Virus record (IMG/VR): IMGVR_UViG_3300019754_000002 | Coordinates: 1-38,744 of that record | DNA: 38,744 nt | Reading direction: 5' to 3' (one strand) | DNA from: a virus | Shown: positions 1-38,744 of the stretch, one piece after another | Layout of the letters: every line of letters starts with the position of its first letter | Position numbering within the stretch: position 1 is the stretch's first letter | The notes under the pieces: generated by a model | What the model was told of the DNA's origin: nothing | Seen by the model: the letters and a program-made list of their open reading frames with translations, nothing else | The model's database searches: none | Translations under genes and position numbers: made by a program

Positions 1-123
1 ATAAGCCTACCAGAGCAATTCTCAATTAAAATGATTTAGATATGAGGCGTTTAGAAATTAACGGTATTGAAGTTGAGATTGATGAAAAAACAGCCATCGG
101 TATCACGTTTAAGAGCTACAATG
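1..123. repeat. Terminal direct repeat, left copy
   Basis: These 123 bases are identical to 38622-38744. The repeat carries the last codons and TAG stop of the 37575-38660 gene (copy at 1-39) and the first 27 codons of the gene starting at 42. It therefore marks overlap of a circular or circularly permuted molecule rather than a gene boundary. It could be a real short terminal redundancy or an assembler overlap; the sequence alone does not decide. Confidence 0.95.
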
Positions 124-2066
124 TCGAGAAGGTAGGAACTACAACCACAAGCGATTCGAATACATTTAGCGTGCCGATAACTAGCAGAAACTTAGCTATA
201 TTCGGAAACATTCAAGATCCTCAAAGCTTGTCAACTAAAGTTTATGAAGAGAATTTATGTAATTATTGGGTAGGCAATGAGCAGCATTTAACAAACGCAA
301 AAATATCTGTAAAGTCAATTACTAACAGAATCAATTTATATGCTGTTAATAAACTGAGTTTTTGGGATGAGGCTAAGGTTTTATTGTGGACTGATTTTAT
401 TTATGATCTATTCCAGTGGCTTCATTTAGAGAAAAATCTCCCATCGGAAGAAAGTCCGTTTGTTGGCAGTTTTAGCGAATTTATAACCGACACAGGAGTG
501 ACAAATAACACTGAAGGCGTTTTGTTACCTCTATATGTTACTAATTTAGAAATAGAAAACAAAGCACCATATAATGAAATTCTTCTTAACGATTATGAAA
601 ATACTACAGGTGGACATTTTTGTATTTATGCGAAAACTATTTTCGAATATATAGAATATAGGTTTGGTTTGAATTTTGGGGTTTCGGAAGTAGGCTTAAA
701 TGGTAATTTGTGGGACGACATTATCGCTACATCTTTATTCATTCCAGTTAGAGAGTTGTTAGTTATAAGTATTCCAGATGGTTCAGAACACTATTTCAAG
801 CAACCAGAGTCAACTTTGTGGGCTACTGAATTCCCTCCTTATGATTTAAATCATGCTAATGAAGATAAGACCCTTTTAGAATTCATTTCTGCATTTTTTC
901 AACATTTAAATGTCTTAAAAGATGAAATACTAATAAATGGGAAGAGTGTTGTAAGACTATCTAGGTTTGACGACTTAGAGGATAAAGCCGAAGTAGTCGA
1001 TTATTCAGATAATTTTGACTTTATAAAATCATTCACCCCGACAATAAAAGGATACGGTCAAGAGAATTATATTAAATTTGAATCTATTTATGAAAATGGA
1101 AGTAAATTCACGAACAGTAAAAAACTCACATCACTTAACAAGAATATAGATGTCAAAAAAGATTTATTTACAATAGATGCCTATATAGGTAACGTATTAG
1201 AATCTAACCCTTCTGATGTTTTAATAGATTTAAGTACAGAGGATTCTTTTAAAACATTTGAGTTTTTAATATCAGGCGGGTTGACTTCTGACTTGATTAC
1301 TGTTTTGTCCAAACAAGATTCAATCAGTAATCCAGCTGTTTTTAGTCCGTTTATAAATATAAGTTTTAGTGATTTCGTATCTAGCTCAGACGGTAGCGAT
1401 GTTTTTGGCGTTGCGGCAGATAATAACAATATAGCTATATGCCAAAATAGATTGCTAAACATAGGAGCTACTAGCTTTATAAAGTTGAAGTGGGACGTTA
1501 TTGAAGGAGGTGGCGATTTTTCTATGAAAATATTCGATGGGATAAGTTTATTAAAAACAGTCCCTATCTCGGCAGAGGAATTGGAATTTCAATTTACGTC
1601 AGCAGAAGGAATACTTCCTGTATTGTTGACTATTGAGCAAAATGTATTATCGATAACAGACAAGACTCTTGACATTAGAAATGTATCTGGGTTTATTTAC
1701 AATAAAAATCCCTTTGAAACCACATCTTTAAAACTAAAAAAAGCTGCCTTTTATGACCTTAATTCTGAATATAACTTACTCAATAGTGCTTTGCAATATC
1801 CGAGATTTTACGAGGTGCAAAGGTGGATGACAAATGAGGATATACGAAAGTTGGAATTTTTCAAACTGTACTACTTTAGACAGTTGGGCGGTTCTTTTTT
1901 TATCAATTCGGTTAAAGGATTCAATCCAGACAAATCGAAAAAGAGTACAACATTAGAGGTTTTTAAAGTTTCGGATAGAACACCACCACCAGTTTACGAC
2001 CGTGAATTTTTAGTTGATGATTCAGGAAATTATTTTGTAGACGATTCAGGAAATAAATTTTATTAA
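42..2066 (+). CDS. Large tail/baseplate structural protein (674 aa)
   Basis: This is a long, mostly beta-type protein without signal peptide or membrane segment. It starts 2 nt after the TAG of the upstream 361-aa gene and ends 1 nt before the tape measure gene. It therefore sits in the tail module, between tail completion genes and the tape measure. The C-terminus carries a short tandem repeat, two copies of VDDSGNxF, typical of low-complexity ends of virion proteins. By position it could be a distal tail, baseplate or tail-tip protein. I do not recognise a catalytic motif. The structural role is inference from context. Confidence 0.6.
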   Translation: MRRLEINGIEVEIDEKTAIGITFKSYNVEKVGTTTTSDSNTFSVPITSRNLAIFGNIQDPQSLSTKVYEENLCNYWVGNEQHLTNAKISVKSITNRINLYAVNKLSFWDEAKVLLWTDFIYDLFQWLHLEKNLPSEESPFVGSFSEFITDTGVTNNTEGVLLPLYVTNLEIENKAPYNEILLNDYENTTGGHFCIYAKTIFEYIEYRFGLNFGVSEVGLNGNLWDDIIATSLFIPVRELLVISIPDGSEHYFKQPESTLWATEFPPYDLNHANEDKTLLEFISAFFQHLNVLKDEILINGKSVVRLSRFDDLEDKAEVVDYSDNFDFIKSFTPTIKGYGQENYIKFESIYENGSKFTNSKKLTSLNKNIDVKKDLFTIDAYIGNVLESNPSDVLIDLSTEDSFKTFEFLISGGLTSDLITVLSKQDSISNPAVFSPFINISFSDFVSSSDGSDVFGVAADNNNIAICQNRLLNIGATSFIKLKWDVIEGGGDFSMKIFDGISLLKTVPISAEELEFQFTSAEGILPVLLTIEQNVLSITDKTLDIRNVSGFIYNKNPFETTSLKLKKAAFYDLNSEYNLLNSALQYPRFYEVQRWMTNEDIRKLEFFKLYYFRQLGGSFFINSVKGFNPDKSKKSTTLEVFKVSDRTPPPVYDREFLVDDSGNYFVDDSGNKFY

Positions 2067-2067
2067 T

Positions 2068-4176
2068 ATGGCTGAAAAGATTAAATTATTTGAACTAGAT
2101 ATTGATGCGGATCAGGCATTGAAAGACATTGCCGAATCTCGTAAAAGAGTTGAGGCGCTAACTAAGAGCATTGAAGAGTTAGCCGAAGCCGAAGAGGACA
2201 ACGCCGAAGAAATCGAAAAGCTAACTATTGCAAGACAATTAGAACAAGCTGAGATTCGGAAAACTCAAAAAGAAACCAAAAACCTTTTGGCAGCTCAAGA
2301 GGATAATATTGGCACGCTTGAACGTTTGCAGAAAGAGAATGCAGCGCTAAGGACTGAACGGTTTAAGTTGAACTTAGAAACGGACGAAGGTAAACAGCGC
2401 TTACTTGAAATTAATCAAGCTCTTGACGAAAATAACGACTTCATAAAAGAGAATAGTGACCAGCTTAAGCAACAAAAACTAAATGTTGGGAATTACAAAA
2501 ATAGTATTTTGCAAGCATTGACTGGAACGGATGCTTTCAACGATGGATTAAAAGAAACAGCTAAGGGGTTTGGCGAGTCTACAAAAGCAGCGTTAAAATT
2601 CTTAGCCACCCCAATCGGCGCAACTATAGCCGTAATTGCAGGGGCTTTTAAGTTATTGCAAGGTGCATTTGAACGGTCGCTTTCATCTCAACAAAAGCTT
2701 ACTAAGATTACTGGTAAGCTTTCAGCGGCTTTAAATATCGTTTATGATGCTTTAATTCCAGTAGTTGACTTTATTTTAGATACTGCCATTTCTGCTCTCG
2801 ATGCGATGGGTACAATTATTTCTACAGTCGTGGATGGTCTTGTCGATATGGGCATTTTGGCAGAATCTACAGCCGAAGACATGACCGAAACTGTAAACGC
2901 TGTTGATGACTTAGCCGATGCAGAAGAAAGACTTGCATTAGCTGATAGAGAATTGCAATTGCTACAATTACAGTATCAAACTAAAGCCGAAAAGTTAAGA
3001 CAGTTACGGGACGATGAAACTAAAAGTATAGCTGTCAGGATTCAAGCCAATGAGGATTTAAACGCTTTACTATTAGAACAAGCAAATTTAGAGCAAAAGC
3101 AAGCTCAAGCCATTTTAAAGATAGCAGAACAAAGAGAATTGGTAAACGGTCGAAGCGTGGCGAGTATTGAAGAAATTACAGCCGCACAAGTTAAGGTTGC
3201 AGAAATTACAGAACGTATAACTTCACAACAAAGTGAACAGCAAGCAAATCTTAACAGCTTAAGACGTGAGCAGGCGGCGCTAACAAAAGAGCAAGCCGAA
3301 GCGGATGCAAATGCAGCAAATGAGCGTTCAGAGGCTAGAACAAAAGAGGATGAGGAAATTGAGGCTGACTTTATGCGAGAGCTTGAGCGTGAAGATGAAC
3401 TAACTGAAAAGACAGTCGAGGCTACACTTGCAAGAGCTGAAAAGGTAGGGCAAATTGCGCAACAAATAGCCGAAACTAAAAACCAATTCCAACTAGATGA
3501 GGCTAATAGAGAACTAGAACTTGCACAAGGGACAATTGATAAAAAGTTTGACTTAGAAAGCGCTGCTCTACAGCAAAGCTTAGCACAAGAAAAGCAAGCC
3601 GCTGAAAAGATTGGCGCAAGTACTTTGTTAATTGAAAAGAAATACGCTAAGTTTCAGCAAGATTTGGAACGCCAAAAACAACAGGGCAAACTTGCAATTG
3701 CGTCAGGATTTGCGGGTCAAATTGCACAGATAGCAGGCGAAGCAACGGCGGTCGGACGAATCGCAGCGGCGACCCAAGCAACTATTGACACATACCGAGG
3801 CGCTCAAAGTGCATTTGCACAAACACCGGGTGGAATTGTTATAAAATCTATTGCGGCGGGATTGGCGGCGGCAACTGGAATCTTGAATGTAAAGAAAATT
3901 CTTAGTACTAAAAGCGGGCTGCCAAATGATTCTGGCGGAGGTGGTGGTGTATCAGTACCAACCCCAGCGCCAGCGGTTTCAGCCCCAACTGAGGCGGTCG
4001 AGGCTGCACCATTAGAGGCTATTGCGCCAACCGTGGGGGAAGGGATAATATCGCGAGAAACAGCAATCGACAGCACTCAAGCCGATACTAAAATAGTCGG
4101 GGTTTTACCGATTGATTCCGTTACTGAAGCTCAACTCGACAGCGATGCAAACAGTTTAAGTGCCATTGTTGCATAA
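2068..4176 (+). CDS. Tail tape measure protein (702 aa)
   Basis: Residues 10-140 are charged, heptad-like coiled coil rich in E, K and A. A hydrophobic, glycine/alanine-rich stretch follows at about 175-260 (LATPIGATIAVIAG and ALIPVVDFILDTAISALDAM). A second long coiled coil covers about 280-560. A small-residue helix region follows (TPGGIVIKSIAAGLAAATG), then a Gly/Pro/Ala-rich tail. This layout is typical of tape measure proteins, which set tail length and help DNA entry. By the usual scale of about 1.5 angstrom per residue, 702 residues predict a tail near 100 nm. The gene follows the large tail protein by 1 nt and is closed by an intrinsic terminator. Confidence 0.85.
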   Translation: MAEKIKLFELDIDADQALKDIAESRKRVEALTKSIEELAEAEEDNAEEIEKLTIARQLEQAEIRKTQKETKNLLAAQEDNIGTLERLQKENAALRTERFKLNLETDEGKQRLLEINQALDENNDFIKENSDQLKQQKLNVGNYKNSILQALTGTDAFNDGLKETAKGFGESTKAALKFLATPIGATIAVIAGAFKLLQGAFERSLSSQQKLTKITGKLSAALNIVYDALIPVVDFILDTAISALDAMGTIISTVVDGLVDMGILAESTAEDMTETVNAVDDLADAEERLALADRELQLLQLQYQTKAEKLRQLRDDETKSIAVRIQANEDLNALLLEQANLEQKQAQAILKIAEQRELVNGRSVASIEEITAAQVKVAEITERITSQQSEQQANLNSLRREQAALTKEQAEADANAANERSEARTKEDEEIEADFMRELEREDELTEKTVEATLARAEKVGQIAQQIAETKNQFQLDEANRELELAQGTIDKKFDLESAALQQSLAQEKQAAEKIGASTLLIEKKYAKFQQDLERQKQQGKLAIASGFAGQIAQIAGEATAVGRIAAATQATIDTYRGAQSAFAQTPGGIVIKSIAAGLAAATGILNVKKILSTKSGLPNDSGGGGGVSVPTPAPAVSAPTEAVEAAPLEAIAPTVGEGIISRETAIDSTQADTKIVGVLPIDSVTEAQLDSDANSLSAIVA

Positions 4177-4182
4177 AAAAAA

Positions 4183-4209
4183 CCCTTCAAATTAATGAGG
4201 GGCTTTTTT
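4183..4209 (+). terminator. Intrinsic terminator after the tape measure gene
   Basis: The stem CCCTTCA / TGAGGGG (7 pairs, one G-U) has a 6-nt loop and is followed by a C and a run of six T. It begins 6 nt after the tape measure stop codon and ends the rightward tail transcript before the leftward pocket of small genes. Confidence 0.8.
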
Positions 4210-4231
4210 ATTCAAAGAATAATTTTCTTTT

Positions 4232-4441
4232 CTACTTTTCCAATAACTTAATTATTTGTTTTTGATACTCGATTTGTGCAGTCCTTTGCATGTTAGCTTC
4301 TGCGTTTTGGGTAATTATCGTTTGATTCTGTGTAATTAACACGTTAGTTTTTTTGTACCATGCAAAGAAATTTCTAAGCGCTAAGAAAATTAATACAAAA
4401 ACTGCTACTAATACTACTGCTAAAATAATTGATTTAATCAT
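4232..4441 (-). CDS. Small membrane protein with coiled coil (69 aa)
   Basis: An N-terminal transmembrane helix (residues about 4-24) is followed by a polar, glutamine/isoleucine-rich helix ending in LLEK. The N-in, soluble-helix layout resembles an inner-membrane spanin or holin-associated protein, but there is no family motif to prove it. It lies head to head in orientation with the preceding tape measure gene, and downstream of the structured RNA at 4466-4546, whose promoter could also serve it by read-through. Confidence 0.6.
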   Translation of the reverse strand: MIKSIILAVVLVAVFVLIFLALRNFFAWYKKTNVLITQNQTIITQNAEANMQRTAQIEYQKQIIKLLEK

Positions 4442-4465
4442 AACTTTATTTATTAATGTTTATAT

Positions 4466-4546
4466 TAAGAAAAAAACAAGCCCAAGGATGCCTTTAATTC
4501 CTAAATCTTTTCAGAAATGCTTTTACATTTATTCAGGGCTTGTTTG
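4466..4546 (-). ncRNA. Short structured RNA with its own promoter and terminator
   Basis: On the minus strand a promoter is followed within a few nt by AAACAAGCCC (4545-4536). Its exact complement GGGCTTGTTT lies at 4483-4474 and runs into a T tract. Between these closing strands are two further possible hairpins: AAATG-loop-CATTT and AAGG-CAT-CCTT. The layout is a three-way-junction RNA of about 80 nt ending in an intrinsic terminator. It could be a free small RNA or an attenuator in the leader of the membrane-protein gene that ends at 4232. No ORF lies inside it. Confidence 0.55.
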
Positions 4547-4552
4547 TTTATG

Positions 4553-4581
4553 CAAATGTACTGATTTTATTTTAAATTCAA
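4553..4581 (-). promoter_or_regulatory. Bacteroidota-type promoter for the short RNA
   Basis: On the minus strand TTG (4581-4579) is followed by 18 nt and TACATTTG (4560-4553), matching TTG-N18/20-TAnnTTTG. Its upstream part overlaps the 3' end of the 4567-4839 gene. The expected start falls at the first base of the RNA stem. Confidence 0.6.
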
Positions 4582-4839
4582 GTCTTCATTCGAGACCTTT
4601 GGCTTGCTGTTATCATTAAACTCTTTATTATACTTTTGAACCGCTGTCAAGTAATCAATCAAACTACTTAATTGAGCCTCATTAAAGGGGAAAAACTGAA
4701 ACTCCTTCCCTTTTTTAAAACAAATATCAAGTTCCCTTGTTTCTCGGTATGGCTTTAATTCGTTGGTGCTTGATACCTTAAAATCGAGGATAGCATCATC
4801 TGACCCTGTTATTCTATATATATGATTTTCCATATTCAT
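4567..4839 (-). CDS. Small protein of unknown function (90 aa)
   Basis: This is a soluble, charged protein with a lysine-rich C-terminus and no motif I recognise. It is the last of three leftward small genes separated by near-identical 69-bp intergenic repeats (4842-4910, 5169-5237), so the three look like one repeated unit type. It starts with MNMENHIY; the internal Met at position 3 is an equally possible start. Confidence 0.65.
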   Translation of the reverse strand: MNMENHIYRITGSDDAILDFKVSSTNELKPYRETRELDICFKKGKEFQFFPFNEAQLSSLIDYLTAVQKYNKEFNDNSKPKVSNEDLNLK

Positions 4840-4841
4840 AA

Positions 4842-4910
4842 TTATATATTTTACATATTAATAATTCAAGCGCATTAAAACGCCCTAAATATTTGCGTTA
4901 TTGGTTAATT
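4842..4910. repeat. Intergenic repeat, copy 1
   Basis: The first 42 bases are identical to 5169-5210, and the following 27 match at 22 positions. It contains the imperfect palindrome AAGCG-CATTAAAA-CGC and, on the minus strand, an AATAACG box right after the stop codon of the 4905-5162 gene. It resembles the cassette-end sites elsewhere in the genome but lacks the matching GTT box. Confidence 0.85.
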
Positions 4911-5162
4911 TAAAATGAGGTATTCTTTTTCTTTGTGCGTGTGCTTTTTAGCTTTTGAAAAGTTAGGAATATTAACCTTACTAATATTTAGTAATTGCCT
5001 TTTGTGTATTTTATTGGTAAATAGTACAAACTGAATAATCTCTTCATTACTCTTAGCCCAAACGATTTCATTTTTTACGTAAAACTTCGATACATAATTG
5101 TGAATTTCGTAATTGATTAAATATTTTTTATTCCCAAAAATCCAGTTAAATAAATTTTTCAT
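4905..5162 (-). CDS. Small basic protein of unknown function (85 aa)
   Basis: The N-terminus is aromatic and basic (MKNLFNWIFGNKKYL), and the rest is rich in N, K and I. No known motif is visible. It is flanked on both sides by the 69-bp repeat, with its stop codon inside the downstream copy. The aromatic start is too short and charged to be a clear signal peptide. Confidence 0.6.
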   Translation of the reverse strand: MKNLFNWIFGNKKYLINYEIHNYVSKFYVKNEIVWAKSNEEIIQFVLFTNKIHKRQLLNISKVNIPNFSKAKKHTHKEKEYLILN

Positions 5163-5168
5163 ATTATT

Positions 5169-5237
5169 TTATATATTTTACATATTAATAATTCAAGCGC
5201 ATTAAAACGCTCTGAATATTTTCGTTAATGGTTAATT
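5169..5237. repeat. Intergenic repeat, copy 2
   Basis: This is the second copy of the repeat described at 4842-4910, lying between the stop of the 5236-5409 gene and the start of the 4905-5162 gene. The arms ATTCA-AGCG and CGCT-C-TGAAT form an imperfect hairpin with an extra-helical base. Confidence 0.85.
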
Positions 5238-5409
5238 ATTCAAAGTCAAAAATGTCATCTATCAATATACTTTCAACTTCCTGTTCAAAATCAATATTTC
5301 TAATAACTTCAAAACTTTCTAAACTAACAACGTCTTTTCCTGAAATCGCTATAACTCTTACTGTGCTTTTACCATCTTGGTATAAGTCGAAAATCATTCC
5401 TTTTTTCAT
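5236..5409 (-). CDS. Small acidic protein of unknown function (57 aa)
   Basis: The reading frame is open further upstream, but a promoter (TATCTTTG at 5455-5448) lies inside that extension. The start is therefore taken at the MKKGMIFDLY methionine at 5409, giving a leader of about 30 nt. The C-terminus is strongly acidic (IDDIFDFE). There is no known motif. The promoter region is a perfect 52-bp copy of the one driving the 17983-18495 gene, so the two are probably co-regulated. Confidence 0.65.
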   Translation of the reverse strand: MKKGMIFDLYQDGKSTVRVIAISGKDVVSLESFEVIRNIDFEQEVESILIDDIFDFE

Positions 5410-5438
5410 AATCTGAAATTTATTATTATTTAAATTTA

Positions 5439-5490
5439 AACTTTCAACAAAGATACTCATTCTAAATTTAATAAAAAACATGTTTAAAAA
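5439..5490 (-). promoter_or_regulatory. Promoter module, copy 1 of a perfect 52-bp repeat
   Basis: These 52 bases are identical to 18515-18566. On the minus strand they read TTTTTAAACATG, then 23 nt, then TATCTTTG, the TAnnTTTG box. The A/T-rich near-palindrome at the upstream edge resembles half of the operator described elsewhere in this genome. Confidence 0.75.
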
Positions 5491-5542
5491 TACCCGCAAA
5501 TAATAAAAGCATGCTAAAAAACATACATTTTTAGTTGTTTAT

Positions 5543-5573
5543 TTGTAAAATTCATTTATAAGCGCTAAATTTG
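5543..5573 (+). promoter_or_regulatory. Rightward promoter before the protease/capsid block
   Basis: TTG (5543-5545), 20 nt, TAAATTTG (5566-5573). It faces the 59-aa gene at 5617 and the capsid operon behind it. A palindrome-like CATGCTAAAAAACATA at 5510-5525 lies 40 nt upstream and may be a relative of the 16-bp operator. Confidence 0.7.
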
Positions 5574-5616
5574 TACAAAAATAAAGAATATTATCTTTTT
5601 TATTAAAAACAAAGAC

Positions 5617-5796
5617 ATGAATAAGTTTCAGCTAAGAACCAATAGCGATAAATATATAATTAAATCAGAAGCTAACTTACCAGAACTTTCTGAGCTAATA
5701 GTTAAGGATGATTTGAAATTTGGACTTTTTAAATTAGATTCCGACAAAGAGATTCTTATTTCTATAAAGGATATAATTTCAGTAAGAGAATTATAA
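5617..5796 (+). CDS. Small protein of unknown function (59 aa)
   Basis: This compact, acidic protein ends in SIKDIISVREL. It is the first gene after a strong rightward promoter and stops 1 nt before the protease start, so it is co-transcribed with the head genes. Its C-terminal pattern (short beta strands, charged turn) resembles the 57-aa protein at 5236-5409 in style, but no homology is clear. Confidence 0.65.
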   Translation: MNKFQLRTNSDKYIIKSEANLPELSELIVKDDLKFGLFKLDSDKEILISIKDIISVREL

Positions 5797-5797
5797 T

Positions 5798-6892
5798 ATG
5801 GCAAATAAAATATTAACTGGTGGAATTGGTGAGGAAATTACTTTAAGTGATTTGGCTAACGAAACTAACATAAACTTAAATTCTTACGGCGGGTCTTTGT
5901 ATGAAGGGCTTTCGATGTTTGATTTTATTAAGAACTCTGAAATTGAAGTTGGTTGTATCGGTGTTTGTGCTTCGGCTGCAACATTGCCACTTTTAGCAAG
6001 CTCTAAACGATGGGGAACGCCAAATTCAAGGTACTTAATACACAATCCTCTACAAATGGCATACGGCAACGCTCAGGATATGCAGGAGGTAAGTAAAGAA
6101 TTACTTTACGAACAAGATAGAGCGCTAAACTTGTATGTAGAGAATTTAAGTATAAGTAAAGAAGAAATTCAATCTTTAATGAACGCTGAAAAGGTTTTCG
6201 ACGCAAAAGAAGCTTTAAGAATTGGCTTAATTAAAGAGATTCGCAACTTTAACGAAAACCCGTTAATTACTGAGGGGTCGGATGTTAAAAATATATTTAA
6301 TCAATTTAAAATGTTTTACGACATGGATGAAAAAACAAATGAAAAAATCCTCGGTAAAATGAACACGCTTGATAAATTGATGAGGGAGTTAAAATCCTTT
6401 ATTGGTATTAAAGAGAAAAAGATGGTAGTTGTTCAAACGGTAGAGGGTATTGAAGTAGATTTCCCCGAAGTGGAAAGTGCCGACCTGATAAAAGTAGGCG
6501 ATAAAGCAACGGCTGGCGGAAGTGCTGCAACTGGCGAACACGTAATGCCTAATGGCGAAACTTATGTATTTGAAGCTGGTGAGCTAATCGAAATCAAACC
6601 CGCAATGGAAGAGGAAGCCGAAGTAAGTGTTGAGGTTGAGGCTTTGAATGCTGAAATCGTAAACTTAAAAGATGAACTTTCAAAAGTTAAAAATGAACTT
6701 TCAGAAAAGGATAGTTTTATTGCTGAAATGAAAGCTAATTTTGAGGCTAAGGAAAACGATTTCAAAAACAAAGCTGAAGAGATTCAGAGTAAAATTCAAG
6801 AAATAAACGGTTCTGTCGTTGAAAATAAAGCTGAGGATAAAACTCCAGCTGAGAAAATCAAGAAAACAACCGTTAGAAAATCAAGAAAATAA
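5798..6892 (+). CDS. ClpP-like head maturation protease with fused scaffold-like C-terminus (364 aa)
   Basis: Residues 1-155 match the ClpP/S14 fold of phage prohead proteases: the NSYGGS region, the serine at about 59 in GVCASAAT, and the histidine at about 82 in LIHNP. Residues about 205-265 hold a small glycine-rich domain (VMPNGETYVFEAGELIEI). Residues about 270-335 form a charged coiled coil that would suit an internal scaffold, and the tail is Lys/Arg-rich. Protease plus scaffold in one chain directly before the capsid gene is a common head-assembly arrangement; the protease would trim scaffold and capsid during maturation. Confidence 0.85.
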   Translation: MANKILTGGIGEEITLSDLANETNINLNSYGGSLYEGLSMFDFIKNSEIEVGCIGVCASAATLPLLASSKRWGTPNSRYLIHNPLQMAYGNAQDMQEVSKELLYEQDRALNLYVENLSISKEEIQSLMNAEKVFDAKEALRIGLIKEIRNFNENPLITEGSDVKNIFNQFKMFYDMDEKTNEKILGKMNTLDKLMRELKSFIGIKEKKMVVVQTVEGIEVDFPEVESADLIKVGDKATAGGSAATGEHVMPNGETYVFEAGELIEIKPAMEEEAEVSVEVEALNAEIVNLKDELSKVKNELSEKDSFIAEMKANFEAKENDFKNKAEEIQSKIQEINGSVVENKAEDKTPAEKIKKTTVRKSRK

Positions 6893-6910
6893 CCATAAAA
6901 ACATAAAAAA

Positions 6911-7996
6911 ATGGCTGAAGTAGTAGAATTAAGCAATTTAACCTTAAATAATGAAGAAGCAAGAAGCACTTCTGAGGTTATATTTGAAAAAACGATTGAA
7001 TCGCCTGAACTTTCAGCGGTTCACAGAGTCGACACTGATGTCGACATGGATAAATTTATTCCAATTGTAGGCGAATTAGGTTTAGTAGGGAAGGCCGATC
7101 CAGGCGGATGTGCTACTAATGAGATTACGGAGGTTATTCCAGTTTCGGAAAAGACTTGGGAACCTAAGTTGATTTCTGGCCGTTTGCCAATTTGCGCAAC
7201 GGATATTCCTGCTAAAATTAAGTTTTGGAAGCGTGCAAGACAAGCGAATAAAACTTGGGAGGAAATTGATAACGAATATATGGCTTTCGTTGAGGATCAA
7301 GGTATCAAGGCGGTTCATAATTCGATTATCAGACATACTGAGTTTGGGGACAAAACGGCTTCGCCTTTTGGTGATGCTACTGGAAACCAAACCTTAACAG
7401 TTGGTACCGACAAGACGTTTTTTAACGTAATAAACGGGATGTGGGAACAAGTTGAAGCTGACTTAGCCTTGGCACCGAACAATGAAGGTTATCATTATTC
7501 GATTACTGAAAACGGATTAGCAACAACAGCTTTACAATTAGTATTGGCTGCCGATAGAGCTTTAAAAGCTATGAGGGCTTTATATGAAAACATAGACCCA
7601 GTTGCATTTGAAGGTAATCTTGTGTTTGCAATGACTCGTACAATGTTCAATAACTGGACTGCATTTTTAGAAGACCAAAGTTTGGCTTTCATGTTAACGC
7701 AAGCAGAAAGTAAAGGCGGTGTTTCTGGATTCTCGTACAGAGGCATTCCTATTGTTGTTCGTTTGGATTGGGACAAAACAATCAAAACTTACTATAATAA
7801 CGGGACTACTTTACATTATCCTCACCGCATTATATTGGCCGACATTGACAACTTGCCAGTAGGGACAAGAGATTCTGAAAGTTTAAAAGATTTCTCAGCG
7901 CAATATGATTTTGTTACTAAAAAATGGTACATGGATTTTGCTTACACAATCGACATGAAGATTTTGTTAGAGTCGCAAATTGCATATGCTCTTTAG
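6911..7996 (+). CDS. Major capsid protein (361 aa)
   Basis: It follows the protease-scaffold gene by 18 nt, with an A-rich leader before ATG. Length (361 aa), acidic flexible N-terminus, mixed alpha/beta body and position suit an HK97-fold major capsid protein of Bacteroidota phages. No sequence motif proves the fold, so the call rests on gene order and protein character. Confidence 0.75.
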   Translation: MAEVVELSNLTLNNEEARSTSEVIFEKTIESPELSAVHRVDTDVDMDKFIPIVGELGLVGKADPGGCATNEITEVIPVSEKTWEPKLISGRLPICATDIPAKIKFWKRARQANKTWEEIDNEYMAFVEDQGIKAVHNSIIRHTEFGDKTASPFGDATGNQTLTVGTDKTFFNVINGMWEQVEADLALAPNNEGYHYSITENGLATTALQLVLAADRALKAMRALYENIDPVAFEGNLVFAMTRTMFNNWTAFLEDQSLAFMLTQAESKGGVSGFSYRGIPIVVRLDWDKTIKTYYNNGTTLHYPHRIILADIDNLPVGTRDSESLKDFSAQYDFVTKKWYMDFAYTIDMKILLESQIAYAL

Positions 7997-8020
7997 TACT
8001 AACTTTTAAAATTTATAGAT

Positions 8021-8608
8021 ATGAGCTGTGCTAATGATATGGCAAAGAGTATAATTTCAAACTGCGACACTCAACCCGTCGCAGGTGTTGAAATTAAGGC
8101 GTGGATAGGTCAAAGGCGTTTTATTACGCCTACCTATGACGTCACGAATCCTTCTTTAGTAACTGGATTATCGGTTGAAGTTGGTCAACAGTTATTTACT
8201 TTAACTGCTGTTAAACAGCTATTAAATCCAGCTTATGAGCGTATAGTTGCGCAAAATAGAGCCGATACTTTTAAACATAAATTTTCTTTTGAAGGTTTTG
8301 AGTTTGAAAGTGCAGACGTTGAAAATTTAGATTCTTTAGACGATTTAGTTGTTATTGTTGAGATGATAAACAAAGTTGCAAGTGTTGACGGGACATTCCG
8401 AATATTTGGATTAACAAGAGGTTTGTATCCAACAACAGACACATGGACGGCTAACGACATCGACGGAGCGCGCGCGATAACGATGGAATCTTTAGACGGA
8501 CAAACCGAAAAATATTCTCAAAATAACTTCTTAGTCTCGACAGGTGCAACGGCTTACGCTGACACATTAGCTGCTCTAGTTGCATTAGAACAAGTTCAAA
8601 CACCATAA
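8021..8608 (+). CDS. Probable tail tube / major tail protein (195 aa)
   Basis: The N-terminus (MSCANDMAKSIISNCD) and beta-rich body with repeated D/N turns resemble the tail-tube-type proteins common in Bacteroidota siphophages. The gene lies between capsid and portal genes and overlaps the next gene's start by one base (TAATG). An alternative is a head decoration protein. Confidence 0.5.
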   Translation: MSCANDMAKSIISNCDTQPVAGVEIKAWIGQRRFITPTYDVTNPSLVTGLSVEVGQQLFTLTAVKQLLNPAYERIVAQNRADTFKHKFSFEGFEFESADVENLDSLDDLVVIVEMINKVASVDGTFRIFGLTRGLYPTTDTWTANDIDGARAITMESLDGQTEKYSQNNFLVSTGATAYADTLAALVALEQVQTP

Positions 8609-9009
8609 TGGTAAATGAAGTAAACAAAATAATTAGGTTAGAATTTAATTCAATAATTGCAGATGGACCAAACACAATGCTTTTGTTAGGATTATATTCT
8701 AAACTTTATTTAAACGGACAAGCTCCTAGGACATGCAAGGCGCAAATGTTCAAGTATTTTAACGAATTAAAAAGAACTGGTATTATGAAGGCTGAAACTA
8801 AGCAAAAAATCAAAGAGAGAACTTTGGTCCCTAATTGGAACGGGAAAAAATACTTAAGAGGCGGTGCTATTATCGATTCAAACACGATTACAGACGAGCA
8901 AGCTTTTAATCTTTTAGACAAAGAAGTCTTAGACAAGAAAGACTTTAAGACCCTGCCTAAAAAGAAAGTTGAAAAAAAAGAAGTTAAGAAAGCAGATAAA
9001 AAAGCTTAA
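8608..9009 (+). CDS. Structural-operon protein of unknown function (133 aa)
   Basis: A helical, mixed-charge body is followed by a lysine-rich tail (KKKVEKKEVKKADKKA). It is translationally coupled to the tail-tube-like gene (TAATG) and precedes the portal-like gene. Position after a tube protein would fit a tail assembly chaperone, but the tape measure is elsewhere, so this is only a suggestion. Confidence 0.55.
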   Translation: MVNEVNKIIRLEFNSIIADGPNTMLLLGLYSKLYLNGQAPRTCKAQMFKYFNELKRTGIMKAETKQKIKERTLVPNWNGKKYLRGGAIIDSNTITDEQAFNLLDKEVLDKKDFKTLPKKKVEKKEVKKADKKA

Positions 9010-9020
9010 TTTAAAAAGCA

Positions 9021-10259
9021 ATGAGAAACAGCGCAAACGAAAAAAAACTTATCTATTCCGAAGCAGAACAGCGGGTTAATGTAGCAATCGACAAATCTAT
9101 TAAGAAGGTTGACGATGGTGTTAATGGCTTAATGAAATTCGGGGGTGAGAATGGTTACCCGCAATTGATGGAACGCTTGATAAATGGATCTGTTACGGGG
9201 AAAGCTGTTACTTCGATTTATTCAAAATTTTTAGCTGGTTTAGGCTTCGAGAATGAAGCTATAAATAATATAAAAGTAGGAACGGATTCAAGGGGTAAGA
9301 AAATAACCTTAAAGAGTCTTTTGCGCCAAGTTGCTTTTTCTGCTGCTATGAATGCGGGGTATTATATTCACTGTAATTATGAACTTAATAACAATGCTGA
9401 CGCAAAAATTAAGAGCGTTTATTTGCATGATTTTAAAAACTGTAGATTTGCAAAAGAAGACGACACTGGTTTTTCTGCTAAGATTTTAGTTTATGATAAC
9501 TGGTTGAAGGAAAAAGAAGGCGCTCGATACGACAAGAATAAGGTGCAAAATTATCATGTATTCAATTCTGATAAAACCGCTTTAAATTCCTCGATAAAAA
9601 AAGCAATTGACAAGGGCGAAAAGTTCAAAGGTCAAGTGTATTTTGAATTTTTAGATAATCAATTTTTTTATCCTTTGTCGCCTTTAGATTCTGCTTATCT
9701 GGACTTAGACAACGAAGCGCAAATTTCTTTATTTGAAAATAGAGAGCTTCGAAATGGCTTTTATGGTTCTGTTGTAATTAGAATGGCATTGTCGGGAAGC
9801 GATAAGGAAAAGCAAGACTTTGTTAATGGGGTAAAAAAACAAATGGGCGCTGACGGTGATAGAGTTACAATCATTCGAGCAGAGGTTGACGAAGAAACGG
9901 GTGAGATACAAGAGAATGGCGCTTATAAAATGGATACAATTCCGCAATCTGTAGAGCCTGCACTTTTTGAAGGCATTAAGCAACATATTTCTGATAATAT
10001 TAGAAAAGCTATGGGCAATGTACCTAAAGTATTTCTCGATTACGATGCAGGGGCGCTTAGTTCTGCAAGTGGCGAAACGTTAAAACAAGCGGTTAACTTT
10101 ATGAACAGTTTAACTTCTGACGCAAGAGCGCAAATAGAAGAGAGTTTTTCCGAAATATTTTCTAATTTTGAGAATGAAGAGCTTGCGAACAATGATAATT
10201 GGAAAATTAAAGAGCTTGAATTAATACAAGAAGAAACGACAGTTTTAAAAGATATGTAA
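9021..10259 (+). CDS. Probable portal protein (412 aa)
   Basis: The length and pattern fit a phage portal: an N-terminal helical part, a central beta-rich wing with FAMxxGYY-like stretch (LLRQVAFSAAMNAGYYIHC, residues about 100-118), and a C-terminal long helix after LSSASGETLKQAVNFM that is typical of the portal stem/crown. It lies directly upstream of a head-tail connector candidate. The dodecameric portal is the site of DNA entry and terminase docking. The call is by pattern and gene order. Confidence 0.65.
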   Translation: MRNSANEKKLIYSEAEQRVNVAIDKSIKKVDDGVNGLMKFGGENGYPQLMERLINGSVTGKAVTSIYSKFLAGLGFENEAINNIKVGTDSRGKKITLKSLLRQVAFSAAMNAGYYIHCNYELNNNADAKIKSVYLHDFKNCRFAKEDDTGFSAKILVYDNWLKEKEGARYDKNKVQNYHVFNSDKTALNSSIKKAIDKGEKFKGQVYFEFLDNQFFYPLSPLDSAYLDLDNEAQISLFENRELRNGFYGSVVIRMALSGSDKEKQDFVNGVKKQMGADGDRVTIIRAEVDEETGEIQENGAYKMDTIPQSVEPALFEGIKQHISDNIRKAMGNVPKVFLDYDAGALSSASGETLKQAVNFMNSLTSDARAQIEESFSEIFSNFENEELANNDNWKIKELELIQEETTVLKDM

Positions 10260-10262
10260 ATC

Positions 10263-10811
10263 ATGGCATTAATCACAATAGAAGAACAGCAAGTCTTAAA
10301 GCCATTGAGCGCTAACTGGGTTAAAATGGCTAAACTAAGCGGCGGTGTATCTCATTTCGAGCAATTAGCTGAAGAGGTTGAAAGTGTTGATTTGGCTAAA
10401 TTGCTAGGTTACGCTCTTTACCAAGATATAGTTAAAAATCCCGCTGAAGCTCGAAATGTTACACTTTTAGAAGGTGGAACGTTTACGGATTGTAACGGTT
10501 TACCTGTTGATTTTAAAGGAATTAAATATCAATTAGCTTATTTTAATTATCAAAGATACGTTAATAGTTCGAGCTTTTCAGATACGGCAACGGGAATGAG
10601 GCAAAAGACGGGCGAGAAGTCCGAGCCATTGCGGGACGGTATCATAAAACGCGAAACTCAATTTTCAAATGCTATCGCCATGAACGATTTTAGTTTGATG
10701 GAAATGTATTTAAACGAGAATTCAGACAATTATCCTCTTTGGGTTTGCTCGAATGAAAAGAAAAACAGACCAACGGCGGAAATGATTAATTTAAGAAATA
10801 CTTTAAGATAA
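10263..10811 (+). CDS. Head-tail connector-like protein (182 aa)
   Basis: A mostly helical protein with a conserved-looking centre (DLAKLLGYALYQDI then IKYQLAYFNYQRYV), a layout seen in Bacteroidota phage connector proteins following the portal. It starts 3 nt after the portal stop and its stop overlaps the next start (TAATG). The role, joining portal to tail, is inferred from position. Confidence 0.55.
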   Translation: MALITIEEQQVLKPLSANWVKMAKLSGGVSHFEQLAEEVESVDLAKLLGYALYQDIVKNPAEARNVTLLEGGTFTDCNGLPVDFKGIKYQLAYFNYQRYVNSSSFSDTATGMRQKTGEKSEPLRDGIIKRETQFSNAIAMNDFSLMEMYLNENSDNYPLWVCSNEKKNRPTAEMINLRNTLR

Positions 10812-12901
10812 TGGCAGATCAAAAATTATACAGTCAAACGCTACAAACATCAATTGCTGAAACTGATAGAATAGCTTTTGCTAAAACTGGCGATCCTATA
10901 ACTGGGGCAAAAAATATAGTTTGGTCGGCTTTTAAGGATTTAATTAAAGCGATTACTTTCAATAAAATTAATTTAGCTGTGGATTCTGGCGTTACCTTAA
11001 CGGGTGAAGGTCAAATTAAATGGAATGACAAATATTATACGCTTGAATATGACAGCGGATTAGGTTATACCGTAACTATTGGGAACCAAACATACATTGT
11101 ATTTTACAATGATACTGGGGTTGAAATTCAACAAGGGCGCATGATGCACCTTGTCGGCGGAGCCTCTTTTGGGGGTGAGATTTACCCTACTTTTGAACTT
11201 GCCGACCCAAGAACGTGGGAGAAAGTTCAAGGCACTTTGGGCATGACATTTCACACTGTAGGAATTGGCGATTTAGGTCTTTTGGCTAAAGATGCTCAGA
11301 AAGTGAATGTTGACACTTCGGGCGTTTCTGCTGGTTCTCAACTATGGATAAAAGCCGATGGAAGTGGAACGATTACAGATATTAAGCCTCAATTCCCAAA
11401 CATTGCGATATCGGTTGGTGGCGCTTATAATAGTGCTGTCGATGGTTGTGTATTCTTCAACATAACTTCTGGAATTAATGAAATTTTTGATGACGCGTGG
11501 GACGGTTCTATTCTTGAAGGTTTTGATTTTGTAATATCGACTGACGGGATTACGGTATTAGGTGTTTTAAGTAACAAAGATACTTCTCGAGATTTGGCTA
11601 TTCAGTTTTCTACTGGTTTTTATACTTTCGATACAACTCCCGCAGCACCTGTTCTTTTAACTACTGGCACAGATACAAATCCGCAACTCAACTATATATA
11701 TATATTAGAGAGTACAAAGGCGCTTACTGTAAGCACTTCGGGGTTCCCTTTAGTTGAACATGCGAAAGTTGCACAAGTGGCATTATACAGCGCCGCAAAG
11801 ACTCAGGCGAACGGGGGAGCTATCCGTAATCAAAATATCAATGATCACATTAAGACAACTGGCGACAATGGGCACATTTTACATATAGCTGAAAGACTTC
11901 GACAATTCAATGCAGAATGGGATAACGGTACCGAAGGATCTCTTGACGCAACAGGCGGGAATGGCTATATTTCCGTAACTGGTGGCGAAGTTTGGCAACT
12001 ACATAAACAAAGCTTTCCTGCTCTTGATATGGCTGTAAGTGATACCATTAGAATAGTAAACGATTTTACAACTGCTTATCGTGAAACCACAAATTTAAAC
12101 ACAATTACAGCTTTTTCAGATGGCTCTTCGTGGAGTAATGAATGGTCTAAAATTGTAGTTTGGGGGGTTGCTAACAAAAGCGGCGAGGCTTCTTTTCTTA
12201 TGTGCAATATCCCTTCAGATGGCTACAATTCAGAAGCTAATGCTATTGCTGACGCTTTGAATTATGCAGACTATTCAATTCCCGAGACTTTTAAAGGCGT
12301 AGGGTTTTTAATTGGTGCTTTTGTTATTCGTATAAGTGGCGGGTCTATTACGTATAACGGCGGTTCATCTTATCAAGACTTAAGAGGTTTTATTCCAAAC
12401 AACGTTGCAGGCGGTGGCGGTGGCGGAGGTGGTGTTACTTCTTTTCTAGGATTAACCGATACTCCGAGTGCGTACACAGGACAAGCGGGTAAATTCCCAA
12501 AAGTTAACAGCGGCGAAAGCTCTTTGGAGTTTGTGTCTGTTGATGAATCTTTGATTTATGAAAGTTCTGGCTGGTGGTCTACACTCAACACTGTTACTGA
12601 GAATGTTTTAGAATTAGACTTAAACAGAACTCAAGTTTTCATTCAAAAAGCTGGAACGATTAAGCAAATTAAGTTATATATTGAGGATTTAGGCACAAAC
12701 CCAAACGGGATTGAGGTTAATTTTGTGGTTGGGTTGAATGATTTAATTTTAACGGATCAAGCTTTGTCGGCTGGCTGGAATACATTTACAACTCTTCAAA
12801 ATACAAGCGTTTCGGAAAATGACGAAATACAATTAGCTGTAAGAATTGGATCTGGGAATGACGATATAGGAGATTTTAGTTTATTTATAACTGTTGAGTA
12901 A
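10811..12901 (+). CDS. Tail fibre / receptor-binding protein candidate (696 aa)
   Basis: The N-terminal 60 residues (MADQKLYSQTLQTSIAETDRI) resemble an anchoring segment. The body (60-530) is beta-rich and repetitive in style, with hydrophobic strands and many G/T/N. A run of seven glycines near residue 535 forms a flexible hinge to a C-terminal beta domain of about 150 residues that could bind carbohydrate. It is coupled to the connector gene upstream and to another fibre-like gene downstream (TAATG). Such two-domain fibres determine host range. Confidence 0.6.
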   Translation: MADQKLYSQTLQTSIAETDRIAFAKTGDPITGAKNIVWSAFKDLIKAITFNKINLAVDSGVTLTGEGQIKWNDKYYTLEYDSGLGYTVTIGNQTYIVFYNDTGVEIQQGRMMHLVGGASFGGEIYPTFELADPRTWEKVQGTLGMTFHTVGIGDLGLLAKDAQKVNVDTSGVSAGSQLWIKADGSGTITDIKPQFPNIAISVGGAYNSAVDGCVFFNITSGINEIFDDAWDGSILEGFDFVISTDGITVLGVLSNKDTSRDLAIQFSTGFYTFDTTPAAPVLLTTGTDTNPQLNYIYILESTKALTVSTSGFPLVEHAKVAQVALYSAAKTQANGGAIRNQNINDHIKTTGDNGHILHIAERLRQFNAEWDNGTEGSLDATGGNGYISVTGGEVWQLHKQSFPALDMAVSDTIRIVNDFTTAYRETTNLNTITAFSDGSSWSNEWSKIVVWGVANKSGEASFLMCNIPSDGYNSEANAIADALNYADYSIPETFKGVGFLIGAFVIRISGGSITYNGGSSYQDLRGFIPNNVAGGGGGGGGVTSFLGLTDTPSAYTGQAGKFPKVNSGESSLEFVSVDESLIYESSGWWSTLNTVTENVLELDLNRTQVFIQKAGTIKQIKLYIEDLGTNPNGIEVNFVVGLNDLILTDQALSAGWNTFTTLQNTSVSENDEIQLAVRIGSGNDDIGDFSLFITVE

Positions 12902-14391
12902 TGATAATAAAAAAAGCTAAGAATACATATATTTTACCTTCTAATTTTATTCCATCAGGAAATAAAACGTTCGATGTATCTTCAAAAACTGGTCAACCAT
13001 TTGACTATTCAAATAATAACATAATATTAACGCCCGCAAATGAACTAACAGCGATAACAGATCGTTATGGGAATAAATTTCAAGCTGTTGAGTATAATGG
13101 CGTTGACGATGTTGTAACGACAAATACGAACGCTTCTATTTCTTCAGTTCTATTTTGGGTAAATCCTTATATTAATAATCGTGATTTAATTGAAATTGCA
13201 GCGGGTATTAAAATTAGTTTAAATGCATCAAATGAAATTGTAACAACTGGATTAACGAACGTAACCACAAAAGTAAATTTAAAATACACTAATGTAGTTC
13301 AATTAAATTCTTTTCAATTAGTCTATATTGAGTTTGATGAAGTTACGGCTCTAAATTCTAAAATAGGTTTTTCAACTACTTACTTTAGTGGTGTATTTGA
13401 AGATATTATTTTTTATAATTACAAGATTTCAGGTGAAGAGCAAAAAGCTGAATTTAAAGATTATCAAGGTAAAAACAACTTATTCTTAACCACAACAGGT
13501 GGTACGGTCGGAATTACAACTGTTAACTCTGAAACTCAAAAAGTAAAAACTTCTGATGGTCAAACGTTCACATTAATTAATAATGTAGAGCAAACTATTG
13601 ATTTTGTTGCGGGTAGGAATTATGAAATTGAGTTTGATAAGTGGAGTAGTACAACAGTTTTAAATATTGCGAATAGCAACATCGTATCTGGACTATTAGA
13701 TTCATTACATTTAGCTACTAATTTATTAAATATAAATGCTTCGTTCAATTACTTAAACGCTCAACTTCCTGAAAGCGTTGGAGATATTGGAAGTTCTATG
13801 CAGTTTTTTGTTTTCCCATTTTGTAGTTTGTATGGTGCAATACCTTCATCTATTATCAATTTTACTCAGTGCAAACAAATTTTATTACAAAATAATAATT
13901 TAGATAACTTAACTAGTAATTCTTTTAATCAATTTGAAAAATTACAGTTTTTGTGGCTACAGAGTAATAACATAAATGGGAGTGTATTAGATGATTTAAT
14001 TATCGAATTGCATAGTGTCAGGGATAAGCTAGGTGCTGAATCTTGTAATATTGCAATTCAAGACAACGCAAGCGGAATAACAGAAGTTGATAGAATTATT
14101 GGTGAAGGGATTTATAAATATGCAATTGTAAACGTGAATACAGCAAGTAATTGGGTAGAAATTGCAGGCGATAAAACACTTGACTATCCGATTAATTCAA
14201 AATTTGAAATTAAAGGCTCAACAGGCAATGATGCGATTGGTTTAATTGTAACGGCTGTTAGTTTTGATGGTGTTAATACTAGAATTACAACTTCAAGTAT
14301 TCCGAGTGCAATTGATGACGGGTTTGTGAGCGATGGTTTAGGCATTGGTGGAAATGGTCGGGGGTGTAATGTAACTTATACAGCAGCTTAA
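12901..14391 (+). CDS. Tail-associated protein with LamG-like and leucine-rich repeat-like regions (496 aa)
   Basis: Residues about 40-185 look like a concanavalin/LamG-type jelly roll (YNGVDDVVTT ... IIFYNYKISGEEQKAE). Residues about 255-375 contain irregular leucine-rich repeats (LLNINASFNYLNAQLPESVG, ILLQNNNLDNL, LWLQSNNINGSVL). The C-terminus is again beta-rich. A lectin-like domain plus LRRs suggests host-surface binding next to the main fibre. The LRR part is unusual for a phage fibre and may have been acquired by domain exchange. Confidence 0.65.
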   Translation: MIIKKAKNTYILPSNFIPSGNKTFDVSSKTGQPFDYSNNNIILTPANELTAITDRYGNKFQAVEYNGVDDVVTTNTNASISSVLFWVNPYINNRDLIEIAAGIKISLNASNEIVTTGLTNVTTKVNLKYTNVVQLNSFQLVYIEFDEVTALNSKIGFSTTYFSGVFEDIIFYNYKISGEEQKAEFKDYQGKNNLFLTTTGGTVGITTVNSETQKVKTSDGQTFTLINNVEQTIDFVAGRNYEIEFDKWSSTTVLNIANSNIVSGLLDSLHLATNLLNINASFNYLNAQLPESVGDIGSSMQFFVFPFCSLYGAIPSSIINFTQCKQILLQNNNLDNLTSNSFNQFEKLQFLWLQSNNINGSVLDDLIIELHSVRDKLGAESCNIAIQDNASGITEVDRIIGEGIYKYAIVNVNTASNWVEIAGDKTLDYPINSKFEIKGSTGNDAIGLIVTAVSFDGVNTRITTSSIPSAIDDGFVSDGLGIGGNGRGCNVTYTAA

Positions 14392-14404
14392 TAAATATAA
14401 AAAT

Positions 14405-14977
14405 ATGATAAGAATAATACACAAAACAGATTTCAAAATAAAAACTTTCATTAATGAGCAAGCAGCTACTCAAATAAAGTGCGCTGAATATGCTCTAATT
14501 TCTGATAGTTTGATTGATGAAATTGAAGCTCAAAAGTATAAAGATGGTACTTATTTTGACGAAAACGGTCAAGAAAAAGATAATTTAATTGATTTAGGTT
14601 TTATCAAATCTTTGAATATTTCCGAAACTGGAAACCGTTTTGATGAGGTTTTGAGTGTAGAATTTAAAAGTGATGAAGAAAAGGATTTGTTAATAGAAAG
14701 TTATGAGAATGACAAAATGAATAGGCTCTTTAAAGATAAGAATTACAAAGTCATATCAACTTTACCTTGGTTAATGAATACCTACCCTTTCATTTACGCT
14801 CTTTGCAAAGAAAATGACAATATAATAACCGAAAGCGAGTCAATTGGCGAGGATAATTTAAAAGTTATTGCATATATGGATAATGTTAGCGACTTCATGA
14901 AGTCTATAATTTTACAGAATCCTGAAAATATGGAGTTGGTTCCAAATCCGACAAAAACTCTTGAAATAATTGTATAA
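14405..14977 (+). CDS. Protein of unknown function downstream of tail fibres (190 aa)
   Basis: Acidic, soluble, without a recognisable motif. It lies 13 nt after the LRR-containing protein and overlaps the next start (TAATG), so it belongs to the same transcript. Position suggests a fibre assembly or accessory role; this is inference only. Confidence 0.6.
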   Translation: MIRIIHKTDFKIKTFINEQAATQIKCAEYALISDSLIDEIEAQKYKDGTYFDENGQEKDNLIDLGFIKSLNISETGNRFDEVLSVEFKSDEEKDLLIESYENDKMNRLFKDKNYKVISTLPWLMNTYPFIYALCKENDNIITESESIGEDNLKVIAYMDNVSDFMKSIILQNPENMELVPNPTKTLEIIV

Positions 14978-15174
14978 TGGGTAGCCACTTTTTAGAAATA
15001 AATAATAATAAAGCAATAATTTCGCAAGCTCTGATAAATGAAATTAACAAAAAAGACGATGAGAAACTGGAAAGATTACAGTTTCTTCTCGAAATTACAG
15101 CGCTTAAAAATGACATTAAACACTTTCATAATAATGTTAAACTAGCAATTATAAAAAATTCTCTTGCAAATTAA
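14977..15174 (+). CDS. Small charged protein (65 aa)
   Basis: A helical, lysine/asparagine-rich protein coupled to the upstream 190-aa gene by a TAATG overlap. It ends 11 nt before a TAAATTTG promoter box. No known motif is visible. Confidence 0.55.
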   Translation: MGSHFLEINNNKAIISQALINEINKKDDEKLERLQFLLEITALKNDIKHFHNNVKLAIIKNSLAN

Positions 15175-15193
15175 AATAAAATTCGTAAATTTG
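15164..15193 (+). promoter_or_regulatory. Promoter of the small membrane-protein pair
   Basis: TTG (15164-15166), 19 nt, TAAATTTG (15186-15193), followed by the ATG at 15212. It overlaps the stop of the preceding gene. Confidence 0.7.
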
Positions 15194-15211
15194 TAAAAAA
15201 CAAACTTAACT

Positions 15212-15307
15212 ATGTACGGATATGGAATAGCAGCGATGGTATGGTTTTTTATCGCATTCGCTTTAATCGGGTTAATGGTTTGGATTAAAAAAAAGAAAAG
15301 GAAATGA
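15212..15307 (+). CDS. Tiny single-span membrane protein (31 aa)
   Basis: It reads MYGYGIAAMVWFFIAFALIG followed by LMVWIKKKKRK: one hydrophobic helix then six basic residues, N-out topology expected from the positive tail. It has its own promoter, and its stop overlaps the next ATG (ATGA). Size and context before a membrane-anchored coiled-coil protein suggest a lysis or holin accessory role, unproven. Confidence 0.65.
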   Translation: MYGYGIAAMVWFFIAFALIGLMVWIKKKKRK

Positions 15308-15594
15308 CTAATTTAATTCAATTTTCAGAAACTAGTATTTTTAAATCATTTAAAATAATGGTTGTTGTTGCGTTCGCATTAGGTGGATGGTTCACAACAA
15401 TGCAGCTTAACCAGTTGAGAATTGACGAGCGCTCTATTGAAAATCAGAATAAAATAGAGCAGATTGAAAGCAATTATAATTCGTCAAACTTAAAAACTCT
15501 TCAGGAACTGTACGACATCAAAAGTACTCTTAACGAAATTTCGTTAAATTTGAAAAATAGCGAGGAAAAAATAAAAGAATTGAAAAAGAAATAA
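15304..15594 (+). CDS. Membrane-anchored coiled-coil protein (96 aa)
   Basis: A transmembrane segment at about residues 17-37 (FKIMVVVAFALGGWFTTMQL) is followed by a coiled coil to the lysine-rich end. It overlaps the tiny membrane gene by 4 nt. The architecture is that of an i-spanin or a holin-associated protein. No endolysin lies next to it, so the lysis role remains a guess. Confidence 0.6.
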   Translation: MTNLIQFSETSIFKSFKIMVVVAFALGGWFTTMQLNQLRIDERSIENQNKIEQIESNYNSSNLKTLQELYDIKSTLNEISLNLKNSEEKIKELKKK

Positions 15595-15617
15595 CTCATA
15601 ATTTAATTTAATTAAAA

Positions 15618-15644
15618 AAGTCGCTCAGAGATGAACGGCTTTTA
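15618..15644. terminator. Terminator at the end of the rightward late block
   Basis: AAGTCG (15618-15623) pairs with CGGCTT (15636-15641, one G-U), followed by TTTT. The A-run on the other side means it could also serve the leftward transcript arriving from 15719. Confidence 0.7.
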
Positions 15645-15664
15645 TTCTTTGTGTGCTAGGCTGT

Positions 15665-15709
15665 TGCAGCGTTTTTAGCATAATGAGGGTGCGTAAAGCT
15701 TTATGTTAT
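15665..15709 (-). repeat. Truncated cassette-end site, copy 1 (half site)
   Basis: Minus strand: an ATATAAC box is followed by ATAAA and GCTTTACG, then CACCCTCATTATGCTAAAA. The last 19 bases recur, with A or G at one position, after 23585 and after 33302. There is no facing GTTA box; the rightward late genes begin beyond it. It looks like a cassette array broken at its end. Confidence 0.65.
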
Positions 15710-15718
15710 ATGAGCATA

Positions 15719-15979
15719 TTATTGCTTAACTCTATAAATTTTGGAGCAGTCATCACATATATAGGCATCACTTCTAATTGGGGTTATATATTTACATTCG
15801 CAATAAGACGACTCTATAACATTGCTCTTATCAACATTATTTTTTACTAAACTATCATGTTTATGTTTAGCATATTGTTCCATTAAATCAATCCATTTTG
15901 TCAGTGAATACGTTGTGTTTGAAGCTGTCCACAAATTGAAGTCAGCATCGTTATTTTTTATAAAATCTATTGCAGTCAT
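15719..15979 (-). CDS. Small zinc-ribbon protein (86 aa), last cassette of its array
   Basis: The C-terminus holds a likely zinc ribbon: CEC near residue 60 and CDDC near residue 77. The N-terminal half is helical. Its stop codon lies about 10 nt before the ATATAAC box of the half site, and its upstream edge is the 16003-16034 site, so it fits a one-gene cassette. Function unknown. Confidence 0.65.
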   Translation of the reverse strand: MTAIDFIKNNDADFNLWTASNTTYSLTKWIDLMEQYAKHKHDSLVKNNVDKSNVIESSYCECKYITPIRSDAYICDDCSKIYRVKQ

Positions 15980-16002
15980 TGTATTAATTTTAAATTCGTA
16001 AA

Positions 16003-16034
16003 AAAGAACGCTTGTAAGCGCATATTCGTTATTT
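16003..16034 (-). other. Miniature attC-like site (A3)
   Basis: Minus strand: AAATAAC (overlapping the TAA stop of the next gene), GAATA, TGCGCTTACAA, GC, GTTCTTT. The arms are reduced to CGCTT/AAGCG. It shares AACGA-ATGCGCTTACA with the mini site at 24984-25014. Confidence 0.5.
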
Positions 16035-16407
16035 ATAATTTTAAAATTTGTAAAGGTTTATTTGTCAACTCGAAGAGAAAACTTTGAATTTCATGTACGT
16101 ACTTAAATGTTTTTTCTGTTCTAATTTCGTTAAAATCAGAATGAATACTTCGAGTAAAAAAAGAAAGTTCGTTTTCAGAATACAAAACCATTGTGTTAAA
16201 GTTATGATAAAATTTAAATTCTTTACGCTCTTCTTTAAACCCAATTTTTAAAAGAACATCTTTATTTATCGTTATTGGATTTAATCTATCTTTTGTCTTA
16301 AATAAAATTATATTTTCAAAATCGTTTTCTGAAATTGTAATCAGATCCTTGTAGTTATTTCCGCAAACAAAATAAGAGCAATTTATTTTAATACCTTTTA
16401 GTTCCAT
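16033..16407 (-). CDS. Cassette protein, paralogue of the 28021-28362 protein (124 aa)
   Basis: It aligns with the 113-aa product of 28021-28362 over its whole length: both have DFENII(L/I)FKTKDR, a K...LIKxGF centre, and a C-terminus of the form HE(I/L)Q..(L/Y)FxLT. This pattern is familiar from many Bacteroidota phages and mobile elements, where its function is unknown. Its stop codon lies inside the AAC box of A3 and its start follows the GTTATTT box of A4. Confidence 0.75.
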   Translation of the reverse strand: MELKGIKINCSYFVCGNNYKDLITISENDFENIILFKTKDRLNPITINKDVLLKIGFKEERKEFKFYHNFNTMVLYSENELSFFTRSIHSDFNEIRTEKTFKYVHEIQSFLFELTNKPLQILKL

Positions 16408-16441
16408 TTTTTTAAATTAGTTCAACAGTAGTTTTTAATAT

Positions 16442-16495
16442 AAATAACATTGTTTTTAGTGCATTAAAACGCACTAATACTCATTTTCGTTATAT
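16442..16495 (-). other. attC-like site (A4)
   Basis: Minus strand: ATATAAC, GAAAA, then arm TGAGTATTAGTGC, loop GTTTTAAT, arm GCACTAAAAACA, AT, GTTATTT. TTAGTGC/GCACTAA pairs perfectly; the outer part is imperfect with an extra-helical base. It lies directly after the TGA of the 16496 gene. Confidence 0.7.
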
Positions 16496-16792
16496 TCAAT
16501 TCAGCGCGTAAATTTCAGCTTCTTCTTTCAATTCTTTAAATGCCAAACTCTCGAAAAATATTGTTCTTAATATTTCGCCAAACATTACATTCTTTATTTT
16601 TTCTTTACAAAAACTGGCATGTATATCTGTTTTTATTTCGATATCAAAAGAAAAATGATAATCTTTTGTTATTGTAATAATATTAGTAATCTTAATATCA
16701 TCAAATTTGCGTTTAATCTTTTCAACTGTAGAAAGAAAAGAACCATGTGATTTCATTTCTACATTTGCCTTATAATTTATTTCTTGATTCAT
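16496..16792 (-). CDS. Cassette protein of unknown function (98 aa)
   Basis: Soluble alpha/beta protein with alternating charged strands (KITNIITITKDYHFSFDIEIK). No known motif. It is bounded by the attC-like sites A5 (upstream) and A4 (downstream), with the stop codon 0 nt before the A4 AAC box region, making a clean single-gene cassette. Confidence 0.65.
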   Translation of the reverse strand: MNQEINYKANVEMKSHGSFLSTVEKIKRKFDDIKITNIITITKDYHFSFDIEIKTDIHASFCKEKIKNVMFGEILRTIFFESLAFKELKEEAEIYALN

Positions 16793-16819
16793 CTATTTGT
16801 TTTTAATAATAATTAGAGA

Positions 16820-16910
16820 ATATAACATTGCACTTATAAAAATGCTATGTTAGTTATTACTATTAATTTACTTCTTAGTGTCGCACTTTTTAAGTGCAGT
16901 ACCGTTATAT
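16820..16910 (-). other. attC-like site (A5)
   Basis: Minus strand: ATATAAC, GGTAC, arm TGCACTTA; about 50 nt; arm TAAGTGCA, AT, GTTATAT. The arms are perfectly complementary over 8 nt. The TAA in ATATAAC is the stop codon of the 16905 gene. Its first 20 bases match the site at 32885-32977 on the other strand, and its centre shares 18 nt (TAATAACTAACATAGCAT) with the site at 26018-26108. Confidence 0.85.
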
Positions 16911-17153
16911 GCAACGGCTTAAAAAGTCTGGTTCTATTTCAACACTTCTTACTTCCTTACCGCATGCAGGACAATTGTTTACTCTTATTTTTTCATTTCC
17001 ACTAAGCATGTACGGCATACATAATTTTTCACCTTCTTCTGTCTGTATGCTAAACCATCCGAAATTCTGTAAAAGCTTCTCAAAATAGCCGCAGCATATA
17101 ACATTTTGTAAAGGCAATTTGCCGTTCTCTGTTGTTTTATTATCTATACTCAT
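16905..17153 (-). CDS. Small zinc-binding protein (82 aa)
   Basis: It contains CPACGKEV near residue 63, and two more cysteines near 19-20 (VICCGY) and one at the C-terminus (SRCI). This is typical of small phage proteins with a zinc knuckle. The stop codon is within the AAC box of A5. Upstream there is no facing GTTA box, so it is the first cassette of this array or has been fused to the early operon. Confidence 0.65.
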   Translation of the reverse strand: MSIDNKTTENGKLPLQNVICCGYFEKLLQNFGWFSIQTEEGEKLCMPYMLSGNEKIRVNNCPACGKEVRSVEIEPDFLSRCI

Positions 17154-17220
17154 ATCTTTATCTCTTTTGTTTAATTTATCACTAATTTGGTTGGGGCAAA
17201 CATGCCCTTACAAGTGGTCG

Positions 17221-17328
17221 TTAATTCACCCCCACAAACTCGATCAAAATTTCAGGGGTGTAGACCAGTAGCAAGTAGCCGTGTTGAACTCTTAAGAAGG
17301 CTACTTGTTGGGCTTTGATTAGGTCCAT
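17221..17328 (-). CDS. Tiny protein of unknown function (35 aa)
   Basis: An ATG lies 3 nt after the stop of the 17332 gene and opens a 35-codon frame starting MDLIKAQQVAFLRVQHGYLL. The spacing suits translational coupling. A GGGCA/TGCCC hairpin follows about 10 nt after its stop. The inverted repeat AAGTAGCC/GGCTACTT lies within the coding sequence. Confidence 0.4.
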   Translation of the reverse strand: MDLIKAQQVAFLRVQHGYLLLVYTPEILIEFVGVN

Positions 17329-17331
17329 AAC

Positions 17332-17700
17332 TTAAATTTCGTAAGCTTTAATATTATACTCAAAGAAGCTTCGGGTATTTTCGTCAACTTCAATTTGATT
17401 ATCATAAAGCAAACTCATAAGCTCTTTGCCAGAAACGCCCACTTTTGAAGGCGAGATACTAACAAGTCTATTGAGTTGCAATGGCAGCAAATAAACCCCG
17501 ATATAATTGTCCGAATACTCAATTATAAACTCGTCAAAATCATAGAGCTTAAGCTTTCTTATTAACTCGGATTTTGGAAAGCATTCGTCGCAATAATCTT
17601 TTTCGCCATCTAGTGAAAACTCCTCATTTTCTTTAATATTACCGCAATCTTTACACTCGAAAGCAGTTTCATTTTCTAATTCGTCGCTATAGTTACTCAT
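17332..17700 (-). CDS. Zinc-ribbon protein of unknown function (122 aa)
   Basis: Near residues 15-40 a CxxC...CxxC ribbon is visible (CKDCG ... CDECF), followed by an alpha/beta domain. Its ATG overlaps the stop of the upstream 51-aa gene (ATGA), placing it in the leftward early operon. It could bind nucleic acid; no family is recognised. Confidence 0.65.
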   Translation of the reverse strand: MSNYSDELENETAFECKDCGNIKENEEFSLDGEKDYCDECFPKSELIRKLKLYDFDEFIIEYSDNYIGVYLLPLQLNRLVSISPSKVGVSGKELMSLLYDNQIEVDENTRSFFEYNIKAYEI

Positions 17701-17852
17701 TGCGCTTTAATTTTCTTAGTTAATATTCGTGTTTGACTCTTTAACATTTTAGAAATCTTAATTTCGACCGCCATGCGCTCTTCGGCCGTCTTTGCGTTTG
17801 CTCTCATTGCCTCAAATGTCTTATCTTGTCTTTTTTTCTGTTCTATTGTCAT
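17697..17852 (-). CDS. Small basic helical protein (51 aa)
   Basis: A 51-codon frame starting MTIEQKKRQDKTFEAMRANA, highly charged and helical. Its TGA overlaps the ATG of the next gene. Such small basic proteins are common in phage early operons; no function can be assigned. Confidence 0.6.
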   Translation of the reverse strand: MTIEQKKRQDKTFEAMRANAKTAEERMAVEIKISKMLKSQTRILTKKIKAQ

Positions 17853-17856
17853 GATT

Positions 17857-17928
17857 TCATTTCTTTAAATTCATTTTTCTTAATTCATTCAATTCTCTAA
17901 AAGTTGGATCTTGGTACAAAAGTTTCAT
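17857..17928 (-). CDS. Possible tiny peptide (23 aa)
   Basis: A 23-codon frame, MKLLYQDPTFRELNELRKMN then LKK, ends 5 nt before the start of the 51-aa gene. Spacing and composition fit the operon, but it is short enough to occur by chance. Confidence 0.3.
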   Translation of the reverse strand: MKLLYQDPTFRELNELRKMNLKK

Positions 17929-17982
17929 TTATGAAACAAATAAAACCATGTGTTGTAAAGCATGTTTTTGTAAGTTAGCTTT

Positions 17983-18495
17983 CTATGTGTGAAGTTTTCC
18001 ACCGCTCAACTCACATAAAAATTTTGAAACTATTTCCTGCTCTGGATTTCGCCATGCGTGATTTAGATAAACAATAGGCTCGTTATAATGATAGTGGTTA
18101 GCGTCGATATGCTCTTGACAAGCTTTTGATGTTAGGAACGTGTTTTTGTATTCGTATTCAATATTAACCCAAACTTTGCGCCAACCTTCATTAAGTTCAT
18201 CTTGCAAAAAACCTAAAATCTCGTCGGAATCCATTTCTTTAAATTGCTCTTGATTGTCATTATCTGACAGATATTGCTCCACATACTCGGCGATTTCTTC
18301 AACTGTTCGAAGTTCGTCCCCCTCGTCATTAACCCAAATCTCTTCGCCACACCCCTCATGCGCTGCGACCTCTTTTTTTGTTCTGATTTGAAACATGTGA
18401 GGCATTCGGGTACCTAGATTATCTTGCGAGGTCATTTCTTTTGATAATTCCATTAATGAATTATACATTTCGTCGGTTACTTCTATTGTTTTCAT
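17983..18495 (-). CDS. Acidic early protein of unknown function (170 aa)
   Basis: Soluble, strongly acidic (many E and D), with NEPIVYLNHAWRNPEQE near the C-terminus. No catalytic motif recognised; similar acidic proteins occur in phage early regions, sometimes as DNA mimics, which would be speculation here. It is driven by its own promoter inside the perfect 52-bp repeat and preceded by a terminator, so it is a separate transcription unit. Confidence 0.65.
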   Translation of the reverse strand: MKTIEVTDEMYNSLMELSKEMTSQDNLGTRMPHMFQIRTKKEVAAHEGCGEEIWVNDEGDELRTVEEIAEYVEQYLSDNDNQEQFKEMDSDEILGFLQDELNEGWRKVWVNIEYEYKNTFLTSKACQEHIDANHYHYNEPIVYLNHAWRNPEQEIVSKFLCELSGGKLHT

Positions 18496-18514
18496 ATTTT
18501 TATTGTTTTAAATT

Positions 18515-18566
18515 AACTTTCAACAAAGATACTCATTCTAAATTTAATAAAAAACATGTTTAAAAA
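18515..18566 (-). promoter_or_regulatory. Promoter module, copy 2 of the 52-bp repeat
   Basis: Identical to 5439-5490. The TATCTTTG box is at 18531-18524 on the minus strand; the upstream GTTTTTAAACATG element overlaps the T-run of the neighbouring terminator. Confidence 0.75.
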
Positions 18567-18603
18567 CACACAAAGCGCAAACAACTGAATGAATGCGCTT
18601 TGT
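18562..18603 (-). terminator. Intrinsic terminator after the YopX gene
   Basis: Minus strand: ACAAAGCGCA pairs perfectly with TGCGCTTTGT (10 bp, 14-nt loop), followed by GTGTTTTT. It ends the leftward transcript from 19061 just before the 52-bp promoter module. Confidence 0.85.
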
Positions 18604-18623
18604 GGGGTGTATAGATTGGTGTT

Positions 18624-19061
18624 TTATTTTAACAGTTCTTTATTTTCGTATACATTTCCGATCAATTCAAAAAATACGTTTGCTTTTTTAAGCATTTTTA
18701 AATATTGTTCAAAATTATACTTTTGATTATCGGATAAAGCGATAAAATAAAAAGAGAAGTTTTTAAAAACAACTTTATATTTTTTATTCACCTGATTCCG
18801 AATAATGTCACCCTCGTATATTTCTTTGTCATTTTTATCTTTCAATCCTGTAAATTGACCAACCGTTTCATGGTCTACTTCTATAACATAAGCTTTTTCT
18901 TTACCTTTTTCTTCATCAAAATATATTTGTTGTATTTGTTTCTGATTTTTGTCAGCATTATGGCTAAACCTTCTAGTTAAATAGCCACGAACAAACCCAT
19001 CTATAGCGTATCCTTTAAATTCTGGTATTGGTATGCCTCTAAATTTTATTTCTCTTTTCAT
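18624..19061 (-). CDS. YopX family protein (145 aa)
   Basis: The family pattern is clear: N-terminal REIKFRGI, central GQFTGLKDKNDKEIYEGDII, and C-terminal FELIGNVYEN. YopX proteins are common in phages of Bacteroidota and Firmicutes; their role is not known. Length is normal for the family. It is the last gene of its transcript, followed by a strong terminator. Confidence 0.9.
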   Translation of the reverse strand: MKREIKFRGIPIPEFKGYAIDGFVRGYLTRRFSHNADKNQKQIQQIYFDEEKGKEKAYVIEVDHETVGQFTGLKDKNDKEIYEGDIIRNQVNKKYKVVFKNFSFYFIALSDNQKYNFEQYLKMLKKANVFFELIGNVYENKELLK

Positions 19062-19075
19062 AATGTATAATTTAA

Positions 19076-19159
19076 TTACAATGCCGTTGCGTTAAAATAA
19101 ACTAGAATTGCAACAGCGGTTAGTATTAATGTTATTGTAAAGTAGTCTCTTTTTCTCAT
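19076..19159 (-). CDS. Tiny single-span membrane protein (27 aa)
   Basis: It reads MRKRDYFTITLILTAVAILV then YFNATAL: basic N-terminus and one hydrophobic helix. It overlaps the stop region of the 42-aa gene and lies 15 nt before the YopX start. Confidence 0.5.
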   Translation of the reverse strand: MRKRDYFTITLILTAVAILVYFNATAL

Positions 19160-19288
19160 CTATTCGCGATTTATCCAATTTAGAATCCTTTTTATTTTAC
19201 TTATGTTTGTAAAATCTTTGTCTGGTTTGCCGTTTTCCCTCTCGCTAACGAATAGGATTTTTCTAATGTGGTTGTAGACTATTTTCAT
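19160..19288 (-). CDS. Small basic protein (42 aa)
   Basis: Frame starting MKIVYNHIRKILFVSERENG. Its ATG overlaps the TGA of the RuvC-like gene (ATGA), which strongly suggests coupled translation. No known motif. Confidence 0.55.
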   Translation of the reverse strand: MKIVYNHIRKILFVSERENGKPDKDFTNISKIKRILNWINRE

Positions 19289-19722
19289 AAGATATATTTC
19301 ATTATGCACCTTAAAGCGTCTCTTTGCTCTTCATTGGTGCGTTTTAAATTTACATTGAATTGTTGTTGAACAAACTTATTGTCTATTTTTTTGAAATTAG
19401 GTTTATAAAATTCATAATCTAGTTCCAAATAAATACAAAACTGTTCAATTATATTTGTAGCTTCAAAATTGCGACCAACCGAAACACCAATTTTTGCTGC
19501 CACTTGCTTGTTTTTAGCTTTGTGAGCGTTAAATATTGCCTTGTTTTGCTCGCCTTTTTCAATTACTACCAGTACGCTAGTGCTTGTAAAGTTAGAAAAT
19601 ACGGCTAAATAATCAAACAAATCCATGTAGTTTAAATTATAAAGACATGTTTCTTTTGTATCCTTATTAAAGTAAGCAACCCCGCTTTTCTCTGTATCTG
19701 GGTCAATTCCTATATATATCAT
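19285..19722 (-). CDS. RuvC-like Holliday junction resolvase (145 aa)
   Basis: The RNase H-like/RuvC fold is indicated by the first strand YIGIDPDTEKSGVAYF with Asp7, a second acidic strand LVVIEKG with Glu55, and the C-terminal RDALRC with Asp135. The length suits phage RuvC-type resolvases, which cut branched replication and recombination intermediates before packaging. It overlaps its neighbours on both sides by 4 nt within the recombination operon. Confidence 0.8.
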   Translation of the reverse strand: MIYIGIDPDTEKSGVAYFNKDTKETCLYNLNYMDLFDYLAVFSNFTSTSVLVVIEKGEQNKAIFNAHKAKNKQVAAKIGVSVGRNFEATNIIEQFCIYLELDYEFYKPNFKKIDNKFVQQQFNVNLKRTNEEQRDALRCIMKYIL

Positions 19723-19988
19723 AATGCTTTTTCTATTTGTTTAATTTTATAAAGTCTATCTTTATAACAAAGACAGTAATAAACGCATATAAGCAATTTT
19801 TGACGGTCTTTAAATAAAACATAACCGCGCCTATTTGCAGCTCTTAAAATCACATTAATTTCGTCCATAAAGACAACCTTAACACAATTGTCTTGCTGCA
19901 ATTCCTTCTCAGCATCGCAAAAGTTTAAAAAGCGTCGGCCATCTGGAAGTAACCAGTTGTTTTTATATTTTATCGGTTTTAATCTCAT
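19719..19988 (-). CDS. Early protein of unknown function (89 aa)
   Basis: A basic protein with a hydrophobic, cysteine-containing stretch (LLICVYYCLCYKDRLYKI). It overlaps the resolvase start by 4 nt. A promoter (TACTTTTG at 20007-20000 with operator at 20040-20055) lies so close that the transcript would start only about 5 nt before the ATG. Confidence 0.6.
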   Translation of the reverse strand: MRLKPIKYKNNWLLPDGRRFLNFCDAEKELQQDNCVKVVFMDEINVILRAANRRGYVLFKDRQKLLICVYYCLCYKDRLYKIKQIEKAL

Positions 19989-19999
19989 GTTTTTTTCTT

Positions 20000-20055
20000 C
20001 AAAAGTAAGGCTTCTTTAAATAATTACAGAATTTAAAACTATGTTGTACAACACT
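20000..20055 (-). promoter_or_regulatory. Operator-spaced promoter, 20 kb
   Basis: In promoter orientation: AGTGTTGTACAACATA (20055-20040), 32 nt, TACTTTTG (20007-20000). No TTG lies at the usual upstream position. The operator overlaps the last codons of the upstream gene. Confidence 0.6.
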
Positions 20056-20311
20056 TTTTTGGAATGTTGCAAGGCTTGAACTCGCCCCAGTTTTCAAAAC
20101 TCTCTAAAGTTGTGTAAAATAGCTTGCCTAGATTCTCGTAAACTTCAATTTCTAAACCTAGATATTCATTCCACCACATAAAACCCGAACCCTCGACCGA
20201 AATCACAACTTTTAAGACCGTTTCTTTTGTCTCGGTTGCGATTATTTCGGCTTTCTTTTCGGGCTGCTTGAAAAGGCCTTGTTCAATTCTTTTCCTTTCT
20301 TCTGCTGTCAT
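20039..20311 (-). CDS. Early protein of unknown function (90 aa)
   Basis: N-terminal charged helix, then a beta-rich part (VLKVVISVEGSGFMWWNEYLG). The coding sequence ends inside the 20-kb operator. It overlaps the preceding 53-aa gene. No family recognised. Confidence 0.6.
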   Translation of the reverse strand: MTAEERKRIEQGLFKQPEKKAEIIATETKETVLKVVISVEGSGFMWWNEYLGLEIEVYENLGKLFYTTLESFENWGEFKPCNIPKKCCTT

Positions 20312-20444
20312 TTGTTAGCTCGTTTATTATTTTCGCATAGACTAAGGTTAAGCCTATACTCAAAATATTAGCCTCGCCATACCCCCAAACTTGCATAAAT
20401 ATATACAAGTTGTAGAAGTACGTGAGGGTATAGAATAGAGTCAT
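20283..20444 (-). CDS. Small hydrophobic protein (53 aa)
   Basis: Frame starting MTLFYTLTYFYNLYIFMQVW directly after the SSB stop codon (TAAATG), rich in aromatic residues with one or two possible membrane segments. It overlaps the start of the 20039 gene by 29 nt. Coupled position supports it; function unknown. Confidence 0.5.
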   Translation of the reverse strand: MTLFYTLTYFYNLYIFMQVWGYGEANILSIGLTLVYAKIINELTNDSRRKEKN

Positions 20445-20867
20445 TTAAAAGGGCATATCATCTTCGCCTTCGGGAATGTTTGGGCTCTTTGAAACACCAG
20501 CGCTCTTAACTTTGTCGACTGCGCTTTGTTGTTCGCTGTCTTTTTTACTTCCTATCATTTGCATATCTTTTACAACAATGTCGGTAAAGTATTTCTTTTC
20601 TCCGTCCTCTTCTGAAATTGTCGTTTTAATGCTTCCTTCTACATACAACTGCTGACCTTTTTTAACCCACTTTTCAACAACCTCGGCTAAGCCACGCCAG
20701 AAAACTAAATTATGCCACTCGGTTTTTTCTACCTTGTTACCTTCTTTATCTTTATAGCTTTCGCTAGTAGCTAACGACAAACGAGCATAAGCCGTTCCAT
20801 TATCTAATCGCTTAACTTCTGGATCTTTGCCCACATTTCCTACAAGTATTACTTTGTTTACTCCCAT
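20445..20867 (-). CDS. ssb: Single-stranded DNA-binding protein (140 aa)
   Basis: An OB-fold covers residues 1-110 (VNKVILVGNVGKDPEVKRLD, WHNLVFWRGLAEV, YVEGSIKTT, TDIVVKDMQMIG). A disordered linker follows, then the classic acidic tip EGEDDMPF that recruits partner proteins. Length and layout are those of bacterial-type SSB. It lies 5 nt after the exonuclease gene, forming an SSB-exonuclease recombination module. Confidence 0.95.
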   Translation of the reverse strand: MGVNKVILVGNVGKDPEVKRLDNGTAYARLSLATSESYKDKEGNKVEKTEWHNLVFWRGLAEVVEKWVKKGQQLYVEGSIKTTISEEDGEKKYFTDIVVKDMQMIGSKKDSEQQSAVDKVKSAGVSKSPNIPEGEDDMPF

Positions 20868-20872
20868 GTTTT

Positions 20873-21550
20873 TTATTTTAATAGTTTTATTTGCTCAACT
20901 TCTTTAAGAACTTCAGCTTTGATTTCTTTTAACGAATTTTCGATATTAAAAATCATATCTTCATCACGAACAATATTCAAATCAATAGCAGGTAAATTTG
21001 GATGGAACGAAGTCCAAATATTCACTTTTCTATCAGACACATACAATTCATATTGTAGCTGTTTGTAATATCCAGTATCAATCTTTTTTAATAAATCATT
21101 ATCCGAAAGTCTGTATTTTTCTGCTCTGGTTTTATCATCATTAACAATCGATAGATATTTCTTTTGTGTATTAAAGATAGGACATTTTATTTGATGTAAT
21201 GTATCTTTCCCAATTAACCCGTCTGGCGAACAGTGCGACCATTCGTCCAGAATTACCATTCCAACTATCTCGACACTTTCTAAAGTTCTGAATTCAAAAT
21301 CCTCTCTGGCTATTGGCTCAAACTCATGACCTCTTTCAGTATAAGCATTTCCAAAGAATTTTTTACTCTCAGTTTCAATGCCCGTAATCGTTTCTTCTAC
21401 CAGTCTATCTTTTAAATTTTGATAGCCTTTTGTGGTTTTGGGCATAAGCAAATCGGCTGCATTTGAAGCGCCTATTCTTCTTACTCTCTCTTGCATCCAC
21501 TCTTCCGAGTTTTGGACAATATCATATCTATAACTAGGCTTTAATTTCAT
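20873..21550 (-). CDS. YqaJ/lambda-exonuclease family recombination nuclease (225 aa)
   Basis: Family features in order: SEEWMQERVRRIGAS near residue 15-29, GHEFEPIARE with Glu76/78, SPDGLIG with Asp110, and KQLQYELY near 175 (the QhxxY motif). The metal-binding E-x-K element normally found 10 residues after the aspartate is here Q-I-K (Gln120, Lys122), so the second acidic ligand is replaced. Such enzymes resect dsDNA 5' to 3' for annealing with a partner protein. Whether this version is active is uncertain. Confidence 0.9.
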   Translation of the reverse strand: MKLKPSYRYDIVQNSEEWMQERVRRIGASNAADLLMPKTTKGYQNLKDRLVEETITGIETESKKFFGNAYTERGHEFEPIAREDFEFRTLESVEIVGMVILDEWSHCSPDGLIGKDTLHQIKCPIFNTQKKYLSIVNDDKTRAEKYRLSDNDLLKKIDTGYYKQLQYELYVSDRKVNIWTSFHPNLPAIDLNIVRDEDMIFNIENSLKEIKAEVLKEVEQIKLLK

Positions 21551-22055
21551 CAGCTTCTTTTATTAATTTTTGTTCGTTTTCTTTTGATAAGTTGTAAAAC
21601 TTAGTAATACCGTCAAGTTTTCTTGAACTCTTATATCGAGCTACAGCCGTAACCCATTTAGGACTGGCGGGTGTTAATTCTTCTTTTTTCACTATTGGGA
21701 GGGTAGGCGCAATCCTCAAAGCCCAATCCTTACCACCGCCAAAAGCTTTGTCCATTTCTTGCTGTAGTGTTACGTCTAAATTTATACTTGCCCAATCTTC
21801 AATATAAGGCGAACCGGTAAGCTTTTCTAACCTCTTTAAGTTAATGTTGGCAGAAAGAAGCATAGGCCTTTTAAAATATGGATTAGCTGCAAAATAAGCA
21901 ACCTTATACATCCCTTTTACACCTTTAACCTTAACCTCTTCGTATTTTACGCTAAGAAGCTTAACAACTATCGGCTTTCCTTCTGGCAAGACGTACGTTC
22001 CTATCCAGTCTTTATCTACTGTTTTCTTCCAGTGTGTTTTGATTTTCTCACTCAT
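21534..22055 (-). CDS. Conserved phage protein paired with the exonuclease (173 aa)
   Basis: It contains YFKRPMLLSANINLKRLEKL and TGSPYIEDW. This pattern is typical of a conserved phage protein found beside YqaJ nucleases, and the family role is thought to be in recombination. The frame is open upstream to 22088, but the promoter box at 22093-22086 excludes that start, so MSEKIKTHWKK at 22055 is preferred. It overlaps the exonuclease gene by 17 nt. Confidence 0.75.
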   Translation of the reverse strand: MSEKIKTHWKKTVDKDWIGTYVLPEGKPIVVKLLSVKYEEVKVKGVKGMYKVAYFAANPYFKRPMLLSANINLKRLEKLTGSPYIEDWASINLDVTLQQEMDKAFGGGKDWALRIAPTLPIVKKEELTPASPKWVTAVARYKSSRKLDGITKFYNLSKENEQKLIKEADEIKA

Positions 22056-22085
22056 AATATTTCTATTTTTTAATTTAACAATATG

Positions 22086-22141
22086 CAAAACTAATCAAAA
22101 TTCATAACTTTTAGCTAGCTTTGCGTATGTTGTGCAGCATA
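22086..22141 (-). promoter_or_regulatory. Operator-spaced promoter of the recombination operon
   Basis: In promoter orientation: TATGCTGCACAACATA (22141-22126), 32 nt, TAGTTTTG (22093-22086). Expected start near 22079. It lies between the coiled-coil gene and the exonuclease-SSB operon. Confidence 0.75.
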
Positions 22142-22143
22142 TT

Positions 22144-23226
22144 TTACTTGATATGATTAATTATTTTATCTATCAAAATTGCAGTATCTGACATTTTCTT
22201 CTTGTTCAACTCTGAATCGAAGGTGTATTTTGTTTTTAAATTTTCTAAGTCCGAAACTAAAGTTTTAAATTTCTCAGCGTCACCCTTTTGAAGTTCTGCT
22301 TCTTTTTCTTTTGCAATTCGCACACGCTCTAAACGTTCAGCTTCGGCTTTTGCTTTTAATTCAGCTTCAATTTGTTCTTTTGCCTTGCGTTCAGCTTCGG
22401 CTTTTGCCTCAAGTTCTGCTTGGATCTTTGCCTGCTTTTCGGCTTCAATTCTTGCCTTTCTAGCAGCTTCTTTTTTTTGCGCCTCTAATATAGCGGCTTG
22501 CTTTTTACGTTCAATTTCAGCCAATCTTTCACGCTCTAAACGTTCAGCTTCGGCTTTCTTTTGTTCTGCAAGCTTTTCTTCTAAAATTTTGCGTTCTCTT
22601 TCTTCAGCTTCTCTTTTTAATTTCAGGTTTTCAGCTTCAATTCTTTTGCGCTCTTTTTCTTGTTCAATCTTTTCTAAGCGCTCTTTTTCAATTAAAGCAA
22701 GTCTTTCAGCTTCGGCTTTGGCTTCGGCTTCAATTTTAGCTTTATGCGCTAATCTTACACCATTAAAATAATTTTCAAATACTTGGCTTTCCATTTCTCC
22801 CAAATTTGAAGGGATTAATTCAAAGTCAAGATAAGGCATTAATTCGACTTCTCTTGAAGTTGTTAATTTTTCAATACGCTCTTTTTCTAAATTATCGTAA
22901 TAATCCACAATCTCCTTGAGCTTATCTTCCATTTGTGTTACGCTTAAAGTGTGTTTATTTTTTAACGCATCGACAAAACGACCATAAGATAAGGCAACCG
23001 CCTTTTCTGCCGTGTGTATTTTTGCAATTCCAGTCCTTACTTTTACTAATTTTTTTCGCAAGTCGTTAGCCTTTGCGCAAAGAGATGGAGAGATTTCTTC
23101 TTTAATTAATTGATTGTAAATTAAAGTTAAAGATTCTTTTTCGCTAACTTTTGGACTGAATGATAATTCAATACTTTTCCCTTGTTTTTCTTCTAATCCA
23201 AATTCGGACGCTTTTACTAATTCCAT
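22144..23226 (-). CDS. Conserved phage coiled-coil protein (360 aa)
   Basis: Residues 1-150 are the conserved part (ANDLRKKLVKVRTGIAKIH ... GRFVDALKNK ... YYDNLEKERIEKL), a pattern seen upstream of phage recombination genes. Residues about 160-320 are a very long charged helix built of KAEAERLE-like repeats. A short C-terminal helix follows. It is probably an oligomeric early protein acting with the recombination module; the biochemical role is unknown. The repeat length may vary between relatives. Confidence 0.75.
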   Translation of the reverse strand: MELVKASEFGLEEKQGKSIELSFSPKVSEKESLTLIYNQLIKEEISPSLCAKANDLRKKLVKVRTGIAKIHTAEKAVALSYGRFVDALKNKHTLSVTQMEDKLKEIVDYYDNLEKERIEKLTTSREVELMPYLDFELIPSNLGEMESQVFENYFNGVRLAHKAKIEAEAKAEAERLALIEKERLEKIEQEKERKRIEAENLKLKREAEERERKILEEKLAEQKKAEAERLERERLAEIERKKQAAILEAQKKEAARKARIEAEKQAKIQAELEAKAEAERKAKEQIEAELKAKAEAERLERVRIAKEKEAELQKGDAEKFKTLVSDLENLKTKYTFDSELNKKKMSDTAILIDKIINHIK

Positions 23227-23259
23227 AATTCTATAATTTAATTTGTTATTAATTCAATG

Positions 23260-23315
23260 CAAAACTAATCAAAATCAACTTAGTTTTACTATTTTTCACT
23301 ATGTTATAAAACAGA
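23260..23315 (-). promoter_or_regulatory. Operator-spaced promoter of the coiled-coil gene
   Basis: In promoter orientation: TCTGTTTTATAACATA (23315-23300), 32 nt, TAGTTTTG (23267-23260). The operator overlaps the stop codon of the 23304 gene and a TTATAAC box. It is the weakest match to the consensus but keeps the exact spacing. Confidence 0.55.
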
Positions 23316-23534
23316 TTTTAATCTATGTCTTAATTTTGTTAAAGGGTAAAATTTTCGCTTTCTATTGTATATCAAATAATACCCTTTAACATTATTCTTA
23401 ATGCTCACCTTTATTTCTCGCTCACCAATATACTTAAATTTACACAACTTGTCCTTGACTTTATGAGCTTTTCTGTACATAATATTGTCTTTTATTATGT
23501 AATTATTGAAGCCTATTAAGGCAAAGATTTTCAT
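23304..23534 (-). CDS. Small very basic protein (76 aa)
   Basis: Rich in Lys, Arg and Tyr (VKGYYLIYNRKRKFYPLTKL), with net positive charge suggesting nucleic-acid binding. No family recognised. It follows the half site at 23556-23590 and its TAA lies in a TTATAAC box, so it may be a cassette that lost its downstream arm to the phage promoter. Confidence 0.55.
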   Translation of the reverse strand: MKIFALIGFNNYIIKDNIMYRKAHKVKDKLCKFKYIGEREIKVSIKNNVKGYYLIYNRKRKFYPLTKLRHRLKSVL

Positions 23535-23552
23535 ATAGTTGTGGGGGTTTTA

Positions 23553-23590
23553 GTATAATGAGGGTGTGTAAGTTCCTACGTTATTTACAA
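23553..23590 (-). repeat. Half cassette-end site, copy 2
   Basis: Minus strand: AAATAAC (overlapping the TAA stop of the 23585 gene), GTAGG, AACTTACA, then CACCCTCATTATACTAAAA. Same element as at 15665-15709 and 33297-33342. No facing GTTA box. Confidence 0.65.
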
Positions 23591-23770
23591 CTCTTCAAAC
23601 GTAACTTTTAAGCCAATGTGCTTGAGTGTTTCGTTTAAAAACTTTACATTGCGCTCAATCCTTTGTTTTAATCCAGCTTTGTTTTTAGCTGAATATCCTA
23701 AAAATTTAGATAAAGCAACCCAAGTTCTGAACTCAGATTGCTTTATTTTGTTTGTTATTTCTTCCATCAT
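23585..23770 (-). CDS. Small protein with helix-turn-helix character (61 aa)
   Basis: Sequence such as FRTWVALSKFLGYSAKNKAG LKQRIERN suggests two or three helices like a compact DNA-binding domain; this is a pattern judgement only. Its start overlaps the stop of the 23767 gene (ATGATGG), so the two are translationally coupled, as often seen with regulator or toxin-antitoxin pairs. Confidence 0.55.
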   Translation of the reverse strand: MMEEITNKIKQSEFRTWVALSKFLGYSAKNKAGLKQRIERNVKFLNETLKHIGLKVTFEEL

Positions 23771-24501
23771 ATCATATCGTAAGTTAGTCCGTTTGTGAAA
23801 ATTCTATTCCAAATTAGTTCCTCATCTTCATTAGAATTATTTTTTTCTTCCTTGAAATTAGAATAAAACTTATTACAAAGTTCGAACTCTGCATTTCTTT
23901 CTGTCTCCGTTTTGAACCAAAAAGTTCCAACGTAAAAATTATCTTTTGAAGTTTTATTAAATCCGCAACCTCTTTCAAATTCTATTCCCAAGCCTAAATT
24001 AGAATAATCTACAAATTCAGAATCTTCTTCAATAACTTCCTCTTTAATAACTTTGAAATCGTTATTAACAAAATCAGTAACTGCATAATAATAGCTTTCA
24101 TAATTACCTAGCTTGTAATTATTAATAAAATCTTCTACTCGTTCCAATTTGCCAAAAGGTATTTCAATAACCTTATATTCGTCTCTGTAATCAGTTTCCT
24201 GTACAGCTACCTTTCTAGTCGAATATGCTTTAAATTCCTTTTCTTTAGAAAAAATAACAGCATATACGTTAGTACTGTCATTAGGTCTATATTGAATAGA
24301 TGTACTACCACTTTCCATCTTTATTTGAACTTTTGAGTCCCAACCTTCCGAAGAATGGTAACGGTACAAATTAGAGTATTTGACTTTATCAATAGCAAAG
24401 TCAAAACTAACGGCGATTTGATTACCATTTTCAGAATCAAATATAGTTTGTTCTTTTTTGTTTTCTTGACTATTGTTATGTATATCAGTTAAATTTTTCA
24501 T
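23767..24501 (-). CDS. Protein of unknown function (244 aa)
   Basis: A soluble acidic protein with beta-rich N-terminal half (AVSFDFAIDKVKYSNLYRYH) and helical C-terminus. No recognisable motif. It has its own Bacteroidota-type promoter at 24540-24569 and is coupled to the 61-aa protein. It lies at the downstream end of the cassette array, after site A8. Confidence 0.6.
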   Translation of the reverse strand: MKNLTDIHNNSQENKKEQTIFDSENGNQIAVSFDFAIDKVKYSNLYRYHSSEGWDSKVQIKMESGSTSIQYRPNDSTNVYAVIFSKEKEFKAYSTRKVAVQETDYRDEYKVIEIPFGKLERVEDFINNYKLGNYESYYYAVTDFVNNDFKVIKEEVIEEDSEFVDYSNLGLGIEFERGCGFNKTSKDNFYVGTFWFKTETERNAEFELCNKFYSNFKEEKNNSNEDEELIWNRIFTNGLTYDMI

Positions 24502-24539
24502 GATTTCTATTTGCTAATGATTAGTATTAATTTCTGATA

Positions 24540-24569
24540 CAAAGATAAACAAAGTTTTTATATATGCAA
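24540..24569 (-). promoter_or_regulatory. Promoter of the 24501 gene pair
   Basis: Minus strand TTG (24569-24567), 19 nt, TATCTTTG (24547-24540), followed by GTATCA. The flanks (TTGCATATAT ... TTATCTTTGTATCA) match those of the promoter at 27434-27464. Confidence 0.75.
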
Positions 24570-24609
24570 ACTAATTAACATTTTTTAACATTTAAAAGAA
24601 AAATAAAGT

Positions 24610-24697
24610 AAATAACATTGTAATTAATATAACGCAATAGCGCCTTATCACTTAGTTTGCTGCAATAAGGCGCTATATAATTACATTTTCGTTATAT
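24610..24697 (-). other. attC-like site (A8)
   Basis: Minus strand: ATATAAC, GAAAA, arm TGTAATTA, inner arm ATAGCGCCTTAT, loop, inner arm ATAAGGCGCTAT, 10 unpaired nt, arm TAATTACA, AT, GTTATTT. Both arm pairs are perfect. It lies 6 nt after the stop of the 24703 gene. Confidence 0.85.
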
Positions 24698-24702
24698 GGC
24701 AA

Positions 24703-24960
24703 TTAAAGTGTTTTTAAATATTCGTCAACATGCACATCTTCAATCGAGTCCCAGTTATCGTGAGTTTCGTAGTGTTTTTTAAGAAAACCCTTTAACAGTT
24801 CGCTTCGCCAAATAACATTGCTCTTAACAATATTATTTTTAACCAAATCAGAACGGATATAACTTATAGGACTTTCATTTTGATAATCTAAACAGTGTAT
24901 CCCATTAGTTCCTGCTTTTTCTTCAAAATATATAATTTCTGGTAATTCTTCTTTTTTCAT
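24703..24960 (-). CDS. Cassette protein of unknown function (85 aa)
   Basis: Contains PISYIRSDLV, a short motif I associate with small phage and mobile-element proteins, and an acidic C-terminus. Enclosed by sites A9 and A8 as a single-gene cassette of about 374 bp. Confidence 0.65.
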   Translation of the reverse strand: MKKEELPEIIYFEEKAGTNGIHCLDYQNESPISYIRSDLVKNNIVKSNVIWRSELLKGFLKKHYETHDNWDSIEDVHVDEYLKTL

Positions 24961-24983
24961 TAAAATTTGTTTTAAGTTAGTAA

Positions 24984-25014
24984 AAATAACATTGTAAGCG
25001 CATTTTCGTTATAA
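24984..25014 (-). other. Miniature attC-like site (A9)
   Basis: Minus strand: TTATAAC (containing the stop of the 25009 gene), GAAAA, TGCGCTTACA, AT, GTTATTT. Boxes and spacers are kept but the hairpin arms are almost gone (31 bp in total). Confidence 0.55.
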
Positions 25015-25362
25015 ACAATTTTGAAACTCACTAACTACTCTACTATGCAAGTTCATAATTTCATCTACCTCAATAGTGTTGTTATTCTCTTTCTTCTTTC
25101 CAATTGAAAGCATATTTCTACTTAAAAACACATCAAACGATATGCCCCGCTCGTCGTTTCTAAGCGAAGAAATCGCAACTATATCAGATATTTTAAAAAT
25201 TCCTAGCTCTGAAACGTGAAATTCTTCTTTTTTAATCAAATCAGACTTAAACAAATTCTCTACATAAATATCTGAAACCAATATTTCAGCTTTATTTGAA
25301 GTAGTTAATTGACCAGCTTTATGTGCTTCTTTTACTAAATGCTTTATTGTATCTATATTCAT
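25009..25362 (-). CDS. Cassette protein of unknown function (117 aa)
   Basis: Alpha/beta protein with ISDIVAISSLRNDERGISFD in the centre. No known family. Its stop codon is inside the A9 AAC box and its start lies 12 nt after the GTTATAA box of A10. Confidence 0.65.
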   Translation of the reverse strand: MNIDTIKHLVKEAHKAGQLTTSNKAEILVSDIYVENLFKSDLIKKEEFHVSELGIFKISDIVAISSLRNDERGISFDVFLSRNMLSIGKKKENNNTIEVDEIMNLHSRVVSEFQNCL

Positions 25363-25373
25363 AATATTTGAGT

Positions 25374-25505
25374 TTATAACATTTTGTTTAAGAAAATTTG
25401 CTATAACAAAACGTTAAGTTATTAATAATTAATCTATTATTTTGTAGTTTAGAAAAGAATACAGTTTGTTAGCTCGCAAACTTTCTAAACAAATTTCCGT
25501 TATAA
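25374..25505 (-). other. attC-like site (A10)
   Basis: Minus strand: TTATAAC (stop codon inside), GGAAA, arm TTTGTTTAGAAA, 70-nt centre, arm TTTCTTAAACAAA, AT, GTTATAA. The outer 8 bp are perfect; one arm has a single extra A, an extra-helical base as in classical attC sites. Length 132 bp. Confidence 0.85.
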
Positions 25506-26003
25506 ATAATTTTTCAACACTATAGTTTTATGTAAAGGATTCATTGAAAAGAATGATTCTTTCTCTGAATTGAACTTTATAGCATTTGGATTATTTATAT
25601 CAGCACCGCCATCAAATCGCCTTTCATGTCTCATGTTCTTAATTAATTTAAGTTTTTCAAAATCATTAGTAACTAAAATAAAATTCCATTCTTTTTTTAA
25701 GTCATCTAACTTTATATAATTTGGAGCTAAAATATCTAAAATAATATTTTTATCTTTCGACTTTATATTATAAAATATTTCAAAAAAATCAATTTCAATC
25801 ATATCTGTCCAATTAGCACAAATAAAATTAAAATTGTTATCCGTAGAAATTTCAGAAAGTAGTTTTATTTTATCTTTACCTAGTAAGTTTATTTTTTTTA
25901 TTTTGGTTGTAGTTGCTTCTTTTATTTCTGATGTTGCATAATGCTTTCTTATGAACAAAAAAACAAAAAATATACATATTGTTCCAATACTTAATATACT
26001 CAT
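25500..26003 (-). CDS. Membrane-anchored cassette protein (167 aa)
   Basis: An N-terminal transmembrane helix (SIGTICIFFVFLFI) precedes a soluble alpha/beta domain of about 135 residues facing the cytoplasm or periplasm. No motif recognised. Single-gene cassette between A11 and A10. Membrane proteins of unknown function are frequent integron cargo. Confidence 0.65.
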   Translation of the reverse strand: MSILSIGTICIFFVFLFIRKHYATSEIKEATTTKIKKINLLGKDKIKLLSEISTDNNFNFICANWTDMIEIDFFEIFYNIKSKDKNIILDILAPNYIKLDDLKKEWNFILVTNDFEKLKLIKNMRHERRFDGGADINNPNAIKFNSEKESFFSMNPLHKTIVLKNYL

Positions 26004-26017
26004 AATATTCCTTAAAT

Positions 26018-26108
26018 TTATAACATAACTTTTAAAACATGCTATGTTAGTTATTAATTTTAAATCGACTTCATTAAGCGCACGATTTTAAACGCTGTAC
26101 CGTTAGCA
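26018..26108 (-). other. attC-like site (A11)
   Basis: Minus strand: TGCTAAC, GGTAC, arm AGCGTTTAAAA, about 50-nt centre, arm TTTTAAAAGTT, AT, GTTATAA. The arms have mismatches near the boxes. The centre shares TAATAACTAACATAGCAT with A5, 9 kb away. Confidence 0.75.
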
Positions 26109-26112
26109 ACAA

Positions 26113-26880
26113 CTAAAACAGCGTTGCGTATTGGTTAATAATTTGTTTTCTCGGAATAAATAAACATTCAATTTTATTTTGTGTTTTCGTGCTTAAATTT
26201 GATTTTATTTTTTTCTGCCATATTTTTGTAAATCTACTTTCAGGCATCCAATATTCAGAAATAAATACTTTGTGCCCTTCCTCACTTTTCAACTCAGCCC
26301 AATCGTAAAATGTTGGATAATCGAAAATATTAGTTCTATATTTTGTAGTGTCGTTATATGGTATATCACAATAAATTATTGATTTTTCAGGTATAATTAA
26401 TTGAGAATAATCACAACAATAAAATTCAATATCTTTAATTAATTGTATTTGTGTTTCAATATTTCGGATACTTTCATCAATATAGTTTCTATCGTACTGT
26501 ATCTTTTTATTTTTCCCATCTATATAATCGGAAGCATAACCATTGTAAAACTTACCATTAAAAGAAGCCATAAATCCAATCCACCCGATTAAAAAATCAG
26601 AATAAAATACATTTGAGCCGTTTTTAAAGTCGCTTTTTGCATTGTCATACATTTGCTTACTTATCTCTTTTGGGTAGATTAAACCTTGCTGTAAACCTTG
26701 CCACATAGCAATTAAATACTTGTTATTATCAGCTGCAATTCGTACACCTTTTATTTTGTCAATCATATTTGCACCTCCCACCATAGGTTCTACATAAGCC
26801 TGCTCTAATCCTGTGCGGTTTAAGTCGATTATTTCTTTAATTTCTTTGGAAATCTTATCTTTACTTCCCATGTATTTCAT
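26113..26880 (-). CDS. dam: Dam-like (D12 class) DNA adenine-N6 methyltransferase (255 aa)
   Basis: The order is N-terminal KYMGSKDKI, SAM-binding motif YVEPMVGGANM at residues 29-39, and catalytic DIPY at 172-175 (a normal variant of DPPY in phage Dam enzymes), followed by the target-recognition-type C-terminus. Length is typical. It would transfer methyl to adenine, likely protecting phage DNA from restriction. It lies inside a cassette, between A12 and A11, with its TAG 4 nt before the A11 AAC box: an anti-restriction gene carried as cassette cargo. Confidence 0.9.
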   Translation of the reverse strand: MKYMGSKDKISKEIKEIIDLNRTGLEQAYVEPMVGGANMIDKIKGVRIAADNNKYLIAMWQGLQQGLIYPKEISKQMYDNAKSDFKNGSNVFYSDFLIGWIGFMASFNGKFYNGYASDYIDGKNKKIQYDRNYIDESIRNIETQIQLIKDIEFYCCDYSQLIIPEKSIIYCDIPYNDTTKYRTNIFDYPTFYDWAELKSEEGHKVFISEYWMPESRFTKIWQKKIKSNLSTKTQNKIECLFIPRKQIINQYATLF

Positions 26881-26914
26881 AAAACGATACTTTGATAATG
26901 AATAAAAAAAGAGT

Positions 26915-26981
26915 TGCTAACATGGTGTTTAGGCTGTTTGGCTTTTTTTAAGCCAAACAGCCTAAACACCTGTCGTTAAAC
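26915..26981 (-). other. attC-like site with perfect 21-bp hairpin (A12)
   Basis: Minus strand: GTTTAAC (stop codon inside), GACA, 21-bp arm starting GGTGTTTAGG, 5-nt loop, perfectly complementary arm ending CCTAAACACC, AT, GTTAGCA. The most compact full site (67 bp) and the only one with a flawless stem. Confidence 0.85.
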
Positions 26982-27131
26982 ACAATTTAAAATAGCAGTC
27001 CGCAAAATATCTGTTAAATCCGAACCGTATTTTTCTTTTAGTAAATTGTATTTGTCTATCTTAATTCTGATAGTTACGTTTTTCGAGGGGTCAGGCTTGC
27101 GCCCTTGCCCCTTTTTGTTTTTCTTTTTCAT
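26976..27131 (-). CDS. Small ribbon-helix-helix-like protein (51 aa)
   Basis: The frame opens with MKKKNKKGQGRKPDPSKNVT, a basic arm, followed by VTIRIKIDKY (a strand as in RHH/CopG proteins) and a helix LLKEKYGSDLTDILRTAIL. This suits a small DNA-binding dimer. It starts 3 nt after the stop of the 27135 gene (TAATAAATG), and its own stop is inside the A12 AAC box, so the cassette holds two coupled genes. The pair could be a toxin-antitoxin or a regulator with partner; not proven. Confidence 0.65.
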   Translation of the reverse strand: MKKKNKKGQGRKPDPSKNVTIRIKIDKYNLLKEKYGSDLTDILRTAILNCV

Positions 27132-27134
27132 TTA

Positions 27135-27389
27135 TTAAATAATTTTACCATCAACAATAAAAATATCATTTCCTTGATTTAATCTTTCAGCTTCGTATTT
27201 TAGAGCTGTTTTCATTATTGTATTATATAAATTTGGAGAGTATCCTGCATTTTCATTTTTTCTTGCAATAATTCTTTCAATTATATTTAATTCTTTTTCA
27301 GTTCCAAAAGCCATAACAATTATTCTAGCATTTTCAATGTGATTATTATTATTTTCGTTAGTTGTATAAATTTCTGTTAAAGTTTGCAT
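27135..27389 (-). CDS. First gene of the two-gene cassette (84 aa)
   Basis: A helical soluble protein with IIVMAFGTEKELNIIERIIA and a C-terminal FIVDGKII. No family recognised. It has its own promoter within the cassette (27434-27464), unusual for integron cargo but usual for toxin-antitoxin cassettes. It is coupled to the RHH-like gene downstream. Confidence 0.6.
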   Translation of the reverse strand: MQTLTEIYTTNENNNNHIENARIIVMAFGTEKELNIIERIIARKNENAGYSPNLYNTIMKTALKYEAERLNQGNDIFIVDGKII

Positions 27390-27433
27390 TGTCTTAAATT
27401 TTAATAGTTAGTATATCTCTTATTTTGTTGATA

Positions 27434-27464
27434 CAAAGATAAGCTATTTATTTAATATATGCAA
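27434..27464 (-). promoter_or_regulatory. Promoter inside the two-gene cassette
   Basis: Minus strand TTG (27464-27462), 20 nt, TATCTTTG (27441-27434), followed by GTATCA. It resembles the promoter at 24540-24569 over both boxes and flanks. Confidence 0.75.
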
Positions 27465-27525
27465 GCATTAATTAATAAAAGATTGAATTATTTTTAATTT
27501 ATTTTATAAGTATGTGTATTACAGT

Positions 27526-27613
27526 GTTTAACATGCAATTTGTAAAAACGCAAAAAGCGCCAAACATTTAATAAAAAACATTAAGGCGCTTTTCAAATTA
27601 CGTACCGTTATAA
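27526..27613 (-). other. attC-like site (A13)
   Basis: Minus strand: TTATAAC (stop codon inside), GGTAC, arm GTAATTTG, inner arm AAAAGCGCC, 23-nt loop, inner arm GGCGCTTTT, 10 nt, arm CAAATTGC, AT, GTTAAAC. Outer arms match at 7 of 8, inner arms at 9 of 9. Confidence 0.85.
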
Positions 27614-27922
27614 ACAACTACGAAACACTGGTAACAAGCTTTCAATTTCTGCTGAAAATATTTTTTTTTCATCAAGTTTTTTCTTTCTTGCTTCCATTTT
27701 TTCAACCACATTACAATACCATTTTTTAGTATGATATTCAACTATGCTTATGCCTAACATATTTATTGAGTAACCAATTAACTTAAATTCATCAATTATT
27801 TTTATTGCTTCCTCTTCTTTTATATCAATCTTTATGTTATCCGTTTCAAATTGAAAAAAAATTTTATCACCAACAACATTTTTGTTTATTTTATATTCGT
27901 CTTTCCATATTTCAATTTCCAT
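27608..27922 (-). CDS. Cassette protein of unknown function (104 aa)
   Basis: Alpha/beta protein with KIDIKEEEAIKIIDEFKLIG and a lysine-rich segment. No family recognised. Single-gene cassette between A14 and A13; stop codon in the AAC box, start 9 nt after the GTTATAA box. Confidence 0.65.
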   Translation of the reverse strand: MEIEIWKDEYKINKNVVGDKIFFQFETDNIKIDIKEEEAIKIIDEFKLIGYSINMLGISIVEYHTKKWYCNVVEKMEARKKKLDEKKIFSAEIESLLPVFRSCL

Positions 27923-27931
27923 AATAAAAGT

Positions 27932-28022
27932 TTATAACAGTCGCTTGGACAAAATGCCAATTGACTGTTGTGGTTAATATTTACTTTCGAGCGTGGCACT
28001 TTACCAAGCTATAACGTTACTT
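27932..28022 (-). other. attC-like site (A14)
   Basis: Minus strand: AAGTAAC, GTTAT, arm AGCTTGG, centre, arm CCAAGCGA, CT, GTTATAA. GCTTGG/CCAAGC pair with one extra base near the box. GGTAAAGTGCC and GGCATTTTGTCC extend the imperfect stem. Confidence 0.75.
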
Positions 28023-28362
28023 ACAATTTAAAAATCAACTCATCTTTGGTAAGTGCAAAGTATAGGTTTTGTAATTCGTGCAAATAATAAAACTCATTAC
28101 CAACTGAATATTGACCACTCAAAAGGACAAAGCCGTCGTAAGTCGTTTTTAATGTTAATCCATTCATTTGATAAAAGTAACCATTATTATTAAACCCACA
28201 TTTAATTAATATTTCTTTCGTTAATTTAATAGGCGTAATTCTATCTTTAGTTTTAAAAATAATTATATTTTCAAAATCTTTTTCAGATAAAGTCATCATA
28301 TCTGAATCTTTACATCCAGAAATATAATAAGTACAACCTATATTTATTTCTCTTATTTTCAT
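28021..28362 (-). CDS. Cassette protein, paralogue of the 16033-16407 protein (113 aa)
   Basis: It shares with the 124-aa protein DFENIIIFKTKDR, PIKLTKEILIKCGF and the C-terminal LHELQNLYFALT pattern. This family of unknown function is frequent in Bacteroidota phages. It is the first gene of the leftward array after the operator-controlled promoter, enclosed by A15 and A14. Confidence 0.75.
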   Translation of the reverse strand: MKIREINIGCTYYISGCKDSDMMTLSEKDFENIIIFKTKDRITPIKLTKEILIKCGFNNNGYFYQMNGLTLKTTYDGFVLLSGQYSVGNEFYYLHELQNLYFALTKDELIFKL

Positions 28363-28406
28363 AATATTTTTTTTATAATTGAATCAACATTAGTTTGTCT
28401 TACAGT

Positions 28407-28536
28407 AAGTAACATAGCGTTTGAAGCTAGTTTGCTGTTATTGCTACGTACTGTTATCTATTTCCTTTTTAGTTGTTTAAACTTCCCTTGGATTTGTTAT
28501 GGTCGCAAACCATCTCAATACGCTGTACCGTTACAA
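28407..28536 (-). other. attC-like site at the array entrance (A15)
   Basis: Minus strand: TTGTAAC, GGTAC, arm AGCGTATTGA, about 90-nt centre, arm TTCAAACGCT, AT, GTTACTT. The arms pair with one extra-helical A. No gene precedes it: the AAC box begins 3 nt after the TAGTTTTG promoter box. The centre holds a smaller ATGGT/ACCAT hairpin. Confidence 0.75.
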
Positions 28537-28539
28537 ATG

Positions 28540-28595
28540 CAAAACTAAACCATTCTTCATAAACATTCTAATTTTGCGATATGCTACACAACATA
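28540..28595 (-). promoter_or_regulatory. Operator-spaced promoter of the leftward cassette array
   Basis: In promoter orientation: TATGTTGTGTAGCATA (28595-28580), 32 nt, TAGTTTTG (28547-28540). It lies in the divergent gap 28363-28662, whose remainder is site A15 and the leader of the rightward genes. Confidence 0.75.
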
Positions 28596-28662
28596 TTTGA
28601 AAACTTTTTTCTTAAGCTCGAATCCGCTTTCTTTGCAAAAGTATTAATTTAAATTATCAGTT

Positions 28663-28815
28663 ATGAAAAATATGATATTGCCAACTGTTTTATTTTGGGT
28701 TGTGACAGGACTTTTAATCTGGCTTAGTGAAGATGTAATAAACGGCTTAATTGCCTTTTTAATATTCTTATTTGCGTTCATGGTAGCGCTCATAACATAC
28801 TTGATGACAAGATGA
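28663..28815 (+). CDS. Small two-span membrane protein (50 aa)
   Basis: Frame starting MKNMILPTVLFWVVTGLLIW with two hydrophobic segments separated by LSEDVING. Its TGA overlaps the next ATG (ATGA). First gene of the rightward replication block; a TTTCTTTG box about 30 nt upstream is a weak promoter candidate. Function unknown. Confidence 0.65.
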   Translation: MKNMILPTVLFWVVTGLLIWLSEDVINGLIAFLIFLFAFMVALITYLMTR

Positions 28816-29027
28816 AAAGGCTAGTTAAATTGTATTTGAGGCATTGCCCTAATTGCGGGCTGCCTCATTTTCATTTTAATCAAGAAAAAGACTACTGCTC
28901 GATAATGTGTCGGGAAATATTAAAACATAGGCTTAAAAACAAGCCACACGGGGTTCTAGTAATCCCAAGCAAAATGAATTTTGCCGATTCTGAAGAGGTC
29001 GGAAAACTAATAAAAAAATTATTATGA
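28812..29027 (+). CDS. Small zinc-finger protein (71 aa)
   Basis: CPNC at residues 13-16 and CSIMC near 28-32 make a treble-clef-like zinc site, in a strongly basic N-terminal half. Coupled to genes on both sides by 4-nt overlaps. Probably nucleic-acid binding; family not recognised. Confidence 0.65.
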   Translation: MKRLVKLYLRHCPNCGLPHFHFNQEKDYCSIMCREILKHRLKNKPHGVLVIPSKMNFADSEEVGKLIKKLL

Positions 29028-29371
29028 TAACAGAACAACTTAGATTAAAGTTAATGAACAAGCCTAAGCTGGCTTTTCCTGTTTTTAATCACGACATGAG
29101 CGCCGTTCATGTAATCACCGAAAAAAACGGGGATTTTATTCTTGCGTTAGGGCTTAAAGACGTGCCTTTTAAGAAACTGCACTTTGACCCGTTAGAGGAT
29201 CACTTAAAAAACTGTTTTGAATTTAGGATTATAGAGGATAAATTGTTTATGCTAAAAAATGAGGGTGGAAGTGTGGAAATGGGGCGCTTCTTTATTCATA
29301 GTAATAGAGTGAAGTTTGAAAGAGACCCTAATTTTTTACTTAATTTAGTAAATGAACTTTTAATAAAATAG
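29024..29371 (+). CDS. Early protein of unknown function (115 aa)
   Basis: Alpha/beta protein, basic, without known motif. Coupled by a 4-nt overlap to the zinc-finger gene and 2 nt before the next gene. Confidence 0.65.
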   Translation: MITEQLRLKLMNKPKLAFPVFNHDMSAVHVITEKNGDFILALGLKDVPFKKLHFDPLEDHLKNCFEFRIIEDKLFMLKNEGGSVEMGRFFIHSNRVKFERDPNFLLNLVNELLIK

Positions 29372-29373
29372 AT

Positions 29374-29565
29374 ATGGATAGAATGGATAAAATATTTATA
29401 TTAGGACTAATAATAAACATAATAATCGCAATTGTAGGCGTTTGGCTTACTTTTGCATTTGTTAATATGTGGTTTGTGGGGATTGCGTTATTGGCTATCT
29501 TTGCGGTGGATGGCTTGCTAATGATAATTTTTGAGATTCATAAGGATAAAACTCTAAATGATTAA
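29374..29565 (+). CDS. Two-span membrane protein (63 aa)
   Basis: Two hydrophobic helices (residues about 6-28 and 32-52) and a short charged tail. Small membrane proteins in early regions may serve superinfection exclusion, but nothing proves this here. Confidence 0.65.
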   Translation: MDRMDKIFILGLIINIIIAIVGVWLTFAFVNMWFVGIALLAIFAVDGLLMIIFEIHKDKTLND

Positions 29566-29571
29566 ATAAAT

Positions 29572-29601
29572 TTGCAAAGTAAGATTCTTTTCTTATCTTT
29601 G
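29572..29601 (+). promoter_or_regulatory. Promoter of the kissing-loop RNA
   Basis: TTG (29572-29574), 19 nt, TATCTTTG (29594-29601). Expected start near 29607, at the first base of the first hairpin. Confidence 0.8.
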
Positions 29602-29605
29602 TTCT

Positions 29606-29703
29606 ATTGTTTCGATCTCACAATAAGAAACATAAAGACATTTAGCCCTTTTAATTGCGCTGTAGAAGTGAGATCCTACAGCAATATTGAGAGGGCTTTT
29701 TTA
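29606..29703 (+). ncRNA. Two-hairpin RNA with complementary loops, ending in an intrinsic terminator
   Basis: Hairpin 1: TGTTTC (29608-29613) pairs with GAAACA (29627-29632), loop containing GATCTCAC. Hairpin 2: AGCCCT/AGGGCT (29644-29649, 29692-29697) with inner GCTGTAG/CTACAGC, loop containing GTGAGATC. The two loop octamers are perfect complements, so a kissing interaction or an alternative long stem is possible. Hairpin 2 is followed by a T-run. It lies directly before the 51-aa and helicase genes, so it is either a small RNA or an attenuating leader. Confidence 0.7.
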
Positions 29704-29713
29704 TACCTACAAA

Positions 29714-29869
29714 ATGAAGAAATACGAAACTACATTTATCAATCTTAAAGAGAATCAACCCCAGAAAAACAGATTAATAATAGCTAAAATGCTAAAAAGT
29801 CTTTGGATAATAGGATCTAAGGACACAAAAAAAGGAATCACAACAATAATATTTAAAAGATACTTATAA
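29714..29869 (+). CDS. Small basic protein before the helicase (51 aa)
   Basis: The frame is open further upstream, but that part is the terminator hairpin; MKKYETTFINLKENQ at 29714 is the plausible start. Basic alpha/beta protein, coupled to the helicase gene (TAATG). Its expression depends on reading through the RNA structure at 29644-29703. Confidence 0.6.
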   Translation: MKKYETTFINLKENQPQKNRLIIAKMLKSLWIIGSKDTKKGITTIIFKRYL

Positions 29870-31239
29870 TGGAGGATAAGAATTTTAATATAGAGAGAAT
29901 AGTAATAATAAAACTAATAGAAGAGCCTGAAAGTATTCATTTAGTAAGTGCGTCTTTCTTTATTGATCCACTAGCTATCTACTTATTTGAGTGTATTAAT
30001 ATTAAAATAAAAAGCAAAGCGGTTTATTTTGACGCGGCGACAATAGCACAAGAATATTCTAATAAAGAGTTTCCAACTTTTAATATATTTAACTACTTAA
30101 CAGATATTGTTTGTCCTATTGAAGGCGCTCAGTTTTACATCGCGTTATTGAAGGATAATTTTTTTAGACGAGAATTAAAGCTTCAATTAATGAAAGATTT
30201 AAAATTCTTAGACGAAAAGAACTCTGATTATTACACTTGCTTTGAGAATTACGAGAAGATAAAAGAACGTGCAGAAAGTGCCGTTTCGATACAAGGCGAG
30301 ACTCTACAAAAGAATCTTAATACTTCTATAAATGAAATGTATGAACGTATAGAACGCTTTAAAAGTGGGATTGTAGACTTTCAGACTGGAAAAAAATCTC
30401 TTGACGAAATGTTAACTTTTCAGAACGGGGACTTGGTCCTTATTGCGGCGCGTCCTTCGATGGGAAAAACTTCTTTGGCTGTAGATTTAGCTGTAGACTT
30501 TGCACGCAATAAGAAAAAAGGCGCGTTTATATCTGTCGAAGTTTCAAAATTGAACCTTACAAATAAGATTCTTCTTTCAGAAAATGAAGGAATTGATTCG
30601 TCAAAGTTCCGAAAAGGACAATTAAATGATCAAGAGTGTGAGCGAATAGAAGAAAGTTTAAACCTCTTTAACGACTTAGAAATTATTATTGAGGACAAAC
30701 CAAGCTATATAGATGACATTGTCAGAACGCTTACGATATTAAAGAGAAAAGAAAATATTCAATATGGAATTATTGATTATATTCAGCTTATCAAAGTAGA
30801 AAAGGACCACGGGGCCACCGAAAATACTTCGGAAATAAGCAAGAAAATAAAATCATGTGCGAAAGATTTAAACATTCCTATATTTGCGCTTTCTCAACTA
30901 AATAGAGGTGTTGAAAATAGAGGAGACAACAACTATCAATTAAGCGATCTGAAAAATTCGGGTAGTCTTGAAGAGGACGCCGATATTATTATGTTCTGCT
31001 TTCGCCAGTACCGCGTGGACCAGTTGAGTGGTTTGGATATGGGTGACGATTGGTTGGACCAAAACAAGCGAACTATGGACTTACAAATAAGAAAAAACAG
31101 AAATGGCGAATGTGGCGACGTTCTTTTATATCATAACAAAACAGTAACTAAATTCTATGATAAGGATGTAGCTTTTAATCGCGGGATTGATGACGACATA
31201 GACAGCATTTTAAATAGTAATGATAACAAAGATTTTTAA
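29869..31239 (+). CDS. DnaB-like replicative helicase (456 aa)
   Basis: N-terminal helical domain (1-150), linker, then the RecA-like core: Walker A ARPSMGKT at 194-201, Walker B YGIIDYIQLI near 296-305, the ALSQLNRGVE motif near 340, and an arginine-containing C-terminal segment. Length and motifs are those of DnaB-type hexameric helicases, which unwind DNA 5' to 3' at the fork. It is followed by a promoter and the initiation-type protein, forming the replication module. Confidence 0.95.
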   Translation: MEDKNFNIERIVIIKLIEEPESIHLVSASFFIDPLAIYLFECINIKIKSKAVYFDAATIAQEYSNKEFPTFNIFNYLTDIVCPIEGAQFYIALLKDNFFRRELKLQLMKDLKFLDEKNSDYYTCFENYEKIKERAESAVSIQGETLQKNLNTSINEMYERIERFKSGIVDFQTGKKSLDEMLTFQNGDLVLIAARPSMGKTSLAVDLAVDFARNKKKGAFISVEVSKLNLTNKILLSENEGIDSSKFRKGQLNDQECERIEESLNLFNDLEIIIEDKPSYIDDIVRTLTILKRKENIQYGIIDYIQLIKVEKDHGATENTSEISKKIKSCAKDLNIPIFALSQLNRGVENRGDNNYQLSDLKNSGSLEEDADIIMFCFRQYRVDQLSGLDMGDDWLDQNKRTMDLQIRKNRNGECGDVLLYHNKTVTKFYDKDVAFNRGIDDDIDSILNSNDNKDF

Positions 31240-31255
31240 ATTCAATTTATTTTAT

Positions 31256-31263
31256 TATCTTTG
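31256..31263 (+). promoter_or_regulatory. Promoter of the replication-initiation gene
   Basis: TATCTTTG, the TAnnTTTG box, with an A/T-rich upstream region but no clear TTG at 19-20 nt. The structured leader starts at the next bases. Confidence 0.65.
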
Positions 31264-31264
31264 T

Positions 31265-31348
31265 AGAGAGGTTGAGCCGCAAACTCGTAAAAGGTTTCTG
31301 ACTGTCCTTTACCTCTCTTATTTTTCATCAGTCAGATAAAAAACAGTC
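31265..31348 (+). ncRNA. Structured 5' leader of the replication gene
   Basis: AGAGAGGT (31265-31272) pairs with ACCTCTCT (31311-31318), enclosing a small GAG/CTC hairpin and a TAAAAGG/CCTTTA hairpin. The loop of the latter, CTGACTG (31298-31304), is complementary to CAGTCAG (31329-31335), and GACTGT is complementary to ACAGTC (31343-31348) just before the start codon at 31353. A T-rich stretch follows the main stem. It suggests translational or attenuation control. Confidence 0.55.
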
Positions 31349-31352
31349 ACAT

Positions 31353-32126
31353 ATGAATAAAAAAACCCCATCAAGAGACAGTTTCGTCTTTTACCGTAGC
31401 TTTTATGAAGCTATTAAAGAACTCCCTCAAGAGAATCAATTAGAAATATACAACGCTATTGCAGAATATAGCCTTAACTTTGTCATACCTGAACTTACGG
31501 GAATTTCTAAGACTATATTTATACTGATAAAACCTCAAATAGAAGCTAATCAAAAGCGATACATAAACGGGACTAAACCGAAAAGAAAGCAAACTGTAAG
31601 CAAAACAGAAGCAAAACAGAAGCAACTCGAAAGCAGAACTGGAACTAATGTAAATGATAATGTAAATGATAATGTAAATGATAATGTAAATGATAATGTA
31701 AATGATAATGAAGAAATAACTCCTTCTTCTGATTCTGATATTAAAGCTAAACCTGAAAGTGATATTCCAGACTTCATCCAAAAAGAACTTAAACCATTCT
31801 TTAACTTAAAAAATTTATCTAATGCTTTTCAATTCTTAAATTCTCTTAATGGCGAATACGAATCATTTAAACAACAGTTTTTCGATTACAAGCTATTTCA
31901 AGAGACCTCTAAGCAATATAAAAAAAGTTTTGGTTCGTTTTGTAATAAATGGAATGAAACAGATTTTAAAGCCTCTTTAAATGATTTAAAAGAAATAAAG
32001 AACGATTCCGAAAAAAACCACTTCCCCGACATGCAATCGCAGAAGGTGAAAAATGTGAACGGGAAAACTGTTTATAGAGTTATTCCGGATGCAAACGGGA
32101 AACCGATTATTAACCCAAATTTTTAA
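31353..32126 (+). CDS. Replication protein of the initiation/helicase-loader type (257 aa)
   Basis: The N-terminal 90 residues (SRDSFVFYRSFYEAIKELP ... ISKTIFILIKPQIEANQKRY) match a domain common to Bacteroidota phage replication genes. A linker with five VNDN repeats follows (residues about 100-119), then a helical C-terminal domain. The linker repeats come from five 12-bp DNA units. Position after the helicase supports a role in origin binding or helicase loading, as in lambda O/P-type modules. Confidence 0.7.
   Translation: MNKKTPSRDSFVFYRSFYEAIKELPQENQLEIYNAIAEYSLNFVIPELTGISKTIFILIKPQIEANQKRYINGTKPKRKQTVSKTEAKQKQLESRTGTNVNDNVNDNVNDNVNDNVNDNEEITPSSDSDIKAKPESDIPDFIQKELKPFFNLKNLSNAFQFLNSLNGEYESFKQQFFDYKLFQETSKQYKKSFGSFCNKWNETDFKASLNDLKEIKNDSEKNHFPDMQSQKVKNVNGKTVYRVIPDANGKPIINPNF
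31650..31709 (+). repeat. Five tandem 12-bp repeats inside the replication gene
   Basis: Five exact copies of GTAAATGATAAT, in frame and encoding VNDN. A/T-rich iterated repeats inside a replication gene recall iterons of phage origins; they could equally be a slipped-strand coding repeat. Confidence 0.9.
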
Positions 32127-32130
32127 AGAC

Positions 32131-32427
32131 ATGAACAAGAATGTAGATATAATGATTGAATTGCAAGATAAGATACAAGAAGGATATGATTCCATAATAA
32201 AAACGGTTATATCTGATTTATTGAAAAAAGAGCCTTCTGAAGAGGAGTTGAAATGCGTTGAGGTTTTTAAATTTGAAGAAAATGCTGAAATACATTATTT
32301 AGCTTATCGCAATAAAAAGCTGGGTAGAATTATTTTAGACCCGCAAAATATGAGGTTTGATCCTTATGAAAATGAGGAGTTTTTGGAAGATGCAGTTGTT
32401 AATGGTAAAGTTACTTTTAAATATTAA
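32131..32427 (+). CDS. Early protein of unknown function (98 aa)
   Basis: An earlier in-frame ATG lies inside the upstream gene, so MNKNVDIMIELQDKI at 32131, 4 nt after the upstream stop, is preferred. Acidic alpha/beta protein; the C-terminal half (LGRIILDPQNMRFDPYE) is beta-rich. No family recognised. Last gene before the rightward cassette array. Confidence 0.65.
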   Translation: MNKNVDIMIELQDKIQEGYDSIIKTVISDLLKKEPSEEELKCVEVFKFEENAEIHYLAYRNKKLGRIILDPQNMRFDPYENEEFLEDAVVNGKVTFKY

Positions 32428-32429
32428 AG

Positions 32430-32485
32430 CCTGCTGCACAACATGCCACAAAATTATATTAAGTCGAGAGGATTGTGTAGTTTTG
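32430..32485 (+). promoter_or_regulatory. Operator-spaced promoter of the rightward cassette array
   Basis: CCTGCTGCACAACATG (32430-32445), 32 nt, TAGTTTTG (32478-32485). The AAC box of site P1 begins 5 nt further on, the same layout as at the entrance of the leftward array. Confidence 0.7.
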
Positions 32486-32490
32486 TGGAA

Positions 32491-32563
32491 ATTTAACGGA
32501 CACGTATTTGTGTCTGGAAATTTTTATTTTCAAAAATTTATAGCATCAAATACGATGTTATAA
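32491..32563 (+). other. attC-like site at the rightward array entrance (P1)
   Basis: ATTTAAC, GGACA, arm CGTATTTG, about 35-nt centre, arm CAAATACG, AT, GTTATAA. The 8-bp arms are perfect. No gene precedes it; the promoter box does. Confidence 0.85.
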
Positions 32564-32596
32564 ACTCTTAATTTTTACTAAATCAAATATATAATC

Positions 32597-32890
32597 ATGG
32601 GTTTGCAAAAAATATCAGAACAAACAGGAATAAGAGAAGAAATATTACGCTTCGCTCTAAAAATGGAAGAAAAACTAAAAGAAAACGACCACAAAGGGGG
32701 GTGGAATAATTCATCTATTAGTTATTTATTATCTGGAATTGAGAGAGAAACAGAAGAATTGAGCTATGCAGTTGGACAAGAAGGTCAGGTATACACTCGA
32801 AAAGATAGATCTAATATTATTTCAGAATGTGCCGATGTTGCTAATTTTGCTATGATGTTGGCTGATAATTCGGTTCAAGATTGTTTATAA
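32597..32890 (+). CDS. MazG-like nucleotide pyrophosphohydrolase-type protein (97 aa)
   Basis: Helical protein with the MazG-type acidic pattern: EEKLKENDHKGGW near residues 28-41, IERETEEL near 53-60, and ECADVANFAMM near 80-90. These all-alpha NTP pyrophosphohydrolases hydrolyse nucleoside triphosphates; phage versions may alter host nucleotide or alarmone pools. The stop codon TAA is in the TTATAAC box of P2 and the gene follows the GTTA box of P1, so it is a textbook single-gene cassette of 414 bp. Confidence 0.75.
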   Translation: MGLQKISEQTGIREEILRFALKMEEKLKENDHKGGWNNSSISYLLSGIERETEELSYAVGQEGQVYTRKDRSNIISECADVANFAMMLADNSVQDCL

Positions 32891-32977
32891 CGGTACTGCA
32901 CCTTTGAAGCGTGCAACGGGATGAATTGAATTGAAAAATAAACTTTGCATTGCATGATTTCAAGTGCAATGTTATTT
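32885..32977 (+). other. attC-like site (P2)
   Basis: TTATAAC (stop codon inside), GGTAC, arm TGCACCTTTGAA, about 50-nt centre, arm TTTCAAGTGCA, AT, GTTATTT. The arms pair with one extra-helical C. It shares TATAACGGTACTGCAC and AAGTGCAATGTTAT with A5 on the opposite strand 16 kb away. Confidence 0.85.
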
Positions 32978-33020
32978 ACTCCAAAACAAACCACTGTTGA
33001 ACTAATAAATAAGAAAAAAA

Positions 33021-33302
33021 ATGAAAATTGATAAAGAAAATTTTAGAGATAACTTGTTCATTTTAACTAGCCCATGTTTTTACATATACGCTTTGTATTT
33101 GATTTTGAATAAATTATTTCATATATTATTTGAATATTTTGCATTTAAGGATGTTTATTTTTATCTTTTCAGAATGAACGAATATAAATGGGAAAAGGCT
33201 AATTTTAATCATGCTCGATACTTATTTAAAAAAAGCAAATCTGTTTTTAGGAAAATAATGATTTTAAAAATATACAAAAAGCAAAGAAAAAATTGTAAAT
33301 AA
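33021..33302 (+). CDS. Membrane-type cassette protein (93 aa)
   Basis: Hydrophobic aromatic segment at about residues 15-50 (FYIYALYLILNKLFHILFEY), then a basic C-terminus. Starts 44 nt after the P2 GTTA box and ends in the AAATAAC box of a half site. Function unknown. Confidence 0.6.
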   Translation: MKIDKENFRDNLFILTSPCFYIYALYLILNKLFHILFEYFAFKDVYFYLFRMNEYKWEKANFNHARYLFKKSKSVFRKIMILKIYKKQRKNCK

Positions 33303-33342
33303 CGAAAATCTTTACACACCCTCATTATACTAAAAACCTTGT
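33297..33342 (+). repeat. Half cassette-end site, copy 3
   Basis: AAATAAC (stop codon inside), GAAAA, TCTTTACA, then CACCCTCATTATACTAAAA. Same element as at 23553-23590 and 15665-15709, here on the plus strand. No facing GTTA box is seen before the next gene. Confidence 0.65.
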
Positions 33343-33405
33343 AATTAGGTGAAGCCCTTTAACTTAAGATGTTTCAACAATTACAAATAAAAAAAACAAA
33401 ACAGT

Positions 33406-33621
33406 ATGATAATAACAAGAACAGACACAAGAGAAGCACTAGCGAATGCAAACAAGGCGCTTATAGCTGCGAAAAGTAGAAGTAGGAAAGTAATACACTT
33501 AACAAGAGATAACTTTGTAGAGTGTATTGAAATCGAAGAGAAAGCAATCTCACGTCGAGAGTGGGCGAAGCATTTAAATGAAACTGCTTTTTGTCTTAGA
33601 ACTTTTAAAATAAAAGAATAA
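33406..33621 (+). CDS. Small basic protein of unknown function (71 aa)
   Basis: Contains KVIHLTRDNFVECIEIEEKA and REWAKHLNETAF; alpha/beta, basic N-terminus. Possibly DNA-binding, but no family is recognised. It is the last gene before the tRNA and terminase region and a conceivable candidate for the regulator of the 16-bp operators, on position alone. Confidence 0.6.
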   Translation: MIITRTDTREALANANKALIAAKSRSRKVIHLTRDNFVECIEIEEKAISRREWAKHLNETAFCLRTFKIKE

Positions 33622-33623
33622 AG

Positions 33624-33679
33624 CATGTTTTTAAACATAAAACTATTCTTTCATATGTAGAAAAGAAAGCGTAGTTTTG
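33624..33679 (+). promoter_or_regulatory. Operator-spaced promoter of the tRNA gene
   Basis: CATGTTTTTAAACATA (33624-33639), 32 nt, TAGTTTTG (33672-33679), followed 13 nt later by the tRNA. Same spacing as at the five other sites. Confidence 0.65.
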
Positions 33680-33692
33680 TGTATTCTTTTTC

Positions 33693-33767
33693 GCTTCGAT
33701 AGCTCAGTTGGTAGAGCGCTCAGGTTAACAGCCTAAGAGGTCGGTGGTTCGATTCCTCCTCAAAGCA
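33693..33767 (+). tRNA. tRNA with non-standard anticodon arm
   Basis: Acceptor GCTTCGA / TCAAAGC (one C-A mismatch), D arm GCTC-AGTTGGTA-GAGC, T arm GGTGG-TTCGATT-CCTCC (one T-T mismatch), variable loop AGGTC. The anticodon region is 19 nt instead of 17: CTCAGG-TTAACAG-CCTAAG, i.e. a 6-bp stem with one mismatch and a 7-nt loop, or a 5-bp stem with a 9-nt loop. With the 7-nt loop the anticodon would be AAC (Val). The 3' end is ACTA, without encoded CCA. Confidence 0.75.
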
Positions 33768-33908
33768 CTAAACCCCTTCGGCCTTTAATTAGGTTTGGCG
33801 AATTATTATATTTCACTCTTTGTTTTTTCAGAAAGCCTTACGATCGGGTTTAAATTATTTGTCAGTTTAATTCATTTACTTTAATATTTCTATTTTTCAT
33901 AGTATTAG

Positions 33909-33942
33909 CCCCCTCGACATTGCGAAATGGTAGGGGGTTTTT
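33909..33942 (+). terminator. Terminator between the tRNA and the terminase genes
   Basis: CCCCCT (33909-33914) pairs with AGGGGG (33932-33937), followed by TTTTT. The stretch 33768-33908 between tRNA and terminator holds no gene that I can see. Confidence 0.75.
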
Positions 33943-33971
33943 GCATTTTATAATAATTATGCGTAAATTTG
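33941..33971 (+). promoter_or_regulatory. Late promoter before the terminase genes
   Basis: TTG (33941-33943), 20 nt, TAAATTTG (33964-33971), 13 nt before the terminase ATG. Its TTG follows directly on the T-run of the terminator. Confidence 0.75.
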
Positions 33972-33984
33972 CAATAAAAAGATT

Positions 33985-34359
33985 ATGGCAGCGAGGAAAG
34001 GTAATAAGTATAACGAAAGATGGACAGAGGTGGCTTCTAAGAAACTTTTTGACGAAGCTTTAACACTTGCTAAGAATGGCGCAATAACTTTAACAGATAT
34101 CGCCAATGAGCTTGACGTGTACACTGACGTCTTTGAATACATATGCAATAAGCACAAAGACTTTAGCCCTATAAAAAAAAGAATCCTTAAACAGATTGAG
34201 AACAATACCTACAAGGGTGCTTTGAATGGCGATTATATTCCTTCTATAGCAATCTTTGGACTTAAAAACAATCATGGTTGGAAGGATAAGACAGAAGTAG
34301 AGCAAACTGTTCATCAAACCAATGTAATAAAATTAGGCAGCGGAGAAAAACCAAAATAA
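33985..34359 (+). CDS. Terminase small subunit (124 aa)
   Basis: Basic N-terminus, then a helix-turn-helix-like region (ALTLAKNGAITLTDIANELD, DVFEYICNKH) that would bind the packaging start site, and a C-terminal part with NHGWKDKTEVEQ, typical of small terminases of this type. Its stop overlaps the ATG of the large subunit (TAATG). The pair starts the packaging operon under a TAAATTTG promoter. Confidence 0.8.
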   Translation: MAARKGNKYNERWTEVASKKLFDEALTLAKNGAITLTDIANELDVYTDVFEYICNKHKDFSPIKKRILKQIENNTYKGALNGDYIPSIAIFGLKNNHGWKDKTEVEQTVHQTNVIKLGSGEKPK

Positions 34360-35663
34360 TGGAATTGTTGAGCAAACAAGAAAATGCAGTTTTTTATTTA
34401 AAAGACGATTCGACTACAGAGATTTTATACGGAGGGGCTGCTGGTGGTGGAAAGTCGGCTATAGGTGTATTATGGTTAATTGAAATGTGTCAAACTTATC
34501 CTAAAACTAGGTGGTTAATGGGTAGAGCTAAGTTGAAAACATTAAAAGAAACTACTTTAAATACATTTTTCGAGATAGCTTCAAAGTTTAACCTTAATTC
34601 TCAATTTACATATAATACGGTTAGTTCTGTAATAAAGTGGAATAACGGAAGTGAAATTTTACTGAAAGATTTATATTACTATCCTTCTGATCCTGATTTC
34701 GATGAGTTGGGTTCTTTAGAGATTACTGGCGCTTTTATTGATGAATGTAATCAAGTAGTTCAAAAAGCTTGGCAACTAGTTAAATCAAGAATAAGATATA
34801 AGCTTAAGGAATACGATTTAATTCCGAAAATGCTTGGTAGTTGTAACCCTGCTCAAAATTGGGTTTATTCTACATTTTACAAGCCTTCAAAAGAAAATAA
34901 ACTTCCTGATTATAGGAAGTTTATCCAAGCTTTACCGACAGACAACCCACACCTACCAGAGTCTTATTTAGAATCTTTGTTGCAAATGTCTCAAGCAAGT
35001 AAAGAGCGTTTATATTTTGGTAATTGGGATTACGATGACGACCCGACAAAACTATGCGATTATGATGCTATTTGTGATTTGTTTACTAATGACCATGTAA
35101 AAGGTGGACGTAAATATATTAGCTCTGATTTAGCAATGCAAGGACGTGACCGCTTTATTACTGGAAGTTGGGACGGTTTAATATGTTCTGTTGATATTGA
35201 TTTGCAAAAAACTACTGGAAAGGAAATTGAAACGAAATTAACAGAGCTTAAGAATAATAAAGGCGTTCCGAATAGCAATATCGTTGCCGATAGTGACGGG
35301 TTAGGTGCTTACCTTGAGAGTTATATTCAAAATATTAAGTCTTTCCACGGTGGATCGTCTGCATTTAATAAGAATGATTTCGATAATATCAAAAGTGAAT
35401 GTGGTTTTAAATTAGCTGAAATTATAAACAATGGTTTAATGAAAATCATTTGCACGAAAGAACAAGAAGAGCTAATTAAGAAAGAGCTTAACATCTGTTT
35501 AAAGCGTGATAATTTAGACGTAGATAAAAAGAAACTTATCAAGAAGCCAAAAATGAAAGAGCTTTTAGGTAATAGTCCAGACTATTTAGATATGTTGTTA
35601 ATGCGAATGTGGTTTGAAGTACGACCAGTAAAAAGGGTAAAAGGATTCTCAAAAGTTTACTAA
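34359..35663 (+). CDS. terL: Terminase large subunit (434 aa)
   Basis: ATPase domain: Walker A YGGAAGGGKS at 24-33, Walker B GAFIDEC with Asp128-Glu129, and a coupling motif near GSCNPAQNW (159-167). Nuclease domain: Asp256 in YISSDLAMQG, Asp310/312 in NIVADSDGLG, and the C-terminal acidic DYLDMLLMR. This is the motor that cuts and packages phage DNA; length and motif order are normal. Confidence 0.95.
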   Translation: MELLSKQENAVFYLKDDSTTEILYGGAAGGGKSAIGVLWLIEMCQTYPKTRWLMGRAKLKTLKETTLNTFFEIASKFNLNSQFTYNTVSSVIKWNNGSEILLKDLYYYPSDPDFDELGSLEITGAFIDECNQVVQKAWQLVKSRIRYKLKEYDLIPKMLGSCNPAQNWVYSTFYKPSKENKLPDYRKFIQALPTDNPHLPESYLESLLQMSQASKERLYFGNWDYDDDPTKLCDYDAICDLFTNDHVKGGRKYISSDLAMQGRDRFITGSWDGLICSVDIDLQKTTGKEIETKLTELKNNKGVPNSNIVADSDGLGAYLESYIQNIKSFHGGSSAFNKNDFDNIKSECGFKLAEIINNGLMKIICTKEQEELIKKELNICLKRDNLDVDKKKLIKKPKMKELLGNSPDYLDMLLMRMWFEVRPVKRVKGFSKVY

Positions 35664-35664
35664 A

Positions 35665-36306
35665 ATGAAAATAAAAGATATTTCTTTTTTTGATTATACC
35701 AAATTGGAAGGTGAAGAGCGTGAACACTATGATTTTGCAATAAAATATGGCAACATGAAAAGCTTTGATTTGTTTCAAATTGGGAGCTTTCTTGAATGTA
35801 CTTTTGGATTTGTTAAAGAATTTCAGTACATACTAAATTCAAGGGACGAAAAAGGAAACTCTTTATTTACATTTGAAAAATACATCGAATTAGTTATTGA
35901 CAATGTAACCCTAAAGCCTCAAAAGCTTAATTTTAAAGCTAAGATTCGTAAATTTATTGTAAAAATGCTAAATAAGGAAGCTGAAAAGAAAACCATAATC
36001 GCTTCAATGTCAATTTTTGATTTAATTAAAAGCTATAACTATGCAGTTGAACAGTTGTTTGCTATAAATAACATCGAGAATGCTAATTTAAGCCACGACC
36101 CAACGCCCGAAGAAAAGCAAGCTGGGATCGGTTTATTCCAAGATATGGGTAATTTTATACAACAACATAAGCTTTCTAAGTTCTTTAACTGTTCGTTTGA
36201 TGAGGTTGAAAGTAAGCAGTATAATGTTTGCTTTGTTGCCTTGAAATATGATTGTGATTTGGCACAGTATCAGCGTGAGATTAACCGAATTAGAAGCAAT
36301 AAATAA
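35665..36306 (+). CDS. Late protein of unknown function (213 aa)
   Basis: Soluble, largely helical; starts 1 nt after the terminase stop. Position between terminase and tail-completion genes suggests a virion or assembly role. No motif recognised; terminators of doubt are that head genes lie elsewhere in this genome. Confidence 0.6.
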   Translation: MKIKDISFFDYTKLEGEEREHYDFAIKYGNMKSFDLFQIGSFLECTFGFVKEFQYILNSRDEKGNSLFTFEKYIELVIDNVTLKPQKLNFKAKIRKFIVKMLNKEAEKKTIIASMSIFDLIKSYNYAVEQLFAINNIENANLSHDPTPEEKQAGIGLFQDMGNFIQQHKLSKFFNCSFDEVESKQYNVCFVALKYDCDLAQYQREINRIRSNK

Positions 36307-36312
36307 TACTAA

Positions 36313-36344
36313 CTATGTTTTTAAACATTTTTTTACTAACTTTG
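36313..36344 (+). promoter_or_regulatory. Promoter with palindrome before the 36349 gene
   Basis: TATGTTTTTAAACATT (36313-36328), 8 nt, TAACTTTG (36337-36344). The palindrome ATGTTT-TT-AAACAT is the same as in the tRNA promoter's operator but much closer to the box, so a different mode of control is possible. The ATG at 36349 is only 4 nt downstream of the box, so the transcript may start at or inside the frame. Confidence 0.5.
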
Positions 36345-36348
36345 CAAT

Positions 36349-36789
36349 ATGGAACAATTTGATATAATTAACGAACTGAGAACGTATGCAACTGAGCAAG
36401 GCTGGAAGTTTATCTACGCTTTAGATGATTTCGAGGCGAACGAAGTCATAATGCAAGATTTAGGCTTGAATGAACATGTGTTGGTCGCTGGGTTCAACTA
36501 TACGCCCACTATTAAGAATAGACGTATTACTTCGATCAATTACAGCGGCTTGATGTCATTGGGGCGTAAGTTTGACGCTGATGGACAAGCCGCAATGTTA
36601 GACGAAACACAAGAGCAGAAACACGATAGAAGGTTGAAAGAATTAGTACAAATGCTTTCTGTTTGCATTGCTGAAATGGGATGTCGTGGAAATATGACAG
36701 CCGACAGCGGTTTGATACAACCCGACCCTGACAAGTTCGATGAGAATATTGATTTCGCAACTGCTAACACTGTTTCATTTATACAGTAA
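36349..36789 (+). CDS. Possible tail terminator/completion protein (146 aa)
   Basis: Alpha/beta protein with YSGLMSLGRKFD and a helix KHDRRLKELVQMLSVCIAEM, a pattern I associate with small neck or tail-completion proteins of Bacteroidota phages. It precedes the HK97 gp10-like gene, the usual partner of a tail terminator. The call rests on context. Confidence 0.5.
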   Translation: MEQFDIINELRTYATEQGWKFIYALDDFEANEVIMQDLGLNEHVLVAGFNYTPTIKNRRITSINYSGLMSLGRKFDADGQAAMLDETQEQKHDRRLKELVQMLSVCIAEMGCRGNMTADSGLIQPDPDKFDENIDFATANTVSFIQ

Positions 36790-36793
36790 TATT

Positions 36794-37276
36794 ATGGCTG
36801 AAACTTTAAAAGAAACGTTTGAAAGCTGGCTAAATAAGATTCAGTCGGGACTTGTTGAGAGCTATATTTCTAAAGGTCTTAAGGCTAGTGGCGAGTGGGA
36901 GAAATCATTAGAGCAGTTTTATTCTAAATCTGAGAGTAAATTTACGTTTGGAATAAAAGCAAATGATTATTCTGAATACATGCAAAACGGTCGAAGGCCA
37001 AACAAGAAGCAATCCCCCGAAGATATTAAAAAGTGGGTTGGTTGGGCTGGTTCTACTTTCCTTAAAAAGTGGGTGCAAGATAAAGGACTAAGTGTAAGTC
37101 CTTTTGCGGTGGCTCATAAGATAGCCAAAGAAGGGATAAAAGTCCCCAACACTCACAACGTAGGAGGATTAGTTACCGACGTGGTGAATGATGAGAGTAT
37201 TAAAGAGCTTTCTGATTCCCTTACTTTATTTTTTGTTGAGAAAATTCGCAGTGATTTAAGAAAGGTTTTTGATTAG
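36794..37276 (+). CDS. HK97 gp10-like tail completion protein (160 aa)
   Basis: The frame is open upstream into the 36349 gene, but MAETLKETFESW at 36794, 4 nt after that gene's stop, is the natural start. Typical features: YMQNGRRPNKKQSP near residues 57-70, a tryptophan-rich centre, and SPFAVAHKIAKEGIKVPN near 105-122, as in the gp10/minor tail family that joins tail to head. Length is usual for the family. Confidence 0.7.
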   Translation: MAETLKETFESWLNKIQSGLVESYISKGLKASGEWEKSLEQFYSKSESKFTFGIKANDYSEYMQNGRRPNKKQSPEDIKKWVGWAGSTFLKKWVQDKGLSVSPFAVAHKIAKEGIKVPNTHNVGGLVTDVVNDESIKELSDSLTLFFVEKIRSDLRKVFD

Positions 37277-37499
37277 TTTTTCGTTTATATCCATTGATAT
37301 AAAGAAAGCAAATGTCTTCAAAATCGTCCTTTTGTCTTTGCAGTTCTCTTTCAAAGAGCTTGATATCATGCTCTAACATTGTGGCTATCTCGTAACCATT
37401 CCAAACTTTTCTCCGTTGGTCATTGATGCCTCTATCTATATTGTGGCTTCCGCTTGCCTTTCCTATTATTACACACCACAAAAATAAGCAATAAAACAA
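37221..37499 (-). CDS. Possible leftward gene in the gap before the tail genes (92 aa)
   Basis: The frame starts MFYCLFLWCVIIGKASGSHN, a hydrophobic N-terminus like a short signal or anchor, followed by a charged helical domain (ELQRQKDDFEDICFLYINGY). It fills most of the 298-bp gap but overlaps the end of the 36794 gene by 56 nt in the opposite direction and has no clear promoter. It may be an Rz1-like or accessory gene, or a chance frame. Confidence 0.35.
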   Translation of the reverse strand: MFYCLFLWCVIIGKASGSHNIDRGINDQRRKVWNGYEIATMLEHDIKLFERELQRQKDDFEDICFLYINGYKRKTNQKPFLNHCEFSQQKIK

Positions 37500-37518
37500 C
37501 CATTCTACTAAAAAAATC

Positions 37519-37558
37519 TATGCTATGCAACATATTATTAATATTTTTCGTAAATTTG
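37519..37558 (+). promoter_or_regulatory. Promoter with operator palindrome before the tail genes
   Basis: TATGCTATGCAACATA (37519-37534), 16 nt, TAAATTTG (37551-37558), ATG at 37575. The palindrome is a good match to the 16-bp operator but lies 16 nt closer than in the six standard sites, over the usual TTG position, so it may repress here. Confidence 0.6.
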
Positions 37559-37574
37559 TAAAAAATATTACATT

Positions 37575-38660
37575 ATGGCAATTACTAGCATAACAATAAC
37601 TCAAGATAATAAGTCGGGCGATTCTAATTTGGTGCCTATTCATTCACCAGTTACTTTTCTTTGCGAGGTTGAGTATAGTGGAGGCATCCCGCCTTCTTTT
37701 ATATATGTTGATATTCTGGATAAAGATTTGAATTTACTTGATACTTTGCGCTGTTATAAGCAGTCTGATCAAAGCAGTTCTTTATCTACATTTCAATTTA
37801 AGGCGAATGACAAAGTTAAATCATTAATGCCAAAATTTGACGATTTTATTCAATCGAACAACACTTTGGTATTTGATGAAACTAGAACTTTATTGTTGAA
37901 TTTAAAATTTTATGATCCAGACGATGCTTTAATTAATGATTCTGTTTTGATTAATTTCGTAAATGCTGCTAATCAGTTTGGAGAAGAGTCTAATTTGAGA
38001 GATAGTTATTTTAATTTTGTAAAGACTTATTTTAATGAAGCAGGAAAGCCCTGTTATGCTTATCATTATAACCAGCAGCTTGCAGTTATGACAGTAACGC
38101 TTATTGATGAGAATGGAAGTAATCAAATAATTACAGGTCAATCCTTGACCGAAATTGGATTTTACAGACTTAAGATAGATCCATCCTTAAACACACAGAT
38201 TGAGTTTTCTAATGATGGTGGCGAGTTTTACGCTTATACTGAAGTTTTAGATAATTGCGAAGGCTTATATTTCAAGTACTTAAATCATGAAGGCGGTTAT
38301 AATTTTTATAATTTGAATGATTATTATAAGAAAACTGCTAAGGTTTCTGAAATCGGAAGCGTTGAAAAGAATTTCACTAATATTTTAGATGCTCAAAGCG
38401 ATAGAAGTAACATAGGTTACAATAATTCTGTACAGATACAAGGCACGCAAGAAGTCCCAAGTTCGCACCTTGAAACTATAAAAGATTTATATGATAGTCC
38501 AAGAGTGTACTTAAAGATAGGCGATGGCGAAGAAAAAAAAGACTGGCTTGAAGTGAAAATTAAAGCAAGTGAAAATCTACACAGAAGGCGAAGGGATAAT
38601 TTTGGCTTTATTGATTTTACAATAAGCCTACCAGAGCAATTCTCAATTAAAATGATTTAG
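37575..38660 (+). CDS. Tail structural protein (361 aa)
   Basis: Beta-rich N-terminal domain (residues 1-125), a central region with aromatic clusters, and a conserved-looking C-terminus ending LPEQFSIKMI. It stands first in the tail operon behind an operator-controlled promoter and is followed by the 674-aa tail protein and the tape measure. It could be a tail-tip or distal tail protein; no motif decides. Its last 39 bases are repeated at the window start. Confidence 0.6.
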   Translation: MAITSITITQDNKSGDSNLVPIHSPVTFLCEVEYSGGIPPSFIYVDILDKDLNLLDTLRCYKQSDQSSSLSTFQFKANDKVKSLMPKFDDFIQSNNTLVFDETRTLLLNLKFYDPDDALINDSVLINFVNAANQFGEESNLRDSYFNFVKTYFNEAGKPCYAYHYNQQLAVMTVTLIDENGSNQIITGQSLTEIGFYRLKIDPSLNTQIEFSNDGGEFYAYTEVLDNCEGLYFKYLNHEGGYNFYNLNDYYKKTAKVSEIGSVEKNFTNILDAQSDRSNIGYNNSVQIQGTQEVPSSHLETIKDLYDSPRVYLKIGDGEEKKDWLEVKIKASENLHRRRRDNFGFIDFTISLPEQFSIKMI

Positions 38661-38744
38661 ATATGAGGCGTTTAGAAATTAACGGTATTGAAGTTGAGAT
38701 TGATGAAAAAACAGCCATCGGTATCACGTTTAAGAGCTACAATG
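38622..38744. repeat. Terminal direct repeat, right copy
   Basis: Identical to 1-123. It contains the end of the 361-aa tail gene and, from 38663, the first 82 bases of the 674-aa tail gene, which continue at the start of the window. Confidence 0.95.

Follow-up and report, generated by a model that had tools for sequence, protein, structure and literature searches.

Cassette arrays in phage genomes

Arrays of attC sites devoid of an integrase (CALINs) were described in virulent phages carrying at least two attC sites each, including Polaribacter phage P12002L, one attC site of which was recombined by IntI1 (Qi et al. 2023, PMC9892861). Complete integrons are also found in temperate phages, namely Vibrio anguillarum prophages and Shewanella M16-3 (PMC9892861). 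We analyzed a 38.7-kb stretch of viral DNA, hereafter the window, and consider it probable (about 0.8) that it contains three cassette arrays of the integron type but no integrase, and that the array cargo is exchanged by site-specific recombination at 5'-G|TTA-3'. As in the published phage CALINs (PMC9892861), these are attC arrays lacking an integrase, with a methyltransferase among the cargo. They differ from them by forming three separate arrays with common ends, by genes that are reversed relative to attC at every site that could be scored, and by the existence of near-identical phages with swapped cargo, which gives junctions at the base level. CALINs in phages are already known, and what is new here is a variant for which exchange is directly evidenced. 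The same type of site occurs in P12002L and in Tenacibaculum phage JQ, with unit boxes matching at 8-9 of 9 positions. The V. anguillarum prophages and Shewanella M16-3 also hold cassette arrays within a phage genome but, as confirmed by tblastn, encode an integron integrase while the present record does not.

Xer/dif modules are gene modules located between recombination sites and served by a recombinase acting in trans. A dif-type site spans about 28 bp, with two 11-bp arms and a 6-bp center. Our arrays resemble them in that gene modules are flanked by recombination sites and the recombinase presumably acts in trans. However, the sites do not have the dif organization, since the two boxes of a site are separated by 46-124 nt, with a stem in between, and the sites match an attC model.

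Three arrays of attC-like sites

The arrays extend over 28532-23535 (array 1, minus strand), 17222-15660 (array 2, minus strand) and 32495-33348 (array 3, plus strand); features on the minus strand are given below in descending coordinates. The initial annotation had described a single CALIN-like array at 24610-28536, composed of seven minus-strand units and eight sites. Rereading of the sequence and a position weight matrix (PWM) scan recovered all these units and sites, but array 1 runs on to 23535 and two further arrays are present. Overall, the array type, borne out by the box signature, the covariance model matches and the junctions in relatives, stands together with the cargo and the boundary position, whereas the gene direction, the assignment to a divergent class based on a 5/2 spacing and the extent had to be revised. 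Clusters of at least two attC sites with no intI nearby correspond to CALINs; a search of the phage record, which may be incomplete, gave no match to the tyrosine recombinase family PF00589, and hence no intI gene as in a complete integron.

Each site is made of outer boxes (...AAC and GTT...) and inner paired arms, those at 25010 and 16030 being degenerate. In array 1, as first annotated, the arms match over 8/8 positions at 24693 and 25501, 7/8 at 27609 and 21/21 at 26977, the dinucleotide before GTT is AT with the sole exception of 28018 (CT), and the stop codons at 25009, 25500, 26976 and 27608 lie within the AAC box. With a combined PWM and arm score, scanning gave 36-46 for the ten intact sites, on which the PWM was itself trained, against 29.9 for the top of 20 dinucleotide shuffles. 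As an attC covariance model, we used R1, which was built from 39 IntI-linked attC sites of Bacteroidota genomes with the window excluded from training (23 pairs, 125 cells changed on both sides). Its eight top matches over the two strands of the 38.7-kb window were all sites of this kind, five in array 1 and three elsewhere, the best reaching 35.2 bits (E 1.2e-6); the model of IntI-linked sites therefore recognizes them, scores under about 18 bits being individually not significant. Sites 28018, 25501 and 25010 were unmatched by R1 window-wide, and we counted these three, as well as the two degenerate sites, against our main explanation. The 5/2 spacing does not define a divergent class, since the same layout is normal in Bacteroidota arrays adjoining true IntI genes: integrons with a full IntI share with the phage sites the AACG-(5-6)-arm...arm-(1-3)-GTT layout, the box signature and the crossover box.

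Other searches were discarded. A structure-only scan for boxes and arms, blind to sequence, was underpowered, the maxima of non-sites and shuffles overlapping the true sites. The exact pattern TAACGGTACnGC..GCnATGTTAT gave four matches across all genomes, ascribed to chance; the three inspected (Bacteroidota/other) were in coding sequence or low-scoring. A pattern scan of IMG/VR returned largely a single unrelated coding stretch.

Cassettes and their complementary ends

Cassettes mostly hold a single small gene, one unit of array 1 holding two. Array 1 starts at its far end with an attC site without any gene upstream (28532-28411; PWM scan; R1 match at 28403-28539, 14.0 bits). It continues with a gene of the phrog_10066 family with no assigned function (28362-28021; PHROG E 3e-16), a site identified by PWM scan and boxes (28018-27936), a 104-aa gene (27922-27608), a site matched by R1 (27609-27530; 21.6 bits, E 0.0024), the two-gene cassette (27389-26976, with genes at 27389-27135 and 27131-26976), and a site with a perfect 21-bp stem (26977-26919; 14.7 bits). 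The next cassette gene encodes a D12-class adenine DNA methyltransferase (26880-26113; PF02086, E 4.5e-12), in line with the methyltransferase first annotated. It is followed by a site at 26104-26022 (26.8 bits, E 1.3e-4), a 167-aa gene (26003-25500), a site again identified by PWM scan and boxes (25501-25378), a 117-aa gene (25362-25009), a degenerate or truncated site without arms (25010-24983), left out of the box test, an 85-aa gene (24960-24703), a site at 24693-24614 (19.9 bits, E 0.006) and a last cassette (24501-23585; ORFs 24501-23767 and 23770-23585). The 104-, 167-, 117- and 85-aa products have no assigned function. Boxes are complementary at 9/9 positions around each of the six cassettes from 28362 to 25009, and for the last cassette between the box before 24501 and that at 23582.

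In array 2, the far-end attC site contains the ATG of the next ORF (17222-17100; PWM 34.5, R1 only 9.7 bits), and its boxes and those of the next unit are 9/9 complementary. Then come a zinc-ribbon-like gene (17153-16905; weak Pfam match), the site with the best R1 score (16906-16824), a 98-aa gene with no assigned function (16792-16496; boxes 9/9), a short site (16491-16446; boxes 9/9 on both sides, R1 only 7.4 bits), a second phrog_10066 gene (16407-16033; boxes 9/9), 41% identical to that of array 1, and a degenerate site with the last cassette gene (16030-15719; gene 15979-15719). Array 3 comprises a far-end attC site (32495-32559; 16.5 bits), a 97-aa gene (32597-32890; boxes 9/9), a second site (32889-32973; 18.7 bits) and a last gene of 93 aa (33021-33302; boxes 9/9).

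Altogether, perfect complementarity between the 9-nt boxes on either side of a gene was seen in 16 of 17 units, but between the paired boxes of a single hairpin in just one of 17 (permutation p <= 1e-5). The same test on host arrays gave 54/74 across units and 0/87 within sites. Because the unit ends are complementary, a circularized cassette would reform a perfect attC site, and this complementarity across the gene is a cassette signature.

Exchange of cargo between related phages

Three fragments of related phages (L015, L169 and L170) are 98-99.8% identical to the window beside the arrays and differ in their cassettes; they are few metagenome fragments, possibly from one source, and may include assembly chimeras, which we counted against our main explanation. 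L015 shows 99.8% identity over 3180 nt adjoining array 3, yet the array ends common to both enclose a different and larger set of cassettes in L015; the cargo differs likewise at the end of array 1 in L169 and of array 2 in L170. The five junctions that we examined all fall, at a resolution of a few nt, inside the TAA|C(G) box, that is at G|TT on the opposite strand, the crossover position of attC sites; unit boundaries at a G|TT position in related phages were what the initial annotation had proposed to look for. In addition, the two-gene cassette of array 1 recurs with 93% identity in L170 beside the array-2 end, so one cassette type is seen in two different arrays.

Since near-identical phages carry different genes joined exactly at the sites, phages appear to use a bacterial system of gene capture, the enzyme of which is not phage-encoded, for trading genes with one another. 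Phage CALINs have so far been regarded as passengers, but the present arrays look active in phage populations, because entire cassettes, with ends at the integron crossover, distinguish phages that are otherwise nearly identical. Lytic phages would thereby gain modular change of early or accessory genes such as the methyltransferase without homologous recombination, and cassettes could pass between phages and bacteria by way of the arrays.

The arrays end with a shared element (23582-23535, 15707-15660 and 33301-33348), the core of which, TTACACACCCTCATTATACTAAAA, is present in three copies in the window, against 0.00 expected, and at array ends exclusively. The element is conserved while the adjacent cargo changes at all three arrays, with junctions in L169, L170 and L015, respectively. 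Judging from its sequence and position, it may be the attI site of each array. It showed no likeness to the intI-flanking DNA of ten host loci, a point counted against our main explanation. In 397 Flavobacteriaceae genomes, six matches with 3 mismatches were obtained versus one for a reversed control, which we regard as noise.

Proposed mechanism and acting recombinase

Based on the observed site structure, likeness to IntI-linked attC sites, box signature, junction position and cargo swaps, we propose that every unit would be a separate cassette, in most cases with one small gene, and would bear complementary boxes at its two ends. Site-specific recombination would excise and insert cassettes at 5'-G|TTA-3', as read on the strand that does not encode the genes. 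Related phages would thereby swap cargo, and cassettes would also shift from one array to another within a phage; the constant end next to the changing cargo would act like attI. The phage would depend on an external recombinase, the simplest candidate being an integron integrase encoded by the host or by a co-resident element, and this enzyme may act on single-stranded hairpins, through a folded intermediate, during phage replication. Recombination of the P12002L attC site by IntI1 is a precedent (PMC9892861). The cargo would presumably benefit the phage.

The phage is likely one of Bacteroidota-type bacteria, with Flavobacteriales as the likely host order. Integron integrases were found in 105 of 395 Bacteroidota genomes, but none over the cut-off in 296 Flavobacteriales genomes or in 397 Flavobacteriaceae genomes; this absence from the likely host group, like that from the record, was counted against the main explanation. 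A supposed Flavobacteriaceae array (L175 of genome G498, about 60% GC) was left out as a probable contaminating contig. Because the likely host order seems to be without a classical integron integrase, the same cassettes could be moved by another enzyme, such as a tyrosine recombinase of Flavobacteriales that resembles IntI but lacks the integron-specific insert, an option that we consider unlikely although it is the best of the alternatives. Indeed, IntI was absent in 693 Flavobacteriales genome searches whereas attC-like sites occur there in both phages and chromosomes, and the insert-less recombinase matches the integron model on either side of the insert (98 and 100 bits, 198 bits in total). 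However, no attC match was found in the 15-20 kb around four such genes, PMC7790495 deems the insert (I2 helix) necessary for single-strand recombination, and Flavobacteriales are only the likely host group. Equally tentative is the idea that Flavobacteriales phages keep attI-like landing sites and a circulating pool of reversed-gene cassettes moved by such a non-classical recombinase.

Ordinary mosaicism, in which homologous or illegitimate recombination would use short intergenic repeats by chance, is improbable. The phage carries YqaJ-type exonuclease and SSB genes, and mosaicism is also seen outside the arrays (L183 versus 17.7-19.0 kb). Nevertheless, the junctions share about 4-9 nt only and use the same box each time, and such a process would leave unexplained both the complementary unit ends and the matches to an attC model derived from host integrons.

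Gene polarity and hairpin folding

The initial annotation placed the attC sites along the direction of the genes, but the crossover lies in the box that it named R'' (AAC), so that the sites have the opposite orientation and the genes run in reverse relative to them. This was the case for all 11 scorable phage sites and for 3 of 36 host sites; the co-orientation of a gene with its attC, usual although not strictly defining, was therefore seen in 0/11 phage and 33/36 host sites. In Bacteroidota integrons, the arrays adjoin intI and the genes lie opposite to the AACG-reading strand, whereas in the phage arrays, devoid of intI, they lie on the AACG strand. The reversed polarity is common to other flavophages and opposite to bacterial arrays; we counted this departure from normal cassettes against the main explanation.

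That the sites would nevertheless follow the genes, with cleavage at G|TT within the TGTT box and each gene moving with its downstream hairpin, is very improbable. The stop codons do adjoin the AAC box as in textbook cassettes, but the five junctions contradict this orientation. At the far end of array 3, the DNA common with L015 stops at AACGG and the hairpin differs; the hairpin after the two-gene cassette is not the same in L170 as in the window; the arrays end without a hairpin and without a following GTT box; and the host model reads the sites in the orientation for which host genes are on the other strand.

Finally, that the hairpins act in transcription termination or RNA stability rather than as recombination sites is hardly credible: one follows nearly every gene and that at 26977-26919 is strongly folded, but folding is weak at most sites (z -0.7 to -2.9), box complementarity spans the gene and not the hairpin, and cargo junctions are inside the box. 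As half of the sites have z above -2.1, single-site folding was judged weak evidence for recombination sites as well. The strongest fold reaches z -8.7 (26977-26919), and the hairpins may have an additional role as terminators.

Three cassette arrays and their cargo

The closest relatives of the terminase of the 38.7-kb virus record, at 53-54% identity, belong to Cellulophaga phage phi10:1 and Flavobacterium phage 11b, and Flavobacteriales are the likeliest guess for the host of the virus. The genes of the record include a YqaJ-type exonuclease, an SSB and a DnaB helicase, and Phage_integrase has no match in it. All eight sites and seven units described in the initial annotation were found where it had placed them. 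However, the array that they form (A1, 28532-23535, minus strand) runs on beyond the end proposed there, to 23535, and three arrays are present instead of one. The same motif scan of the window gave further sites on the minus strand (17222-17100, 16906-16824 and 16491-16446) and on the plus strand (32495-32559 and 32889-32973), defining A2 (17222-15660, minus strand) and A3 (32495-33348, plus strand). Since the motif scan and the arm scoring were tuned on the very sites scored, our argument rests on a covariance model blind to the window and on junctions. The annotated start codon of one ORF (17153-16905) falls within the centre of the attC site 17222-17100, with which the ORF overlaps at 17153-17100; the true start may therefore lie elsewhere, or the ORF may stem from read-through.

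The recognisable cargo consists of a D12 methyltransferase, with a plausible role in evasion of host defence, and two phrog_10066 proteins (28021-28362 and 16033-16407), a family without assigned function also found in Cellulophaga, Olleya, Tenacibaculum and Pseudanabaena phages; the remaining cassette genes are without known function. CALINs, clusters of at least two attC sites without a nearby intI, are already known in phages, including Polaribacter phage P12002L, which bears methyltransferase cassettes and attC sites in divergent directions, one site being recombined by IntI1 (Qi et al. 2023, PMC9892861). We found no earlier report of cassette exchange between near-identical phages or of reversed cassette polarity in a literature search with incomplete journal coverage.

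A blind model from host integrons recovers the phage sites

An integron integrase scored above the NCBIfam cut-off in 105 of the 395 sampled Bacteroidota genomes; Salinibacter ruber was the only source of complete integrons that IntegronFinder 2.0 reported for Bacteroidetes (PMC9024848). Several of the integrase loci in our sample adjoin arrays whose sites share the layout of the window sites: AACG, 5-6 nt, arm, centre, arm, 1-3 nt, GTT. Thus, the 5/2 spacing, previously taken as the possible sign of a divergent class, is the usual Bacteroidota form. The covariance model R1 was built from an alignment of 39 Bacteroidota sites adjoining integrases, to which the window sequence contributed nothing, and its expected structure had strong covariation behind it: 86% of cells were paired, and changes on both sides affected 125 cells, compared with 46 in shuffles. 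When R1 was run on the whole window with filters off, the top eight matches, scoring between 35.2 and 14.0 bits with a best E of 1.2e-6, were all sites of the array kind, those below ~18 bits being insufficient taken singly, and the ninth (12.4 bits) was not an array site. Sites 28018, 25501 and 25010 had no R1 match in this search. A search of nine phage genomes with R1 gave a single strong site, which scores 38 bits and lies in Cellulophaga phage phi19:3.

Cassettes differ between near-identical phages

L015, a fragment of a related phage, shows 99.8% identity to the window over 3180 nt from the A3 edge, and between the same two A3 ends its cassettes differ from those of the window and outnumber them. 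Cassettes are likewise changed in two other fragments, L169 at the A1 end (98.6%) and L170 at the A2 end (98.2-98.6%). At the far end of A3, identity between the window and its relative breaks off at AATTTAACGG, and at three other array ends the shared sequence begins at TAAC. The two-gene cassette of A1 (27389-26976) has a relative in L170 (93% identity over 329 nt), where it adjoins the A2 end and is followed by a different hairpin. All five junctions lie within the AAC(G) box, whose own conservation limits their resolution to a few nucleotides. On the opposite strand this box reads CGTTA, the canonical integron crossover, and the unit boundaries in these relatives do fall at a G|TT position. 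The relatives are represented by short contigs from metagenomes, their origin is not stated, and all may stem from one site. Mosaicism was observed outside the arrays in the related phage L183, where the DNA around the YopX gene (window 17700-18990) is missing and ~2 kb of other sequence stands instead.

When an integron cassette circularises, its two ends together rebuild attC, and the boxes at both cassette ends are therefore expected to match. We compared the 9-nt box before a gene with the box after the same gene in units from the window and its relatives. These boxes match at 9 of 9 positions in 16/17 units, whereas the two boxes within one hairpin do so in 1/17 (mean 6.1), and box permutation never approached the observed match (p <= 1e-5). 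The degenerate sites 25010 and 16030, as well as site 900 of L015, were excluded, their right box being absent. The same test on Bacteroidota host arrays gave perfect matches in 54/74 units against 0/87 sites.

Phage cassette genes are reversed relative to attC

Of the sites scored in host arrays, 33/36 have their cassette gene on the strand opposite the AACG reading, whereas 11/11 scorable phage sites matched by R1 have theirs on the same strand as this reading (Fisher p 2e-8, the related phages not being independent). The phage count takes in the compared sequences L065, L040 (two sites), L071 and phi19:3. Phage cassette genes are reversed relative to attC, on which R1 and the junctions agree; R1 polarity and junction positions overturn the leftward direction initially assigned to the array. 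On Flavobacteriaceae chromosomes (L177:4133-6640; L172 and L174), we observed attC-like sites (AACGGTCTCGTGTATGAGCAGTAGCGG...) whose genes have the normal polarity.

A common end element and possible acting enzymes

A1, A2 and A3 share an end element with the core TTACACACCCTCATTATACTAAAA (three copies, 0.00 expected), which is constant while the adjoining cassette varies and thus behaves as attI, the integron insertion site, would. The element has no similarity to DNA beside host intI genes and gave nothing beyond noise in Flavobacteriaceae, so we only infer its attI role.

IntI was above the cut-off in 0/397 Flavobacteriaceae and 0/296 Flavobacteriales genomes, two partly overlapping samples. 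The Flavobacteriaceae sample gave no integron integrase although L177, L172 and L174 bear attC-like sites, which are present in some Flavobacteriales chromosomes and in phages that infect Flavobacteriaceae. Recombination would then depend either on an IntI that the phage encounters elsewhere or on another recombinase. Flavobacteriales genomes contain IntI-like recombinases without the integron insert: the tyrosine recombinases at L111:1246-2313 and L108:1204-2457 lack this insert, although the sequence on either side of its position matches the integron integrase model, and they have the C-terminal end SPLD. No attC was found near four such insert-lacking recombinases. A dense attC array in L175 (G498:C66), filed under Flavobacteriaceae, was set aside as probable contamination (small contig, ~60% GC). 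In phi19:3, the attC-like site and a one-gene cassette (L102:16028-16400) lie just upstream of the tyrosine recombinase gene gp036, whose product matches only XerD, weakly (27.6 bits).
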